Of a stretch of DNA of 64,000 bases, positions 1-64,000 are shown one piece after another. Position 1 is the stretch's first letter, and each line of letters opens with the position of its first letter. Source of the DNA: Prolixibacteraceae bacterium (GTDB lineage Bacteria; Bacteroidota; Bacteroidia; Bacteroidales; Prolixibacteraceae); assembly GCA_009773765.1 (NCBI GenBank), contig WTWZ01000002.1, forward strand, positions 124,001 to 188,000. Direction: 5' to 3'. The notes beneath the pieces were generated by a model. It saw nothing but the letters and a program-made list of their open reading frames with translations. It was not told the DNA's origin and made no database searches. Made by a program: the position numbers and the translations under genes.

Positions 1-600
1 ACAATTTACAAAGGTTTGCCGGCAATTCATTATTACATGGTTGCCCGAACCACCGGAATCACAGACAAATTGTTTGGGGTAAACGATGTTTACGAAACTA
101 TTGTTGACGCCAAAACATTACTGCCGTTAAAATCAATCAGAAATATTAAGGAAAGGAAATACCGCTGGTACAACGAAACTTATTTTTACCACGACATCGA
201 CTCGTTAAACAGCAATAAAACCGGATGGATAGCAATACCTGATAACCTTGTCGATATCGTTTCGGTATTTTTCTATTTCATTAATAATCATCTTTTTAAT
301 AAAATTGAAACCGGGTCAATTGTTACATTGCCTACTTATCACGGTGACAAAATATCAGACGTTTCGATAAAGTACATTGGCGAAAGCAAGGTAAGGACCG
401 TTTTGGGCGAAATTAAAACTTATGTGCTTGTTCCATCGGTTGACAAGGGAAAACTGCTGAACCGCTCCGACGGGGTCATGTTTTTTATTTCAAAAGAAAA
501 AAAAATACCGGTCCTGCTCGAATTCGACATGAAACTGGGGCAGTTAAAAGCAGTACTCCGGAGTTACAAAATTGATAACGTTGAGCAGATTACTAAGTAA
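1..600 (+). CDS. DUF3108-like hypothetical protein (5' end outside window)
   Basis: Frame open from base 1; protein resembles DUF3108 family (VYETIVDAKTLLPLKSIRNIKERKYRW...). Confidence 0.7.
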   Translation, partial: TIYKGLPAIHYYMVARTTGITDKLFGVNDVYETIVDAKTLLPLKSIRNIKERKYRWYNETYFYHDIDSLNSNKTGWIAIPDNLVDIVSVFFYFINNHLFNKIETGSIVTLPTYHGDKISDVSIKYIGESKVRTVLGEIKTYVLVPSVDKGKLLNRSDGVMFFISKEKKIPVLLEFDMKLGQLKAVLRSYKIDNVEQITK

Positions 601-659
601 CGGGAGTGATTTTTAAGGTAAAAAATGATTAGTGAATGTTGATTTGTAACCGTTTTATT

Positions 660-667
660 TATTTTTG
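660..667 (+). promoter_or_regulatory. Bacteroidota -7 box (TATTTTTG) upstream of efp
   Basis: Matches TAnnTTTG; TTG/TTTG at ~639-646 upstream. Confidence 0.45.
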
Positions 668-696
668 CGCCGTAAATAACAAGAAAAGATAAATTC

Positions 697-1266
697 ATGG
701 CTTCAACATCAGATTTCAGAAACGGATTGTGTTTCATGTTTAAAGGTGACATCCACACAATCGTTAGCTTCCTGCATGTAAAACCCGGTAAAGGCCCGGC
801 TTTTGTTCGTACTAAACTCAGGAATATCAAAACAGGCAGAATAATAGAAAACACTTTTAACTCGGGCGTAAAGGTTGAAGATGTTCGTGTAGAGCGTCGG
901 CAGTACCAGTATCTTTATAAGGACGAAGCCGGTTTAAATGTGATGAATACCCAGTCTTTCGAGCAGATTTCAATCCCGGAAAGCATGATTGAAAATGCCG
1001 ACCTGATGAAAGAGGGGCAAATCATCGAAATTCAGTTTCACGCCGATGAAGAAATGCCGTTAACTGCTGAAATGCCCCCGGTTGTTGAACTCCAGGTAAC
1101 ATCAACAATAGCCGGCGAAAAAGGGAATACAGCCAGTTCGAATGCATTAAAACCGGCAACAGTTGAAACCGGGGCAGAACTTATGGTTCCGATGTTTATC
1201 AATGAAGGCGACATTATCAAAGTAAGTACGGTTGACAGGAGTTACAACGAGCGGGTTAGGCAATAG
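697..1266 (+). CDS. efp: Elongation factor P
   Basis: KPGKGPAFVRTKLRN motif, full-length EF-P architecture (189 aa). Confidence 0.96.
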   Translation: MASTSDFRNGLCFMFKGDIHTIVSFLHVKPGKGPAFVRTKLRNIKTGRIIENTFNSGVKVEDVRVERRQYQYLYKDEAGLNVMNTQSFEQISIPESMIENADLMKEGQIIEIQFHADEEMPLTAEMPPVVELQVTSTIAGEKGNTASSNALKPATVETGAELMVPMFINEGDIIKVSTVDRSYNERVRQ

Positions 1267-1283
1267 AAATTTATTACCGAATA

Positions 1284-2756
1284 TCAATCCGGGCTGGTTT
1301 CAGTCCGGATTTTTTGTGCCTTGATTTGGTTTCTCGAATAAATATCAATGGCCACAATCATTGCTGTAAAACCCCAAAACGGAACTGAAAGTTTATCAGT
1401 ATCCAGAAAATTATTCAGGAATCCATGCACATAATAGGTAACTAACCCAATAAAAGCAGCCAGAACAATGGATTTTAATCGTTTGTCGGATAACCGCATG
1501 TATGTTTGAACGGCTGTGTAAATTACTACCCCGATAATCAGCAGAAAAGTAAGCATTCCCAAAACTCCCGATTCTGCCAAGGGCCCGAGATATTCGCTGT
1601 GGGCATTTCCGCCATCGGCCGAGTTGGTGCTGATTATGGTGCGGTTTGAGTTTAACTGATACCGGGCATACTGAAACATGTAAGTTCCGGGCCCGTAACC
1701 AAAAAACGGTTTTTCCTGAAACATCTCATAAGCACAATCCCACCGGTTAAGACGTTCCAGGTTCGAAGCATCGCTGGTAATATTTGTCATCGAGGAAAGA
1801 TGTGTTTTTAAATTTGCCGACGATTGTTTTGAATTATTTTCGAGGCTCATAAATATCTGATCCTGGAACACTATAAACAAAACCAGTAAAGAAATAAATG
1901 TGATAAACAGCGGTTTAAACCTGATTTTCAGTTTGACAATAACGTAAACCCCAATGGCTACAATCATGCTTAACCAGGCGGCACGGGTGTACGAAAGCAC
2001 AAAAGCAACCAACAGAATCAGCAAAAAAGCCATTGAAACTATTTTCATTTTACGCGATACAAATCCGCCAAAAGAAAACATGGCCAGAAACGGAATATAC
2101 ATTGCCAGTGCCGCTCCATACGAAGTGTGGTCTTTGTAAAACGGATTACACACAAAATTGGCTACCTGCTTGTTCCATAATCCGTAGCCCAAATGCCGGT
2201 TAAGGGTATAAAAAACCACTATTCCCAGCGAAACCACATAAAGCCAAACATATTTTTCGATGTTTTTACCTTCCGAAAACAATTTTGCAGTTAAAAAATA
2301 CAGGCCTGCCACAAACCAGATTCTCGCCAGTAAAAACTTAAATGAAACGATGGGCATTGTACTTGTGAGTGCGGTTAAAAATATCCAGAGTAAATTAATA
2401 TAAATGGCCAGCGAAACCGGATGCATAAGGATTTGTTTATCAAAGCCCCTGTCATTAATCAGTTTAAGCAGGAGCACAATCAGCAGGCCCACCAGGAGCG
2501 GTTCGGTGGGCAAAAACATATCGAACCCAAAACCCGGCATAAATTCCGACAAGGTCAGCGAAAGGGGGGCAAACAGCGCGATCAGGTAAATAATTATATC
2601 GAAAGAATAAATAACTACAAGAAACAAGGCAAGGATTATGGGAAGTGCATTTACTGCCATCATATCCTTTTTCACCATAAAAAACAGGTTCAATAAAACA
2701 AAACTTATTGAAATGAGATAAAAGAGGTAAAACTTTATGGTTACTTTCTGAAACAC
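1284..2756 (-). CDS. O-antigen ligase/polymerase family membrane protein
   Basis: Multi-TM protein with Wzy_C/O-antigen ligase signature (YTRAAWLS..., FGYGPGTYMFQYARYQ, NAHSEYLGPLAESG). Confidence 0.85.
   Translation of the reverse strand: MFQKVTIKFYLFYLISISFVLLNLFFMVKKDMMAVNALPIILALFLVVIYSFDIIIYLIALFAPLSLTLSEFMPGFGFDMFLPTEPLLVGLLIVLLLKLINDRGFDKQILMHPVSLAIYINLLWIFLTALTSTMPIVSFKFLLARIWFVAGLYFLTAKLFSEGKNIEKYVWLYVVSLGIVVFYTLNRHLGYGLWNKQVANFVCNPFYKDHTSYGAALAMYIPFLAMFSFGGFVSRKMKIVSMAFLLILLVAFVLSYTRAAWLSMIVAIGVYVIVKLKIRFKPLFITFISLLVLFIVFQDQIFMSLENNSKQSSANLKTHLSSMTNITSDASNLERLNRWDCAYEMFQEKPFFGYGPGTYMFQYARYQLNSNRTIISTNSADGGNAHSEYLGPLAESGVLGMLTFLLIIGVVIYTAVQTYMRLSDKRLKSIVLAAFIGLVTYYVHGFLNNFLDTDKLSVPFWGFTAMIVAIDIYSRNQIKAQKIRTETSPD
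1287..1315. terminator. Rho-independent-type terminator between efp and convergent O-antigen ligase gene
   Basis: ATCCGG...CCGGAT stem followed by T-tract. Confidence 0.6.
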
Positions 2757-2765
2757 CGGATTTGG

Positions 2766-3722
2766 TTAATCTTCTTTTCGGTAATCGAGAATAAGAAATA
2801 CCAGCAATGCCATGAATACTGCAGAAAACGCTGAAAACGCAACAATTAACCAGCGTACGGGATACGATTTTTTATCGGCTGGAAAAGGATGTTCAACCAC
2901 ATGGCTGTAAGTAATACTTTTTTCGTATTCGCTAAGGTTTAATTCGTAAACCGCTTTGATTTTAATAATTTCATCAAGAACGCCATTATAAGCAACTTCC
3001 AGTTTTTGAGCTTCTGCGCCTTTCTCTAATATGTTCTGATACAAAGATTTAACTTTGTCAATATCTGCCTGGCTGGCGCTTTGCCTGCCTTCTATCAATG
3101 CTTTAATGTAACCTCTCATAATTTCGGGTGACTGCACATACACCCCTACTACTCCTGCTTTCTGGCGAAGTTGATTTATAAGGTTAATCAAAGAGTCGGT
3201 TTCAGCATATTTTTTCTCAAGTTGTTTTTTTGAAATCTGCACCAATTCCCAGTTTTTTGCCCTGTACATATCGCCCACTGTCTGATTGTAAAAATGGATT
3301 ATTGAATCGCATATATCGCTTGCTATTTGCGGGTCATAAGCCATAACATTAATTTCAACAGTTTCGTTCTGGGTTTTTGAAGTTTTAACATTTGTATTAT
3401 AAATGTCAAATGTATAAGTCAAATATTGCGGATCGTCCTTGCTAACACTAAATATATCTTTTGATTCAAAAGCATCAAATATTTTAAATTTCAACGTGTT
3501 TGAATTGATAATCTCCAGCATCTGCTCAGTTTTCGACTCTTCGCTCATTTCACCTAAGTTTGTAGGGTAAATACGGGCTGAGGATTTAAATTTGGGTTTT
3601 ATAAATGTTGGCCCCGAAAAAACTGCCCCAAGTAAAATGGCAATAACGCCAACTATCACGAAATGAAATTTGCGTTTCCAAATTATATTCAGGATTCGCT
3701 GATTGTCAAAAAAATTATCCAT
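2766..3722 (-). CDS. Wzz-type chain-length determinant / polysaccharide co-polymerase
   Basis: N- and C-terminal TM segments flanking coiled region; adjacent to O-antigen ligase. Confidence 0.75.
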   Translation of the reverse strand: MDNFFDNQRILNIIWKRKFHFVIVGVIAILLGAVFSGPTFIKPKFKSSARIYPTNLGEMSEESKTEQMLEIINSNTLKFKIFDAFESKDIFSVSKDDPQYLTYTFDIYNTNVKTSKTQNETVEINVMAYDPQIASDICDSIIHFYNQTVGDMYRAKNWELVQISKKQLEKKYAETDSLINLINQLRQKAGVVGVYVQSPEIMRGYIKALIEGRQSASQADIDKVKSLYQNILEKGAEAQKLEVAYNGVLDEIIKIKAVYELNLSEYEKSITYSHVVEHPFPADKKSYPVRWLIVAFSAFSAVFMALLVFLILDYRKED

Positions 3723-3814
3723 ATAAATTAATTGGTTTGGTTTAAACCCAGTATTTTTAAACGAACGTTTTAAACCCGGTTTTAGTATAATCTTTAAAAT
3801 TGATTTTAATCAAA

Positions 3815-5110
3815 TTACCCGGCAATGATGAGCGAGTAATTCTTCTTCCCTTTTTGTGCCAGGATATATTTCCCGCTGATTAAAAATGAGTTGTCGATCA
3901 TTAAATCAGCATCCGAAATTTTCTCTTTGTTAAGGCTTAGCCCATTCCCCTGAATAGTCCTGCGCAATTCGCCTTTCGATTCAAAAGCACCGGTTTTACC
4001 GGCCAACAATTCAACTACATTGATTCCGTTTTCAATATCGTTTTTCTGAACTATATATTGAGGAACTCCTTCAAAAATGGCAAGAAAAGTTTTTTCGTCG
4101 AGGTTTTTTAATTCGTCGGCAGTACCTTTTCCAAACAGAATTTCGGAGGCTGAAACAGCCATCACGAAATCTTTCCGGGAATGAACCATTACCGTAACTT
4201 CTTCGGCCAGTTTTTTCTGAAGAGTCCGTAAATGAGGAGCTTCACGGTGCAACTCAATTAGTGCCTCTATCTCTTCCTGCGATAGCAGCGTAAATATTTT
4301 AATGTAACGCGCTGCATCATCATCGGATGTGTTGAGCCAGAACTGGTAAAATTTATAGGGAGAAGTGCGTTCCGGATCGAGCCATACATTTCCTTCCTCG
4401 GTTTTCCCGAATTTGGTTCCATCGGCTTTTTTAATCAACGGGCAGGTTAACGCGAAAGCTTCACCGCCTGTTTTTCTCCGGATTAGTTCGGTACCGGTGG
4501 TAATGTTCCCCCATTGGTCGGAACCGCCCATTTGCAGTTTGCAGTTTTTTGTTTCGTATAAATGCAGGAAATCTGTTCCCTGCACCAACTGGTAAGTAAA
4601 TTCGGTAAACGACATTCCGGCAGCCCCGCTTTCGGGGTCGAGCCTTTTTTTCACCGAATCTTTGGCCATCATGTAATTTACGGTAATGTGTTTCCCAATA
4701 TCACGGATAAATTCAAGAAATCCGAATTTTATCATCCAGTCGTAGTTGTTTACCATTTCGGCGGCATTGGGGGCTTCCGGCCCAAAATCGAGAAATTTGG
4801 CCAACTGTTTTTTCAGGCACTCCTGGTTGTGGCGCAAAGTGGCTTCGTCGAGCAAGTTGCGTTCCTGCGATTTGCCAGACGGGTCGCCAATCATTCCGGT
4901 GGCGCCGCCAACAAGTGCAATGGGTTTGTTCCCCGAAACCTGGAAATGTTTTAAAAGCATTACCCCAACCAAATGCCCGATATGCAAGGAATCGGCTGTC
5001 GGGTCGATTCCCAAATACGCAGTTGTATGTTCTTTTTTCAGTTGTTCTTCCAATCCGGGCATCAAATCGTGAATCATGCCCCGCCAGTTCAGTTCTTCAA
5101 TAAAATTCAT
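3815..5110 (-). CDS. tyrS: Tyrosyl-tRNA synthetase
   Basis: HIGH-like HIGHLVG, KFGKT motif; likely start [11 protein letters not shown] at 5110 rather than 5137. Confidence 0.96.
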
Positions 5111-5214
5111 GAAAACCCTTTTAAAAAATTTGCGCAAAGATATAAAATGATAAAAGTTATTCGGTTTTCAGAAAATAAAAAAAAGGATAGGTTCCTGCCG
5201 CTTTGCAATATTAC

Positions 5215-5742
5215 TTATGCGGTTAAAATATCTTTCAATTTGCCGGGTTTCTGGTTTTCGTTCCAAATGTCGATGAAAGGGAAGATGGAGGGTGCAATGT
5301 TTCTGATGGGTTCATACATTCTTGAATTTTCTTTTGCATTTTTTGGAATTATTTCGATGTCGTTATCAATTTTGTCGAAAACCATAAGCACTATACTTAA
5401 AAACAATACCGAACGTATAACACCAAAAACCAGTCCGCCCAGTTTATTGGTGATTCCCAGTAATCCCGAATCGACCAAATTGCTAACCACGTTCCCAACA
5501 ATATGCACAAGTATTACGATAACAATAAAAGTAACGATGAATGAAATGATGTTCAGATAATCGGATTGAAGTTTAAAATACCTGATTAACAGGTCAGTGG
5601 TTATGTCGGATGAATGGATTGCCCCCCAAATGCCCAGTATTAAGGCTGCGAGCGAAACCACCTCGGCAATCAGTCCATTTTTAAATCCCCCGATTGCAGA
5701 CAAAATCAGAATTATGACCAGTATGATATCTATGTAATTCAT
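5215..5742 (-). CDS. CvpA family protein
   Basis: Four-TM CvpA/colicin V production architecture, IDIILVIILILSAIGGFKNGLI. Confidence 0.85.
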   Translation of the reverse strand: MNYIDIILVIILILSAIGGFKNGLIAEVVSLAALILGIWGAIHSSDITTDLLIRYFKLQSDYLNIISFIVTFIVIVILVHIVGNVVSNLVDSGLLGITNKLGGLVFGVIRSVLFLSIVLMVFDKIDNDIEIIPKNAKENSRMYEPIRNIAPSIFPFIDIWNENQKPGKLKDILTA

Positions 5743-6828
5743 GGTAAGTTTTGTTCTTGTTGATTGACAAGCATTTCAACTTGTTTAAATACCCTAAAGA
5801 AATTTCCGCCCCAAACTTTACGGATTTCATTTACTGTGTATCCCCGTTTGAGCATTTCTGCTGTAATATTGGGGAACTCGCTCACATCGGCACAACCGTC
5901 AACTCCGCCGCCGCCATCGAAATCGCTGCCTATGCCAACATAATCAATGCCAACCAGGTTTTTCACGTAATCAATGTGGTCTTTGATATAAACATCGAGT
6001 AAGCAAATCTGAATAACCCCGCCATTTTTAGCCAGGGTTTTTATCATATCATCAGTCATGTTCCGGTTGTGATGTGCAATGGACCGCACGCTGGAATGAG
6101 ATGCAGTTAACGGCGCTGTGCTTAATTAACGGCGCTTTGCTTAGTTGAATTACATCATAAAAGGCTTTATCCGAAATATGTGATACATCAATCATCATCC
6201 CAAGGTTATTCATTTCTTTCACCACTTCTTTGCCAAAACCGCTTAACCCGTTGTGTTCATGGCCTTTTCTGTCGGTTGAGGAATCGCAAATGTCGTTATT
6301 TGATGAATGGCACAAAGTAATATAACGCACCCCGCGATCGTAAAATTCCCTTACACGTTTAAGATCGGTTCCTATCGGGAAACCATTTTCCATCCCGATG
6401 TAGATGGCGCGTTTCCCTTGTTTTTCCAACCTCAATGCATCTTTTGATCTGAAGGCTATTTCAGCCAAATCATTGTATTTCCGGCAGGCTTCGTATGTGG
6501 CGTCAATCATTTGGTTGGCCATTTTGTAAGCGTTTTCAATGTTTTCGGGAGTACGTTCGCGCTGACCGGTAAATGCGGCAAAAAATATAGCGTCCAGGCC
6601 GCCCTCTTTCATCCTCGGGAAATCGACCCGGCTTTGCGGCGGGCTATTCCGTTTTCCAATATCAAAATTGTCGTCGAGCATGGCCATAGGCGTGTCGCAA
6701 TGGGTATCGACAGTTAATATTTTGTTGTGGATTTTTCTCACCTTTTTTTCAGTAACCCCTGCATTAACACGAGTTGAAAAAGTTACAGCAACAATTGCCA
6801 AAAGCATCATCTTTAATATAAACATCAT
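5739..6828 (-). pseudogene. Family M19 membrane dipeptidase, frameshifted
   Basis: N-terminal ORF (6052..6828; DTHCDTP, ENGFPIG) and C-terminal ORF (5739..6089; RSIAHHNRNMTDDMI, IGSDFDGGG) are consecutive parts of one M19 protein, separated by a frameshift at ~6108-6145. Confidence 0.88.
6108..6145. repeat. Imperfect 19-bp tandem duplication (taacggcgctgtgcttaat / taacggcgctttgcttagt)
   Basis: Two adjacent 19-mers, 17/19 identical; removing one restores the M19 reading frame. Confidence 0.9.
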
Positions 6829-7745
6829 TTTATTAATTTATTGTGCCCAAACTTGTATGCCATCGAAAACCGGAATGTTTGATAAAGATAATCGTGCAGC
6901 CCGGTTTGGTATTCCAGAATCCAGTCGGTACGTTCTCCGGCAGTTTTAATATTTGTACGGTAAACCAGCGGATCATTACTTCCCCTGACACCAATATACC
7001 GATAAGCGTCGTAACCGCTGTAGCCGCCAATTTCGTTTTTCCACGACCAGTTTTTATGTTTCAGGTCAATCCCGAATTCATACAGTGCGCCTTCATCCTG
7101 CGCCAGTTCAACTTTGTTGGTTTGCCAAACATAAAAGCCACCCATTGCTGCCACACGGATTTCATCAATGAACCCATTTTTTGGGAACAATGATTTACCA
7201 AAAGCGATATAATAATAGTTGGCCGGCGCATCGGTGTAACGCCCCTGGATTGCCCCGCCTGTCGTGGTTTTGCTTGAATAATTGATCGTTATGTCGGGCA
7301 ATATTTTTTTATCCTTTAAAACCTGAATAGTTGTACTTATCCATAAATCGCCCACTTGGGTAACCCATCCGGTGTCGTCGTAATAAATCTGGCGTTCGTC
7401 GCGCACCTGGTTGCCGGTTTGAAAAGTTTCGTTGGGAAACCCCCAAACATGCACTGCTACCCGCTGTGGAACAACAGACCAGTATAAGCTGAAATAAGAA
7501 TTGATTGCCTTGTCGCCTTCCATAAAATGGGCATGTACACCCGTTTCAATATTTGAAAGCGAATAGAGTTTTGCATAATCCATAATTGGCACCGGAAGTG
7601 AATTTGGCCCCAGTTTGGCCGGGGCAATTTGCAGCCATTTGTTAGTGTGTTCGCTGCCAAAGTCAATCCAGCCGCCTGTTGGGCGCGATTGGCCGAAAGC
7701 CAGAAAATGCATTAAAACAAAAAGCGGTATAACAGTAGACCTCAT
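6825..7745 (-). CDS. Secreted/outer-membrane-type hypothetical protein
   Basis: Signal peptide, Tyr/Trp-rich beta-strand pattern. Confidence 0.5.
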   Translation of the reverse strand: MRSTVIPLFVLMHFLAFGQSRPTGGWIDFGSEHTNKWLQIAPAKLGPNSLPVPIMDYAKLYSLSNIETGVHAHFMEGDKAINSYFSLYWSVVPQRVAVHVWGFPNETFQTGNQVRDERQIYYDDTGWVTQVGDLWISTTIQVLKDKKILPDITINYSSKTTTGGAIQGRYTDAPANYYYIAFGKSLFPKNGFIDEIRVAAMGGFYVWQTNKVELAQDEGALYEFGIDLKHKNWSWKNEIGGYSGYDAYRYIGVRGSNDPLVYRTNIKTAGERTDWILEYQTGLHDYLYQTFRFSMAYKFGHNKLIK

Positions 7746-7885
7746 CAGAAAAATTTAAAGGTTCAATAATACAAAAATGTTAAAAAATAAGGTGTTTTTC
7801 GGATGTTCAAATACAATAAAAATGTTTAGGTTGGTTATGCGAATAGCTTTATTTTAGCGGCCGCTTAAAAAGTTGAAACTTTTAT

Positions 7886-8968
7886 ATGAGATTCAGAAGG
7901 TTCAGATTACAGAAATGGATGATTTTTCCGGTTTTAGCCCTGGTTACATTTGGGCTGACTAAACTTGCATACCGTTTTCCGGCGGTAACCGAAAAATGGT
8001 ATTCGCAAAAAATCTATCCGTTTGTTGCCAGGGTAATTTCGCCCTTTAGCAGCAGCATCCCGGTATCGCTTGACGATTTGTTTTATATTTTATTGATAAT
8101 CACATTTTTTGCTTTAATTATTCTGCTGATATTCAGAATGATTTCTTTAAAACGTGCAGGTAAAATTGCGTTGAATATGCTGGCTGCAACTTACGTTCTT
8201 TTTTATTTTTTATGGGGGTTCAACTATTTCCGGCAGGATTTGTACCTGCGGTTAACCCTGGCCAAACATGAACCTGACAACAAAACTTTAATGAAACAAC
8301 TGAAAAAGATTGTTGAGGATACCAACAAATCATGGTGTACATTCGAAGAATGGGATAAAAATGGTGTGAACTTGAGTATAGAAAAATCTTATGAAAAACT
8401 TGCGCCAGCTTTAAAGATCAGTTATCCGGCCGGGAAACGAAAGGCTAAATCAATTACCCTAAGCCGGTTTTTTGCACGAGCCGGAATCTCGGGTTATTAT
8501 GGGCCTTTTTTTAACGAAATTCATGTAAACAGTTATATTTTGCCGGTTGAATACCCGTTTATTTTAGCACACGAGAAAGCACACCAGTTTGGGGTTACCA
8601 ACGAGGCCGAGGCCAACTTTTATGCCTGGCTGGTTTGCACACAAAGTAAATCGAAGCATTTGCAATATTCAGCCAATCTGCATGTCCTTCAGTATTTTCT
8701 TTACCGTGGTTATATGTTGGACGAGTATGAAGAAATATTAAAAAAACTGGACAAACGGGTGAAAAAGGATTTGCAGTTAATCCGTGAAAACTGGATGAAC
8801 CTGCGTAACGAAAAAATTGATGAGGCCGCCTCGAAAATGAATGATTTTTACCTGAAAACCAATAAAATAAAAGACGGAGTAATTGAATACAGCGGTGTGG
8901 TGAAATTTGTGATGGATTATTCTAACGATGCTGCTTTTCAGAAAAAGTACAATTTGACACGCAAATAA
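7886..8968 (+). CDS. DUF3810-like membrane protein with LAHEKAHQFG zinc-peptidase-like motif
   Basis: Two-three N-terminal TM segments and HExxH-like HEKAH motif. Confidence 0.75.
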   Translation: MRFRRFRLQKWMIFPVLALVTFGLTKLAYRFPAVTEKWYSQKIYPFVARVISPFSSSIPVSLDDLFYILLIITFFALIILLIFRMISLKRAGKIALNMLAATYVLFYFLWGFNYFRQDLYLRLTLAKHEPDNKTLMKQLKKIVEDTNKSWCTFEEWDKNGVNLSIEKSYEKLAPALKISYPAGKRKAKSITLSRFFARAGISGYYGPFFNEIHVNSYILPVEYPFILAHEKAHQFGVTNEAEANFYAWLVCTQSKSKHLQYSANLHVLQYFLYRGYMLDEYEEILKKLDKRVKKDLQLIRENWMNLRNEKIDEAASKMNDFYLKTNKIKDGVIEYSGVVKFVMDYSNDAAFQKKYNLTRK

Positions 8969-9006
8969 ATGCTTGTATTATATGCACATTTTTATTGGTA
9001 AATACA

Positions 9007-9030
9007 TATATTTGACATAGTTTGACAAGT
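9007..9030 (+). promoter_or_regulatory. Putative promoter/operator of the R-M locus: TATATTTG -7 box and TTTGACA direct repeats 10 bp apart
   Basis: TTTGACA at 9011-9017 and 9021-9027; box TATATTTG at 9007-9014; 20-40 bp upstream of XRE start. Confidence 0.45.
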
Positions 9031-9049
9031 CATTTAAAGTACAATAGAA

Positions 9050-9337
9050 TTGAACCATTTAGGACAAAAAATCAGAGAATTACGTGAAAAACAGAACCTC
9101 CTTTTACGACAAGTAGCAGCCCAGATTGAGGTTGACACTGCCTTAATAAGTAAAATTGAACGGGGAGAAAGAAAAGCTTCCAGACAGCAAGTGATAGAAA
9201 TTGCAAAATACCTGAAAACAAATGAAGAAGAATTGTTAACGCTTTGGTTGGCTGACAAAATTGAAGCAACTTTTGTTGAAGAACCAAAAATCGCTTATCA
9301 GGCAATGAAAATTGCCAATAAAAAACTGGAAAAATGA
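9050..9337 (+). CDS. XRE-family HTH regulator (candidate controller protein), TTG start
   Basis: LGQKIRELREKQNLLLRQVAAQIEVDTALISKIERGERKASRQQV; stop overlaps next start (ATGA). Confidence 0.88.
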   Translation: MNHLGQKIRELREKQNLLLRQVAAQIEVDTALISKIERGERKASRQQVIEIAKYLKTNEEELLTLWLADKIEATFVEEPKIAYQAMKIANKKLEK

Positions 9338-12300
9338 AAAAAGGGATAAAACTGATAGACAACTCTTCAAACGATTACCAACTTGGTTGTGTTCTAAAAG
9401 AGTTGATAAATGATATTTCTTATTCAGAAATTTCGATAGCAACAGGTTATTGGGATTTACCCGGAATGGTCGGGATATATGATGAGCTTTCAACTTTTTT
9501 GAAAAGAGAGAACATAACAATCCGACTTTTGCTTGGTGAAGAACCTTCGGTAAAAGCATATCAGGTGCGGAATCCAGCCAAGCAGGATCCAGATTTCCCT
9601 GAGAAATACTTGAAAAAAGATTTGGAGAATTTACAATTGAAGGATGAGTTTCAAAAAGTTGCCAACTTGATGGGGAAATACATGAATGATACAAATAGCG
9701 GGAAAATTCAAATCAAAGTTTACCGCAAAAACTTTCTTCATGCAAAATGTTACATTTTCGGAACCGATACTGAAAATGCCGTTGGCATTATCGGAAGTTC
9801 AAATTTCACAAGGCAGGGCCTGTTTGGTAATCTTGAACTGAACCAATTTGAGGACAACAATGCCACTGTAAATTTCATTCGCAAAAATTTAACTCAACAC
9901 CCATCGCACCGCACCTGGTTCGAGGATTTATGGAACAGTAGTGAGGACTGGTCCCAAACTTTCAAAGAAGAAATTCTGGCGTTGAGTAAACATGGAGGAA
10001 CCTGTTTCAGTCCTTATGAAATGTACATTCACGCCCTGTATCGCATTTACGGACAGGATTTACTGGACGAAAAAGAGAATAAAGTGGATATTGATGACCC
10101 GGGTTCAGGTAAACCACAATTATTGAAATTCCAGATACAGAATGCAAACAGTTTAATTAAGAAACTGGAGCGTCAGGGTGTTGCAATGCTTTCTGATTCT
10201 GTTGGTTTAGGGAAGACATACACCGCTATAAAAGTGATTGAGTTTTACAAACAAAATTTGAATCAGCGGGTAGTTGTAGTTGCACCAGCGGGACTAATTC
10301 CACAATGGCGAAAAGCTTTCGACGATTTTAAAGTTGTTCATATCCCGGAAATTTACAGCCTTCAGGATACTGAGAAAATTCTGGATGTTCGAGAGAACTT
10401 AAGGTCAATTCCTGTTGGGTTGTTTGTATTCGATGAAAGTCACAATTTGAGATCTTCTGGTGGGCAACGATTTGATGTATTCATTAAATGGCGGCAGGAA
10501 AATGAAAATTCAAAAACTTTAATGCTCACCGCAACTCCTATCAACAATCAGTTGGCCGATTTAACCAATCAAATTATGCTTGGCTCGGGTGGAAATATTT
10601 ATAAACTGGGCCGGTTTTACGACCGCGGCAGGCAAAGATATTTCACGCTGAAAGAAAGGCTGGAACTTTTGCAATCCGATATGCGCAGGCAAATCCGGGA
10701 ATATGGATTTATTAATTATCAGCAAATTAAAGAACAACTTACACCATTGCTCAACCGCTTTATTGTCAGGCGCACCCGGCAGGGTATTGAAAAGGAATTT
10801 CCCGATGGCCTCGAAATCAACGGGAAACTTCAGAAATTTCCGAAATCGTACCCCGATAATCTTGAATATGAAGTTCCAAATCAGTTTAAATCGCAACTGC
10901 TAAAAATGGCTGAATTAAATCCAGAACTTACACGGGCATTTAATTACGAAATTACAAGTCTTGCAGAACTGGAATTTTTAGCCCATCCGCTCGACCTTTT
11001 CAACCATTATACCGAAAGGGCAAAACCAATACAATCTTCACTCGAAATTATTTACACCGCGTTACTGAGTTTAGGTTTTCCGTGTTACCGCTACAATATT
11101 TACCGCTGGGCTTATTACGGGCAACGACGCGGTGAATTGGAGCTAAACGCTGATGAAAACCGCGAACTGAGCCGTCAGATTGGTATTTATGGGATTTTCA
11201 GGACAGTATTCCTGAAACGGTTGGAATCTTCCTTGTCCTCTATTAACAAATCAATTGGAAGTTACGAGAACAAGCTCAAAGACTTTCAAACAAAACTCAA
11301 TAAATACCATAAAATCATTTCCGTTAAAAATCTTTCGGCCTTAAACAAGGCCATCGATGCCTACAACGAACAGAATGCCGAGGAAGATGAACTTGATTTT
11401 GACATTGAAACCTTTGAAGGAAAAGAACAGGAATTTGTTACAATCCCTGCCGATGAAGGTACTTTTAATGTGAAACAGTTAAAAGTGGATATAGAAAAAG
11501 ACCTTTCAGTAATTAGCATACTGAAGGAACAAATTGGGCTGCTCATCAAAAAAGACGATAAAATTCAGGAACTTGCCAAACACCTCAACCAAAACGACGA
11601 CCGGAAAGTGCTGATATTTACCTATTTTGCCGACACACTAAAATATCTTTCCGACACACTTCCCCAGTATCTGATAAAAGGCAAAAACATTGAATTTGCA
11701 TTGGGTTCGAAAGGTGAAATTGAAGATTATGCCAAACGCTTTGCCCCCGTTTCAAAAAAGTACCAACTCAAAAACGGAGACAAAGAAATTGACTTTTTGA
11801 TTGCTACCGATAAACTTTCTGAAGGGCAAAACTTACAGGATTGCGGAATGATTGTGAATTACGATTTGCACTGGAATCCGGTTCGGATGATTCAGCGAAA
11901 TGGCCGTATCAACCGTTTGGGAACTATTCACGAAGAAATATTTATATACAACTTCCGCCCTGAGGAACAACTGGAAAGTTATTTACAGTTAGTACGCAAA
12001 CTTGAGGATAAAATCAACCTCATCCGTTACACCATCGGTAGCGACCAGAGTGTGCTTGACGAAGAACCTATCCCGCAGGATTTTACCGAAGACCTGTATA
12101 GCCGCGACGAAAAGAAAAGGCTTGAAGCATTCCGTAAAATCTTTGAAACTTCGGAACTGCTTGCTGCCGAAGATTTGTTTATGGACGACCTGCGCGAATT
12201 CGACCGGAACGAAACTTTTTCATCTCATTACAAAGAAAAGGTAAAAAACCTTCCGAAAGGAAAATGGGGAAAAGTGCAAATGCGCAAAGAAGATGAGGAT

Positions 12301-12846
12301 TACAACCACCTTGCACATTTGGGTGCAGGCAACGATGATGCGGGGTCAGGGTTTGATGCCGGATATTTTGTAATTTTCGGCGATGATCGGACAGGCGAAT
12401 TAATTACCACTACCGAAGGTTTGCTGGCTATCAAAGCAACCAGCGAACAAAACGAACGGTTTCCCGATAAATTTAAACACAAACCCGAAACCGAAGCTTT
12501 CATACTCGACTTTATCCTGAATTATCAGTTCTCGAACGAAGAACACCAGGTTCGGTACAACCAGCCGCAACAAAATGCCATTTTGCTTTTAAAGAACAAA
12601 ATGATTGAATATGGCTATCCATTCGATGATATTGAAAACGTTGAAAATTGTATTCAACATTCCCGGAATGCCTATATCAATAAAGAAAGTATGAAACTGG
12701 TGCGAATGATAAACCGGATGTTTCGAAGGGGAGAACCTGTAACGAGTGAGGTTATTGACCAGTTTATTTCACTTTCCAGCCAGTATAAACCTGATGATAT
12801 AACTGAAAAAGCGCCTTTAAGTGAAATCATCCAAATATTTGTGTAA
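9334..12846 (+). CDS. PLD-like nuclease domain fused to SNF2/SF2 helicase
   Basis: N-terminal HAKCYIFG...GIIGSSNFTRQGL (PLD HxK/GSxN); helicase motifs SVGLGKT (codons at ~10198-10216), DESH, TATPINN, and EGQNLQDCGMIVNYDLHWNPVRMIQRNGRINRLG. Confidence 0.93.
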   Translation: MKKGIKLIDNSSNDYQLGCVLKELINDISYSEISIATGYWDLPGMVGIYDELSTFLKRENITIRLLLGEEPSVKAYQVRNPAKQDPDFPEKYLKKDLENLQLKDEFQKVANLMGKYMNDTNSGKIQIKVYRKNFLHAKCYIFGTDTENAVGIIGSSNFTRQGLFGNLELNQFEDNNATVNFIRKNLTQHPSHRTWFEDLWNSSEDWSQTFKEEILALSKHGGTCFSPYEMYIHALYRIYGQDLLDEKENKVDIDDPGSGKPQLLKFQIQNANSLIKKLERQGVAMLSDSVGLGKTYTAIKVIEFYKQNLNQRVVVVAPAGLIPQWRKAFDDFKVVHIPEIYSLQDTEKILDVRENLRSIPVGLFVFDESHNLRSSGGQRFDVFIKWRQENENSKTLMLTATPINNQLADLTNQIMLGSGGNIYKLGRFYDRGRQRYFTLKERLELLQSDMRRQIREYGFINYQQIKEQLTPLLNRFIVRRTRQGIEKEFPDGLEINGKLQKFPKSYPDNLEYEVPNQFKSQLLKMAELNPELTRAFNYEITSLAELEFLAHPLDLFNHYTERAKPIQSSLEIIYTALLSLGFPCYRYNIYRWAYYGQRRGELELNADENRELSRQIGIYGIFRTVFLKRLESSLSSINKSIGSYENKLKDFQTKLNKYHKIISVKNLSALNKAIDAYNEQNAEEDELDFDIETFEGKEQEFVTIPADEGTFNVKQLKVDIEKDLSVISILKEQIGLLIKKDDKIQELAKHLNQNDDRKVLIFTYFADTLKYLSDTLPQYLIKGKNIEFALGSKGEIEDYAKRFAPVSKKYQLKNGDKEIDFLIATDKLSEGQNLQDCGMIVNYDLHWNPVRMIQRNGRINRLGTIHEEIFIYNFRPEEQLESYLQLVRKLEDKINLIRYTIGSDQSVLDEEPIPQDFTEDLYSRDEKKRLEAFRKIFETSELLAAEDLFMDDLREFDRNETFSSHYKEKVKNLPKGKWGKVQMRKEDEDYNHLAHLGAGNDDAGSGFDAGYFVIFGDDRTGELITTTEGLLAIKATSEQNERFPDKFKHKPETEAFILDFILNYQFSNEEHQVRYNQPQQNAILLLKNKMIEYGYPFDDIENVENCIQHSRNAYINKESMKLVRMINRMFRRGEPVTSEVIDQFISLSSQYKPDDITEKAPLSEIIQIFV

Positions 12847-12849
12847 ACT

Positions 12850-15800
12850 ATGACTATTCATGAATTAAACAACCTGCTTTCCACGTTTACAGAACAGAAA
12901 CGCGATAATATCATCAGCTTTTCGTTTGCTTTGTTAGAGTGGATGGGCATTACACCCAACACCGACGTTCCGGGTTCGGTTGGCGAAATAAAACCACGAT
13001 TGATTACGCCGCAAACCCAAAAACTGAAAGAGTTTCTGGCACAGGTTCCGCTAACCGTGCAACCTCAACTTTACCGTCTTTCGGCAGAAAACCAAAATAT
13101 CAGGGTACGGTTTGCCGTTTTGAAAAAACCAAAAAAAGATACCATCAGCCAGTTGGTTGACAACGACCCCGGGTTAACCAGTTACCAGGCTTCCATCAAA
13201 GGAATCGTCAATGTTCCGGGCCGGCCGCCTTACATTCCGCAGCAACCCTATTTTATTCACTTTGTTACCTCGCCTGCTTATGACAAACTGGTTTTAATTT
13301 TCAACCAGGGTGACCAAAAACGAATTGTAACTTTTCGAAAACACCTCACCAATACCCAGTACCATAAAATACTGGAAAAATGGCAGAACACCGGCACAAA
13401 AACAAAACCCGAAATTGCCGACCTGCTCTGGAAATCGCTCGATATAAAGGAAGTAAACAAAGAGTTTTACAAACAAATCAAAGAGCGGTTTGATTCGCTG
13501 GTCGGCATTGCCAAAACGCAGGATACAGGATTAAACGAAGAAGCCATAAAACAATTTACCGTGCGGCTGATCGGCCGTTATATTTTTTGCTGGTTCCTGA
13601 AGGAAAAAGGCGTTATCCCGCCTGCCCTGCTGTCGTCTGATACTATTCAGAGTTACAGGGATTCGTTTTTCCAGTTGTTCCTGAAAAAACTGTTTTTTAA
13701 AACCCTGAATGCTGAAGTCACCGATCCTTGTCGCACGGAAACCATAACACCGCTCGACGATTTGTACAAAACCATCCCCTACCTGAATGGCGGTTTATTC
13801 GATTTTCATCATGAAGATGTGCTTTTTGACCAGCTCGACCTCAACAACTGGTTGATTACCTTTGTGAAAGTCCTCGAAGAGTTCGATTTTACCGTTGACG
13901 AAAGCAGCAGCCAATACCAGATGGTGGCCATCGACCCCGAAATGCTGGGCCGTATTTTTGAAAACCTGCTGGCAAGCCAAAACGTTGAAACCGAAAAGAT
14001 GGCCAACCAACGCAAGGCTTTTGGCGCTTTTTACACCCCGCGCGAAATTGTGGATTACATGGTGAACGAAAGCCTGAAAGCACACCTCGAAACCCAGTTA
14101 ATGCCTGCCCCTGCTGACGGTTCATTCGCAATTAACGAACCGTTGGTGGAATACAAGGGAACATTGTTCCAGCATCTTGAGCCACCACAAACCCTCATGG
14201 ATTTTCAGGACAAAAAATATAATGCTGACAACGAACGACGGCGCGAAAAAATAAAATCAAATATTGGGAAACTGTTTTCGCCTGATTGCTCCGAAAACCC
14301 GTTCGACAAAGAAGATACAATACTTGTGCGAAAAGCGCTGAGCGAAATTACCGTGTTAGACCCGGCCTGCGGTTCGGGGGCATTCCCCATGGGGATGATG
14401 CTGCGGCTGATGGAACTGCGCCAGATTGTGGGCCACGGCCACCGCAATAGTTACGACCTGAAAGAGGAAATCCTCAGCCGTAACATTTTTGGCGTCGATA
14501 TTATGCCCATGGCCGTTGAAATTGCCCGCCTCCGCGCCTGGCTCAGTTTGGTAATGGAAGCCGACTACAAACCTGCCGACCGCAAAAACAACTTCGGAAT
14601 TGCAGCCCTCCCCAACCTCGACTTTAAATTTATTTGCGCCAACAGCCTTATCGACAGCGGGTACGACGCTTTTTTTGAAAAAATACAGTACAACGCCACC
14701 CTTATCCATTTAGATGGCGAAATACAAAAACTCGAAACCATTCGCAACCAGTATTTCGACCCGCGTGGCGATAAAACCCGGAAAACCGAGCTCCAGCGGG
14801 AGTTTATTGCCACCAAACAACTTATTAAAGAGCAAATTTCGATGGGTACTTTGATTAAAAATTACAACCTTGGCGACTTCTTTGAAAAAGTTGACGACTG
14901 GAACCCCTTCGACGACAGCCACCCTTCTTCCTTTTTTTCTCCTGCCTGGATGTTTGGTATTACCGATGGTTTTGATGTGGTTATTGGGAATCCGCCGTAT
15001 GTGCAGTTGCAAAAGGACAACGGTAAATTGGCAAATCAATTAAAGGATGCAGGTTATAAAACATTTGAAAGAACAGGCGATTTGTATGCAATTTTCTATG
15101 AACTGGGGTTTAATATTTTAAAAGCAAGTGGAGTGCATACCTTCATAACTTCAAGCCAATGGCTAAAAGCAAATTACGGGAAATCTTTGAGGAAATTATT
15201 TCTTTCAAAAAATCCATTGAAATTAATCGCGTTAGGGCCAGGAGTATTTGAAAGCGCTGTTGTTGATACGAATATACTGATTGCTAAAAATGAACCCAAT
15301 AAAAACATCTTAAAAGGCAGCACCGTTGAAAAACCCGAGCAACTCAATTATCTTAATTCATTGCCTTTACAGCCCATGCCTTATGTAACAGTTGAAAAAT
15401 GGGCAATCTTAAATGACGGAAATCAAAACATCAACGAGAAAATAGAAGCAAAAGGAAAGCCTTTGAACCAATGGGAAATTCAAATCAACTTTGGAATTAA
15501 AACTGGTTATAACGAAGCCTTTATAATTGACGAAGTTAAACGAAATGAACTAATAAAATTGGATGCAAAAAGCAAAGAAATTATTCGACCAGTTTTAAGA
15601 GGTAGAGAGATTGAAAAATATTTTACTGAGTGGGATGGTGGATATTTGATTTCTACTTTTCCATCGCTAAATATAGATATTTCAAGGTATGAAGTTGTTA
15701 AAGAATTTTTGAAAGGATTTCTACCAAAAATAAAGCAGACAGGAGAAACATTTTTTAATGAGGAAGGCAAAGCTGAAAAAACAAGAAAGAAAACAACTCA

Positions 15801-16299
15801 CAAGTGGTTTGAAACACAAGACCCAATTGGCTATCACAAAGAATTTTCCAAAGAAAAGGTTATTTGGAAACGTATAGGTTCGCAACTTCGTTTTTCCTAT
15901 TCTGATAGTGAGATTTATTGTTTAGACAGCACTTGCATCGCAACTGGTGAAAAAATAAAATATCTTACTGCATTGCTTAATTCAAAACTTTGTAATTACC
16001 AATTGCTTGAGAATGCCCCTAAAACCGGAATGGGCGATTTAATCATCAGTGTACAGGCATTAGAACCATTGTTGGTCTATTATCCAACAGATTCGGAGCA
16101 AAGTCAAATTGAAAAACTGGTTGACCAAATCATCCAAAATAAAAACCAAAACCTCGACACCACCGCTTTGGAACGCGAGATAGATGTGCTTGTTTACAAG
16201 TTGTACGAACTTACTTACGACGAGGTAAAAATTGTGGAGCCGGGCTTTGCCTTAACCGAAAAGGAATATAAAGATTATGGAGGGGCGGTAAATAAGTAG
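12850..16299 (+). CDS. Eco57I-type adenine-specific DNA methyltransferase with TaqI_C-like specificity domain
   Basis: GAFYTPREIVDYMV, LDPACGSGAFPMGM (motif I), VVIGNPPYVQLQ (motif IV), C-terminal INFGIKTGYNEAFIID...RPVLRGREIEKY. Confidence 0.93.
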   Translation: MTIHELNNLLSTFTEQKRDNIISFSFALLEWMGITPNTDVPGSVGEIKPRLITPQTQKLKEFLAQVPLTVQPQLYRLSAENQNIRVRFAVLKKPKKDTISQLVDNDPGLTSYQASIKGIVNVPGRPPYIPQQPYFIHFVTSPAYDKLVLIFNQGDQKRIVTFRKHLTNTQYHKILEKWQNTGTKTKPEIADLLWKSLDIKEVNKEFYKQIKERFDSLVGIAKTQDTGLNEEAIKQFTVRLIGRYIFCWFLKEKGVIPPALLSSDTIQSYRDSFFQLFLKKLFFKTLNAEVTDPCRTETITPLDDLYKTIPYLNGGLFDFHHEDVLFDQLDLNNWLITFVKVLEEFDFTVDESSSQYQMVAIDPEMLGRIFENLLASQNVETEKMANQRKAFGAFYTPREIVDYMVNESLKAHLETQLMPAPADGSFAINEPLVEYKGTLFQHLEPPQTLMDFQDKKYNADNERRREKIKSNIGKLFSPDCSENPFDKEDTILVRKALSEITVLDPACGSGAFPMGMMLRLMELRQIVGHGHRNSYDLKEEILSRNIFGVDIMPMAVEIARLRAWLSLVMEADYKPADRKNNFGIAALPNLDFKFICANSLIDSGYDAFFEKIQYNATLIHLDGEIQKLETIRNQYFDPRGDKTRKTELQREFIATKQLIKEQISMGTLIKNYNLGDFFEKVDDWNPFDDSHPSSFFSPAWMFGITDGFDVVIGNPPYVQLQKDNGKLANQLKDAGYKTFERTGDLYAIFYELGFNILKASGVHTFITSSQWLKANYGKSLRKLFLSKNPLKLIALGPGVFESAVVDTNILIAKNEPNKNILKGSTVEKPEQLNYLNSLPLQPMPYVTVEKWAILNDGNQNINEKIEAKGKPLNQWEIQINFGIKTGYNEAFIIDEVKRNELIKLDAKSKEIIRPVLRGREIEKYFTEWDGGYLISTFPSLNIDISRYEVVKEFLKGFLPKIKQTGETFFNEEGKAEKTRKKTTHKWFETQDPIGYHKEFSKEKVIWKRIGSQLRFSYSDSEIYCLDSTCIATGEKIKYLTALLNSKLCNYQLLENAPKTGMGDLIISVQALEPLLVYYPTDSEQSQIEKLVDQIIQNKNQNLDTTALEREIDVLVYKLYELTYDEVKIVEPGFALTEKEYKDYGGAVNK

Positions 16300-16307
16300 T
16301 AAATTTT

Positions 16308-16367
16308 GTTGGACAATTTAGACAATCGTGACTGGCTTGAATGTCCCCAAAGTCAAAATTGTCCAAC
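16308..16367. repeat. 12-bp perfect inverted repeat GTTGGACAATTT ... AAATTGTCCAAC with 36-nt loop containing the next ORF's ATG
   Basis: Arms at 16308-16319 and 16356-16367; ATG at 16341 lies in the loop. Confidence 0.9.
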
Positions 16368-16979
16368 GAAAGCAAAACAAAGCAAAACAGACAAAAAAGA
16401 AAACCTATTGAAAAACAATACAACCCCGATGGTTTTATCCCCAAACATGGAGGTTACAAAAGTTTGTTAACCTACCAAAAGGCCGAAATAATTTATGATG
16501 GCACAGTTTATTTCTGCAAAAAGTATTTCCAGCCCCGCGACCGCACCATCGACCAAATGGTACAAGCCGCACGGTCGGGCAAACAGAACATTGTTGAAGG
16601 GAGCATGGCATCGGGCACATCAAAAGAGATGGAAATAAAACTCACCAATGTAGCCAGGGCTTCGCTCGAAGAACTTTTAAACGATTACAAAGACTTTCTG
16701 CGAACCCGAAATTTAACAATCTGGGACAAAAAACACCCGTACTATCCGCGCCTCACCAAACTATTAACGGCCAAAGATGCGACTTATGAAACCTACCGCA
16801 AAGGCATTGAAAGCCCCGACCCCGAAGTTTCGGCTAATATGATGGTTGGCTTAATCAATATAACTTCGTACCTTTTAGCCCAACAACTAAAAAAACTGGA
16901 AAAGGAATTTCTAAAGGAAGGTGGACTGAGGGAAAGAATGTCGCAAGCCAGGATTGATGTGAGGAGAAAACAAAAATAA
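16341..16979 (+). CDS. Four-helix bundle (23S rRNA IVP-like) protein with suffix domain
   Basis: YQKAEIIYDGTVYFCKKY...MVQAARSGKQNIVEGSMASGTSKEMEIKLTNVARASLEELLNDY is typical of four-helix bundle suffix proteins. Confidence 0.8.
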   Translation: MSPKSKLSNESKTKQNRQKRKPIEKQYNPDGFIPKHGGYKSLLTYQKAEIIYDGTVYFCKKYFQPRDRTIDQMVQAARSGKQNIVEGSMASGTSKEMEIKLTNVARASLEELLNDYKDFLRTRNLTIWDKKHPYYPRLTKLLTAKDATYETYRKGIESPDPEVSANMMVGLINITSYLLAQQLKKLEKEFLKEGGLRERMSQARIDVRRKQK

Positions 16980-16997
16980 TCAATAACGACCAAAATA

Positions 16998-17408
16998 ATG
17001 AAATCAAAAAAAAGATGGGTATTTACCCCGGCCAAAAAGGCAATAGCAAAACTTTCGGATTTTCAAAAAGCTGAAATAGAAAAACGCTGTCAAACACTTG
17101 TGGAGCAATTTAAACAACAGTATATCAAGGAAAACCCGGATAAAAGATATAATTATCTTGCCGATGTTTATACAAAATGGAGGCGAAATTATTTGTACTT
17201 CTGCCAAAAATTCAAATCTGAAAGTCTGGAAAGTATTGTTCCTGAATTTGAAGAAAATTTTGTTCGTTTAGAGTATTTAGCAAACGACAATTTTAATTTC
17301 TCCTATTTCAGGCATACAGGGCAATGGTTTCCTGTAGCATATAATTTATCGCTAAATGATTGCCTTGAAATGATAGCAGAGAATCCCAATTTTCATCCGA
17401 TAGGATAA
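16998..17408 (+). CDS. Hypothetical protein in R-M locus
   Basis: 136-aa ORF, same strand, 18 bp after the four-helix gene; no family recognised. Confidence 0.6.
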   Translation: MKSKKRWVFTPAKKAIAKLSDFQKAEIEKRCQTLVEQFKQQYIKENPDKRYNYLADVYTKWRRNYLYFCQKFKSESLESIVPEFEENFVRLEYLANDNFNFSYFRHTGQWFPVAYNLSLNDCLEMIAENPNFHPIG

Positions 17409-17559
17409 TGTGTTTCATTCATATTGTTAAAACTAATTGCATCTGCAAAAGAAACTTTCAAATTGATTTATAGCAACTTAGTTCACTAAAAAATTAAATG
17501 CCTGACTGAGTTTTTTTGCTGAGCAACGAGTAACATGAAAAAATTAAAACATAAATAAA

Positions 17560-18390
17560 ATGAGCAATCAAAATTTAGTACTATTTGAAAGTAAGCAGGT
17601 TCGTAGATTTTACGACAATGAAAAAGAAGAGTGGTATTTTAGTGTTGTTGATATTGTGCAAGCCCTCACCGATTCTATAAATCCAACCGATTATTTAAAG
17701 AAGTTGAGAAAAAGAGACAATGAATTGGGCATCTACCTGGGGACAAATTGTCCCCAGGTAGAAATGCTGACCCATGATGGAAAAAAGAGAAAAACTTTGG
17801 GTGGAAATGTTGAACACATTTTGCGCCTCATTCAATCAATCCCATCGCCCAAAGCCGAACCATTTAAACAGTGGTTGGCTAAAGTTGGTTATGAAAGGAT
17901 GCAGGAAATAGCCGACCCAGCCCAGAGCCTTGATAGGGCAAGGGAAAACTGGCAAAAGCTGGGGCGCAGCGAAAAGTGGATTCAACAGCGAATGACCGGG
18001 CAGGAAACCCGCAATAAACTCACCGATTATTGGAAAGGTAGTGGTGTAGAAAAATCGGATGAGTTTGCTTTGCTCACCAATATTATTCATCAGGAATGGA
18101 CAGGCCTGACCGTGAAAAAGCATAAAGATTTAAAAGGGTTGAAATCGCAAAACCTGAGAGATCACATGAGCGAAGCCGAGTTAATTTTTACAGCCCTTGC
18201 CGAATTATCGACCCGACAAATTGCCGAAAGTGAAAAAGCTAAGGGAGTTCAACAAAATGCTGTTGCCGGGAAAAAAGGAGGAAAAATTGCCAAAGATGCA
18301 AGATTTGCTTTGGAGCAAAAAACAGGTAAAAAAGTGGTTACAGGAGAAAATTTTTTACCGCCAAAAAAGGAAACCCCAAAACTGAAATGA
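17560..18390 (+). CDS. BRO-N / DinD-like (phage antirepressor-type) protein
   Basis: WYFSVVDIVQALTDS..., RLIQSIPSPKAEPFKQWLAKVGYERMQEI, LRDHMSEAELIFTALAE. Confidence 0.88.
   Translation: MSNQNLVLFESKQVRRFYDNEKEEWYFSVVDIVQALTDSINPTDYLKKLRKRDNELGIYLGTNCPQVEMLTHDGKKRKTLGGNVEHILRLIQSIPSPKAEPFKQWLAKVGYERMQEIADPAQSLDRARENWQKLGRSEKWIQQRMTGQETRNKLTDYWKGSGVEKSDEFALLTNIIHQEWTGLTVKKHKDLKGLKSQNLRDHMSEAELIFTALAELSTRQIAESEKAKGVQQNAVAGKKGGKIAKDARFALEQKTGKKVVTGENFLPPKKETPKLK
17733..17761. repeat. Perfect 29-bp palindrome CTACCTGGGGACAA-A-TTGTCCCCAGGTAG inside BRO gene
   Basis: 14-bp arms, 1-nt centre, read directly. Confidence 0.95.
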
Positions 18391-18969
18391 AACTCATCCC
18401 AATTTCTGCCGGAAATTTCCATTGCGATGGCGGCGCCCTGTTTAGCGTTATACCTAAAAAACTGTGGGGTAAAGTTTATGCTGCCGATGAAAACAACTTT
18501 ACCAAATGCAAATTACTGGTGCAGCAAACCACAGTGGGAACATTCAAAAACCCCGAATGCCCGCGAAAAAGCTTCATATCATACCAACGTTTTGGATTTT
18601 CTTTTTAATACCGGCAAATTTAATCTTGTTGAAAATGAGGGAGAGCTTTTCCCAAATATCGAAGTCAGGTTTTTCGATGGCCACACCCCAGGGCAGATGA
18701 TCCCTTTTGTTCATTTCGAAAATAAAACGGTAGTTTACATGGCCGACCTGATTCCAACGGCTGCCAATATTCCGCTGTTGTGGCTGGCTTCGTATGATTT
18801 GTACCCGGTAAAAGCTCTGGAAGAAAAGGAAAAATTCCTTGAAGAAGCGGCAAAAAACAGTTACATCCTTTTTTTCGAACACGATTTTTACACCGAATGT
18901 GCCACAATTGTAAAAAACCCAAAAGGTTTTGCTGAAAATGAAAGGTTTTGCTGGAAAGAAAGGCGGTAA
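18387..18969 (+). pseudogene. MBL-fold metallohydrolase with internal deletion and frameshift
   Basis: N-terminal MKLIPISAGNFHCDGGALFSVIPKKLWGKVYAADENNF joined out of frame to C-terminal NANYWCSKPQWEHSKTPNAREKASYHTN...DGHTPGQMIP...; HxHxDH core absent. Confidence 0.85.
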
Positions 18970-19048
18970 TATTATGCGGAAATACAGTTTTTTAAGACGT
19001 AAGTATTTTCTATTTTTATGCCCTTAATTTTTACCACATTATAACCGG

Positions 19049-19540
19049 ATGAAAGTTGACATCAATTCTAAAATATTTTCCGACTTCAAATCATTTGAAA
19101 ACACCCTGAAAATCTGGAAAGAGAATAATGAAACCATTGTTTTTACCAACGGGTGTTTCGATATTGTCCACCACGGGCATGTTGACTCGCTGGTTAATTC
19201 GGCCGAAATGGGGACCAAACTGATTGTTGGGCTGAACTCCGATAAATCGGTAGAAATATTAAAAGGAAGAAACCGTCCCATTTTAACAGTCGAATCCCGT
19301 GCCATAGTACTGGCTGCTTTCTCATTTGTAGATGCAGTAATCATTTTTACTGAGGAAACCCCCGCTGAGTTGATTGCCCAAATTCTTCCCGATATTCTTG
19401 TAAAAGGGAATCAATACCAGATTCATGAAATTGCCGGCCACGAAACGGTGCTTGCCAGCGGAGGCAAAGTGTTGACACTCGATCTGGTGCCCGGTATTTC
19501 CACAAGCGATATTATAGAAAAAATAAAAACCCTCGGCTAA
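19049..19540 (+). CDS. rfaE2: D-glycero-beta-D-manno-heptose 1-phosphate adenylyltransferase
   Basis: FTNGCFDIVHHGHV nucleotidyltransferase motif; 163 aa. Confidence 0.9.
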   Translation: MKVDINSKIFSDFKSFENTLKIWKENNETIVFTNGCFDIVHHGHVDSLVNSAEMGTKLIVGLNSDKSVEILKGRNRPILTVESRAIVLAAFSFVDAVIIFTEETPAELIAQILPDILVKGNQYQIHEIAGHETVLASGGKVLTLDLVPGISTSDIIEKIKTLG

Positions 19541-20910
19541 TGGCCCAATCCAAAAGTATTTACACCTGTCAGAACTGCGGCGCCCAATCGGCAAAGTGGA
19601 TTGGTAAATGCCCGGCCTGCAACGAATGGAACAGTTACGTTGAAGAGGTAATCAGCAAAAAACAAACTTCCGGGAAACTGGCAGTCCAGATTTCGGAAAA
19701 CCAGCCATTAACGCTCGATAAAATCGAAACCGTTCAGAACAAACGTATTTCGGTTAAAATAGAAGAATTTAACCGTGTTTTGGGGGGCGGAATTGTGCCT
19801 GGTTCACTCATTCTGCTTGGTGGAGATCCGGGAATTGGCAAATCGACACTGGCGCTGCAAATAGCGCTGCTTTTAAATGAACGGAAAATTTTATATACCT
19901 CGGGCGAAGAAAGCCTTCAGCAAATTAAACTCCGTGCCGAACGGTTGCAAACCCAAAACAACAACTGCCTGTTTTTAAGTGAAACTTCGCTCGAATTTTT
20001 AATTGCGCACACCGAAGAAATTCAGCCCGACTTGTTAATAATCGACTCCATTCAAACCATTTCCACCGAAACCATCGAATCGTCGCCGGGGTCGGTTTCG
20101 CAGGTTCGCGAATGTACTTCGGCCATTTTGAAATATGCAAAAAAAACCGGGGTTGCCGTAATTTTAATTGGGCACATTACCAAAGAGGGCAGCCTTGCCG
20201 GCCCCAAAGTGCTGGAACACATGGTTGACGTGGTTTTGCAGTTCGAAGGCGACACCAATTATATGTACCGCATTTTGCGCTCAAACAAAAACCGGTTTGG
20301 CTCGACCCACGAATTGGGCATTTTCGAAATGGGCAGCAACGGGTTGCGCGAAATTCTGAACCCTTCGGAGCAACTCATTTCGAAGGTGAGCGACCACGTA
20401 AGCGGTACTGCCATTGCAACTACCATTGAGGGGGTACGGCCTTTCTTAATTGAAATTCAGGCGCTCGTAAGCAGCGCAGCTTACGGTACGCCGCAGCGTT
20501 CTTCCACCGGTTTCGATTTGCGAAGACTGAATATGTTACTGGCAGTTCTCGAAAAACGTGCAGGTTTCAAACTCATCCAGAAAGATGTTTTCCTGAATAT
20601 TGCAGGCGGATTAAGAATCAGCGACCCGGCCACCGATTTGGCTGTAATTTGTTCAATCCTTTCATCGAACCTCGATGTTGCAATCAACCATAAATACTGT
20701 TTTGCCGGCGAAGTGGGGCTAACCGGCGAGATACGTGCCGTAAACCGTGTGGAACAGAGGATTGCAGAGGCCGAAAAACTGGGTTTCCACCGTATTTATA
20801 TTCCAGCGCACAACAAAAGTTTCGATAAATCAAAATTCAAAATCGAAATTGTAAAAGCCAGCCGGGTAGAGGAGGTTTTTAGAAATATTTTTGGGCAAAA
20901 TAACCGTTAA
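19540..20910 (+). CDS. radA: DNA repair protein RadA
   Basis: CQNCGAQSAKWIGKCPACNEWN zinc finger, GGDPGIGKSTL Walker A, KNRFG motif. Confidence 0.97.
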   Translation: MAQSKSIYTCQNCGAQSAKWIGKCPACNEWNSYVEEVISKKQTSGKLAVQISENQPLTLDKIETVQNKRISVKIEEFNRVLGGGIVPGSLILLGGDPGIGKSTLALQIALLLNERKILYTSGEESLQQIKLRAERLQTQNNNCLFLSETSLEFLIAHTEEIQPDLLIIDSIQTISTETIESSPGSVSQVRECTSAILKYAKKTGVAVILIGHITKEGSLAGPKVLEHMVDVVLQFEGDTNYMYRILRSNKNRFGSTHELGIFEMGSNGLREILNPSEQLISKVSDHVSGTAIATTIEGVRPFLIEIQALVSSAAYGTPQRSSTGFDLRRLNMLLAVLEKRAGFKLIQKDVFLNIAGGLRISDPATDLAVICSILSSNLDVAINHKYCFAGEVGLTGEIRAVNRVEQRIAEAEKLGFHRIYIPAHNKSFDKSKFKIEIVKASRVEEVFRNIFGQNNR

Positions 20911-20987
20911 AGTGAAATCATATTTTTTAACACACATATTTTGATTTACGGGACAACAATTTATAATTTGGCACACTCAATTTCAAG

Positions 20988-21371
20988 ATGAAAAAAGCGC
21001 TGTTTATAATGGCAATTTTGGGGTTTACGTTTATTTCGTGCGATAAGGAGGTAATTCCAAAGCCCCGCCCGTTAATCAGGGAAAAACAGATGGTTAATAT
21101 GCTGGTTGATATTCATCTGGCTGAAGCTATGTTTAATCACCTGCGTTACGACACCCTTTTCAGAAACAGTTCATCGGTGAATTTTTATTATTCGGTATTG
21201 CAGAAGTATGAGGTTGCAGATTCTGTTTTCGAAAAGTCGTTTGTTTATTATGCCAGCAACCCGCGAAATTTTGAAAAAATGTACCGCGAGGTGATGAATA
21301 AACTGAGTGAAACCGAGCAGGGATTTTCGGGCAGAAAACAAGATATACTCGAATTTCAAACTCCTGAATAA
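20988..21371 (+). CDS. DUF4296-type lipoprotein
   Basis: Lipobox FISC, MVNMLVDIHLAEAMFN. Confidence 0.75.
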   Translation: MKKALFIMAILGFTFISCDKEVIPKPRPLIREKQMVNMLVDIHLAEAMFNHLRYDTLFRNSSSVNFYYSVLQKYEVADSVFEKSFVYYASNPRNFEKMYREVMNKLSETEQGFSGRKQDILEFQTPE

Positions 21372-21377
21372 CAAGCC

Positions 21378-22571
21378 GTGAGAAAAATTGCGGCTACATA
21401 CATTTTCCCTGGAGGCCAGCCACCCATTAAAAACGGAATTTTAACCTGCTCGCCCAACGGAACAATTATCGAAATCAGCGGAAACAACGAAAAAATAGGA
21501 GAACAGGCGGGGCTTGAATATTACAGCGGAATTTTGGTCCCGGGTTTTGTGAATGCACATTGTCATCTTGAACTTTCGCACCTGAAAGGAAAAATTGAAG
21601 AAAAAACCGGGATTGGCGGTTTTATTGGTAAAATCAACCAGTTGCGCAATCAGGAAACCGAAAACATTGAAAAAACCATTCAGGCTGCCGACCGAATAAT
21701 GTGGGCTGCCGGAACTGTTGCAGTTGGGGACATTTCAAACTCAACGCTCACCATCGAAACAAAAAGGAACAGTAAAATATTTTATCACACTTTTATCGAG
21801 TCGTTTGGCTTTCATCCTTCGCGGGCCGATCGCGCTTTCGACATTGCACAGTTTGTGCAGTTTCAGTTTAAAGAAAAAGGATTGGCAAATTGCATCGTTC
21901 CTCATTCTCCCTACTCAGTTTCGAAAACGCTATTCGAAAAAATAAAAGAAAACGCAATCATCGAAAAAAGTATTTTAACCATTCATAATCAGGAGAGTGA
22001 AAGTGAAAGTGAGTTTTTTGCGCACGGAACAGGAACAATTCTAAATCACCTGCAGAATAATTTAGGAATCGATATTTCGCATTGGGAACCAACCGGAAAA
22101 AGTTCTTTGGTTTCGGTACTAGAATATTTACCTGCTGAAAACCAATTGTTGCTGGTACACAATACTTTTACAAAGCAGGAAGATTTGGATGAGATCAGAA
22201 AAATGCGCTCACCCGAAAATACATTTTTTGTGCTTTGCCCAAATTCAAATATTTATATCGAAAACCAACTTCCGCCTGTTTCGCTGTTCCGGGAAGAAAG
22301 CCTGAATATCTGCCTGGGAACAGATAGTCAGGCTTCAAACCACGAGCTCTCTGTTTTGTCCGAAATGATTACACTTCAACTTCAGTTTCCGGAAATCAAA
22401 CTTGAAGAACTGTTGCGGTGGGCCTGTATAAACGGGGCAAAAGCATTAAAAAAAGAAGAAAGTTTTGGGAGTTTCGAGGTCGGGAAAAAGCCGGGCGTAA
22501 ACCTGATTTCGGGGATTGATTTTAAAACGATGAAACTCACGGAAAAAAGCCGTATAAAAAGACTAATCTGA
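21378..22571 (+). CDS. Amidohydrolase family protein
   Basis: VPGFVNAHCHLELSHLKG; LGTDSQASNHELSVLSEM. Confidence 0.88.
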   Translation: MRKIAATYIFPGGQPPIKNGILTCSPNGTIIEISGNNEKIGEQAGLEYYSGILVPGFVNAHCHLELSHLKGKIEEKTGIGGFIGKINQLRNQETENIEKTIQAADRIMWAAGTVAVGDISNSTLTIETKRNSKIFYHTFIESFGFHPSRADRAFDIAQFVQFQFKEKGLANCIVPHSPYSVSKTLFEKIKENAIIEKSILTIHNQESESESEFFAHGTGTILNHLQNNLGIDISHWEPTGKSSLVSVLEYLPAENQLLLVHNTFTKQEDLDEIRKMRSPENTFFVLCPNSNIYIENQLPPVSLFREESLNICLGTDSQASNHELSVLSEMITLQLQFPEIKLEELLRWACINGAKALKKEESFGSFEVGKKPGVNLISGIDFKTMKLTEKSRIKRLI

Positions 22572-22631
22572 TGTGTCCTTATGTGCCTATGTAGTCTGTC
22601 TTTTTTGAACCCAATAGGCATATAGAACACA
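22572..22631. repeat. Imperfect intergenic inverted repeat (TGTGTCCTTATGTGCCTAT ... ATAGGCATATAGAACACA)
   Basis: Near-complementary arms between two + strand genes. Confidence 0.65.
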
Positions 22632-22658
22632 AAAGAAAAAAAACACATAGAATAAATA

Positions 22659-23438
22659 ATGCCAACATTTCTGTTCGATAAAATAATTTTTGGGCCGGTA
22701 AAAAGCCGGCGGCTGGGTGTTTCATTGGGAATTAATTTGTTGCCAGCCAATATAAAAGTTTGCTCGTTCGATTGTATTTACTGCGAATGTGGCCGTAACC
22801 CGAAGAAAAATAAAGAGAAGGCTGTTTTACCAACACGAATGGAAGTCAGGCAGAAGCTGAAAGAAAAACTGGAGGAAATGGTTTCAAAAAAAATGTTGCC
22901 CGATGTAATTACTTTTGCCGGAAACGGAGAACCCACCCTGCACCCGGAGTTTGCCGGAATTATTGACGATACTATTGAACTCAGGGAACAATTGACACCA
23001 AAAGCACGGATTGCTGTTCTTTCAAATGCAACAATGATTCATAAAAAAGAGGTTTTTCAGGCATTACTGAAAGTGGAAGACAACATCCAGAAACTGGATT
23101 CGGAATTTGAAGAAACGGTGCAGTTACTCAACTGCCCGAATAAAAATTTCAGTCTTGCAAAAACCGTTGATCAATTGACTGAATTTCAGGGGAGGGTTAT
23201 CATTCAAACCCTTTTTGTGCGCGGAAGTTACAAAGGTCAAACCGTTGACAATACCACCGAAAAAGAAATTTCGGCATGGATTGAATTACTAAAAAAGATA
23301 AAACCATCACAGGTGATGATTTACACCATTGCACGGGATACGCCTGTAGACTCACTTCAAAAAGTATCTGCCAAAGATCTAAATTCAATTGCAATTCAGG
23401 TTGAAAATGCCGGTTTTGATGTTCAGGTTTCGGCCTGA
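22659..23438 (+). CDS. Radical SAM protein
   Basis: CSFDCIYCECGR, TFAGNGEPTLHPEF. Confidence 0.92.
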   Translation: MPTFLFDKIIFGPVKSRRLGVSLGINLLPANIKVCSFDCIYCECGRNPKKNKEKAVLPTRMEVRQKLKEKLEEMVSKKMLPDVITFAGNGEPTLHPEFAGIIDDTIELREQLTPKARIAVLSNATMIHKKEVFQALLKVEDNIQKLDSEFEETVQLLNCPNKNFSLAKTVDQLTEFQGRVIIQTLFVRGSYKGQTVDNTTEKEISAWIELLKKIKPSQVMIYTIARDTPVDSLQKVSAKDLNSIAIQVENAGFDVQVSA

Positions 23439-23476
23439 AAAATTGTGGAAAAAACGCAACGGGAAAAACGTAATTT

Positions 23477-23959
23477 TCACAATGTTGTCCGGTACCACTC
23501 CGAACTTTTACCTACGAAACGCATACCCATTACAAAACCCTTTAATTTGAGCAAATCGTTGCCTTCCAGCCAGGCATAACAGTCATAAGTTTTCCCCGAC
23601 TTTGGGTCGTAAATTGTACCATTTTCCCATTCTTTATCTTTTGCATCAAAAATAAAACTATCCAAAATTTGCAATCCAATCAATGAACGGCTATGCAGGT
23701 TAGCATCCGGATTTTTATCGTCAACCGGCGGTTTTCCGTTAATATATTTCTCGGGAATCATGTAAACAATTGTTCCAATGTACTTTCCGTTTTTTTTCTC
23801 AACTTTAATTTTTGTGGTTTTCTCGTCGTTCCACCAGATTCCAAGAATCTTGTCGGCTTCCTGTGCAATTCCGGCCAGCGAATAAATTCCCAGAAATAAA
23901 AGGATAATCAGTTTTTTCATTTTTTCAGGTTTAAATTTTTTGCGGAATAAATATATCAA
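23477..23959 (-). CDS. DUF2147 domain protein
   Basis: ILGIWWNDEKTTKIKVEKKNGKYIGTIVYM...NPDANLHSRSLIGLQIL. Confidence 0.88.
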   Translation of the reverse strand: MIYLFRKKFKPEKMKKLIILLFLGIYSLAGIAQEADKILGIWWNDEKTTKIKVEKKNGKYIGTIVYMIPEKYINGKPPVDDKNPDANLHSRSLIGLQILDSFIFDAKDKEWENGTIYDPKSGKTYDCYAWLEGNDLLKLKGFVMGMRFVGKSSEWYRTTL

Positions 23960-24019
23960 TTATTGAATTTGATTCTGTAAATTTCAACTTCTTTTTTCAA
24001 CTACCAAAAAATGTGAATT

Positions 24020-26407
24020 ATGAAAGTATTTAAACGAATTTTAGCAGGCGTTTTAATTTTTATTGTCCTGGTTTTACTGGCTGGGCACTTTTTACTTACC
24101 AATATTGAAAAAGTCGCAATTCCTGATTATAACAAAAGTGTTCAGATTTCAGGTTTAACAGGAGAAGTAACCATATTGCGCGATACGTTTGGAATACCTC
24201 ATATTTATGCTGAAAATGAAAAGGATTTGTACCGGGCCGTTGGTTTTGCCATGGCGCAGGACCGGCTCTGGCAAATGGATTTGTTGCGGCGGGTTACACA
24301 AGGCCGCCTTTCCGAAATTCTGGGGAATAAAATGGCCGAAACCGATTTACTGATGCGGGCGCTCCGCATCCAGGAGAAATCGGAAAAAATACTGGTTGGT
24401 GCATCTCCCGAAATCGTTGAGGCGTTGGTATCTTTTACTGAAGGGGTAAACGAATACATCCGTTTTAACCCGCTGCCCCCCGAATTCAAGATTTTAAGCT
24501 ATCATCCAGAGTTTTGGCAACCCGTTCATTCTGTGAACCTTATTGGTTACATGTCGTGGGATTTAACTTCGGGCTGGGGCATTGAATTTTTGTTAAACCA
24601 GTTAAAACCGGTGGTACTGGAAGAGCAGATTCTGAAATTAATCCCTGCGATGGATAATCATAAAACAGCCATTTACCCCGATTTTTATTCGCCCAAAATA
24701 AAAATTGGCGAAACCATTTTATCGGCCAGCGCCAATCTCGAAAACCTGGGGGCACAGATTTTTTATGGAAGCAACAACTGGGCGGTATCAGGCAAGAAAA
24801 GCAAAACAGGCCATCCATTGCTGGCCAACGATATGCACCTCGGACTAATGTCGCCGGGAATCTGGTACCAGATTCATCAAAATGTTGAAGGCAAACTCAA
24901 TGTAACCGGACTGGCAGTGCCGGGCCAACCTTTTGTAATTGCCGGCCACAATGATTCAATTGCCTGGGGAATGACCAATGTGATGGTTGACGACATCGAT
25001 TTTTATGCAGAAAAACTGAATAAAGATTCAACACAGTATTTACTCGATGGCGAATGGAAAGATTTACTGATAAAATCCGAAATCATTAAAACCAAAGAAG
25101 GAGAAGAGATTGAAAAAACATTGAAGTTTACCCATCGCGGGCCAGTTATAAACGAATTCAGAAAGGGCGCTGAAACTCCTGTTTCCATCCGTTGGCTGGG
25201 TAACGAAATGAGCAACGAAATACGCTCGGTATTTTTGCTAAACCGGGCTAAAAACTGGGCCGATTTCAGGGATGCGGTAAAAACTTTTACTTCGGTGAGC
25301 CAGAATATTGTTTATGCCGATGTAGCCGGGAATATTGGCCTGCAGTGCAGCGCCGGCATTCCTGTCCGCGCCGGTAGTGGTATTCAGATTTTCCCCGGCG
25401 ACAGCGGTAAATATGACTGGACTGGTTTGGTTCCGTTCGAAGAACTGCCTTTTGAGTTTAATCCTGAACGCGGCTACGTTTCGTCGGCAAACAACAAAAC
25501 CGCACCCAACGATTATCCTTATTACATCAGTCACTGGTTTGCCACTACCGACCGGATTGACCGGATTCGTGAAATGCTGGAAGAAAAACCGTTGCTGGGC
25601 GCAGAAGATTTTGAGGCCATGCAACGTGATGTAAAATCGAAAAAAGCAGAACAAATGACCCCGGTTTTTGTGGAAGCGCTAAAAAAGGAAACCGGCTTAA
25701 ATGAGGTTGAAAAAGAAGCATTAAAAAAACTGGAAGAATGGAATTATGAATTGACAAAAGAAAGTGCGGCAGCTTCGGTTTTTGAAATACTTTATCGGAA
25801 AGTTTGCGAAAACCTGGTTAAAGACGACCTGACGCCCGAACTTTTTACAGCATTAAAAGGGCAGAGGGTTTTGCTTGAAAACCTGATAACGAATGTTTTG
25901 ACTGATAAATCGTCGGGTTGGGTTGATGATAAAAGCACAACGGAAACCGAGACATTCGAAGATATTGTAACCCGCTCGTTTAAGGAAACGGTTGCTGATT
26001 TAACAGTAGAAATCGGTGTAAACCCGGAAGACTGGAAATGGGGTAAAATTCATACTTTTACTTTAGGCCACCCGCTTGGAGTTGTTGATATTCTCGATAA
26101 GGTATTCAATCTGAACAAGGGGCCGTTTGAAGCTCCCGGGAGTTATCATACCGTAATGCCATACTCGTATTCGTACAGCAATTTGTACAAGGTGAACCAC
26201 GGGGCATCGCACCGCCATATTTTTGATGTGAATAACTGGGATGCTTCTAAAACCATAATCCCAACAGGCACAAGCGGAATCCCGGCCAGCGGGTTTTACC
26301 TTAACCAAACCGGAATGTACTTGAACAACCAATACCATGCCGACCCGTTCAGCAAAGCAGAGGTTGAAAAATTGGCAAAATTCAGGATGAAACTTTTACC
26401 CTATTAA
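24020..26407 (+). CDS. Penicillin acylase family protein
   Basis: GSNNWAVSGKKSKTGHPLLANDMHL (beta-subunit Ser), RDTFGIPHIYAENEKDLYRAVGFAMAQDRLWQMDL. Confidence 0.95.
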   Translation: MKVFKRILAGVLIFIVLVLLAGHFLLTNIEKVAIPDYNKSVQISGLTGEVTILRDTFGIPHIYAENEKDLYRAVGFAMAQDRLWQMDLLRRVTQGRLSEILGNKMAETDLLMRALRIQEKSEKILVGASPEIVEALVSFTEGVNEYIRFNPLPPEFKILSYHPEFWQPVHSVNLIGYMSWDLTSGWGIEFLLNQLKPVVLEEQILKLIPAMDNHKTAIYPDFYSPKIKIGETILSASANLENLGAQIFYGSNNWAVSGKKSKTGHPLLANDMHLGLMSPGIWYQIHQNVEGKLNVTGLAVPGQPFVIAGHNDSIAWGMTNVMVDDIDFYAEKLNKDSTQYLLDGEWKDLLIKSEIIKTKEGEEIEKTLKFTHRGPVINEFRKGAETPVSIRWLGNEMSNEIRSVFLLNRAKNWADFRDAVKTFTSVSQNIVYADVAGNIGLQCSAGIPVRAGSGIQIFPGDSGKYDWTGLVPFEELPFEFNPERGYVSSANNKTAPNDYPYYISHWFATTDRIDRIREMLEEKPLLGAEDFEAMQRDVKSKKAEQMTPVFVEALKKETGLNEVEKEALKKLEEWNYELTKESAAASVFEILYRKVCENLVKDDLTPELFTALKGQRVLLENLITNVLTDKSSGWVDDKSTTETETFEDIVTRSFKETVADLTVEIGVNPEDWKWGKIHTFTLGHPLGVVDILDKVFNLNKGPFEAPGSYHTVMPYSYSYSNLYKVNHGASHRHIFDVNNWDASKTIIPTGTSGIPASGFYLNQTGMYLNNQYHADPFSKAEVEKLAKFRMKLLPY

Positions 26408-26418
26408 AAAACTAATAT

Positions 26419-27198
26419 TTACTGCGTATCAGTGAAATATTTTACTGTTCCAACTTTCAGTTCCATGGTTGCATCTTCATCGCAAACAATAATTCCGTTG
26501 GGGTGGTTTTGCAATGCCGAAAGCGTCCACATGTGGTTAATGCCTTCTTCAACCACCTTTTGAAGAGCCCGGGCTTTTTTATAACCATTTACAATTATAA
26601 CAACTTCCCTTGCATTAAGCACGGTTTGCACACCTACTGTAAGCGCTTGTTTGGGCACTTTGCTAAGGTCGTTCCCGAAAAACCTTGAGTTGGCAACAAT
26701 GGTGTCATAATTCAGGTTTATCATGCGTGTGCGTGAATTCAACGATGAACCCGGCACATTAAAAGCCAGGTGGCCATCGGCGCCCATTCCGCCGAGGAAA
26801 AGTTCAATTCCGCCAAACGACTTTATTTTACTCTCAAATTCTTCACATTCTTTATTCGGATAGAGTGAATTACCATCCAAAATGTGAATATTATTTTTAT
26901 TGATATCGATATGGTTAAAGAAATTTGTGTTCATGAAACTGTGGTAGCTTTCGGGGTGTTCTTCAGGCAATCCCACGTATTCGTCCATATTAAATGTAAC
27001 TACGTTTTTAAACGATACTTTTCCCACCCGGTTCAGCTCAACCAGTTTTTTATAAGTTCCTAACGGCGACGAACCGGTTGGTAACCCCAGTACAAAAGGC
27101 CTCTTTTCAGTTGGGTTAAATTCATTGATTCTTTTAACAATGTATTCTGTGGTCCAGGTACTGATTTGTTCGTAAGTTTTTTGAATAATAAGTTTCAT
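26419..27198 (-). CDS. nagB: Glucosamine-6-phosphate deaminase
   Basis: [43 protein letters not shown]. Confidence 0.96.
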
Positions 27199-27271
27199 TT
27201 TTTCTTTCTTTTAGTTTTGAAATTGCTTAGTCGCATTTATTAAATAAACATGCAATATTGAATTCATACAT

Positions 27272-29590
27272 TTAACTCCCCACCACCGATTTCTCTAGTT
27301 TAAAGGCCTCTTCCAGGAATTGTTCAACATTTAATTCGCGGTGAAACACGATACCATGGGTTGCCCGTAACAGGGGCGATTCGTTCTGATAGAAAAAATC
27401 TTTGCCCAGTAACAACTGAATTTGTTTGTGCTGTTCGAGCCAAACCTGCTGGGTAAGTTCGCTGAATTTCCCATCGAGCTGGTAACTTGGGAACGATGCA
27501 TTTACCTGGCTTACGTAACATTCGGAAAAAGATTTGTCGAGCGTGGCCAGTGCGTTTAATGAAACCGGCACAATTACCTCCACATCCCACGGATTGTATT
27601 TGAACCAGACATTGCGGTAGCCAACAATCCGTAATTGGCTTAAATTTTCTTCCTTGCCCCATGCCTCGACTGCTTTTGCAATAGCCTGCAAAACTTTGTA
27701 ATGGGTGTCGGGGCCGCTTCCCTGCGGATCCATTGCCAAACTGATAACAGTGGGTTTGTATTTTCTGAAATCTTCGAGAATGGGCAAAACATCGCTTTCG
27801 AAATTGGGATGGCCTGTACCTGAAGTTCTCTGGTAAAAACCGAGGCGCAAATGGTGCACATTTTTTACCATAATCCCATAATGTGCCCAAACCAGTTCTT
27901 CTTCAAACTCGCGGATCATTCCTTTCAGTTTCTGAATTTTGGGCGGATTTTTACTGCCGTCGTAACTCCTGTTCAGGGTTGAAAGTATTTCGTAAATCAC
28001 ATCGCGAAGTTCATCTTTCGATTTGACATTCCAGGTTGAAACCATTGCCCTTACTGCCCGGTGACAAACTCCCCTTCTTTTTTCATCGTTGTTTTGTGCT
28101 GCAATGTTATCAAGATAATGGTATATGTCTTTATCCCACTTGTATTTGTAGCCTTCCTTAAAAAAATCGGGGTAGTTCACCATTTCAATTTTGCCCTGAT
28201 TGATTAAATTTTTGGTATCGTTCATTAAATCGTAAAGAAAACGGTTTGTTACCGCAGTAAAACCTGATGTTAATACCGAAAAATGCAGTTCGTTACTGGC
28301 ATCGCGCGATTGCCGGTTTGTGGAAGGCATGATTCCCAGCATGATATCGTCGTGGTGCGGGCCGGTGTGGTAGTAAACCTGGTTTATCTCCTTTTCCATT
28401 CCCTTTTGCAGTTTTGCCAAAATCGAGTCGATAACCAACTGCACTGTATTTTCGTTGAGGTCAGGAATGAGCCTGCAGTATTTATCAGCTTTTAAATCAT
28501 CAAGTTCAAGTTTTGGCCCGAACTTGTTTATTTTTTTACAAAGTTCGATAATTGCCCTTTCTGTTTTCTGATGGGTCCATGGGCTGCTTTTGTAGAAATT
28601 ATCGATGCTGTCTTCCAGTTTTACAGCAGCTCCTTCGGTTAAATAAAACCGGCTGTTTTCGAGTTTTTGCAGCGAAGTTGCAGGTGCAATTAAGTTTGGC
28701 TTACTTTCGAGCGCTGTTTTTATGGTGTCGGCAATGGCTTCACCGGCAGCATAAACAATAGCTTTTGCATGTGGGTTGAACCCAATGGTGCCCAGTCCAA
28801 CGGTAATTACAAGCCGGGTCCTCGAAACTTCAATCCCACCCAAATCGGCTGCCAGAACGGCTTGTGTTTCAAAATTGGTCATTGTTAAGCGCGTTGAGGA
28901 AAAATGGTCGGTCCCCCGTGTATTAAATGCAATATGTCCGTCAGGGCCAATCCCTCCCAGAAAGAATCCGATCCCGCCTTTTTCACGAATCGCATTTTCA
29001 TAATTGGTACACCAGTTATCAATCTTAAAAATCGATTCCTGCTGAATTTTTTCCATTGCTGTTTTAGCTTCCCGAAAACGTAAGGAAAGGTCGATGTTGT
29101 AATCCGGGAAAACTTCAAGAAAGTGTTTGTCTTCAGCAAGCCTGATATCTTCCGATTTTATCAGCAGCGATTTTTCAGGGTCCATTCCAAACCCTTCGAT
29201 ATAATTTACTTTGGCAAAATTGTACAAACTATTGTGCTGTTCCGTCCTGATTGGATAGAAATCGCCCATTTGTACAAACTGAAGATTGTTTAAAACAGGC
29301 TTTTTTATTTTCTTTAAATTGTATTTTTCAAGCAACTCCTTTCCTTGTTTATTATCCCAGTTATCGAGAATGAAGTGCGTATAGTTTATAAAATACTGGG
29401 CTGTTTTGCTCACGGGCAGGCTTACAACCCCGGTTGGGCTTTCCGATACCCATTCGATAAAACTCAACGCCGAAAGTAAACCGAGTTTCGGGTAACTTTC
29501 AACAGTTATAAAAGGTATTTGGGTTGAAATATTTTTGATTTTGGCTTCTTCAATAAAAGCCATTTCAACTTTTGTGAATTTTTTTTCCAT
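27272..29590 (-). CDS. Large NagB-like isomerase fused to PIG-L-type deacetylase-like domain
   Basis: GGIGPDGHIAFNTRGTDHFSSTRL in N-half; YHTGPHHDDIMLG in C-half. Confidence 0.8.
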   Translation of the reverse strand: MEKKFTKVEMAFIEEAKIKNISTQIPFITVESYPKLGLLSALSFIEWVSESPTGVVSLPVSKTAQYFINYTHFILDNWDNKQGKELLEKYNLKKIKKPVLNNLQFVQMGDFYPIRTEQHNSLYNFAKVNYIEGFGMDPEKSLLIKSEDIRLAEDKHFLEVFPDYNIDLSLRFREAKTAMEKIQQESIFKIDNWCTNYENAIREKGGIGFFLGGIGPDGHIAFNTRGTDHFSSTRLTMTNFETQAVLAADLGGIEVSRTRLVITVGLGTIGFNPHAKAIVYAAGEAIADTIKTALESKPNLIAPATSLQKLENSRFYLTEGAAVKLEDSIDNFYKSSPWTHQKTERAIIELCKKINKFGPKLELDDLKADKYCRLIPDLNENTVQLVIDSILAKLQKGMEKEINQVYYHTGPHHDDIMLGIMPSTNRQSRDASNELHFSVLTSGFTAVTNRFLYDLMNDTKNLINQGKIEMVNYPDFFKEGYKYKWDKDIYHYLDNIAAQNNDEKRRGVCHRAVRAMVSTWNVKSKDELRDVIYEILSTLNRSYDGSKNPPKIQKLKGMIREFEEELVWAHYGIMVKNVHHLRLGFYQRTSGTGHPNFESDVLPILEDFRKYKPTVISLAMDPQGSGPDTHYKVLQAIAKAVEAWGKEENLSQLRIVGYRNVWFKYNPWDVEVIVPVSLNALATLDKSFSECYVSQVNASFPSYQLDGKFSELTQQVWLEQHKQIQLLLGKDFFYQNESPLLRATHGIVFHRELNVEQFLEEAFKLEKSVVGS

Positions 29591-29595
29591 ATTTT

Positions 29596-30816
29596 TTATT
29601 TTGACATTGATAATTTTTCCAGCGCATAGGCAGCAACCCCAACGGTGCCTGCTTTTGACCCCAATTCTGAAAATTTAATTTCGGTGTTGTTGCTGATATC
29701 GCGGTTACAATAAGTGTTGATGGCCTGCTGCACCGGCGCCAGGATAAACTGGCTTGCTTCGGCAACCCGCCCGCCAATAATAATCAGTTCAGGATCAAAA
29801 ATCTGGATTAGGTACGAAATGCCCCTTCCAAGCCAGTGCCCAACGTCGGCAAATAACGAAATTGCAAACTGGTCGCCTTGATTGGCTGCCTGTATAACTA
29901 CCGAAATATCAATCTTTTCCAGGTTGTTTTGAACCAGTTCACTGATGAGCGACAACTTTCCTTTTTGAATGCCCTCTTTTGCCATTCTTGAGACAGCCAC
30001 AGCAGATACCATTGTTTCAAGACATCCCTGTTTTCCACAGGCACACAACACACCGTTATCAACAATAGGCAAATGTCCGAATTCGCCCGAATAACCCGAT
30101 TTTCCGGAATATAACTTCCCATTGACGATGATTCCAAGGCCAAGCCCCCAATCGGCCTGGAGCATTAAAACATTTTTCTTGTTTTTTGCCAGGCCGAAAT
30201 GTTGCTCGGCAAATGTCCTTACCTTGGCATCGTGGTTGAAGTACACCGGAATACCAAAAATTTTGCGCAGTTCAGCAAATAAATTGGCGGTATTTGGGAA
30301 ATAAGTTTTGTTTATACCTTGTTTTAAATTGATTAATCCCGGGAGTTCGATACCTGCAACAATAATTCTGTTAACCGGAATGCTGCTTTCGGCCACTACT
30401 TTCTCAAGCATTTCATTTACCCTGTAAAAGATAGTAATGTCAGACTGCATTTTTATGGGGAAAAAATGCGGGCCGCTGGCAACTTCGTTATTACTGTTGA
30501 AAATGGAAATAATGGTTCGGGCAATGTTTATGGTTATTCCCACCACGTAAAACCCATCCTTAACCAATCCGTATATATTCGGCCGTCTGCCACCACTCGA
30601 ATCACCCCTTCCAAGGTCTTCCACCAGATTTTCGTCAATTAATTCAACTAGAAGGCTGTTTATTTTTGGAGTACTCAGGTTAATAATTTTCGATAAATCG
30701 GAATTCGAAAGCGGACCATTGAAATAAATGGCACGTAAAATCTGTTTTTTGTAGCTAATCTTTTTCGATTCTACTGCAAGACTTTGATTTCCTGTAATCT
30801 TAAATAAATTTTCCAT
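29596..30816 (-). CDS. ROK family transcriptional regulator
   Basis: N-terminal wHTH and ROK kinase fold; CACGKQGCLETMVS zinc motif. Confidence 0.93.
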   Translation of the reverse strand: MENLFKITGNQSLAVESKKISYKKQILRAIYFNGPLSNSDLSKIINLSTPKINSLLVELIDENLVEDLGRGDSSGGRRPNIYGLVKDGFYVVGITINIARTIISIFNSNNEVASGPHFFPIKMQSDITIFYRVNEMLEKVVAESSIPVNRIIVAGIELPGLINLKQGINKTYFPNTANLFAELRKIFGIPVYFNHDAKVRTFAEQHFGLAKNKKNVLMLQADWGLGLGIIVNGKLYSGKSGYSGEFGHLPIVDNGVLCACGKQGCLETMVSAVAVSRMAKEGIQKGKLSLISELVQNNLEKIDISVVIQAANQGDQFAISLFADVGHWLGRGISYLIQIFDPELIIIGGRVAEASQFILAPVQQAINTYCNRDISNNTEIKFSELGSKAGTVGVAAYALEKLSMSK

Positions 30817-30898
30817 AATTTTTATGCCCTGCTAAGATCAGGATAAATTCTAAAATAGGCAATATTCTTTTTAATAATATTTAAAAGTATTGTTTGGC

Positions 30899-30933
30899 TT
30901 AACTATTCTTCAACATTTTTGAAGAATAGTTAA
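30899..30933. promoter_or_regulatory. Near-perfect operator-like palindrome TTAACTATTCTTCAA-CATTT-TTGAAGAATAGTTAA
   Basis: 15-bp perfect arms, 5-nt centre, between divergent ROK and phosphodiesterase genes; overlaps TAACTTTG (-7 box) at 30931-30938. Confidence 0.85.
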
Positions 30934-31006
30934 CTTTGAAATCATAAAAGATTAAGTAAAATATCAGATATTTGGCGTTTATAACAGATTTATTGAACAT
31001 TGAAGT

Positions 31007-32107
31007 ATGAAGGCAACACTGAATATATGGTTTCTGTTTTTTCTGATTATTTGGGAATCGGGATTAGCCCAGTCGCGTAAAACCATCAATATTCCCAATA
31101 TTCCGGGTTATCAAACTTTAAAATGCGATTTTCACATGCACTCTGTTTTTTCCGACGGCACAGTATGGCCAACAGTGCGGGTGCAGGAAGCCTGGCAAGA
31201 GGGTTTGGACGCCATTTCAATAACCGATCACATTGAGTACCGGCCCCATTCAAAAGATATTAATGCCGACCACAACCGTTCGTTTGAAATTGCCGAACCC
31301 CTGGCAAAGGAATTAAAAGTTATACTGGTTCGCGGGGCTGAAATTACCCGTGGTATGCCGCCCGGACATTTAAATGCCCTGTTTATCAGAAATGCCAACC
31401 TGCTCGACAGGGAGAACGTGAACGATGCGCTTCGCGAAGCCCGAGATCAGGGCGCTTTTCTGATTTGGAACCATCCGGGGTGGAAAGTTCAGCAACCCGA
31501 CTCAACCGTTTGGTGGGCAGAACATACGAATCTGCACAAGAACAACATGTTACATGGCATCGAAGTTTTTAACGAATCATTTTGCCCTGAAGCGCTCGAT
31601 TGGGCAATCGAAAAAAAGCTAACTATTTTTAGCAATTCCGACGAACATGGCCCATCAAACTACAACGACGGGCACAGGCCTTTAACTTTGGTCTTTTCTA
31701 AAAGCCGTACACAGGGAGGAATCAGGGAAGCGCTTTTTAGCCGCCGCACAGTGGCCTATTTCGGAAACACACTTGTGGGCGAAGCTGCCTATCTCAATCC
31801 TTTGTTTTTCGCTTCACTTGAAATTGATAATGAACCGCTCAGGTTAAAAAATAAGGAAAGGAAGCTGATTTTTGTCAAAAATAACTCCGACATTAATTAT
31901 GAACTTGAACTTGCTCAACCCGGTATCGGGTTTTATGCACCAGAAAAGCTATCTTTAAAAGCCCACCAGATAACACCAATTGAACTGACCGGTAATTCAG
32001 AAGAAGTGGCACAGATAAAAAGTCTGAAAATATATTATGTAGCCAAAAACCTCAAAATAAGTAACGAAAAAAATCTTGTTGTCACTTTTTCGTTTCCGAA
32101 TATTTAA
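31007..32107 (+). CDS. Sb-PDE-like PHP-domain phosphodiesterase
   Basis: KCDFHMHSVFSDGTVWPTVRVQEAWQEGLDAISITDHIEY; secreted. Confidence 0.85.
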   Translation: MKATLNIWFLFFLIIWESGLAQSRKTINIPNIPGYQTLKCDFHMHSVFSDGTVWPTVRVQEAWQEGLDAISITDHIEYRPHSKDINADHNRSFEIAEPLAKELKVILVRGAEITRGMPPGHLNALFIRNANLLDRENVNDALREARDQGAFLIWNHPGWKVQQPDSTVWWAEHTNLHKNNMLHGIEVFNESFCPEALDWAIEKKLTIFSNSDEHGPSNYNDGHRPLTLVFSKSRTQGGIREALFSRRTVAYFGNTLVGEAAYLNPLFFASLEIDNEPLRLKNKERKLIFVKNNSDINYELELAQPGIGFYAPEKLSLKAHQITPIELTGNSEEVAQIKSLKIYYVAKNLKISNEKNLVVTFSFPNI

Positions 32108-32158
32108 GATTGAACGAGTTAGCATTTACTCATTCACAAGTCAATTAAAAATTATAAT

Positions 32159-32833
32159 ATGCCCAAAAAAACCGGACGAAACAGTATTTCTAATTTTCAG
32201 AAATGCACTGTAACCAACAATGAAGAGATTTCTCCGGGGGTGCATGTTATTTCATTTCTTCGCGGGTTTGACTTTTTGCCCGGCCAGGTGGTGAAAATTA
32301 CAACCCACAATAACCACCCGCCACGGATTTACAGCATTTGCAGCGGAAATTCCGAAAAGGAAATAAAAATTCTTTTTAACATTAAAGGCGATGGATTCTT
32401 AACCCCAAAACTTGCAGCCATGAATCCGGGTGAACAAATAATGGTTTCAAAACCTTACGGGGGTTTTCTTGGGTCAGCAGAAAAAGCATGGTTAATTTGC
32501 ACTGGCACAGGGATTGCACCTTTTTACAGCATGATTAAATCGGGATTGGCTGCCAACAAAAAACTAATTCACGGGGTGCGCTGTTTAAACCAGTTTTATT
32601 TTGAAGATGAAATTGAAGAAATACTCGGAGATAATTACGTGCGCTGCTGTTCGGGTGAAAAATCGCGCAATACTTACACGGGGCGTGTAACCGGTTATTT
32701 GAACGAAATTCAGATTTTGCCTTACGTAAAGCACTTCATTTGCGGGCAGGCGCTGATGGTGGTTGAAGTGCGGGATATGCTTATTCAAAAAGGGGTTCAG
32801 TTTGAAAATATTATGGCCGAAATTTATTTTTAG
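32159..32833 (+). CDS. Ferredoxin-NADP reductase-like FAD/NAD-binding oxidoreductase
   Basis: RIYSICSG, WLICTGTGIAPFYSM. Confidence 0.85.
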   Translation: MPKKTGRNSISNFQKCTVTNNEEISPGVHVISFLRGFDFLPGQVVKITTHNNHPPRIYSICSGNSEKEIKILFNIKGDGFLTPKLAAMNPGEQIMVSKPYGGFLGSAEKAWLICTGTGIAPFYSMIKSGLAANKKLIHGVRCLNQFYFEDEIEEILGDNYVRCCSGEKSRNTYTGRVTGYLNEIQILPYVKHFICGQALMVVEVRDMLIQKGVQFENIMAEIYF

Positions 32834-32914
32834 TTTTTACCGGGATACGTAATAAATCAACACTGCTCATGACTAATTCAAAATACTAAAATTTTAAATT
32901 CTAAAAACAACACA

Positions 32915-33631
32915 ATGAAAAAATCAGTAATCACCTTAGTTGCAACCACAATTATTGCAATTGCAAATTTAGCCAGTGCCCAATCGGTAAATGAAGTTTT
33001 GGATAACCATTTTAAAGCGGTTGGACAGGAAAAACTCAGCGATGTTAAGTCGTATTATATCAAAGCAAAAGTCAGTCAGATGGGTATGGAAATGCCGATG
33101 GAAATGAAAATTAAGAAACCCGATAAGTTTGTTATGACAGTTGACGTTCAGGGTCAAAAAATGATTCAGGCCTTCGATGGGGAAAAAGGATGGATGATAT
33201 TCCCAATGATGGGGCCCGATCCGCAGCCACTCGAAGGAGATCAGCTTGCACAGGTAAAACAACAGGTAAACATGGAAGGTGAATTGTATAACTATGCGGA
33301 AAAGAAAAGTACAGCAGAACTCATTGGGAAAGTTAATATCGAAGGAAATGAATTATACCGGATTAAATTAACCACAGAAAACGGAAATGCAAAAGATTAC
33401 TTTATCGATACCAAAACCTATTACATTAACAGGGTAAAGGCCAAAGTAAGCGGCCAGGGGCAAACAGTTGATATTGAACAAATAATGAGTGATAACAAAA
33501 CCGTTGATGGAATTACTATGCCAATGAAAATTGAGACTAAATCGCCGATGGGCACAGGCACAATTATAATGGAAGAAGTAAGGTTTAACGAAAAATTTGA
33601 TGATGCCATTTTTAAACAACCGGCAAAATAG
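32915..33631 (+). CDS. LolA-like outer membrane lipoprotein-sorting protein
   Basis: Signal peptide, LolA/LolB-like repeats, DTKTYYINRVKAK. Confidence 0.7.
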   Translation: MKKSVITLVATTIIAIANLASAQSVNEVLDNHFKAVGQEKLSDVKSYYIKAKVSQMGMEMPMEMKIKKPDKFVMTVDVQGQKMIQAFDGEKGWMIFPMMGPDPQPLEGDQLAQVKQQVNMEGELYNYAEKKSTAELIGKVNIEGNELYRIKLTTENGNAKDYFIDTKTYYINRVKAKVSGQGQTVDIEQIMSDNKTVDGITMPMKIETKSPMGTGTIIMEEVRFNEKFDDAIFKQPAK

Positions 33632-33655
33632 AATCATTAACCCAACTTGCAATAT

Positions 33656-34208
33656 CTAACTTGTAATTTCCATATAATCAGTGCCAACCGTTTTTCGGGT
33701 TTGCTTTTCGGGTAACACGCCTGTCTGCCGAACAGGCAGTGATTTTCGTATCCAGTGTTGATATTTGTACCCGAGTGCATCATAAATTTCACGTGCTTTG
33801 GTTTCGGGCTTGCTGCATTCTTGCGCGAAAGGTAATTTTCGAGCCTTTCCCTTTGGTTACAGGGCAACCTGCCGGTGGCATACAACTGATGGCGGTTTAC
33901 CGGTGGGGCTTCCATCCCCATCGGGGCCACAGTGCACTGTTATCGTTCAGCCAGTCAACCGAGGCATGTTCCGAGGCCGGGTGGACTGCCCGGCTGATAA
34001 TGCGGATCAGCGACAAGTCGCACTGCCCGGGCGTAAAACCAGCGCTTTCAAAAATCTGGTTTTAGAACCTGTGCGCCAGGGCTTCGGCCGCTGGCAGTGT
34101 TGGGTACAAAGGCAGGTTGCCGCCAAGTCGGTAGCTTTCGCAACACCGGTAATGGTTGTAAGCCTTGCCGGTGTTGCGGTCAATTTTAGGCAAGGCTTTT
34201 ATAAACAT
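33656..34208 (-). pseudogene. Decayed IS1634-family transposase remnant
   Basis: Minus-strand translation gives MFIKALPKIDRNTGKAYNHYRCCESYRLGG, then NQIFESAGFTPGQCDLSLIRIISRAVHPASEHASVDWLNDNSALW, PPVNRHQLYATGRLP...ERLENYLSRKN, and C-terminal TKAREIYDALGYKYQHWIRKS, across several frames. Confidence 0.8.
33719..33737. repeat. Small palindromic repeat GCCTGTCTGCCGAACAGGC inside transposase remnant
   Basis: GCCTGT/ACAGGC arms with 7-nt centre. Confidence 0.6.
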
Positions 34209-34363
34209 GCGGCAAACATCCAAAATCGAATACAATCAAACAAATCAAGCTATAAGAAAATATTTTGACAAAATTTCGTATGTAACTAAATATCAAATCC
34301 ATAAAAAATGAAGTTTTTTTCAGGAAATCGTTTCATGCGCAAGTTGGGTATTTTACTGATATT

Positions 34364-34678
34364 TCATGCAATTTTTAATGTTGGCTCACTTTTACCTGAA
34401 AGATACTCACTTACCCGCGAAGGGGAAACTCCAAATTTTTTTGCAAACGTACGTTGTGACATTGCCTCTTCTTCCAGCCTCATTTTTACAACATCCGAAA
34501 TTGAAGGATTACCAATTTGGAAATGATGCTCTTCGTACTCAATCACAATATCTGAATTTATTTTCAGTTTTATGGCTCTGCCCCCATCACTTGGTGTGTC
34601 ATCGGTGACCAGGGGCAATAGTTCTTCTATTCTTGCGAGAGCGGTTTTATAAACAGCGTCAGTAATTTTTGATTCCAT
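34364..34678 (-). pseudogene. Orphan HigA-type XRE antitoxin truncated at its C-terminus
   Basis: SQRTFAKKFGVSPSRVSEYLSGKSEPTLKIA* then TGA where family members continue; no adjacent toxin. Confidence 0.6.
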
Positions 34679-34743
34679 ATTGGCAATATTCGTTTTGAGA
34701 TAAAATCAAAAAAACCAGATACGGAATAATGTAGTCATTTTGC

Positions 34744-34751
34744 TATTTTTG
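34744..34751 (+). promoter_or_regulatory. -7 box TATTTTTG upstream of cysteate synthase gene
   Basis: TAnnTTTG match ~20 bp upstream of ATG at 34772. Confidence 0.4.
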
Positions 34752-34771
34752 CCAATCATAAATTGAAATTC

Positions 34772-36067
34772 ATGAAATTCGAAAAAACCAAATACAGGCT
34801 TCAATCGGTAAAAACCGGTAACATTTTTCAAGATACCGGCTGGACGCTCGATGCACCTGGCGAAACAGAACCAACATTAATCCGTGCCATTTATGAGAAA
34901 AAGCACCTTGAGGTAAAAGACGAACCGTGGGGAATTTACCGCTTTGCCAACTGGCTGCCGGTTGGCCGAATGTTAAAAGGTTCATCATCGCCGGTTACAT
35001 ACAAAAGTGAAGGGCTTGCAAAAAATCTGGGGCTCGAAAATCTTTGGATTACCTTTAGCGGCTGGTGGCCTGAAAAAGGCGCCCGTTTTAAAACCTGCTC
35101 CTTTAAAGAAACCGAAGCCTATTCAGTTTGCGGAAGAATGACACCGGAAATGAACAAAGTGCTTGTGGTGGCTTCGGCAGGAAACACCGCACGCGCTTTT
35201 GCCCAGGTTTGTTCCGACAACCAAATCCCGCTGCTGCTTTGTGTCCCCGAAGACAACATCAACGCGCTTTGGTTCGGCGCCCCGCTGAACGACTGCGTGA
35301 AACTGATTTGCAGTAAAACCGGCAGCGACTATTTCGATGCCATTCACCTTTCGAACATCGTGGCCGGAATGGATGGTTTTATTGCCGAAGGTGGCGCCAA
35401 AAACGTAGCCCGCCGCGATGGAATGGCCACTACAATGCTTTCGGCCACTACCACAATCGGGCAAATTCCCGATTACTATTTTCAGGCTGTAGGCAGCGGA
35501 ACCGGCGCAATTGCCGCGTGGGAAGCCAATTTGAGGTTACTTGAAGATGGCCGTTTCGGAAATACAAAAATGAAACTGATGGTTTCGCAAAATATTCCGT
35601 TTGTTCCAATCCACGATGCATGGAAAGCCGGCACGCGGTCGATGCTACAGCTTGACGATGAACTCGCACGCCGGCAGGTTGAAGAGATTGACGCTAAAGT
35701 GCTGTCTAACCGCAAACCGCCGTACCCCATTTTTGGCGGGCTTTTCGATGCCTTGAGCGATGCCGGCGGCGATGTTTTGCTGGCTACCAACGAACAGTCC
35801 CGCGTTGCCGCCCAACTTTTCCTTGAAACCGAAGGAAACGATATTCACTCGGCAGCAGCCGTGGCAACGGCAACTTTAATTGAAGCAGCCAAAAATGGAA
35901 CTGTCAATAAAAATGACCTGATAATGCTGAACATTACCGGCGGTGGCGAAGATAAATTCAAATATAAAAAAGAACTTTTCCGGCTCAAGCCACGAATTGT
36001 TTTTGATATAAATCCTGATGCTGAACAATCGAAAAAACTAATTGCAGCGCTGTTTGCATTGTATTAA
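34772..36067 (+). CDS. Cysteate synthase-like PLP enzyme (threonine synthase superfamily)
   Basis: GWWPEKGARFKTCSFKETEAYSVCGRM, VVASAGNTARAFAQVC, GSGTGAIAAWEA; resembles proteins annotated cysteate synthase. Confidence 0.7.
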   Translation: MKFEKTKYRLQSVKTGNIFQDTGWTLDAPGETEPTLIRAIYEKKHLEVKDEPWGIYRFANWLPVGRMLKGSSSPVTYKSEGLAKNLGLENLWITFSGWWPEKGARFKTCSFKETEAYSVCGRMTPEMNKVLVVASAGNTARAFAQVCSDNQIPLLLCVPEDNINALWFGAPLNDCVKLICSKTGSDYFDAIHLSNIVAGMDGFIAEGGAKNVARRDGMATTMLSATTTIGQIPDYYFQAVGSGTGAIAAWEANLRLLEDGRFGNTKMKLMVSQNIPFVPIHDAWKAGTRSMLQLDDELARRQVEEIDAKVLSNRKPPYPIFGGLFDALSDAGGDVLLATNEQSRVAAQLFLETEGNDIHSAAAVATATLIEAAKNGTVNKNDLIMLNITGGGEDKFKYKKELFRLKPRIVFDINPDAEQSKKLIAALFALY

Positions 36068-36205
36068 ATCTTGAAGAAATTCATGTTGTGAATACATAAT
36101 TATTTGAAGATATGTTATCTAAATTGAACGAATTCTTTGATTCCGGTTTCGTTTTTTGTATCTTGGAAAAAATTAAAACAAATTGAATAAAAGACTTAAA
36201 ATATA

Positions 36206-36691
36206 TTGGATACCTCAGTTCCAAATTTTTTATTTGCAGATGACTCACCTGAGAAAATGGAGATTACAGTTGATTTTTTTGAAAACTTCGTTAAACCAGG
36301 TATTTATGAATCATTTGTATCACCGGTGGTAATTGCAGAAATAGAAGATACCAATAATTATCAAAAACGGGTTGAGTTACTTGGCATAATTGAAAAATAT
36401 CCAATTAATTTATTGGAATACTCAGATGCAGAAGCTGTTGAAATTCAGGAATTAGCAGAAAAATATATTGAAATGAAAATTATTCCTGTGAAAAAATTAG
36501 CCGTTGCATTACATATAGCAATTTGTGTTGTCAAAGGTATGGATTACCTGGTAAGTTGGAATTACAAGCATTTGGCAAATGTGAACCGGGAACATAAAAT
36601 AAAAATATTGAACTGGGAATTGGGATATCGTATTGATTTAAGAATTATTACACCGATAGAATTAGTTGATTATGAAAACGAAAATATCTAA
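36206..36691 (+). CDS. PIN-domain toxin-like protein, 5' end possibly frameshifted
   Basis: LDTSVPNFLFADDSPEKMEIT... PIN N-terminus; upstream MNKRLKIY lies in another frame. Confidence 0.7.
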   Translation: MDTSVPNFLFADDSPEKMEITVDFFENFVKPGIYESFVSPVVIAEIEDTNNYQKRVELLGIIEKYPINLLEYSDAEAVEIQELAEKYIEMKIIPVKKLAVALHIAICVVKGMDYLVSWNYKHLANVNREHKIKILNWELGYRIDLRIITPIELVDYENENI

Positions 36692-36839
36692 AGCTCAGAC
36701 GGAAGTATGGGAATGGAAAGAATCTTTGTATGAAGAATTGAAAGATATACCAAAACTGGAAAGATTAAACTACATACGGGAAAAAGTAAGCAAAACCTTA
36801 CTTGCCTTAAAAAAGAAAAAAGAAGCCTTGTACGATTAA
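36672..36839 (+). CDS. Small (55 aa) putative PIN partner/antitoxin, absent from ORF track
   Basis: MKTKISKAQTEVWEWKESLYEELKDIPKLERLNYIREKVSKTLLALKKKKEALYD; starts 20 bp inside PIN ORF end. Confidence 0.65.
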   Translation: MKTKISKAQTEVWEWKESLYEELKDIPKLERLNYIREKVSKTLLALKKKKEALYD

Positions 36840-36905
36840 GAGGATTCTGAATCAACAACAGAAAAAATCCAAAGGCCTAACAAGTGTTTTCTCAATAAAA
36901 ATTGA

Positions 36906-40148
<3,243 letters not shown>

Positions 40149-40189
40149 TTCCGAATTTGAATAACTACAAAGTAGTTGAATAATAACAG

Positions 40190-40216
40190 CCCCGGATTTT
40201 CGAATTCGGGGTTTTT
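40190..40216 (+). terminator. Terminator after beta-galactosidase
   Basis: CCCCGGATTTTCGAATTCGGGG + TTTTT. Confidence 0.75.
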
Positions 40217-40227
40217 GTTTGCTCAGT

Positions 40228-40335
40228 GGGACTTTGACTTTCCCAAGTCAAAGTTTTTAAAATCTGTTTGAAACCTGAAAATAATGGACTTGGGAAAGTC
40301 CATGTCCCTGGTGGCCGCATCCGTCAATTGACGGA
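40228..40335. repeat. Nested inverted-repeat cluster (two hairpins complementary to each other, plus 16-bp palindrome TCCGTCAATTGACGGA)
   Basis: Left 40228-40249, right 40287-40308; palindrome 40320-40335. Confidence 0.85.
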
Positions 40336-40845
40336 CATCGTGTGGCACAATTTATAAGTATTGTATAACCTTGATTTGAAAAAATTAAGAAATAACTTTT
40401 GTAAAACCACGCGATATAATCCCGCGGGAGCGAGGGGTTTCAAAGTGGTTGATGGACACTTTAACGAGCGATGGCATCCTTGTTGATTTGAAAAAGCATT
40501 TTCAGGAATTATGGCAATTTATTGTTCTTATGGCATTTTGCAGGATAGCGCACAAATCCCCTTTAAAGAACATTCCTTTTTACCTGGAGCAATCAGGTTT
40601 GCCAAACATACAAGTTATATGTTATTCTAAAAACCACCCCATTAAAAACAGGGTTGTATTGCCCTTATTTTAATAGTTATGGTTAAAGAATTAAAAATAA
40701 AATACTCGCTGAGTTATTGTCTTTTTTCAAAAAAAGTTCATTTTTCAAAAGAAAATCATATATTGCAAAAGTTTGTAAATCAATTTTTAATATATTACGA
40801 ACAAAAGTAAATTAAAAACCAATATTAATGCTTAATTTGAAGAAC

Positions 40846-41100
40846 ATGAAAAAATTAATTCTCATTTTCGTTATTGCCGTTACTTTCGGCATTTCTGCAT
40901 CAACTGTAAATGCAACCAACAAAGAGGACAAAAAGAAAGAAGCCAAAAAAGAAGTAACCAAGGCCGCTTGTTGTCCATCGAAATCGGAAGCAAAAGAGAA
41001 AACAGCAACTACAGGATGCACTGAGGCTCAGAAAAAAAGTTGTGCAGCATCGGCGAAAGCTTGTGGTGGGGACACACAGAAAAAAACAGAAAAAAAATAG
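40846..41100 (+). CDS. Small secreted Lys/Glu/Cys-rich protein
   Basis: MKKLILIFVIAVTFGISASTVNA signal peptide; CC, C, C, C, C in KE-rich tail. Confidence 0.65.
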   Translation: MKKLILIFVIAVTFGISASTVNATNKEDKKKEAKKEVTKAACCPSKSEAKEKTATTGCTEAQKKSCAASAKACGGDTQKKTEKK

Positions 41101-41118
41101 TTGGTTGTTTAACCACTG

Positions 41119-41143
41119 AAGGGCGCCGGAAGCGCCCTTTTTT
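41119..41143 (+). terminator. Rho-independent terminator
   Basis: AGGGCGCCGGAAGCGCCCTTTTTT. Confidence 0.8.
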
Positions 41144-41205
41144 ATGACTGTTATTGGCTGAACAGAAATGAATTTGTACTTTAAACGCCGTTCATAAAAC
41201 ACAGA

Positions 41206-42432
41206 ATGAAAGCGCCAAAATCTTTTCGACTGCACATCGGGATTTTTGGAAAACGAAACTCCGGAAAGTCGAGTATCCTGAACTCGATCACCAACCAGGA
41301 TGTATCTATTGTATCGGATATTGCAGGAACTACCACAGATCCTGTGGAAAAACCAATGGAATTGCTGCCGCTCGGCCCGGTATTGTTTATTGATACAGCA
41401 GGGATTGATGATTTTGGTATTTTAGGTGAAAAACGCGTGGCAAAAACCATGTCGGTTTTCGACAGGACCGACCTCGGAATAATTGTAACCAGTTTCGGCG
41501 ATTGGGATGATTACGAACAGCAGATTATTAACGAATTTACGAACCGTGCCATTCCGTTTATTGTGGTTTTTAACAAATCGGATTTATATGAAGAAAACGA
41601 AGCAATCATCAGCCAGCTCAATTCAGCAAAAATCAGCTTCACTAAAACATCGGCATTAAAACAAACCGGAATTAGCGATTTAAGAGAGTTGCTGCTTCAG
41701 AGTGCACCGCCAGGTTTTATTGAGCGCCCGGCAATTTTATCCGATTTGGTCGGGCCTGGGGAAGCAGCAGTTTTAGTAGTTCCCATCGACAAGGAAGCGC
41801 CAAAGGGAAGATTGATTTTGCCACAGGTACAAAGCATCCGCGATTTGCTCGACAATGATTCGTATTGCCTGGTTGTAAAAGAGAGGGAACTTCGCGGGGC
41901 ACTTTCGCGGTTTAACAAACCTCCAAAACTGGTAGTTACTGATTCCCAGGCTTTTTTGAAAGTTGCAGCCGACACGCCTTCCGAAATACCACTTACTTCG
42001 TTTTCCATATTGTTTGCCCGTTTCCAGGGAGATTTAACCGAAATGGTGCGTGGGGCAATGGCAATTGACAAGTTAAAAACCGGAGATAAAGTTTTAATTG
42101 CCGAAGCCTGTTCGCACCATCCCATTGGCGAGGATATAGGCACAGTAAAAATTCCACGCTGGCTAACCCAATATGTGGGCGGTAAACTTGAGATTGACCA
42201 CCAGCGTGGCCACGGTTTTCCAGTCAATATTACAGAATATAAAATCATAATCCATTGCGGGGCTTGTATGTGGAACCGCCGCGAAATGCTTAGCCGAATA
42301 ATGAATGCAAAACAGGCCGGTGTGCCGGTTACCAATTATGGCCTGGCCATAGCATACTCGCTCGGCATTTTTGAAAGGGCGTTGCAACCATTTCCGGCCG
42401 CGCTCGACATTTATTTGAGTAAAAAGGCCTGA
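41206..42432 (+). CDS. hydF: [FeFe] hydrogenase H-cluster maturation GTPase HydF
   Basis: GKRNSGKSSILN, DIAGTTTDPV, EACSHHPIGEDIGTVKIPRWL, CGACMWNRREMLSR. Confidence 0.95.
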   Translation: MKAPKSFRLHIGIFGKRNSGKSSILNSITNQDVSIVSDIAGTTTDPVEKPMELLPLGPVLFIDTAGIDDFGILGEKRVAKTMSVFDRTDLGIIVTSFGDWDDYEQQIINEFTNRAIPFIVVFNKSDLYEENEAIISQLNSAKISFTKTSALKQTGISDLRELLLQSAPPGFIERPAILSDLVGPGEAAVLVVPIDKEAPKGRLILPQVQSIRDLLDNDSYCLVVKERELRGALSRFNKPPKLVVTDSQAFLKVAADTPSEIPLTSFSILFARFQGDLTEMVRGAMAIDKLKTGDKVLIAEACSHHPIGEDIGTVKIPRWLTQYVGGKLEIDHQRGHGFPVNITEYKIIIHCGACMWNRREMLSRIMNAKQAGVPVTNYGLAIAYSLGIFERALQPFPAALDIYLSKKA

Positions 42433-42449
42433 GTTAAAGCGAAAACAAG

Positions 42450-42884
42450 TTATTTTCTTCTGAACCTGGTTATAATTTTGTCGTTATTTCGCTGATTCTG
42501 CATGGTAAAAACCACCACATCACCTAAAAGTATGTAAGAGTATTTTAAGGTGGCGGCAAGTGTATCTGTCTGTAAATAAATATATAAACTGTCATTTACC
42601 GTGCGCCATTTGCCTGTCTCCGTTTCCATTTTCATTTCGTTTCCCCTCATATTGAAATCCTGTTTAAATGTGCCGTCGGCATTAAAATACATATCCCAGA
42701 CAGCGCCGGCATCACGCAGTGTTTTTACATCGCTCACAGTTTCAACGCCCCGCTGGACCATCTTAAATTCAACGATTTCCCAAATACCAAATAGCATTTT
42801 ATTGTTTGCGGCCTGCAGGCCGATAACCGAAATAAGCAGTATTAAAAGGAGATATTTTAATTTCATTTTTAAAAAACTTTTCAA
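42450..42884 (-). CDS. Hypothetical secreted lipocalin-like protein
   Basis: Signal peptide, LFGIWEIVEFK ... TGKWRTVNDSLYI. Confidence 0.55.
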   Translation of the reverse strand: MKSFLKMKLKYLLLILLISVIGLQAANNKMLFGIWEIVEFKMVQRGVETVSDVKTLRDAGAVWDMYFNADGTFKQDFNMRGNEMKMETETGKWRTVNDSLYIYLQTDTLAATLKYSYILLGDVVVFTMQNQRNNDKIITRFRRK

Positions 42885-42926
42885 AATTTGAAAGGCAAAT
42901 TTATCAGATTTTGCTACTCATAAAAA

Positions 42927-44084
42927 TTATTTCAACGGAATTTCTGCAATCAGGTGCTTATCGCTTCTGATGAAAGCAGTTATCACTTCATAATTTAAAT
43001 AGTCCTGACCGGAAGCAGCCGTAAGTATTTGCGAAGTTTGTGGGAAAAGTACAATCTTTCCCGTTCCATCTCCCGATTTCAACACGAGTTCAAAATACAA
43101 ATCGCTGTTATTTCTGATTTCATAGTAGTTAGTGGTTTTTTCAACACCCTCGCTGTTTTTTACTGTTTTCGAGTGGAAAGGCTTCCCGATTTCAATACTG
43201 GCATTAAACAGGTTTCTCACATGCTCTTCTTTCCCGGCAATGTATTTGCCGGCCCAAGCCACCGTGCGGCCAGCTTCAAGGGCTTCCCTTACTGAACTGG
43301 CATTTCGTTCCCTGGCAAAAACCAGGGTCATTGAGCGATGTATAAAATCTCCCAGATTATAGTCGTGCGCAACCAGGTTATGGATATCGGAAGTGCCCAT
43401 TACGGTCAGGTTTTTATCCACACACCAGTCGAGCGCTTTTTTATGAAACTCAAAACCGTTGAATACTTCAATTCCATGCAGGTTTTTCTCTTTGTGCAAT
43501 TCATCAACAAAATCAACCCACTCGTATGAACCGTCAATTTGATCAACTTTCCAGCCCGGGTGGTTCCAGAAAATAAATGCATCCTGTTCAACTGCCTTTA
43601 AAACAGCTTGCTTGTCTTGTTCGTTGGTGGCGTGTCCAGCTAAATAACCCGATGCATCGCCGATAAATATCGCATTAAAATGCCCGGGTGGGGTTTGTCT
43701 TGTAATTTCAGTTCCCTTGATAAAAACGATGTTGTTCTCAGCAGCAAGGCCTTTCACCATTTCCCATGCACGATTGTGGTTCACCTTAACATCAGCAGAA
43801 TGGGGCGTGTATTCAATATGATCCGTAATCGCCATCACATCAAGCCCTTCCTGCCAAATCTCCTGCAACCTGATGGTGGGCCATACAAGTCCGTCGGAAA
43901 AAACAGTATGTATATGAAAATCACATTTCAGGGTTTGGTAACCATCAAAATCTGGTATCTGGATTATTTTTCTTTTTTTGGGATTCCGGAATTCATCCAA
44001 ACTCATCATTCCGTTGTCAGTTTGAGCATGCGCCAGCGTAACAGCGCTGATTAAAAATGCCAAAATGATTTTTACTTTCTTCAT
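42927..44084 (-). CDS. Sb-PDE-like PHP-domain phosphodiesterase (paralog of 31007..32107)
   Basis: KCDFHIHTVFSDGLVWPTIRLQEIWQEGLDVMAITDHIEYTPHSADVKVNHNRAWE. Confidence 0.85.
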   Translation of the reverse strand: MKKVKIILAFLISAVTLAHAQTDNGMMSLDEFRNPKKRKIIQIPDFDGYQTLKCDFHIHTVFSDGLVWPTIRLQEIWQEGLDVMAITDHIEYTPHSADVKVNHNRAWEMVKGLAAENNIVFIKGTEITRQTPPGHFNAIFIGDASGYLAGHATNEQDKQAVLKAVEQDAFIFWNHPGWKVDQIDGSYEWVDFVDELHKEKNLHGIEVFNGFEFHKKALDWCVDKNLTVMGTSDIHNLVAHDYNLGDFIHRSMTLVFARERNASSVREALEAGRTVAWAGKYIAGKEEHVRNLFNASIEIGKPFHSKTVKNSEGVEKTTNYYEIRNNSDLYFELVLKSGDGTGKIVLFPQTSQILTAASGQDYLNYEVITAFIRSDKHLIAEIPLK

Positions 44085-44125
44085 CGCATTATTGGTTTTG
44101 CTGTAATATTCTTTTGAAAGATTTA

Positions 44126-44536
44126 TTATTCTTTTTTTCTAAAAAATCCAAAGAAAGTGATTCTTCCAAGATTGTCCTTTTTTAACATTCTAAGAATTTC
44201 CTTTTCAATGGCAAACTGAAATTCAACACTTTCCCCGGACGAATTTAGTGTAATATAATTTTTCGATACATCCCAGTTTCCGTTTTTAAGCCCTGATATT
44301 AAAGGCAAAGGGAGATTACTGTTTTTCGAATAGGATTTTTCAGGCGTAAATTCAATATTCCAGAACTCTTCATCTGCTTTTAGCTGGTTTTCGGTAATGT
44401 TGCGAAGTTGGTTTTCAGTTTCAATATAATACTCCACCAACTGCCACCTGCCCGATATCTGCCTTGAAGGACGCGCAAACATTTCTGTCGATTTCAGCCA
44501 GCTAAGTATAGAAGTGAAACTGAATTGTTTTTCCAT
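44126..44536 (-). CDS. Hypothetical protein
   Basis: 136-aa ORF in intergenic space with plausible composition. Confidence 0.5.
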   Translation of the reverse strand: MEKQFSFTSILSWLKSTEMFARPSRQISGRWQLVEYYIETENQLRNITENQLKADEEFWNIEFTPEKSYSKNSNLPLPLISGLKNGNWDVSKNYITLNSSGESVEFQFAIEKEILRMLKKDNLGRITFFGFFRKKE

Positions 44537-44663
44537 ATTTTAATTTTGCAACCCTGGTATGACTTTCCCCGCAGCATAAAGTTTAATGAACCGCGCTATG
44601 AATATAAACCAGGCACTGAAAAAACAATGCCTGATTAAACTTTCCTGGCAACGACTGCATGTT

Positions 44664-45593
44664 TTATTTCACAAACGGAGCTTTGGCCAGATAATCGAAA
44701 CATAGTTTAACTCCTTCAAATTGAGTTATTCCCTGCCTGATTCCCTCAAGTTCGACATAAAACTCTTCAAGCCCGTTTTTGTATGCTTTGTTGAAAATAT
44801 TTTCGAAGTTCATCATTCCCGACTGGCCTAAAATCGAACGGTCTTTAATGTGCAGGATTGGGAAACGGGTTGGATATTTGTCGAAATATTCCAGTGGGTC
44901 GTTTTGCCCCATTACCGTCCAGTAAACATCCATCTCAAAAAATACCAGGTTTGGGTCGGTACCGTTTAGCATTAAATCGTAAATAACATCGCCCTGCACA
45001 CCACGTTTGCCCTTATCTTCATCTTTTACAGCCTTTTGAAATTCTCCGCTATGATTATGATATCCCCATTTGATTCCCGATGCTTTTGCGATTTCACCTG
45101 CTTTATTAAACACTTCACAAACAATTTTTGCCTCGTCGTTACTTTCAACCGAAGGCATTCCGGGTTGAACAAGAGATATAACCCCAAGTTTTGCATGTTC
45201 TTCCACGGTTTTCTTCCAAAAATCTGCAATTTCACCCTTGTTTTCTGTGGTGTACTTGCGAACAGGGGGATTTACATGCGAGCCTGTCACTTTCAACCCT
45301 GCATCAGCGGCCATTTTTTTGAATTCCGTAACCCCGGTATTATAAAATTTTCCTTCACGGTATCCGGCCAGCTCAGCCGTACTATAACCAATCTGTGCTA
45401 CTTTCTTCAATCCGCCGGGAACATCTTCTGTTAATTCCCTGCCTAAAGAATACAGTTGCAATCCTATACTTTTTTTCGGTGCAGACAGTTTACTGCCGCT
45501 TCCCGAAGCGAGCGACGGTGTTACTGTTCCGCCAACAATTCCGCCCACGGTTATTAAGCCGAGTTTCTTTAAAAAATCTCTTTTTGATTCCAT
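44664..45593 (-). CDS. Sugar phosphate isomerase/epimerase (TIM barrel) with N-terminal signal
   Basis: MESKRDFLKKLGLITVGGIVGG leader; IGLQLYSLG, HVNPP, YHNHSGEF, FEMDVYWT. Confidence 0.85.
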   Translation of the reverse strand: MESKRDFLKKLGLITVGGIVGGTVTPSLASGSGSKLSAPKKSIGLQLYSLGRELTEDVPGGLKKVAQIGYSTAELAGYREGKFYNTGVTEFKKMAADAGLKVTGSHVNPPVRKYTTENKGEIADFWKKTVEEHAKLGVISLVQPGMPSVESNDEAKIVCEVFNKAGEIAKASGIKWGYHNHSGEFQKAVKDEDKGKRGVQGDVIYDLMLNGTDPNLVFFEMDVYWTVMGQNDPLEYFDKYPTRFPILHIKDRSILGQSGMMNFENIFNKAYKNGLEEFYVELEGIRQGITQFEGVKLCFDYLAKAPFVK

Positions 45594-45794
45594 ACAATTG
45601 ATATTAGGTTTATTATACTGATTTAAAGTAGAAATTTTTAACGAGTCCAAAGGTATTGATTTCGTTTAATAATGCAGAACAAATCAGGGGAATTAGGATG
45701 TATATCCGGTGGGTTGTTCATTATTTGCTGCTGTTTTTTATCAGGCCAGCCAAATATTTTGAATAAAGTAAGCAAAAATAATGTGTAGCCTTTG

Positions 45795-46892
45795 CTATTT
45801 GTTGTTTTTAAAATCAATAACCAATCCATCAGCCAGCCAGTTGGCAACTGCCTGACGGTTATCGGGAATAATAAGCCGTTTAATATCGCGCTGGTGGTTC
45901 ATGTTTGCCAATTCAATATATACACCTGCGGGATACGAATTTTTTAAGACGTACAAATTCCGCGATGTAACCGTACCATGATATCCTCTTCCCGGCTGAT
46001 GCTCGTTGTATTTGGCATGGAAAGTTTTTTGCAAAGTTGTTGCGGCTTTTTTCCCGGTTTTGCTTTTTGCGTCGTGATAAAAAAATATGTCGATATTCTC
46101 GCCTTTACTCCTTGAATCAACATGAATGGATATGAACCGCTGAAAGGATTTTTTATGTTTGCCATATAACTTATTTACTGTATTTACCCTTTGTTGCAGT
46201 CGTTTTACATGATTAAGCGGAATAGGTAGGTTAGGATAGCAAACCTCGTCTTTATCGGCCTTTAAAAAACTTACATCACGAATCCCGTCATTTTTGTCAA
46301 TCGTAATCATATAAACTGTAGCGCCCCGCACCATCAGGTTCCGGGCCAGCCTGAGTGTGACGTCGTAAGCATATTCATCTTCACAAACTACATTTCCCTG
46401 ATAATTTCCCATGGCGCCAGGGTCGGGGCCGCCATGACCGGATTTCAGATAGTAAACAGCACCTTTTAATTCGTTGCTTTTAATTTCAACATTGGCATAT
46501 TTCGACCCGAAAATATCATAACGCATTGTTTTACCGGCTGCCAACGGGGCTGTTTTTGTCCCGGTTGGCGATAGGGTTGGCGTTGTTGCAGCAAGTTCTT
46601 CACCAACACTTTGAACAGTTATTTTACTCTCAGCATCAGGTAGCCTGTATTTAACACCGATGAGCAAAGTGTTGTCCTTGCCAATCCTTGTTTTGTTGAG
46701 CTCAATAAATGCGTTGGTGTATTTCGCGGGGTCTAATCCATTGTTTCTAAGTATTTTATGTATCCCATCGCCGTTTTTTGCAACAATTTCCCTGCTTTGG
46801 GCAAACAAAAAATTTGGCGATAAAATCGATATTAAAATTGCCGTTAATATAAATAGGGTAAATATTTTTATATGTATGTTTGAACTGTGCAT
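45795..46892 (-). CDS. N-acetylmuramoyl-L-alanine amidase
   Basis: YYLKSGHGGPDPGAMGNY, ISIHVDSR, VYIELANMNHQRD. Confidence 0.88.
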   Translation of the reverse strand: MHSSNIHIKIFTLFILTAILISILSPNFLFAQSREIVAKNGDGIHKILRNNGLDPAKYTNAFIELNKTRIGKDNTLLIGVKYRLPDAESKITVQSVGEELAATTPTLSPTGTKTAPLAAGKTMRYDIFGSKYANVEIKSNELKGAVYYLKSGHGGPDPGAMGNYQGNVVCEDEYAYDVTLRLARNLMVRGATVYMITIDKNDGIRDVSFLKADKDEVCYPNLPIPLNHVKRLQQRVNTVNKLYGKHKKSFQRFISIHVDSRSKGENIDIFFYHDAKSKTGKKAATTLQKTFHAKYNEHQPGRGYHGTVTSRNLYVLKNSYPAGVYIELANMNHQRDIKRLIIPDNRQAVANWLADGLVIDFKNNK

Positions 46893-46962
46893 AAAAATAC
46901 AATTGCTGTTTTTTATTATTGTTGGCTAAAATAAGTGTAATTTTTATAATAGTTAATTCAAA

Positions 46963-47727
46963 ATGAATGGACATTTCAGCAAGTTACTGTTGATAACTTG
47001 GGCCATACTTGCATTTTCATGTAAACCGAACCTGATTTTAACCGAAGTTAAAACAAACAATTTAACAGTAGCCGAAAATTCATCGTTGTTAGATAGTCAA
47101 ATAGTGTTTCAATATCTTCCGTTTAAAAATATACTTGAAAAAGATATGAAACGTGTGATTTCGTTTTCAGAAAAGGAAATGGTAAAAGGGAGGCCCGAAA
47201 GTGGGCTCACCAATTTGCTTGCTGATTTGGTCCTGGAAGAAGGACAAAAGGAAGCAGTCCGCCTGAATCTTCAGATTGAGCCTGTTGTTTCGTTTTTTAA
47301 TTATGGCGGAATAAGGACATGGCTGCCAAAAGGCGAAATTACAGTTGGTAAAATTTTTGAATTAATGCCTTTCGAAAACGAAATGGTTTTTATTCAGCTT
47401 ACCGGCACACAGTTGCAGCAATTTTACGATATTGTGGCCTCAAAAGGCGGCGATAGCGTTGGTGGTGTGCGGTTTGTTATTTCGAATGGCAAAGCAAAAA
47501 ATATAATGATTGAGGGAGAAATGCTTGATTCAGCTTCGATATACTGGATGGTGACCAACGATTATTCAGCCAGCGGCGGCGATGATTTGGCGGTTTTTAC
47601 CCAACGGTTGAAATTGATAACCTCTGGCAAAAAAATACGGGATATCATCATTTCAAATTTTGAAGGACGGAAAATCAGGGGCGTAAATTTAACGGAAACC
47701 TTAGACGGGAGGATTACAAATGAATAG
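46963..47727 (+). CDS. 5'-nucleotidase C-terminal domain protein
   Basis: ESGLTNLLADLVLE, FNYGGIRTWLPKGEITVGKIFELMPFENEMV, NDYSASGGDD. Confidence 0.88.
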   Translation: MNGHFSKLLLITWAILAFSCKPNLILTEVKTNNLTVAENSSLLDSQIVFQYLPFKNILEKDMKRVISFSEKEMVKGRPESGLTNLLADLVLEEGQKEAVRLNLQIEPVVSFFNYGGIRTWLPKGEITVGKIFELMPFENEMVFIQLTGTQLQQFYDIVASKGGDSVGGVRFVISNGKAKNIMIEGEMLDSASIYWMVTNDYSASGGDDLAVFTQRLKLITSGKKIRDIIISNFEGRKIRGVNLTETLDGRITNE

Positions 47728-48646
47728 GAGGGGATTTATCAGGAATGGGTTAGCCGGGATAGCCGGTTTAAGTTTAGGGGCGGCGCCATTCAATTTGCTG
47801 GCCGGCAGCGATTTTACCACTATTTCAATCATGCACACCAACGATCTGCATTGTCATATTGAACCTCTTTCGGGCGGCAGCGGGAATGTTGCCGGGCACG
47901 GTGGGTTGGCACGCATTTCGGAAATGGTAAAACGCGTTAAAGCTGAAAACCCCAATACCCTTCTCTTCGATGCCGGGGATATATTTCAGGGAACGCCTTA
48001 TTACAACTATTTTAAGGGCGAACTGATGCTGCAATTGATGAGCGCAGTTGGTTACGATGCCGCAACCATGGGAAACCATGAGTTTGACGATGGTTTGGAA
48101 GGAATTGCAGAGTCTCTTCATGCTGCAAAATTCCCGTTTATTTGTTCCAATTACGATTTTTCAAATACCATGCTTGCCGATAAATTTCCGCGATGGAAAA
48201 TTTTTAAACGCGATGGGATAAAAATTGGGGTTTACGGATTGGGCATCGAATTAAAAGGTTTGGTTGCCAACAAAAACTTTGGAAATACCATTTACAGCGA
48301 TCCGTTGAAAACTGCGCTCGAAATGGAGCCATTCCTGAAATTTGAACATAAATGCGATTTGGTGGTTTGCCTGTCGCACCTCGGTTTGCGATACCGTGGC
48401 AACAAAATCAGCGATATGGTTTTGGCAGCGGAAACATCTTTAACCGATCTGGTTATTGGAGGGCATACCCACTCTTTTCTCGAAAAACCAATAATTGAAA
48501 AAAATAAGGCAGGTAACCAGGTCGTTGTGAATCAGGCTGCCAGCTATGGACGGGTTTTGGGGAAAATCGATTTTGTTTTTGAACGGACCAAAAAGAAAAG
48601 GAAAGTTGCTGCTACTGAAAATAAAATTGCAGGAAATGAAGCGTAA
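47720..48646 (+). CDS. Metallophosphatase (5'-nucleotidase N-terminal domain)
   Basis: IMHTNDLHCHIEP, DAGDIFQGTPYYN, GNHEFDDG, VIGGHTHSFL. Confidence 0.93.
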   Translation: MNRRGFIRNGLAGIAGLSLGAAPFNLLAGSDFTTISIMHTNDLHCHIEPLSGGSGNVAGHGGLARISEMVKRVKAENPNTLLFDAGDIFQGTPYYNYFKGELMLQLMSAVGYDAATMGNHEFDDGLEGIAESLHAAKFPFICSNYDFSNTMLADKFPRWKIFKRDGIKIGVYGLGIELKGLVANKNFGNTIYSDPLKTALEMEPFLKFEHKCDLVVCLSHLGLRYRGNKISDMVLAAETSLTDLVIGGHTHSFLEKPIIEKNKAGNQVVVNQAASYGRVLGKIDFVFERTKKKRKVAATENKIAGNEA

Positions 48647-50246
48647 TACCCGCATTTTACTCTCTCTTGTATCAGGGGTATTGCTTAGTCTGGCATGGCT
48701 TGGCTTACCCGGGTGGACACTTTTTATTGCGTTTGTGCCGCTACTTTATCTCGACCATTTTTTTACCGAAAGAAAATCCGAATTCCGGGGCGTTTCGTTT
48801 TGGAGCCACTCTTTTCTTGCCTTTTTTATCTGGAATATCCTCACTACCTGGTGGATTGTGCATGCAACTGCCGCTGGCGCAGTAATGGCAATTGTAACAA
48901 ACTCGTTCCTAATGTCGTTAACCTTTTGGCTGGCGCACATTGCACGGCGCAATTACAAATCGGACCTGGGTTATATTGCAATAGTTGTTTTCTGGATTTC
49001 ATTTGAATATTTTCATTTTCACTGGGATATTGAGTGGCCGTGGCTGACCCTGGGAAACGGTTTTGCCAACAATGTAAAAATGGTGCAGTGGTATGAATAC
49101 ACAGGTTTTATAGGAGGTACGCTTTGGGTGCTTGTAATTAATATCCTGATTTTTAAACTGGTTTTAAACTGGCTGCAAAAACGAACTTTCAGAGAATCTG
49201 TTTATCTGCTTTCAGCAATTGTAATTTTACTTGTTGCTCCGGTTTCATTTTCACTTTATAAATATTATACGTATGTTGAAAAGGAAAACCCACGAAATAT
49301 CGTTGTTGTTCAGCCCAATATTGATCCCTATTCCGAAAGTTACGATGCACAGGCCGAGAATGAAAAACTACAGAAATTTTTAAACCTGGCCGCCACGAAA
49401 GCAGATAATGAAACCGATTTTATCATCGGGCCGGAAACATTGTTTGAAAATCCCTGGTTTTGGAACGAAGATCAATTGCACACCAACACGAAGTTGTTTC
49501 AGTTATCAGGTTTTTTACAAAATTATCCCAATGCCGAAATGGTTTTTGGGGTTTCGTCATATAAAACCTATCCCGATAAAAAAAGCGCCCCGCCTACTGC
49601 CCGGACCAGAAACGACATAACTTACGACATGTTCAATACTGCCATTTTTCTTGGAAATAACGGGGAAACTCAAATTTATCACAAATCAATTCTGGTGGTG
49701 GGGGTGGAGAAAATGCCATTTGCCAGATACCTTGGTTTTTTAGGCGATTTGGTAATTAATATTGGTGGGACATCAAACAGTTTGGGGCGGCAGGAAGAAC
49801 CAACCAATTTTATCACCAAGGACAAGGTTGAAGTAGCCCCGGTTATTTGTTACGAATCGGTTTTTGGCGAATTTGTTACGAAATATGTGCAAAAAGGCGC
49901 CCAAATGATTTTTATTATCACCAACGACGGATGGTGGAAAAATACGCCCGGCTATCACCAGCACCTCTCGTTTGCAAGGTTGCGCGCTATCGAAACCCGG
50001 CGGAGCATTGCACGTTCGGCCAATACCGGTATTTCGTGTTTTATAAATCAGCGCGGCGATGTTTTGCAGGCAACTGACTGGTGGGTTGAGGCTGCCATTA
50101 AAGGAACAATTAATGCCAATGATAAAATTACGTTTTATGTGAAGTTTGGCGATTATATTGCGCGTATTTCATTGCTTATAAGTGGGTTGCTCGTTTTGCA
50201 ACTGCTGTCGGTCTGGGCGGTGAGAAAAAAGGCCCAGGTTAAATAA
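48636..50246 (+). CDS. lnt: Apolipoprotein N-acyltransferase
   Basis: Multi-TM plus CN-hydrolase domain: IIGPETLFENPW, VICYESVFGE, ITNDGWW; start MKRNTRILL at 48636. Confidence 0.93.
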   Translation: MKRNTRILLSLVSGVLLSLAWLGLPGWTLFIAFVPLLYLDHFFTERKSEFRGVSFWSHSFLAFFIWNILTTWWIVHATAAGAVMAIVTNSFLMSLTFWLAHIARRNYKSDLGYIAIVVFWISFEYFHFHWDIEWPWLTLGNGFANNVKMVQWYEYTGFIGGTLWVLVINILIFKLVLNWLQKRTFRESVYLLSAIVILLVAPVSFSLYKYYTYVEKENPRNIVVVQPNIDPYSESYDAQAENEKLQKFLNLAATKADNETDFIIGPETLFENPWFWNEDQLHTNTKLFQLSGFLQNYPNAEMVFGVSSYKTYPDKKSAPPTARTRNDITYDMFNTAIFLGNNGETQIYHKSILVVGVEKMPFARYLGFLGDLVINIGGTSNSLGRQEEPTNFITKDKVEVAPVICYESVFGEFVTKYVQKGAQMIFIITNDGWWKNTPGYHQHLSFARLRAIETRRSIARSANTGISCFINQRGDVLQATDWWVEAAIKGTINANDKITFYVKFGDYIARISLLISGLLVLQLLSVWAVRKKAQVK

Positions 50247-50272
50247 TTCAACCAGCCTTCTGTTTTTTTAAC

Positions 50273-50280
50273 TATATTTG
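50273..50280 (+). promoter_or_regulatory. -7 box TATATTTG upstream of AbiEii module
   Basis: TAnnTTTG match. Confidence 0.45.
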
Positions 50281-50297
50281 TGTAGAAACGAACCGTT

Positions 50298-50567
50298 ATG
50301 AACAGCCCGGAAATAAAAACTTTTATCAGAAAAAACAGCAGCCTTTTCTGGTATATTCCCGAAGATAAAAAAGAAGAGATCAGCGAAGATATCTTGGTGG
50401 AGTTTATTCTGAATTACGGGACATTGGAAGATGTAAAAGAGTTGTTCAGTATAATGGGCATTAAAGAAGTTGCAAGTGTTTTTTATCAGGCACAAGGTCG
50501 AAAAAAACTGAATTACTATCCGGAGATATATAACTTTTTTAACTTGTTTTTTCAAAAATATGCATAG
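50298..50567 (+). CDS. DUF6922-like putative antitoxin partner
   Basis: Small ORF overlapping AbiEii start; FWYIPEDKKEEISEDILVEFILNYGTLEDVKELF. Confidence 0.65.
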   Translation: MNSPEIKTFIRKNSSLFWYIPEDKKEEISEDILVEFILNYGTLEDVKELFSIMGIKEVASVFYQAQGRKKLNYYPEIYNFFNLFFQKYA

Positions 50568-51171
50568 AGAAATTCTCAGTATCGAACAAATAAAACTATT
50601 GCCACTTGTCAAAAACTTTTACCGTGAGTTTTACATGGTAGGAGGCACCGCAATTGCGCTCCAAATAGGACATCGGCGCTCGATAGATTTCGATTTGTTT
50701 AAGAATAAACCCATCAGGCCAAAATCAATAATATCAAAAATATCAGATTCAGGATTAACCTATGCTGTTACACGGAGAGTGACTGAACAGCTAAATGTTA
50801 CGATTTCTGACGTTAAATTTACATTTTACGAATATCCATTCAGGATTGAAACTCCTCTAAATTTTGAATCTGTAATAAGAATACCTGAATTAATCGATTT
50901 GGCCGCCATGAAGGCTTATGCATTGGGGCGTCGTTCAAAATGGAAAGATTATGTTGATATTTATTTTTTATTGCGCGATCATTTCTCAGTTGAACAGATT
51001 TCATCACGGGCAAGTCAAATTTATGGGCAGTTGTTTTCTTCAAAACAGTTTCGGTCACAACTTAGCTATTATGCCGATATCAACTATTCAGAACCCGTTG
51101 AATATCTGGTTCCCGCTCCATCCGATGACGAAATCAAACAGTTTTTAATCGATAAGGCGATTGAAATATAA
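50560..51171 (+). CDS. AbiEii/AbiGii-type nucleotidyltransferase toxin
   Basis: FYMVGGTAIALQIGHRRSIDFDLF. Confidence 0.85.
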   Translation: MHREILSIEQIKLLPLVKNFYREFYMVGGTAIALQIGHRRSIDFDLFKNKPIRPKSIISKISDSGLTYAVTRRVTEQLNVTISDVKFTFYEYPFRIETPLNFESVIRIPELIDLAAMKAYALGRRSKWKDYVDIYFLLRDHFSVEQISSRASQIYGQLFSSKQFRSQLSYYADINYSEPVEYLVPAPSDDEIKQFLIDKAIEI

Positions 51172-51186
51172 ATTTGTTCTTTTCGC

Positions 51187-51194
51187 TATATTTG
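51187..51194 (+). promoter_or_regulatory. -7 box TATATTTG upstream of MazF-like module
   Basis: TAnnTTTG match 12 bp upstream of start. Confidence 0.45.
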
Positions 51195-51206
51195 TAAAAA
51201 AAGAAA

Positions 51207-51428
51207 ATGTTTGCAGTACGGGGAATATACGATGGGAAAAAGGTGAAAATTACCGACAGGATTTCCGAAAAGAAGAGATATAGGGTTGTTGTAACTTTTA
51301 TTGAAGAGTTGCCTTTGGAAGAAAATGAAATATGCGATTTTGCCTCGCAAACCGAAAGTTTCGATTTTTGGGAGAACAAAGCCGAGGATATTTATCAGGA
51401 CTATCTTACCAAAAAACCAAATAAATAA
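51207..51428 (+). CDS. Putative antitoxin (73 aa) of PemK/MazF module
   Basis: VRGIYDGKKVKITDRISEKKRYRVVVTFIEEL; abuts toxin gene. Confidence 0.7.
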   Translation: MFAVRGIYDGKKVKITDRISEKKRYRVVVTFIEELPLEENEICDFASQTESFDFWENKAEDIYQDYLTKKPNK

Positions 51429-51754
51429 TGAGAATTGGTGAAATTATTTTAATTCCATTTCCCTTTTCAGAATTGAATAAAACCAAGGTAAGGCCTGCGG
51501 TTGTTATAACCGAAACCAAAGACAAATACAAAGATTTGGTTGTTTCTGCAATCAGTTCAGTTGTACCAAAAAATTTATCAGAAAGAGAATTTGTTATTGA
51601 ATCAGGTAATATGAACAATCTTCGTGTAAATTCAATCGTTAAAACCGACCGTATTGTAACGGTAAAACGAAATGAAATGATTGCTGAATTGGGAAAACTC
51701 ACAGGCAAGGAACTTCAAACGTTTAAATCCATTTTAACCGAAATGATTCGTTAG
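51428..51754 (+). CDS. PemK/MazF-family toxin
   Basis: GEIILIPFPFSELNKTKVRPAVVI, VKTDRIVTVKRNEM. Confidence 0.88.
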   Translation: MRIGEIILIPFPFSELNKTKVRPAVVITETKDKYKDLVVSAISSVVPKNLSEREFVIESGNMNNLRVNSIVKTDRIVTVKRNEMIAELGKLTGKELQTFKSILTEMIR

Positions 51755-51921
51755 TCTGATTTCGCAGAAAATCTATATCGGGAACAATCCTTAATATTAT
51801 TGTTTGCTTTAATTATCTGTTAAATCCCCTTAACCTGACAATCCTCAATAATTTTCATCGAATCAGTTTGTTCTTTTGCGCCCGCTAAAATTAAAATTTA
51901 CCGGAAATCATTTATTTTGCG

Positions 51922-52800
51922 ATGTTTACAGAAATTATTCAAATGAAACCAAAATTGGCTACCGTTATTAAGGATTACTCAATTATCACTTTCGGGCTGC
52001 TTTTGTATGTTTTGGGGTGGCAATTATTTCTGATACCTGCCAAAATTACCGGGGGCGGTGTGAGTGGTTTTGCAGCCGTGGTTTACTTTGCCACAAAAAT
52101 CCCGATTAGCGCTACTTTTCTGGTTATTAATGCTATTTTGGTTTTGATTGCCATCAAAATTCTTGGGGCCAGTTTTGGGGTAAAAACTATTTACAGTATT
52201 GCCGCTTTATCAGTGTTCTTCGCGATCTTTCAGAACATTCTGGAAAAACCGCTGGTTGACGACACTTTTCTTTCGGCTGTTTTGGGTGGAATGGCAGGCG
52301 GAATTGGCCTTGGAATTGTTTTTTCGCGCGGGGGCAGCACCGGTGGCACCGATATTTTTGCCATGATCATCATGAAATACCGCAACATCAGCCCGGGAAA
52401 AATAATCATGCTCTGCGATGTTGTAATTATTGCTTCTTCCTACTTTGTTTTTCAGTCGCCCGAAAAACTGGTTTACGGTTATGTTTCTATGTGGGTGGTT
52501 TCCTATTCGCTCGATTCGTTCCTGAGCGGGGCCAACCGGAGCGCACAAATGTTTATTTTTTCAGCGAAATATGAAGAAATTGCCGACTTTATCACCCGTG
52601 ATGCTTATCGTGGGGTAACTGTTTTCGACGGGGTGGGCTGGTACTCCAAAGAAAATATCAAAATCGTAATTTCGATTGTCCGCAAAAAGGAAACCAGCGC
52701 CATTTTTCGCAAAATCAAGGAAATTGATCCCAACGCTTTTATCTCCATGGGGAGTGTGATGGGCGTTTACGGGCAGGGATTTGAAAAACTGAAGTTATAA
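51922..52800 (+). CDS. YitT family membrane protein
   Basis: DUF161/DUF2179: FLIPAKITGGGVSGFA, GGSTGGTDIFAMI. Confidence 0.9.
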   Translation: MFTEIIQMKPKLATVIKDYSIITFGLLLYVLGWQLFLIPAKITGGGVSGFAAVVYFATKIPISATFLVINAILVLIAIKILGASFGVKTIYSIAALSVFFAIFQNILEKPLVDDTFLSAVLGGMAGGIGLGIVFSRGGSTGGTDIFAMIIMKYRNISPGKIIMLCDVVIIASSYFVFQSPEKLVYGYVSMWVVSYSLDSFLSGANRSAQMFIFSAKYEEIADFITRDAYRGVTVFDGVGWYSKENIKIVISIVRKKETSAIFRKIKEIDPNAFISMGSVMGVYGQGFEKLKL

Positions 52801-52817
52801 GAAATTCTAATATTAAA

Positions 52818-54527
52818 TCAGGAATTCATCGCCAACACCAAATCATTCCCAACTTTAGTAACGGCAGCCAGTTTGTTTTTGGTAAGGCCCTTTATTGAAA
52901 CATCCCATTTTTTGTTGCTCAGCCCCGATTTTTCTTTTATTTCGGCCAGTAATACAGGTGATTTTTCTTTTAATAATCCCATCACCAGTTTTTCCTCTTC
53001 GGTAAGTTCGATGGGTTTCTTTTCTGGTTTCATCTGCGGGAAGAAAAGCACATCCTGAATCGATGGGCTATTGGTCATAAACATGGCCAGGCGGTCGATT
53101 CCCATTCCCATTCCCGACGTTGGCGGCATTCCGAATTCCAGCGCACGAAGAAAATCCTGGTCGATAAACATGGCTTCGTCATCACCTTTTTCCGAGAGTT
53201 TCATCTGGTCTTCAAAACGTTCGCGCTGGTCGATCGGGTCGTTTAATTCGGAGTAGGCATTTGCCAGTTCCTTACCGTTCACCATCAACTCGAAACGTTC
53301 TGTCAGTTCAGGGTTGTCGCGGTGTTTTTTGGTCAAAGGGCTCATTTCAACCGGGTAGTCGGTAATAAAAGTGGGTTGAATATAATGGTGTTCGCATTTC
53401 CAGCCAAAAATCCCGTCAATCAGCTTTCCTTTTCCCATGCTCGGTGTAGTTTCAATGCCGAGTATATCGCAAATTTCGAAAAGTTCCTTTTCTGTTTTTC
53501 CGGAAATATCGTAACCAGTGTGTTCTTTAATGGCATCTGTCATGGTCACACGCGGGTATGGGGTTTTAAAATCTATCGTGTTTTCGCCAACCTGTACTTT
53601 TGTTTGTCCGTGCAATGCCAACGCCACACGTTCGCAGATTTCCTCTGTGAAACCCATCATCCATTTGTAGTCTTTGTAAGCCACATAAATTTCCATAACC
53701 GTAAATTCAGGGTTGTGGGTGCGGTCCATTCCTTCGTTGCGAAAATCTTTCCCGAACTCGTAAACCCCTTCGAAACCGCCAACAATGAGGCGTTTCAAAT
53801 ACAATTCGTTGGCTATCCGCAGGTACAGCGAAATGTTAAGCGCATTATGATGGGTAATAAACGGACGTGCAGCAGCACCTCCCGGAATGGGCTGCAGAAT
53901 GGGTGTTTCAACCTCAAAATAGCCGTATTCATTGAACATCTGCCGCATGGTGTTTACGATTTTTGTACGTTTCATAAATACATCTTTCACCTGCGGGTTT
54001 ACAATCAAATCGACATAGCGCTGGCGGTAACGTTGCTCGGGATCGGTAAATGCGTCGTAGGTTTTGCCCTCTTTTTCCTTTACAATGGGGAGCGGTCGCA
54101 GCGATTTATTGAGAACAGTAAACTCTTTTACATGAATAGAAGTTTCTCCGGTTTGAGTGATGAAAACAAAGCCCTTGACGCCAATAATATCGCCAATATC
54201 GAGCAGTTTTTTAAATATATCGTTGTACAGGGTTTTATCTTCGCCGGGGCATATTTCGTCGCGGTTTACATAAATCTGAATTCGCCCGGTGTGATCCTGC
54301 AGTTCGGCAAACGAGGCTTTCCCCATAATCCTGAAACTCATTATCCGTCCGGCCAGAACCACATCCTGGTAATTATTTCTATTAGTGCTGAAATTTTCCT
54401 TTATTTCGGTTGAGGTGGCATTTATTTTATATTCTGCTGCCGGATATGGATCGATTCCCAGTTCCCGCATTTTCTGCAATGAATTTCTCCTGATTCCTTC
54501 CTGTTCGCTTAATTCCTGATTGCTCAT
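52818..54527 (-). CDS. lysS: Lysyl-tRNA synthetase
   Basis: [30 protein letters not shown]. Confidence 0.97.
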
Positions 54528-54714
54528 GTTCTTTTTTCAAAAATTTTCGCAAAGATAATAAAAGTAGTGACATTGCTTTTTTGCGGGTAAGCGGTTCGTA
54601 ATCAGGAGTAAATATTATTTAATCCAAACAAATCGGAAAGGGTTCAATATAGCCTGTCATTTTATATCTTTACGGCTTGAAGAATTTATTATTCAGAATT
54701 AACTGTATTACATC

Positions 54715-54954
54715 ATGAACTGGAGATTGTATATTGAAACAAATGATAACGTTTTGTGCGGAAAACCGGTAATTAAAGGAACACGGTTATCGGTAGAGCA
54801 TATTATTAATTTGCTTGCATCCGGTTGGAGTGAAAATCAGATTTTAGAGAATTATCCGCGACTTTCAAAGGAAAGTTTACAGGCAGTTTTTTTGTACATC
54901 CAGGATATTATCCAGGATGGCCTGATTTATGAAAAACCACTAAAAACTGCTTAA
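54715..54954 (+). CDS. DUF433 antitoxin
   Basis: CGKPVIKGTRLSVEHIINLLASGWSENQILENYPRLS. Confidence 0.88.
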   Translation: MNWRLYIETNDNVLCGKPVIKGTRLSVEHIINLLASGWSENQILENYPRLSKESLQAVFLYIQDIIQDGLIYEKPLKTA

Positions 54955-55310
54955 TGAAACTTTTGGCCAATGAGAATTTCCCTTTGACCAGTGTCAAAAT
55001 CCTTGAAGAATTGGGGTATGATATTACTTACATCGGTACATATTTTTCAGGGATTTCAGATTCGGAAGTTATGCAAATTGCGATTGACGAAAAGAGAACA
55101 ATTTTGACTTTCGACAGAGATTATGGTGAACTGATCTTCAGAAAGGGGTTTAAACCTGAAAAGGGAGTGATTTACCTGCGATGGAATGATTTTAAACCTG
55201 ATGAACCTGGCAGTTATTTGCGTGATTTGTTTTTAAAAGGAGAATTTAATTTTGATGGAAAGTTGACAGTAATAAGTGAAAATACAATCAGGCAAAGAAG
55301 TTATTTTTAA
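54954..55310 (+). CDS. DUF5615 PIN-like toxin
   Basis: LLANENFPLTSVKILEELGYD...RTILTFDRDYGELIF. Confidence 0.88.
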   Translation: MKLLANENFPLTSVKILEELGYDITYIGTYFSGISDSEVMQIAIDEKRTILTFDRDYGELIFRKGFKPEKGVIYLRWNDFKPDEPGSYLRDLFLKGEFNFDGKLTVISENTIRQRSYF

Positions 55311-55327
55311 AAAAATAAAGCGTAGGC

Positions 55328-57052
55328 ATGGATAAAATCTGGAATTTAAAAAAGCAGGGCGATTTGAACGAGGTGAAACACCTTTCAGCAGCGCTGAATG
55401 TAAATATGGTTATTGCACGGTTGCTGGTTCAGAGGGGGATTAAGACCTTTAACGATGCCAAGGCTTTTTTCAGACCCAGGTTAAGCGATTTGCTCAATCC
55501 GTTTCTGATGAAAGACATGGATAAAGCTGTTGCCCGCGTTGAACAGGCCATTGCAAATAAAGAAAAGGTAATGGTTTACGGCGATTATGATGTGGATGGG
55601 ACCACTTCGGTTGCCATGATGTACTCGTTCCTGAAATCGCGGATCGAACACATTGAATATTACATTCCCGACAGGTACAGCGAGGGTTACGGAATTTCGC
55701 CACAAAGTATCAACTATGCAATCGGCAATGGTTTTACGCTGGTTATTGCACTCGACTGCGGGATTAAAGCTGTGGAAAAAATTGCCGACGCCAAAGAGCG
55801 AGGCCTCGATTTTATTATTTGCGACCATCATAATCCTGGAAGTGAAATTCCTCCCGCAGTGGCAGTTTTAGACCCAAAACAACCCGAATGTCCTTATCCA
55901 AACAAAGAGCTTTCGGGCTGCGGTGTGGGTTTTAAATTGTTGCAGGCCTACTGTCAGAAAAATAACCTCGAACAGGACGAGATTTATGACATGCTCGATT
56001 TACTGGTTGTCAGTATTGCTTCCGATATTGTTCCAATCATTGGCGAAAACAGGGTAATGGCTTACTATGGATTGAAAAAACTAAACACAAACCCGGGAAT
56101 CGGGTTGCAAACCATTATTAATCTGGCCGGTATCGGTGGAACTGAAATCACAATCAGCGATATTGTTTTTAAAATCGGGCCGCGGTTAAATGCTTCGGGA
56201 AGGATTGAACACGGGAAAAAGTCGGTTCAGATTCTGGTTTCTGATGACAACGAAAAATCGGATATAATTGGCGAGGAAATCGACTCATATAACGAAATCA
56301 GAAAAACCCTCGACCGCGATATTACCCAGGAAGCGCTGGATATGATTGAATCCAACGATGAACTGAAATTCATGAACAGCACTGTTTTGTACAACCGCGA
56401 CTGGCATAAGGGCGTGGTTGGAATAGTTGCCTCGCGGGTTACAGAGCAATATTATCGTCCATCGATTATTTTAACCGAATCGAACGGACTGGCAACCGGC
56501 TCGGCACGTTCGGTACGCGATTTTGATTTATACGAGGCTATTGGCAAATGCAGCGATTTGCTGGAATCGTATGGCGGACACATGTATGCCGCAGGCCTTA
56601 CGCTTAAAATCGAAAATATCCCGGTTTTCAGACAGCGGTTCGAAGAGATTGTCACAAGCCAGATTACCAATTTGCAACAAACACAAACCATTGAAATTGA
56701 TGCAAAAATTACGCTCAGCGAAATTAACCCCCGCTTTTACCGCATTTTAAAACAATTTGCGCCATTTGGCCCGCACAATATGTCGCCGGTTTTTGTTACC
56801 GAAGATGTTTATGATGCCGGTACAAGCCGGCTCGTGGGCAAGAACCAGGAACACCTGAAACTTGATTTGGTGGAACCCGATGTGAATTCAGGAATTTTTG
56901 CCGGTATTGCATTTAATCAAAAGCACGCTTTCGAATTAATTACATCAGGCTCACCTTTCGACATTTGTTATTCGATTGCTGAAAACGATTACAGGGGGAA
57001 AATCAATCTGCAACTATTTATTAAAGACATCAAAAAGAGGGATATTTTTTAG
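55328..57052 (+). CDS. recJ: Single-stranded-DNA-specific exonuclease RecJ
   Basis: VYGDYDVDGTTSVAMM, CDHHNPG, GPRLNASGRIEHG. Confidence 0.96.
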   Translation: MDKIWNLKKQGDLNEVKHLSAALNVNMVIARLLVQRGIKTFNDAKAFFRPRLSDLLNPFLMKDMDKAVARVEQAIANKEKVMVYGDYDVDGTTSVAMMYSFLKSRIEHIEYYIPDRYSEGYGISPQSINYAIGNGFTLVIALDCGIKAVEKIADAKERGLDFIICDHHNPGSEIPPAVAVLDPKQPECPYPNKELSGCGVGFKLLQAYCQKNNLEQDEIYDMLDLLVVSIASDIVPIIGENRVMAYYGLKKLNTNPGIGLQTIINLAGIGGTEITISDIVFKIGPRLNASGRIEHGKKSVQILVSDDNEKSDIIGEEIDSYNEIRKTLDRDITQEALDMIESNDELKFMNSTVLYNRDWHKGVVGIVASRVTEQYYRPSIILTESNGLATGSARSVRDFDLYEAIGKCSDLLESYGGHMYAAGLTLKIENIPVFRQRFEEIVTSQITNLQQTQTIEIDAKITLSEINPRFYRILKQFAPFGPHNMSPVFVTEDVYDAGTSRLVGKNQEHLKLDLVEPDVNSGIFAGIAFNQKHAFELITSGSPFDICYSIAENDYRGKINLQLFIKDIKKRDIF

Positions 57053-57264
57053 GAATTATGACTTTTAACGCTAACAGGTCTGCGACGCTGTCAGGATAAG
57101 AGTCCACCCTTCCAGAGACTAGAGACTTGTCAGCGTGCGAAGCTCCTGACAACGTCATAAGGGGAATAAGAATCAAGTTTTACATCAACAAAAATCAAAT
57201 TTCTGAAAAATTTCCGGAAATCAATTGTTGAATATTATCAATTGTAAGTTGTCGTTGCGGATTT

Positions 57265-57352
57265 AGATGAGCTTCAGTGTCAGGTAGGACATGACGGTCA
57301 AGAAAGGAGCGGAAACAAGGTACCGCGCGAACTCCGCAATTTGTTAGGTATA
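57265..57352. repeat. attC-like inverted-repeat region (TTGCGGA...TCCGCAA then GTTAGGT)
   Basis: 7-bp arms plus GTTRRRY core next to lone ORF. Confidence 0.4.
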
Positions 57353-57793
57353 GTTTTTTATCATTTTTTTAATCGCTGATTTTAATCCCCAATGGGCAAT
57401 TATCCTTGTTAAAAGGTTTCCTCCAAAAATAACAATAAAGAATACCCAGATTATATCAACATCTCCTTTGTCAAACGTTGAATATCTCGACTCTGCTAAT
57501 AATATAAATAGTAAAAACGGTATGGCAATTAAAAATACCATCCAGTTTCCATTTATAATAATCAGTTCCTCATTCTTGTCTTTTATTTTAATGACCCCAC
57601 TAACTAAAAAAGAACGAGCATTAAAAGAATGCCAACCATCTGCTTTATGAAATACAATTTTATCTTCTTTCCTAATTAATATAGCGAATTCTTTTTCTTC
57701 TAACCATTTTTGTATTACATCCAAAATGTCAGTGGATGTCAAGTCCTTAAGTTCTTCTTTTCTAAATCTTGTTTTAAATTGTATTGGTAACAT
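57344..57793 (-). CDS. Hypothetical membrane protein in putative cassette
   Basis: Two hydrophobic segments; flanked by GTTAGGTATA/TATACCTAAC. Confidence 0.6.
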   Translation of the reverse strand: MLPIQFKTRFRKEELKDLTSTDILDVIQKWLEEKEFAILIRKEDKIVFHKADGWHSFNARSFLVSGVIKIKDKNEELIIINGNWMVFLIAIPFLLFILLAESRYSTFDKGDVDIIWVFFIVIFGGNLLTRIIAHWGLKSAIKKMIKNYT

Positions 57794-57831
57794 TTGTCTT
57801 TTTCAAAATTATACCTAACGATCGGCTAAAA

Positions 57832-58473
57832 TCAGATTTTCAAAATATTTTTTGTAACGAGTTGTTTCAAATCATCAATTACCATTCCTCCTGTTTTCCG
57901 CAGTCTTTCAACAGATTGATGACCATCGGCAATTAAAATACATCTGATTCCAAGTTCTGTTGCAACTTCAAAATCGTGAATTGTATCTCCAATCATCCAT
58001 GTTTTTTCCGTATCAATCTTAAAATCACGAATAAGCTGACTTCCCTGATCTACTTTTGAAACTGCATAATGATCTTTCAGCCCTGCAACTCCTTCAAAAA
58101 AATGCGGAATTCCTTTCAATTCCAATGTTTCTTCAAGCATTTCGTGTTCCATTGCCGAAAGCACAAATTGCCGTATTCCTTTTTCGCGGAAATGGGCAAG
58201 CACTTCAACCGCATTTTTTTGAAGCGAACAGCTATCAAATCCGGCAAAATATAAATCAATATATTGGTGGGCCGGAACCGAAAAATCCTCCGCTTCGAAA
58301 TCGAACCCAAGTGTTTTATAATATTCTTTAACAGGAAATGAAAAAACCTCTTTGTATTTTTCTGTATCTATTTGAGTAAGATTCCTGTTTTTCAGTAGCG
58401 AATTAATGGAACTGATGCAAAGTGCAACATCGTTTAACAACGTACCATTCCAGTCCCAGATTATGGAGTTCAT
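57832..58473 (-). CDS. HAD-superfamily hydrolase (phosphoglycolate phosphatase-like)
   Basis: IIWDWNGTLLNDV, WMIGDTIHDFEVATELG. Confidence 0.9.
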   Translation of the reverse strand: MNSIIWDWNGTLLNDVALCISSINSLLKNRNLTQIDTEKYKEVFSFPVKEYYKTLGFDFEAEDFSVPAHQYIDLYFAGFDSCSLQKNAVEVLAHFREKGIRQFVLSAMEHEMLEETLELKGIPHFFEGVAGLKDHYAVSKVDQGSQLIRDFKIDTEKTWMIGDTIHDFEVATELGIRCILIADGHQSVERLRKTGGMVIDDLKQLVTKNILKI

Positions 58474-59631
58474 TTAAATTTTGTTGGTTTTCAGTTTGTT
58501 AATTACCGGGTTGGCATACAACCGTAAAAATCTCTCCTGTATGTCGGTGATTGGATAATCGATGTTAACCATGGCCTGTTCAACCATTATTTCAAATTTC
58601 TTTGCTTCGGAGTGGGTGTATTTACTTTTAAACCGGTGTTCCTGCATCAGCATATCGTAAGCAATATAATTGTTGGGCCAAAGTTTGTAATTCGAATAAA
58701 TCTGATGATCAATCTTTTCAGCAATTTCCTGCGCAATTTTATTTTGCTGTTCTTTCGATTTTGAATTTGCATCATCAAAATCAACTTCAATTGGTTTACC
58801 AAACGAAAAACGTATTCTTCCTTTCGGGTTAAACATCCCCATCGACATGCTTTTCAGGTCGTCTTTGCTTGTTTTTTTCTGGCCGTAATGTTCCTTTTTT
58901 ATCAGTTCTTTTATTTTTGCCAGTCCGCAGGGCTCAATTTCGTATGAAATGGAAACCGGAACAATGTTTAGTTCTTTGTAGCCTTCAGTGATGCCTTTGT
59001 TATTGCTCATATTCAGCATTTTCAGAACGCTTACCTGCGTTTTGTCATTACCGTCTTTAGTTCGTCCTTCGCGCTGTGCAATCCAAACCGAAAGATTATC
59101 CCCGACTATTGATTTGCGGATGAAATGCGAAACTTTCGTTGATGCTTCCATCAGTTCGCGGGGAGGTAAGTTGCGCTTGATTATAAAAGCCCGGTTTAGT
59201 TTTACAGCATGTTCAATCCAGTTATATAAAAGTAAATTGTTCCCAATCGCAATGAGTGTGGTATTCATCCCTTTTTCAAAAATCAGAAAATTCAGTAACG
59301 CCGCATCCAAAACAATATCCCGATGGTTCGATATAAAAAGGTAGGGTTTCTTTTTATCCAGATTTTCAATGCCTGAACAGCTTAACCCACCGGATGATTT
59401 ATTAATAACAGTCCCAAGTAAATCATAAACAAAGGTTCCCTGCAACTGTTTGGTATTGCGTATCATTCTGAGTTGCAGTTTCACCATTTCCACTACTGGC
59501 CTGAACTTAAAAACGTGTGCAAGGACCTCGTCGAAAACCGGATCTTTCAGCATCACCGCAATTTTCGATTTTACCTCTTTATCGGTGTACGGGCGAATAT
59601 CATCAAAATCAAAATCGGGCATATTTGACAT
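58474..59631 (-). CDS. 1-acyl-sn-glycerol-3-phosphate acyltransferase-like
   Basis: FISNHRDIVLDAALLNF, WIAQREGRTKDGN. Confidence 0.85.
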   Translation of the reverse strand: MSNMPDFDFDDIRPYTDKEVKSKIAVMLKDPVFDEVLAHVFKFRPVVEMVKLQLRMIRNTKQLQGTFVYDLLGTVINKSSGGLSCSGIENLDKKKPYLFISNHRDIVLDAALLNFLIFEKGMNTTLIAIGNNLLLYNWIEHAVKLNRAFIIKRNLPPRELMEASTKVSHFIRKSIVGDNLSVWIAQREGRTKDGNDKTQVSVLKMLNMSNNKGITEGYKELNIVPVSISYEIEPCGLAKIKELIKKEHYGQKKTSKDDLKSMSMGMFNPKGRIRFSFGKPIEVDFDDANSKSKEQQNKIAQEIAEKIDHQIYSNYKLWPNNYIAYDMLMQEHRFKSKYTHSEAKKFEIMVEQAMVNIDYPITDIQERFLRLYANPVINKLKTNKI

Positions 59632-59674
59632 GGTTGCGTTTTTATAAAAACTCAGCAAAGTAATACATTCAATT

Positions 59675-61714
59675 TTATATTTTCAATCGTAACTGAAATT
59701 TTAACTCGGTTTTGTTGTTCCCCTCGATTTCATTATAGCCCGAACTGATTGCACCGCTGCCGTTCCAGAGCGTGTTGCCTATTTTAAACCAGCAATCGAG
59801 ATTTTTGGCAATTTTATAATTCAGGTTGATATAAGTCCTGAAGCCATTTCCGTAATATGCCGGAATTGAAAAAGTATAAAGCAAATCGTTTTCGTATGCG
59901 TAAATTCTCGAATTATAACTGTCTGTATTGAACCAGGCAATCCTTGCTGATATGTTCACGGGGATTTTTAACGGTTTATATTGAATATCCTGAAAAACCA
60001 TTAATCCGTATTCTTTTCCCAGTCCTTTGTATAAAGCATGTTCAATGCGGGTTTTCAAAATAATTTTTTCGTTGTATTTATGATAGAAATGCAACCGTAA
60101 TTTTTGGGTTTTTCCGGGCAGGTTAACGTATCGTTCTTCCTGGGTAAATTTCAATTCCTTTTCTTCGTTTTTAAACCTTATGTAAAATTCTGTTTTTCGC
60201 GACAGCACAACATCGGCTTGTGCCAGAACGTCCCACCCGGCTGAAGGGGCTGCAGTTGAATAATTTATCCAATGCGACTGGTAATAGTCAGAATAGGCAG
60301 AAAGGGCAACAAATTTTACTGGCAAAACCTTGATGCCGAAATACATTCCCGTTTCGTTGTTGATATTACTTCCTTCGGAAAAGGTATTCGCCCAGGGCGC
60401 CTGGTAGTTTTTATCGAAGTGGCGCAGCAAAGCCGAGAAACTTAACTGGTCGTTCAGATTGATTATTGCACCCTGCACAAATGCCTTTCCTTTCGATTTT
60501 GAAACGGCGCCTTCGCCAAACAACTGGTATTTTCCCTTGTTAAAACTATAGTCGATGCCGCCCGTTATGTTTTCTGTTCCGCTAAACCGGAACTGGTTGT
60601 ACAACTGGCTGGCTGGGAAAAGTGGCAAATTAAACTGTTGACGAATCAGGGTTGCCCCGATTTTAAGGTGACTGAAATTCCACGAAAAGAGTCCGCCGTA
60701 ATTGGTATTCCTAACTGCATTTTTATCCGCAATTTCGCTTTTTGTGCGGTGATAACCCGATGTTTGCAGGCTGGTGATAAAATAGCCGGACGAATCGTTT
60801 CCCTCCACATTTCCGTCGTGGTTTTTTTGCGAATAAAAAAAGCCCAGCCTGGCTTTTCCAAATTTTAGTGTTGTGGCCGCGCCCCTGAAAAACAGGTTTT
60901 CCTCAACGGCGGTTGAAGGGCGGATTCCCTGGTTGGTTTTCGAAATTCCCAGTACATTTTCCGATTTACCCGAAGTGTAGCCCTGCCATAAAACCAATCC
61001 CTGACCGGCACGTACCAGAAAATCGCCAACCGAAATGTTTTCAAAAGTAGAATTGATATTCAGCGAAACATGGGCTGAGTAAAAATCGAATCCCTGTTTG
61101 TTTGAATTCTTAAAAAACGATTCTCCCGGGTCTTTCTCGGCTGTTATTCCCGCCGAAAACTGGTCGCGCGCCTCGTAACGGTAACGTGTGTAATAACGGT
61201 ACTGATTGCCTTCATAAGGTTTCGTTCCATCTTCCCTTGATTGGTAGCCACTGGCTTTCTGAACCGTTCCAAGAGTTCTCAGTAAAAGCTGATTTTTACC
61301 ATATTGAAATGCTTCAGTAAATTTCTTTGATTCTTCCGTTGGGCCAAACCAGATAAAAGGTTCTATTTTCTGCAATAAACCAGTGGTAAAACCATTAATG
61401 GAATTCAGTTCGAAAATGGAATAAGCCGGGCCGTAATCACTTAGGTATTCGAGCAGTTTGCTGATTTGAACATCGTTTAAAACATACAGCCGCGAAAGTT
61501 CGGAAGCCGAAGTGGCGTTAATGTTGACGGGATTTTCCAGAAATCCTTCAAGGTCTTCAATAATCAGTGCAACATCGGTTTGCCCGTCAATATTATCTAA
61601 ATGAGATTCAATTACCGATTCGATTAATCTTGCAGGATCAGTTTCCTGGGCTGCTGACATAAAGGAAATTGCCACAAACAGGATCATCAATATTTTGTGT
61701 GCTATTTTCATCAT
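59675..61714 (-). CDS. Helix-hairpin-helix (ComEA-like) domain fused to outer-membrane beta-barrel-like protein
   Basis: NPVNINATSASELSRLYVLNDVQISKLLEYLSDYGPAYSIFELNSINGF near N-terminus; long alternating beta-strand C-terminus ending in FQLRLKI. Confidence 0.8.
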   Translation of the reverse strand: MMKIAHKILMILFVAISFMSAAQETDPARLIESVIESHLDNIDGQTDVALIIEDLEGFLENPVNINATSASELSRLYVLNDVQISKLLEYLSDYGPAYSIFELNSINGFTTGLLQKIEPFIWFGPTEESKKFTEAFQYGKNQLLLRTLGTVQKASGYQSREDGTKPYEGNQYRYYTRYRYEARDQFSAGITAEKDPGESFFKNSNKQGFDFYSAHVSLNINSTFENISVGDFLVRAGQGLVLWQGYTSGKSENVLGISKTNQGIRPSTAVEENLFFRGAATTLKFGKARLGFFYSQKNHDGNVEGNDSSGYFITSLQTSGYHRTKSEIADKNAVRNTNYGGLFSWNFSHLKIGATLIRQQFNLPLFPASQLYNQFRFSGTENITGGIDYSFNKGKYQLFGEGAVSKSKGKAFVQGAIINLNDQLSFSALLRHFDKNYQAPWANTFSEGSNINNETGMYFGIKVLPVKFVALSAYSDYYQSHWINYSTAAPSAGWDVLAQADVVLSRKTEFYIRFKNEEKELKFTQEERYVNLPGKTQKLRLHFYHKYNEKIILKTRIEHALYKGLGKEYGLMVFQDIQYKPLKIPVNISARIAWFNTDSYNSRIYAYENDLLYTFSIPAYYGNGFRTYINLNYKIAKNLDCWFKIGNTLWNGSGAISSGYNEIEGNNKTELKFQLRLKI

Positions 61715-62526
61715 AAATTAAACTGAATTGAAACGGAAGGTGTGAGCCCCAGGTTTCCGTGATAACTAAAACCAATATCCGTTGTAATTTTGCCCGTTTG
61801 AAAACCAATACCGGCGGTATAAGCCACCGGTTTGCCTGATACGCCAAATCGCAAGGCCAGATTTTTAACCGGGGAAAATTCAAGCCCCGACTTAAAAAGT
61901 ATAGGATTTTCGAAATTTTTTTCGGTTTCAAATATCAGCAGCACCATTTTGGGGAACTGATAATGTCCGCCAATCCTGAATACAGCAGGCATTTTCTGGA
62001 CTCCTTCCGGGGTTTTTATCCCTCCCTGTATCGGGTTGAAAACATGCGCTCCAAGAAACAGCCCATCGGTAGCTGCATAAACAATCCCTGCCCCGAAAGT
62101 TGCAAAACCGGCTGCACGTTCATTTTCGGGAAAACGATAAGATAAATATTCAAGCTGAACTGCAGCGCTGATTTTCTTTGTAAGCATTTTGGCAAAAGCC
62201 AGCCCAACTTTATGCTCTTTAAAGGTTCCCTTTCCAAACTGCGAAAAACTGGCGCCAAAGGTGCCGGCGCTTGCAGGAATTACCAATGAACCAGCAGTGT
62301 GCGAAAGTTCATCGACCATAAACCGCGATTCATAAAAAACGCCGCCCGAAAAACTTTCCAACCTGGCCAACCCTGCCTGGTTATGAAAAGTACTCCAGGC
62401 ATCGGAAACTGACACAAACGCATTGGAAAGCGAAAGCGCACGCGCCCCGGCAGGGTGGTTTTCGGCAGCAATCAGTTTGAAGGTTCCGGCAAAAAAAATT
62501 AATACAGTTAAAAAGGGCTTTTTCAT
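61711..62526 (-). CDS. PorV/PorQ-like outer membrane protein
   Basis: Signal peptide, GARALSLSNAFVSVSDAWSTFHNQAGLARL. Confidence 0.7.
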   Translation of the reverse strand: MKKPFLTVLIFFAGTFKLIAAENHPAGARALSLSNAFVSVSDAWSTFHNQAGLARLESFSGGVFYESRFMVDELSHTAGSLVIPASAGTFGASFSQFGKGTFKEHKVGLAFAKMLTKKISAAVQLEYLSYRFPENERAAGFATFGAGIVYAATDGLFLGAHVFNPIQGGIKTPEGVQKMPAVFRIGGHYQFPKMVLLIFETEKNFENPILFKSGLEFSPVKNLALRFGVSGKPVAYTAGIGFQTGKITTDIGFSYHGNLGLTPSVSIQFNL

Positions 62527-62666
62527 ACTTAAAATAAATGAGGCGTAACTCCCAGTTTTGTATTTTTATTTTTAGTTAATAGAATAGTTTCGTTAATTTG
62601 TGCCTTTATTTTTTGAATTACGAAATTACAGCAATAAAAGAACTATTAAAAATCAAAAATTCTGGA

Positions 62667-63209
62667 ATGAGGCAGGTAAAAATCCACGATAAAACATTTG
62701 AATTATATATTCCTTACGAGAAAATTAAAGGAGTTGTTGAAAAAATGGCAGAGAAAATGAATGTTGTTTTTGAGGGCAAAAACCCGCTGTTTGTCTGCAT
62801 TCTGAATGGCTCGTTTATGTTTGCTGCCGAATTGTTTAAAAGAATTGATTTGATCCAGGCTGAAATCACTTTCGTAAAATTGGCTTCGTACCAGGGCGAC
62901 AAAACAACCGGCGAAGTGAAACAACTCATCGGGCTAAACGAAAATATTGAAGGCAGAACGGTTGTGATTTTGGAAGATATTGTGGATACCGGAATAACAA
63001 TAGAGAACATTCTGGAACAGTTGAAAAAACTAAATCCTGCCGAAATTAAAATTGCTACTTTACTTTTAAAACCCGCTGCATTGCAAAAAGATGTGCAGTT
63101 GGATTATGTTGGCCTGGAAATTCCGAACGATTTTATTGTTGGTTACGGATTGGATTACAATGGCCTTGGCCGCAACCTGATAAATATTTACTCAGTTATT
63201 AACAACTAA
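62667..63209 (+). CDS. hpt: Hypoxanthine phosphoribosyltransferase
   Basis: VVILEDIVDTGITIENIL PRPP motif; likely start MRQVKIHDK. Confidence 0.94.
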   Translation: MRQVKIHDKTFELYIPYEKIKGVVEKMAEKMNVVFEGKNPLFVCILNGSFMFAAELFKRIDLIQAEITFVKLASYQGDKTTGEVKQLIGLNENIEGRTVVILEDIVDTGITIENILEQLKKLNPAEIKIATLLLKPAALQKDVQLDYVGLEIPNDFIVGYGLDYNGLGRNLINIYSVINN

Positions 63210-63222
63210 AAAATCAGCTAAT

Positions 63223-63795
63223 ATGTTAAATCTTGTTTTATTTGGGCCTCCCGGGGCAGGGAAAGGCACACAGGCAGAGTTCCTGATTAAATCTTACGGT
63301 TTGGAACATCTGTCAACCGGCGATTTGTTGCGCAGCGAAATTGCCGCAGGCACCAAACTCGGGCTTGAAGCCAAAAGTTTTATGGAAAAAGGAGAATTGG
63401 TTCCCGATGAAGTTGTGATTGGAATGATAAAAACCAAACTCGAAAACAACAAAGCGGTAAAAGGTTTCATTTTTGACGGTTTTCCGCGCACTGTGGATCA
63501 GGCTAAGGCGCTGGACAATCTGCTGAATGAAAATGGTACGCCAATCTCGGGAATGTTAAGCCTGGAAGTGGACAAACAGGAGTTGATAAACAGGTTAATG
63601 AAACGTGGTGAAATATCGGGACGGCCTGACGATCAGGATCAATCGGTAATTGAAAACCGGATTAACGTTTACAACCAGAAAACTTTACCGCTGATTGAAT
63701 ATTACAAACCACAGGGCAAACATTTCGGTATAAACGGAATGGGAAGTATTGAAGATATTGCCGGAAGGTTGGAAGCTGTAATTACAAAACTGTAA
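63223..63795 (+). CDS. adk: Adenylate kinase
   Basis: [27 protein letters not shown]. Confidence 0.97.
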
Positions 63796-63802
63796 GAGAA
63801 AA

Positions 63803-64000
63803 ATGGCTGAATCGAATTTTGTTGATTACGTAAAGATTTATTGTAAATCGGGAAACGGAGGCGCCGGTTCAGCACATTTACGAAGAGAAAAGTTTGTGGC
63901 CTATGGCGGCCCCGATGGAGGCGACGGCGGCCGGGGCGGGCACATTATTTTACGGGGCAACGAACAAATGTGGACTTTGCTCCATCTTAAATATCAAAAA
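63803..64000 (+). CDS. obgE: GTPase ObgE, N-terminal part (truncated by window end)
   Basis: [47 protein letters not shown]. Confidence 0.95.

Follow-up and report, generated by a model that had tools for sequence, protein, structure and literature searches.

A pair of inverted GGGA-tagged hairpins downstream of a lacZ-like gene as a probable REPIN of a dispersed Prolixibacteraceae repeat family with its own RAYT clade

The DNA that we analysed, here called the window, is a stretch of 64,000 nucleotides corresponding to C21:124001-188000 of a 4.27-Mb Prolixibacteraceae genome (G000). Its features of interest are listed in Table 1. A long ORF, which we take from its sequence and from general knowledge to be a GH2 beta-galactosidase-like gene (lacZ), is followed by a terminator-like hairpin, and beyond this lie two further hairpins in inverted orientation, the subject of this report. 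Orthologues of the lacZ locus, at 82%, are found in two related genomes (G008 and G022), where the genes downstream differ, synteny being altered beyond lacZ, and the comparison of this locus therefore yielded no empty site for the pair. Immediately 3' of the pair, at 40309-40350, there is an imperfect hairpin around CCGTCAATTGACGG, for which the same genome holds no second copy. Further downstream, a segment of about 85 bp (40646-40730) upstream of a small cysteine-rich ORF recurs at C97:40423 and C98:2502 with about 85% identity.

Table 1. Features around the hairpin pair, in window coordinates
Feature	Position	Strand	Remarks
GH2 beta-galactosidase-like (lacZ) ORF, presumed	36945..40148	+	1067 aa; stops 79 bp ahead of the pair; context only
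Terminator-like hairpin of lacZ	40188..40213	+	upstream of the REP pair
Probable REPIN, complete head-out inverted REP pair	40228..40308	.	81 bp, made up of both units and the 29-bp spacer; based on sequence, genome-wide family and pair geometry
REP unit 1, 'T4' type	40228..40253	+	tag GGGA; stem CTTTGACTT/AAGTCAAAG; loop TCCC
Spacer separating REP units 1 and 2	40254..40282	.	weak internal complementarity; top of the long fold
REP unit 2, 'G4' type	40283..40308	-	tag GGGA; stem CATGGACTT/AAGTCCATT, outermost pair mismatched; loop TCCC
Unit of second REP family (CCACGCGATATAATCCCGCGGGAGCGAGGGG)	40405..40441	+	hairpin common to the flanks of another RAYT, C56:57513

A preliminary description of this DNA had reported two inverted hairpins with mutually complementary cores and loops, and direct reading of the sequence confirmed them exactly. 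Hairpin 1 occupies 40231-40254 (ACTTTGACTT-TCCC-AAGTCAAAGT) and hairpin 2 occupies 40285-40302 (TGGACTT-GGGA-AAGTCCA), the outer complementary arms of the pair lying at 40228 and 40305-40308. The two 22-mers said to pair with each other do start at 40228 and 40287. The cross-complementarity and the 'kissing' loops arise because the hairpins are two inverted copies of one unit with a nearly palindromic core. The proposed choice between two small hairpins and one long one is also real on paper, DNA parameters putting the long fold at -17.4 kcal/mol and the two hairpins at -14.2 kcal/mol. The 131-nt region around the pair has a fold z-score of -6.3 relative to dinucleotide shuffles, and 0 of 200 shuffles folded as well.

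Each strand of the window has exactly one copy of the core GACTTTCCCAAGTC. The sequence is not unique in the genome, uniqueness being what the preliminary description had named as speaking against its proposal: when up to one mismatch was allowed, 63 matches were found genome-wide (21 of them exact), compared with 7 for the reversed control. BLAST of the region together with a pattern scan gave 71 curated units of this GGGA repeat in the genome. The consensus unit consists of the tag GGGA, a 9-bp stem ([C/G/T][T/A][T/C/G][T/G]GA[C/G]TT), the loop TCC[C/A/T] and the mirrored stem. Among the 71 units the four tag positions are conserved in 62 (G), 68 (G), 70 (G) and 69 (A), and a TCCn loop is present in 66. 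Stem pairing reaches 97.2% across the 60 distinct units, a percentage biased upward by the choice of units with at least 7 of 9 stem pairs, a choice that does not explain the variety of pair types. For the same 60 units the stem covariation was 0.424, against 0.109 (sd 0.015) for shuffles and 0.018-0.104 for slid versions. The units mostly form head-out inverted pairs 57-97 bp in length, and 42 head-out pairs were counted at 45-110 bp in this genome and its relatives. A stringent unit pattern, GGGANNNNGACTTTCCNAAGTC, was found in 22 of 140 genomes of the bacterial family, and the control gave 0 matches. Among named genomes, pattern matches fell in MAGs of an uncultured Draconibacterium, of Prolixibacteraceae and of Bacteroidetes. 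The Draconibacterium MAG has a Y1 match at the same coordinates as a same-genus genome (G027), so that the window most likely comes from Draconibacterium or a close relative. Elsewhere in the genome, two near-identical pairs with shared flanks (C87:106020-106086 and 110342-110408) stand about 4.3 kb apart, and part of that region seems to have been duplicated.

Nearly all units are intergenic. According to an ORF-based estimate, 22 stand between divergent genes, 29 between co-directional and 14 between convergent genes, with five 'inside' genes, at least two of which are due to errors of the ORF finder or to the RAYT gene itself. This distribution bears on the proposal that the pair is a transcribed RNA switch that alternates between two small hairpins and one long one and thereby controls lacZ or a downstream gene. 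Both folds are predicted to be stable and the stems covary, which speaks for such a switch, but covariation is equally expected for a hairpin that is recognised as single-stranded DNA. With RNA parameters the long fold is ahead by 16 kcal/mol, and little switching is therefore to be expected in RNA. Moreover, the roughly 70 units adjoin unrelated genes in every orientation, the terminator-like hairpin of lacZ stands ahead of the pair, and in a search of Rfam no riboswitch or other known RNA family reached its gathering score. We have rejected the RNA switch on account of these last three results and regard it as very improbable.

A different role in transcripts was also considered, namely that the units are dispersed bidirectional terminators or mRNA-stability elements, kept as gene insulators, whose mobility is incidental. 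Many units lie soon 3' of a stop codon, TTTTT follows hairpin 1, unit 2 scores terminator-like on the minus strand, and such side roles of REPs are known (PMC3733652, PMC6006769). On the other hand, 22 of 73 units are situated in divergent gaps, where there are no 3' ends to serve, many units have no following T-run, and the repeat is tightly coupled to a single RAYT clade, as described below. We consider this explanation unlikely.

The preliminary description had also proposed looking for a REP-associated (TnpA-REP) transposase, and one was found in the genome and tied to a specific RAYT clade. A Pfam Y1_Tnp scan of the genome returned six genes, none of them near a GGGA repeat, and missed the cognate RAYT. 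In a genome of the same genus (G020), a weaker Y1 match, a protein of 291 residues, was located among GGGA units. It is recognised as a RAYT by model NF047646 with 80.1 bits, barely over the cut-off of 80 (E 1.4e-22), and aligns to E. coli TnpA-REP (PDB 4er8) over the region of the catalytic Tyr (E 6e-4). GGGA units are present on both sides of its gene and also in frame inside it, and a unit supplies the stop codon. A search with this protein identified the cognate RAYT of our genome at C33:77501-78019, again with units flanking both sides. The HuH motif and the catalytic Tyr appear in the RAYT ORFs as SNHFHW and DYTINNP/NYVINNP, and the C33 gene retains both. Nevertheless, no N-terminus was found upstream of it in the genome, and as this part is absent the C33 RAYT is probably inactive. 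The GGGA family in this genome is thus probably a fossil population by now, unless an intact paralogue on contig C107 acts in trans. A cognate-type RAYT was not detected in G008 and G018, though both carry many units.

We then compared the RAYTs with the hairpins around them. The RAYT protein search gave matches in 38 of the 140 genomes, and in seven genomes (G000, G020, G029, G043, G059, G072 and G101) GGGA units lie around or within the RAYT gene. In a maximum likelihood tree the seven GGGA-linked RAYTs, which come from four genera and are not sorted by genus, fall on one side of a branch with 100/99 support, and 14 others, with GCGGAT-type hairpins, fall on the opposite side. None of 500 shuffles of the labels separated the hairpin types as well. 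The unlabelled RAYT of G113 groups with the seven. The seven thus make up one RAYT clade, apart from the RAYTs of the other hairpin family.

Taking into account that the genome also contains three IS200-type TnpA genes, and that in G018 a pair lies inside a larger element bounded by TGACAG...CTGTCA, the units might instead be ends or remnants of IS200/IS605 or DDE-type MITE elements moved by another transposase of the genome. However, the GGGA repeat is near none of the three IS200-type genes, terminal repeats or target duplications are not apparent around the pair in the window, and units adjoin RAYT genes in seven genomes. There is very little likelihood that this explanation is correct.

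Concerning mobility, the two genes that flank a pair at C83:42733-42790 stand next to each other in G008 and G029 with no unit in between, and in G022 an uninterrupted match points to an empty site as well, these alignments being only 64-76% identical and fixing neither the exact junction nor whether a gain or a loss took place. Such alignments indicate that site occupancy varies between relatives. No transposition event or excision product of the GGGA family was seen. The family thus displays the features of REPs and REPINs in the broad sense: a short, dispersed, extragenic palindrome (71 units), a conserved tetranucleotide (GGGA) left unpaired at the 5' foot of each hairpin, units arranged as inverted doublets (42 head-out pairs at 45-110 bp, where REPIN spacers generally measure about 20-100 bp), and a cognate RAYT gene with units of the family at its flanks in seven genomes including this one. 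With GGGA as tag, it does not belong to the GTAG (GT[AG]G) or CGTC superfamilies; the results support a mobile repeat of the REPIN/BIME type whose tag is non-canonical.

The preliminary description had offered an RNA conformational switch or a REP/BIME-like mobile pair. The link to a RAYT clade upholds the latter, and the former falls with the upstream terminator, the unrelated neighbours and the Rfam result. We put at about 0.9 the probability that 40228-40308 is a REPIN of a dispersed, non-autonomous Prolixibacteraceae family spread by its own RAYT, a TnpA-REP-type Y1 HUH nuclease. By analogy with studied REP/RAYT systems, each unit would fold into a hairpin when the DNA is single-stranded, for example on the lagging strand; the RAYT would recognise the 5' tag GGGA and the TCCn loop and cleave, and would then move or copy the pair into other intergenic gaps.

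What the RAYT may read is suggested by the other hairpin family. The other RAYTs carry hairpins of the form GGGTG..GCGGAT-TCCn-ATCCGC, and our genome harbours an intact RAYT paralogue (C107:44172-44870) with its own family of about 23 GGGT-tagged, TCC-loop copies, units of which are also found inside the gene (locus C107:44048-45062). Common to both families are GGG[A/T] at the 5' foot and the TCCn loop, and the stems vary freely. TnpA-REP enzymes are known to use tag and loop (PMC8266576), and the pattern here agrees with this apart from the tag itself; by this analogy tag and loop are probably what the RAYT reads. A tag-loop pseudoknot (GGGA with TCCC) was also considered and rejected: in the sister family the tag becomes GGGT while the first base of the loop stays T, so that covariation does not preserve the complementarity, and recognition by a protein is likelier. 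The sister clade, a paralogue in the same genome with the same loop, a nearly identical tag and different stems, represents a natural contrast pointing to reading of tag and loop.

Pairs almost always combine two unlike units. In 41 of the 42 head-out pairs a 'G4' unit is joined to a 'non-G4' unit (T or C at stem position 4), where about 50% would be expected (binomial p 9e-12, a value that overstates independence, since local duplicates are among the pairs and a single unlike ancestor may underlie them all). None of the 42 pairs has identical stems, and the stem difference exceeds that of 5000 random re-pairings. When folded with DNA parameters, the best fold lies below the two-hairpin state by a median of 2.0 kcal/mol in real pairs and 17.2 kcal/mol in modelled like pairs. 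Unlike arms thus keep both fold forms accessible, and the 'switch' idea has, in these calculations, substance as a property of single-stranded DNA. As to the cause of the rule, we tentatively suggest that selection, and not only shared ancestry, may enforce unlike halves, either to leave the two-hairpin fold accessible to the RAYT or to meet a need for distinct left and right ends; we think it somewhat doubtful. In the sister GGGT family none of 11 pairs has identical stems, yet these pairs are no different from random re-pairing. A 2013 survey noted that many REP families prefer heterodimers, found that this 'has no obvious explanation', and proposed that it might protect against SbcCD (PMC3733652). 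The near-absolute rule in the GGGA family bears on this preference.

The best-described REP/RAYT systems are proteobacterial and have GTAG tags; the present one is a REPIN family of Bacteroidota in which the tag is GGGA, the TCC loop is invariant and the RAYT clade is cleanly co-inherited. It resembles the REPIN/RAYT system of Pseudomonas fluorescens SBW25 (PMC3116915) in that REP units are paired in inverted orientation across a short spacer, are extragenic and are tied to a specific RAYT, and in that what moves appears to be the doublet. Unlike in SBW25, the tag, stem and loop are others, the units of a pair are nearly always dissimilar, copies are far fewer and the RAYT is truncated in this genome. 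With the BIMEs of E. coli (Y and Z REPs) and their TnpA-REP, 4er8 (PMC8266576; PMC6006769), it shares a 5' tetranucleotide tag followed by a hairpin, heterodimeric pairs, and an HUH Y1 nuclease homologous over the region of the catalytic Tyr, but the tag is GGGA rather than GTAG, the stem has no internal bulge and the TCC loop is invariant. Among the TnpA-REP subclasses of Quentin et al. 2018 (PMC6006769), subclass 2.6 is similar by description, being mostly from Bacteroidetes, flanked by atypical hairpins without GT[AG]G that have copies elsewhere in the genome. Subclass 2.4 also has in-frame REP units inside the transposase gene; there the inserts lie between HuH and Tyr, whereas in the present family, whose tag is other than GTAG, they are N-terminal of HuH.

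Several other repeats and transposase genes were noted. The second REP family, CCACGCGATATAATCCCGCGGGAGCGAGGGG, has five copies in the genome and matches in many genomes of the same genus, and the RAYT that it flanks at C56:57513 is frameshifted. At C30:1668, a segment resembling a Y1 transposase and containing repetitive linkers stands in frame behind what appears to be the methylase part of a restriction-modification enzyme; parts of this contig are masked, and the arrangement is either a fusion or an assembly artefact. A third RAYT, at C11:33447, is flanked by GCCCCTCGTTGCAAACGAGGGGC hairpins, another REP type of the same genome. Finally, the TGACAG...CTGTCA element of G018 is repeated (loci L152-L171 and L189-L206), and the loop of the second unit of its pair often holds an insert, GCGCCATAGGCATC...; the element is MITE-like and has captured a REPIN.
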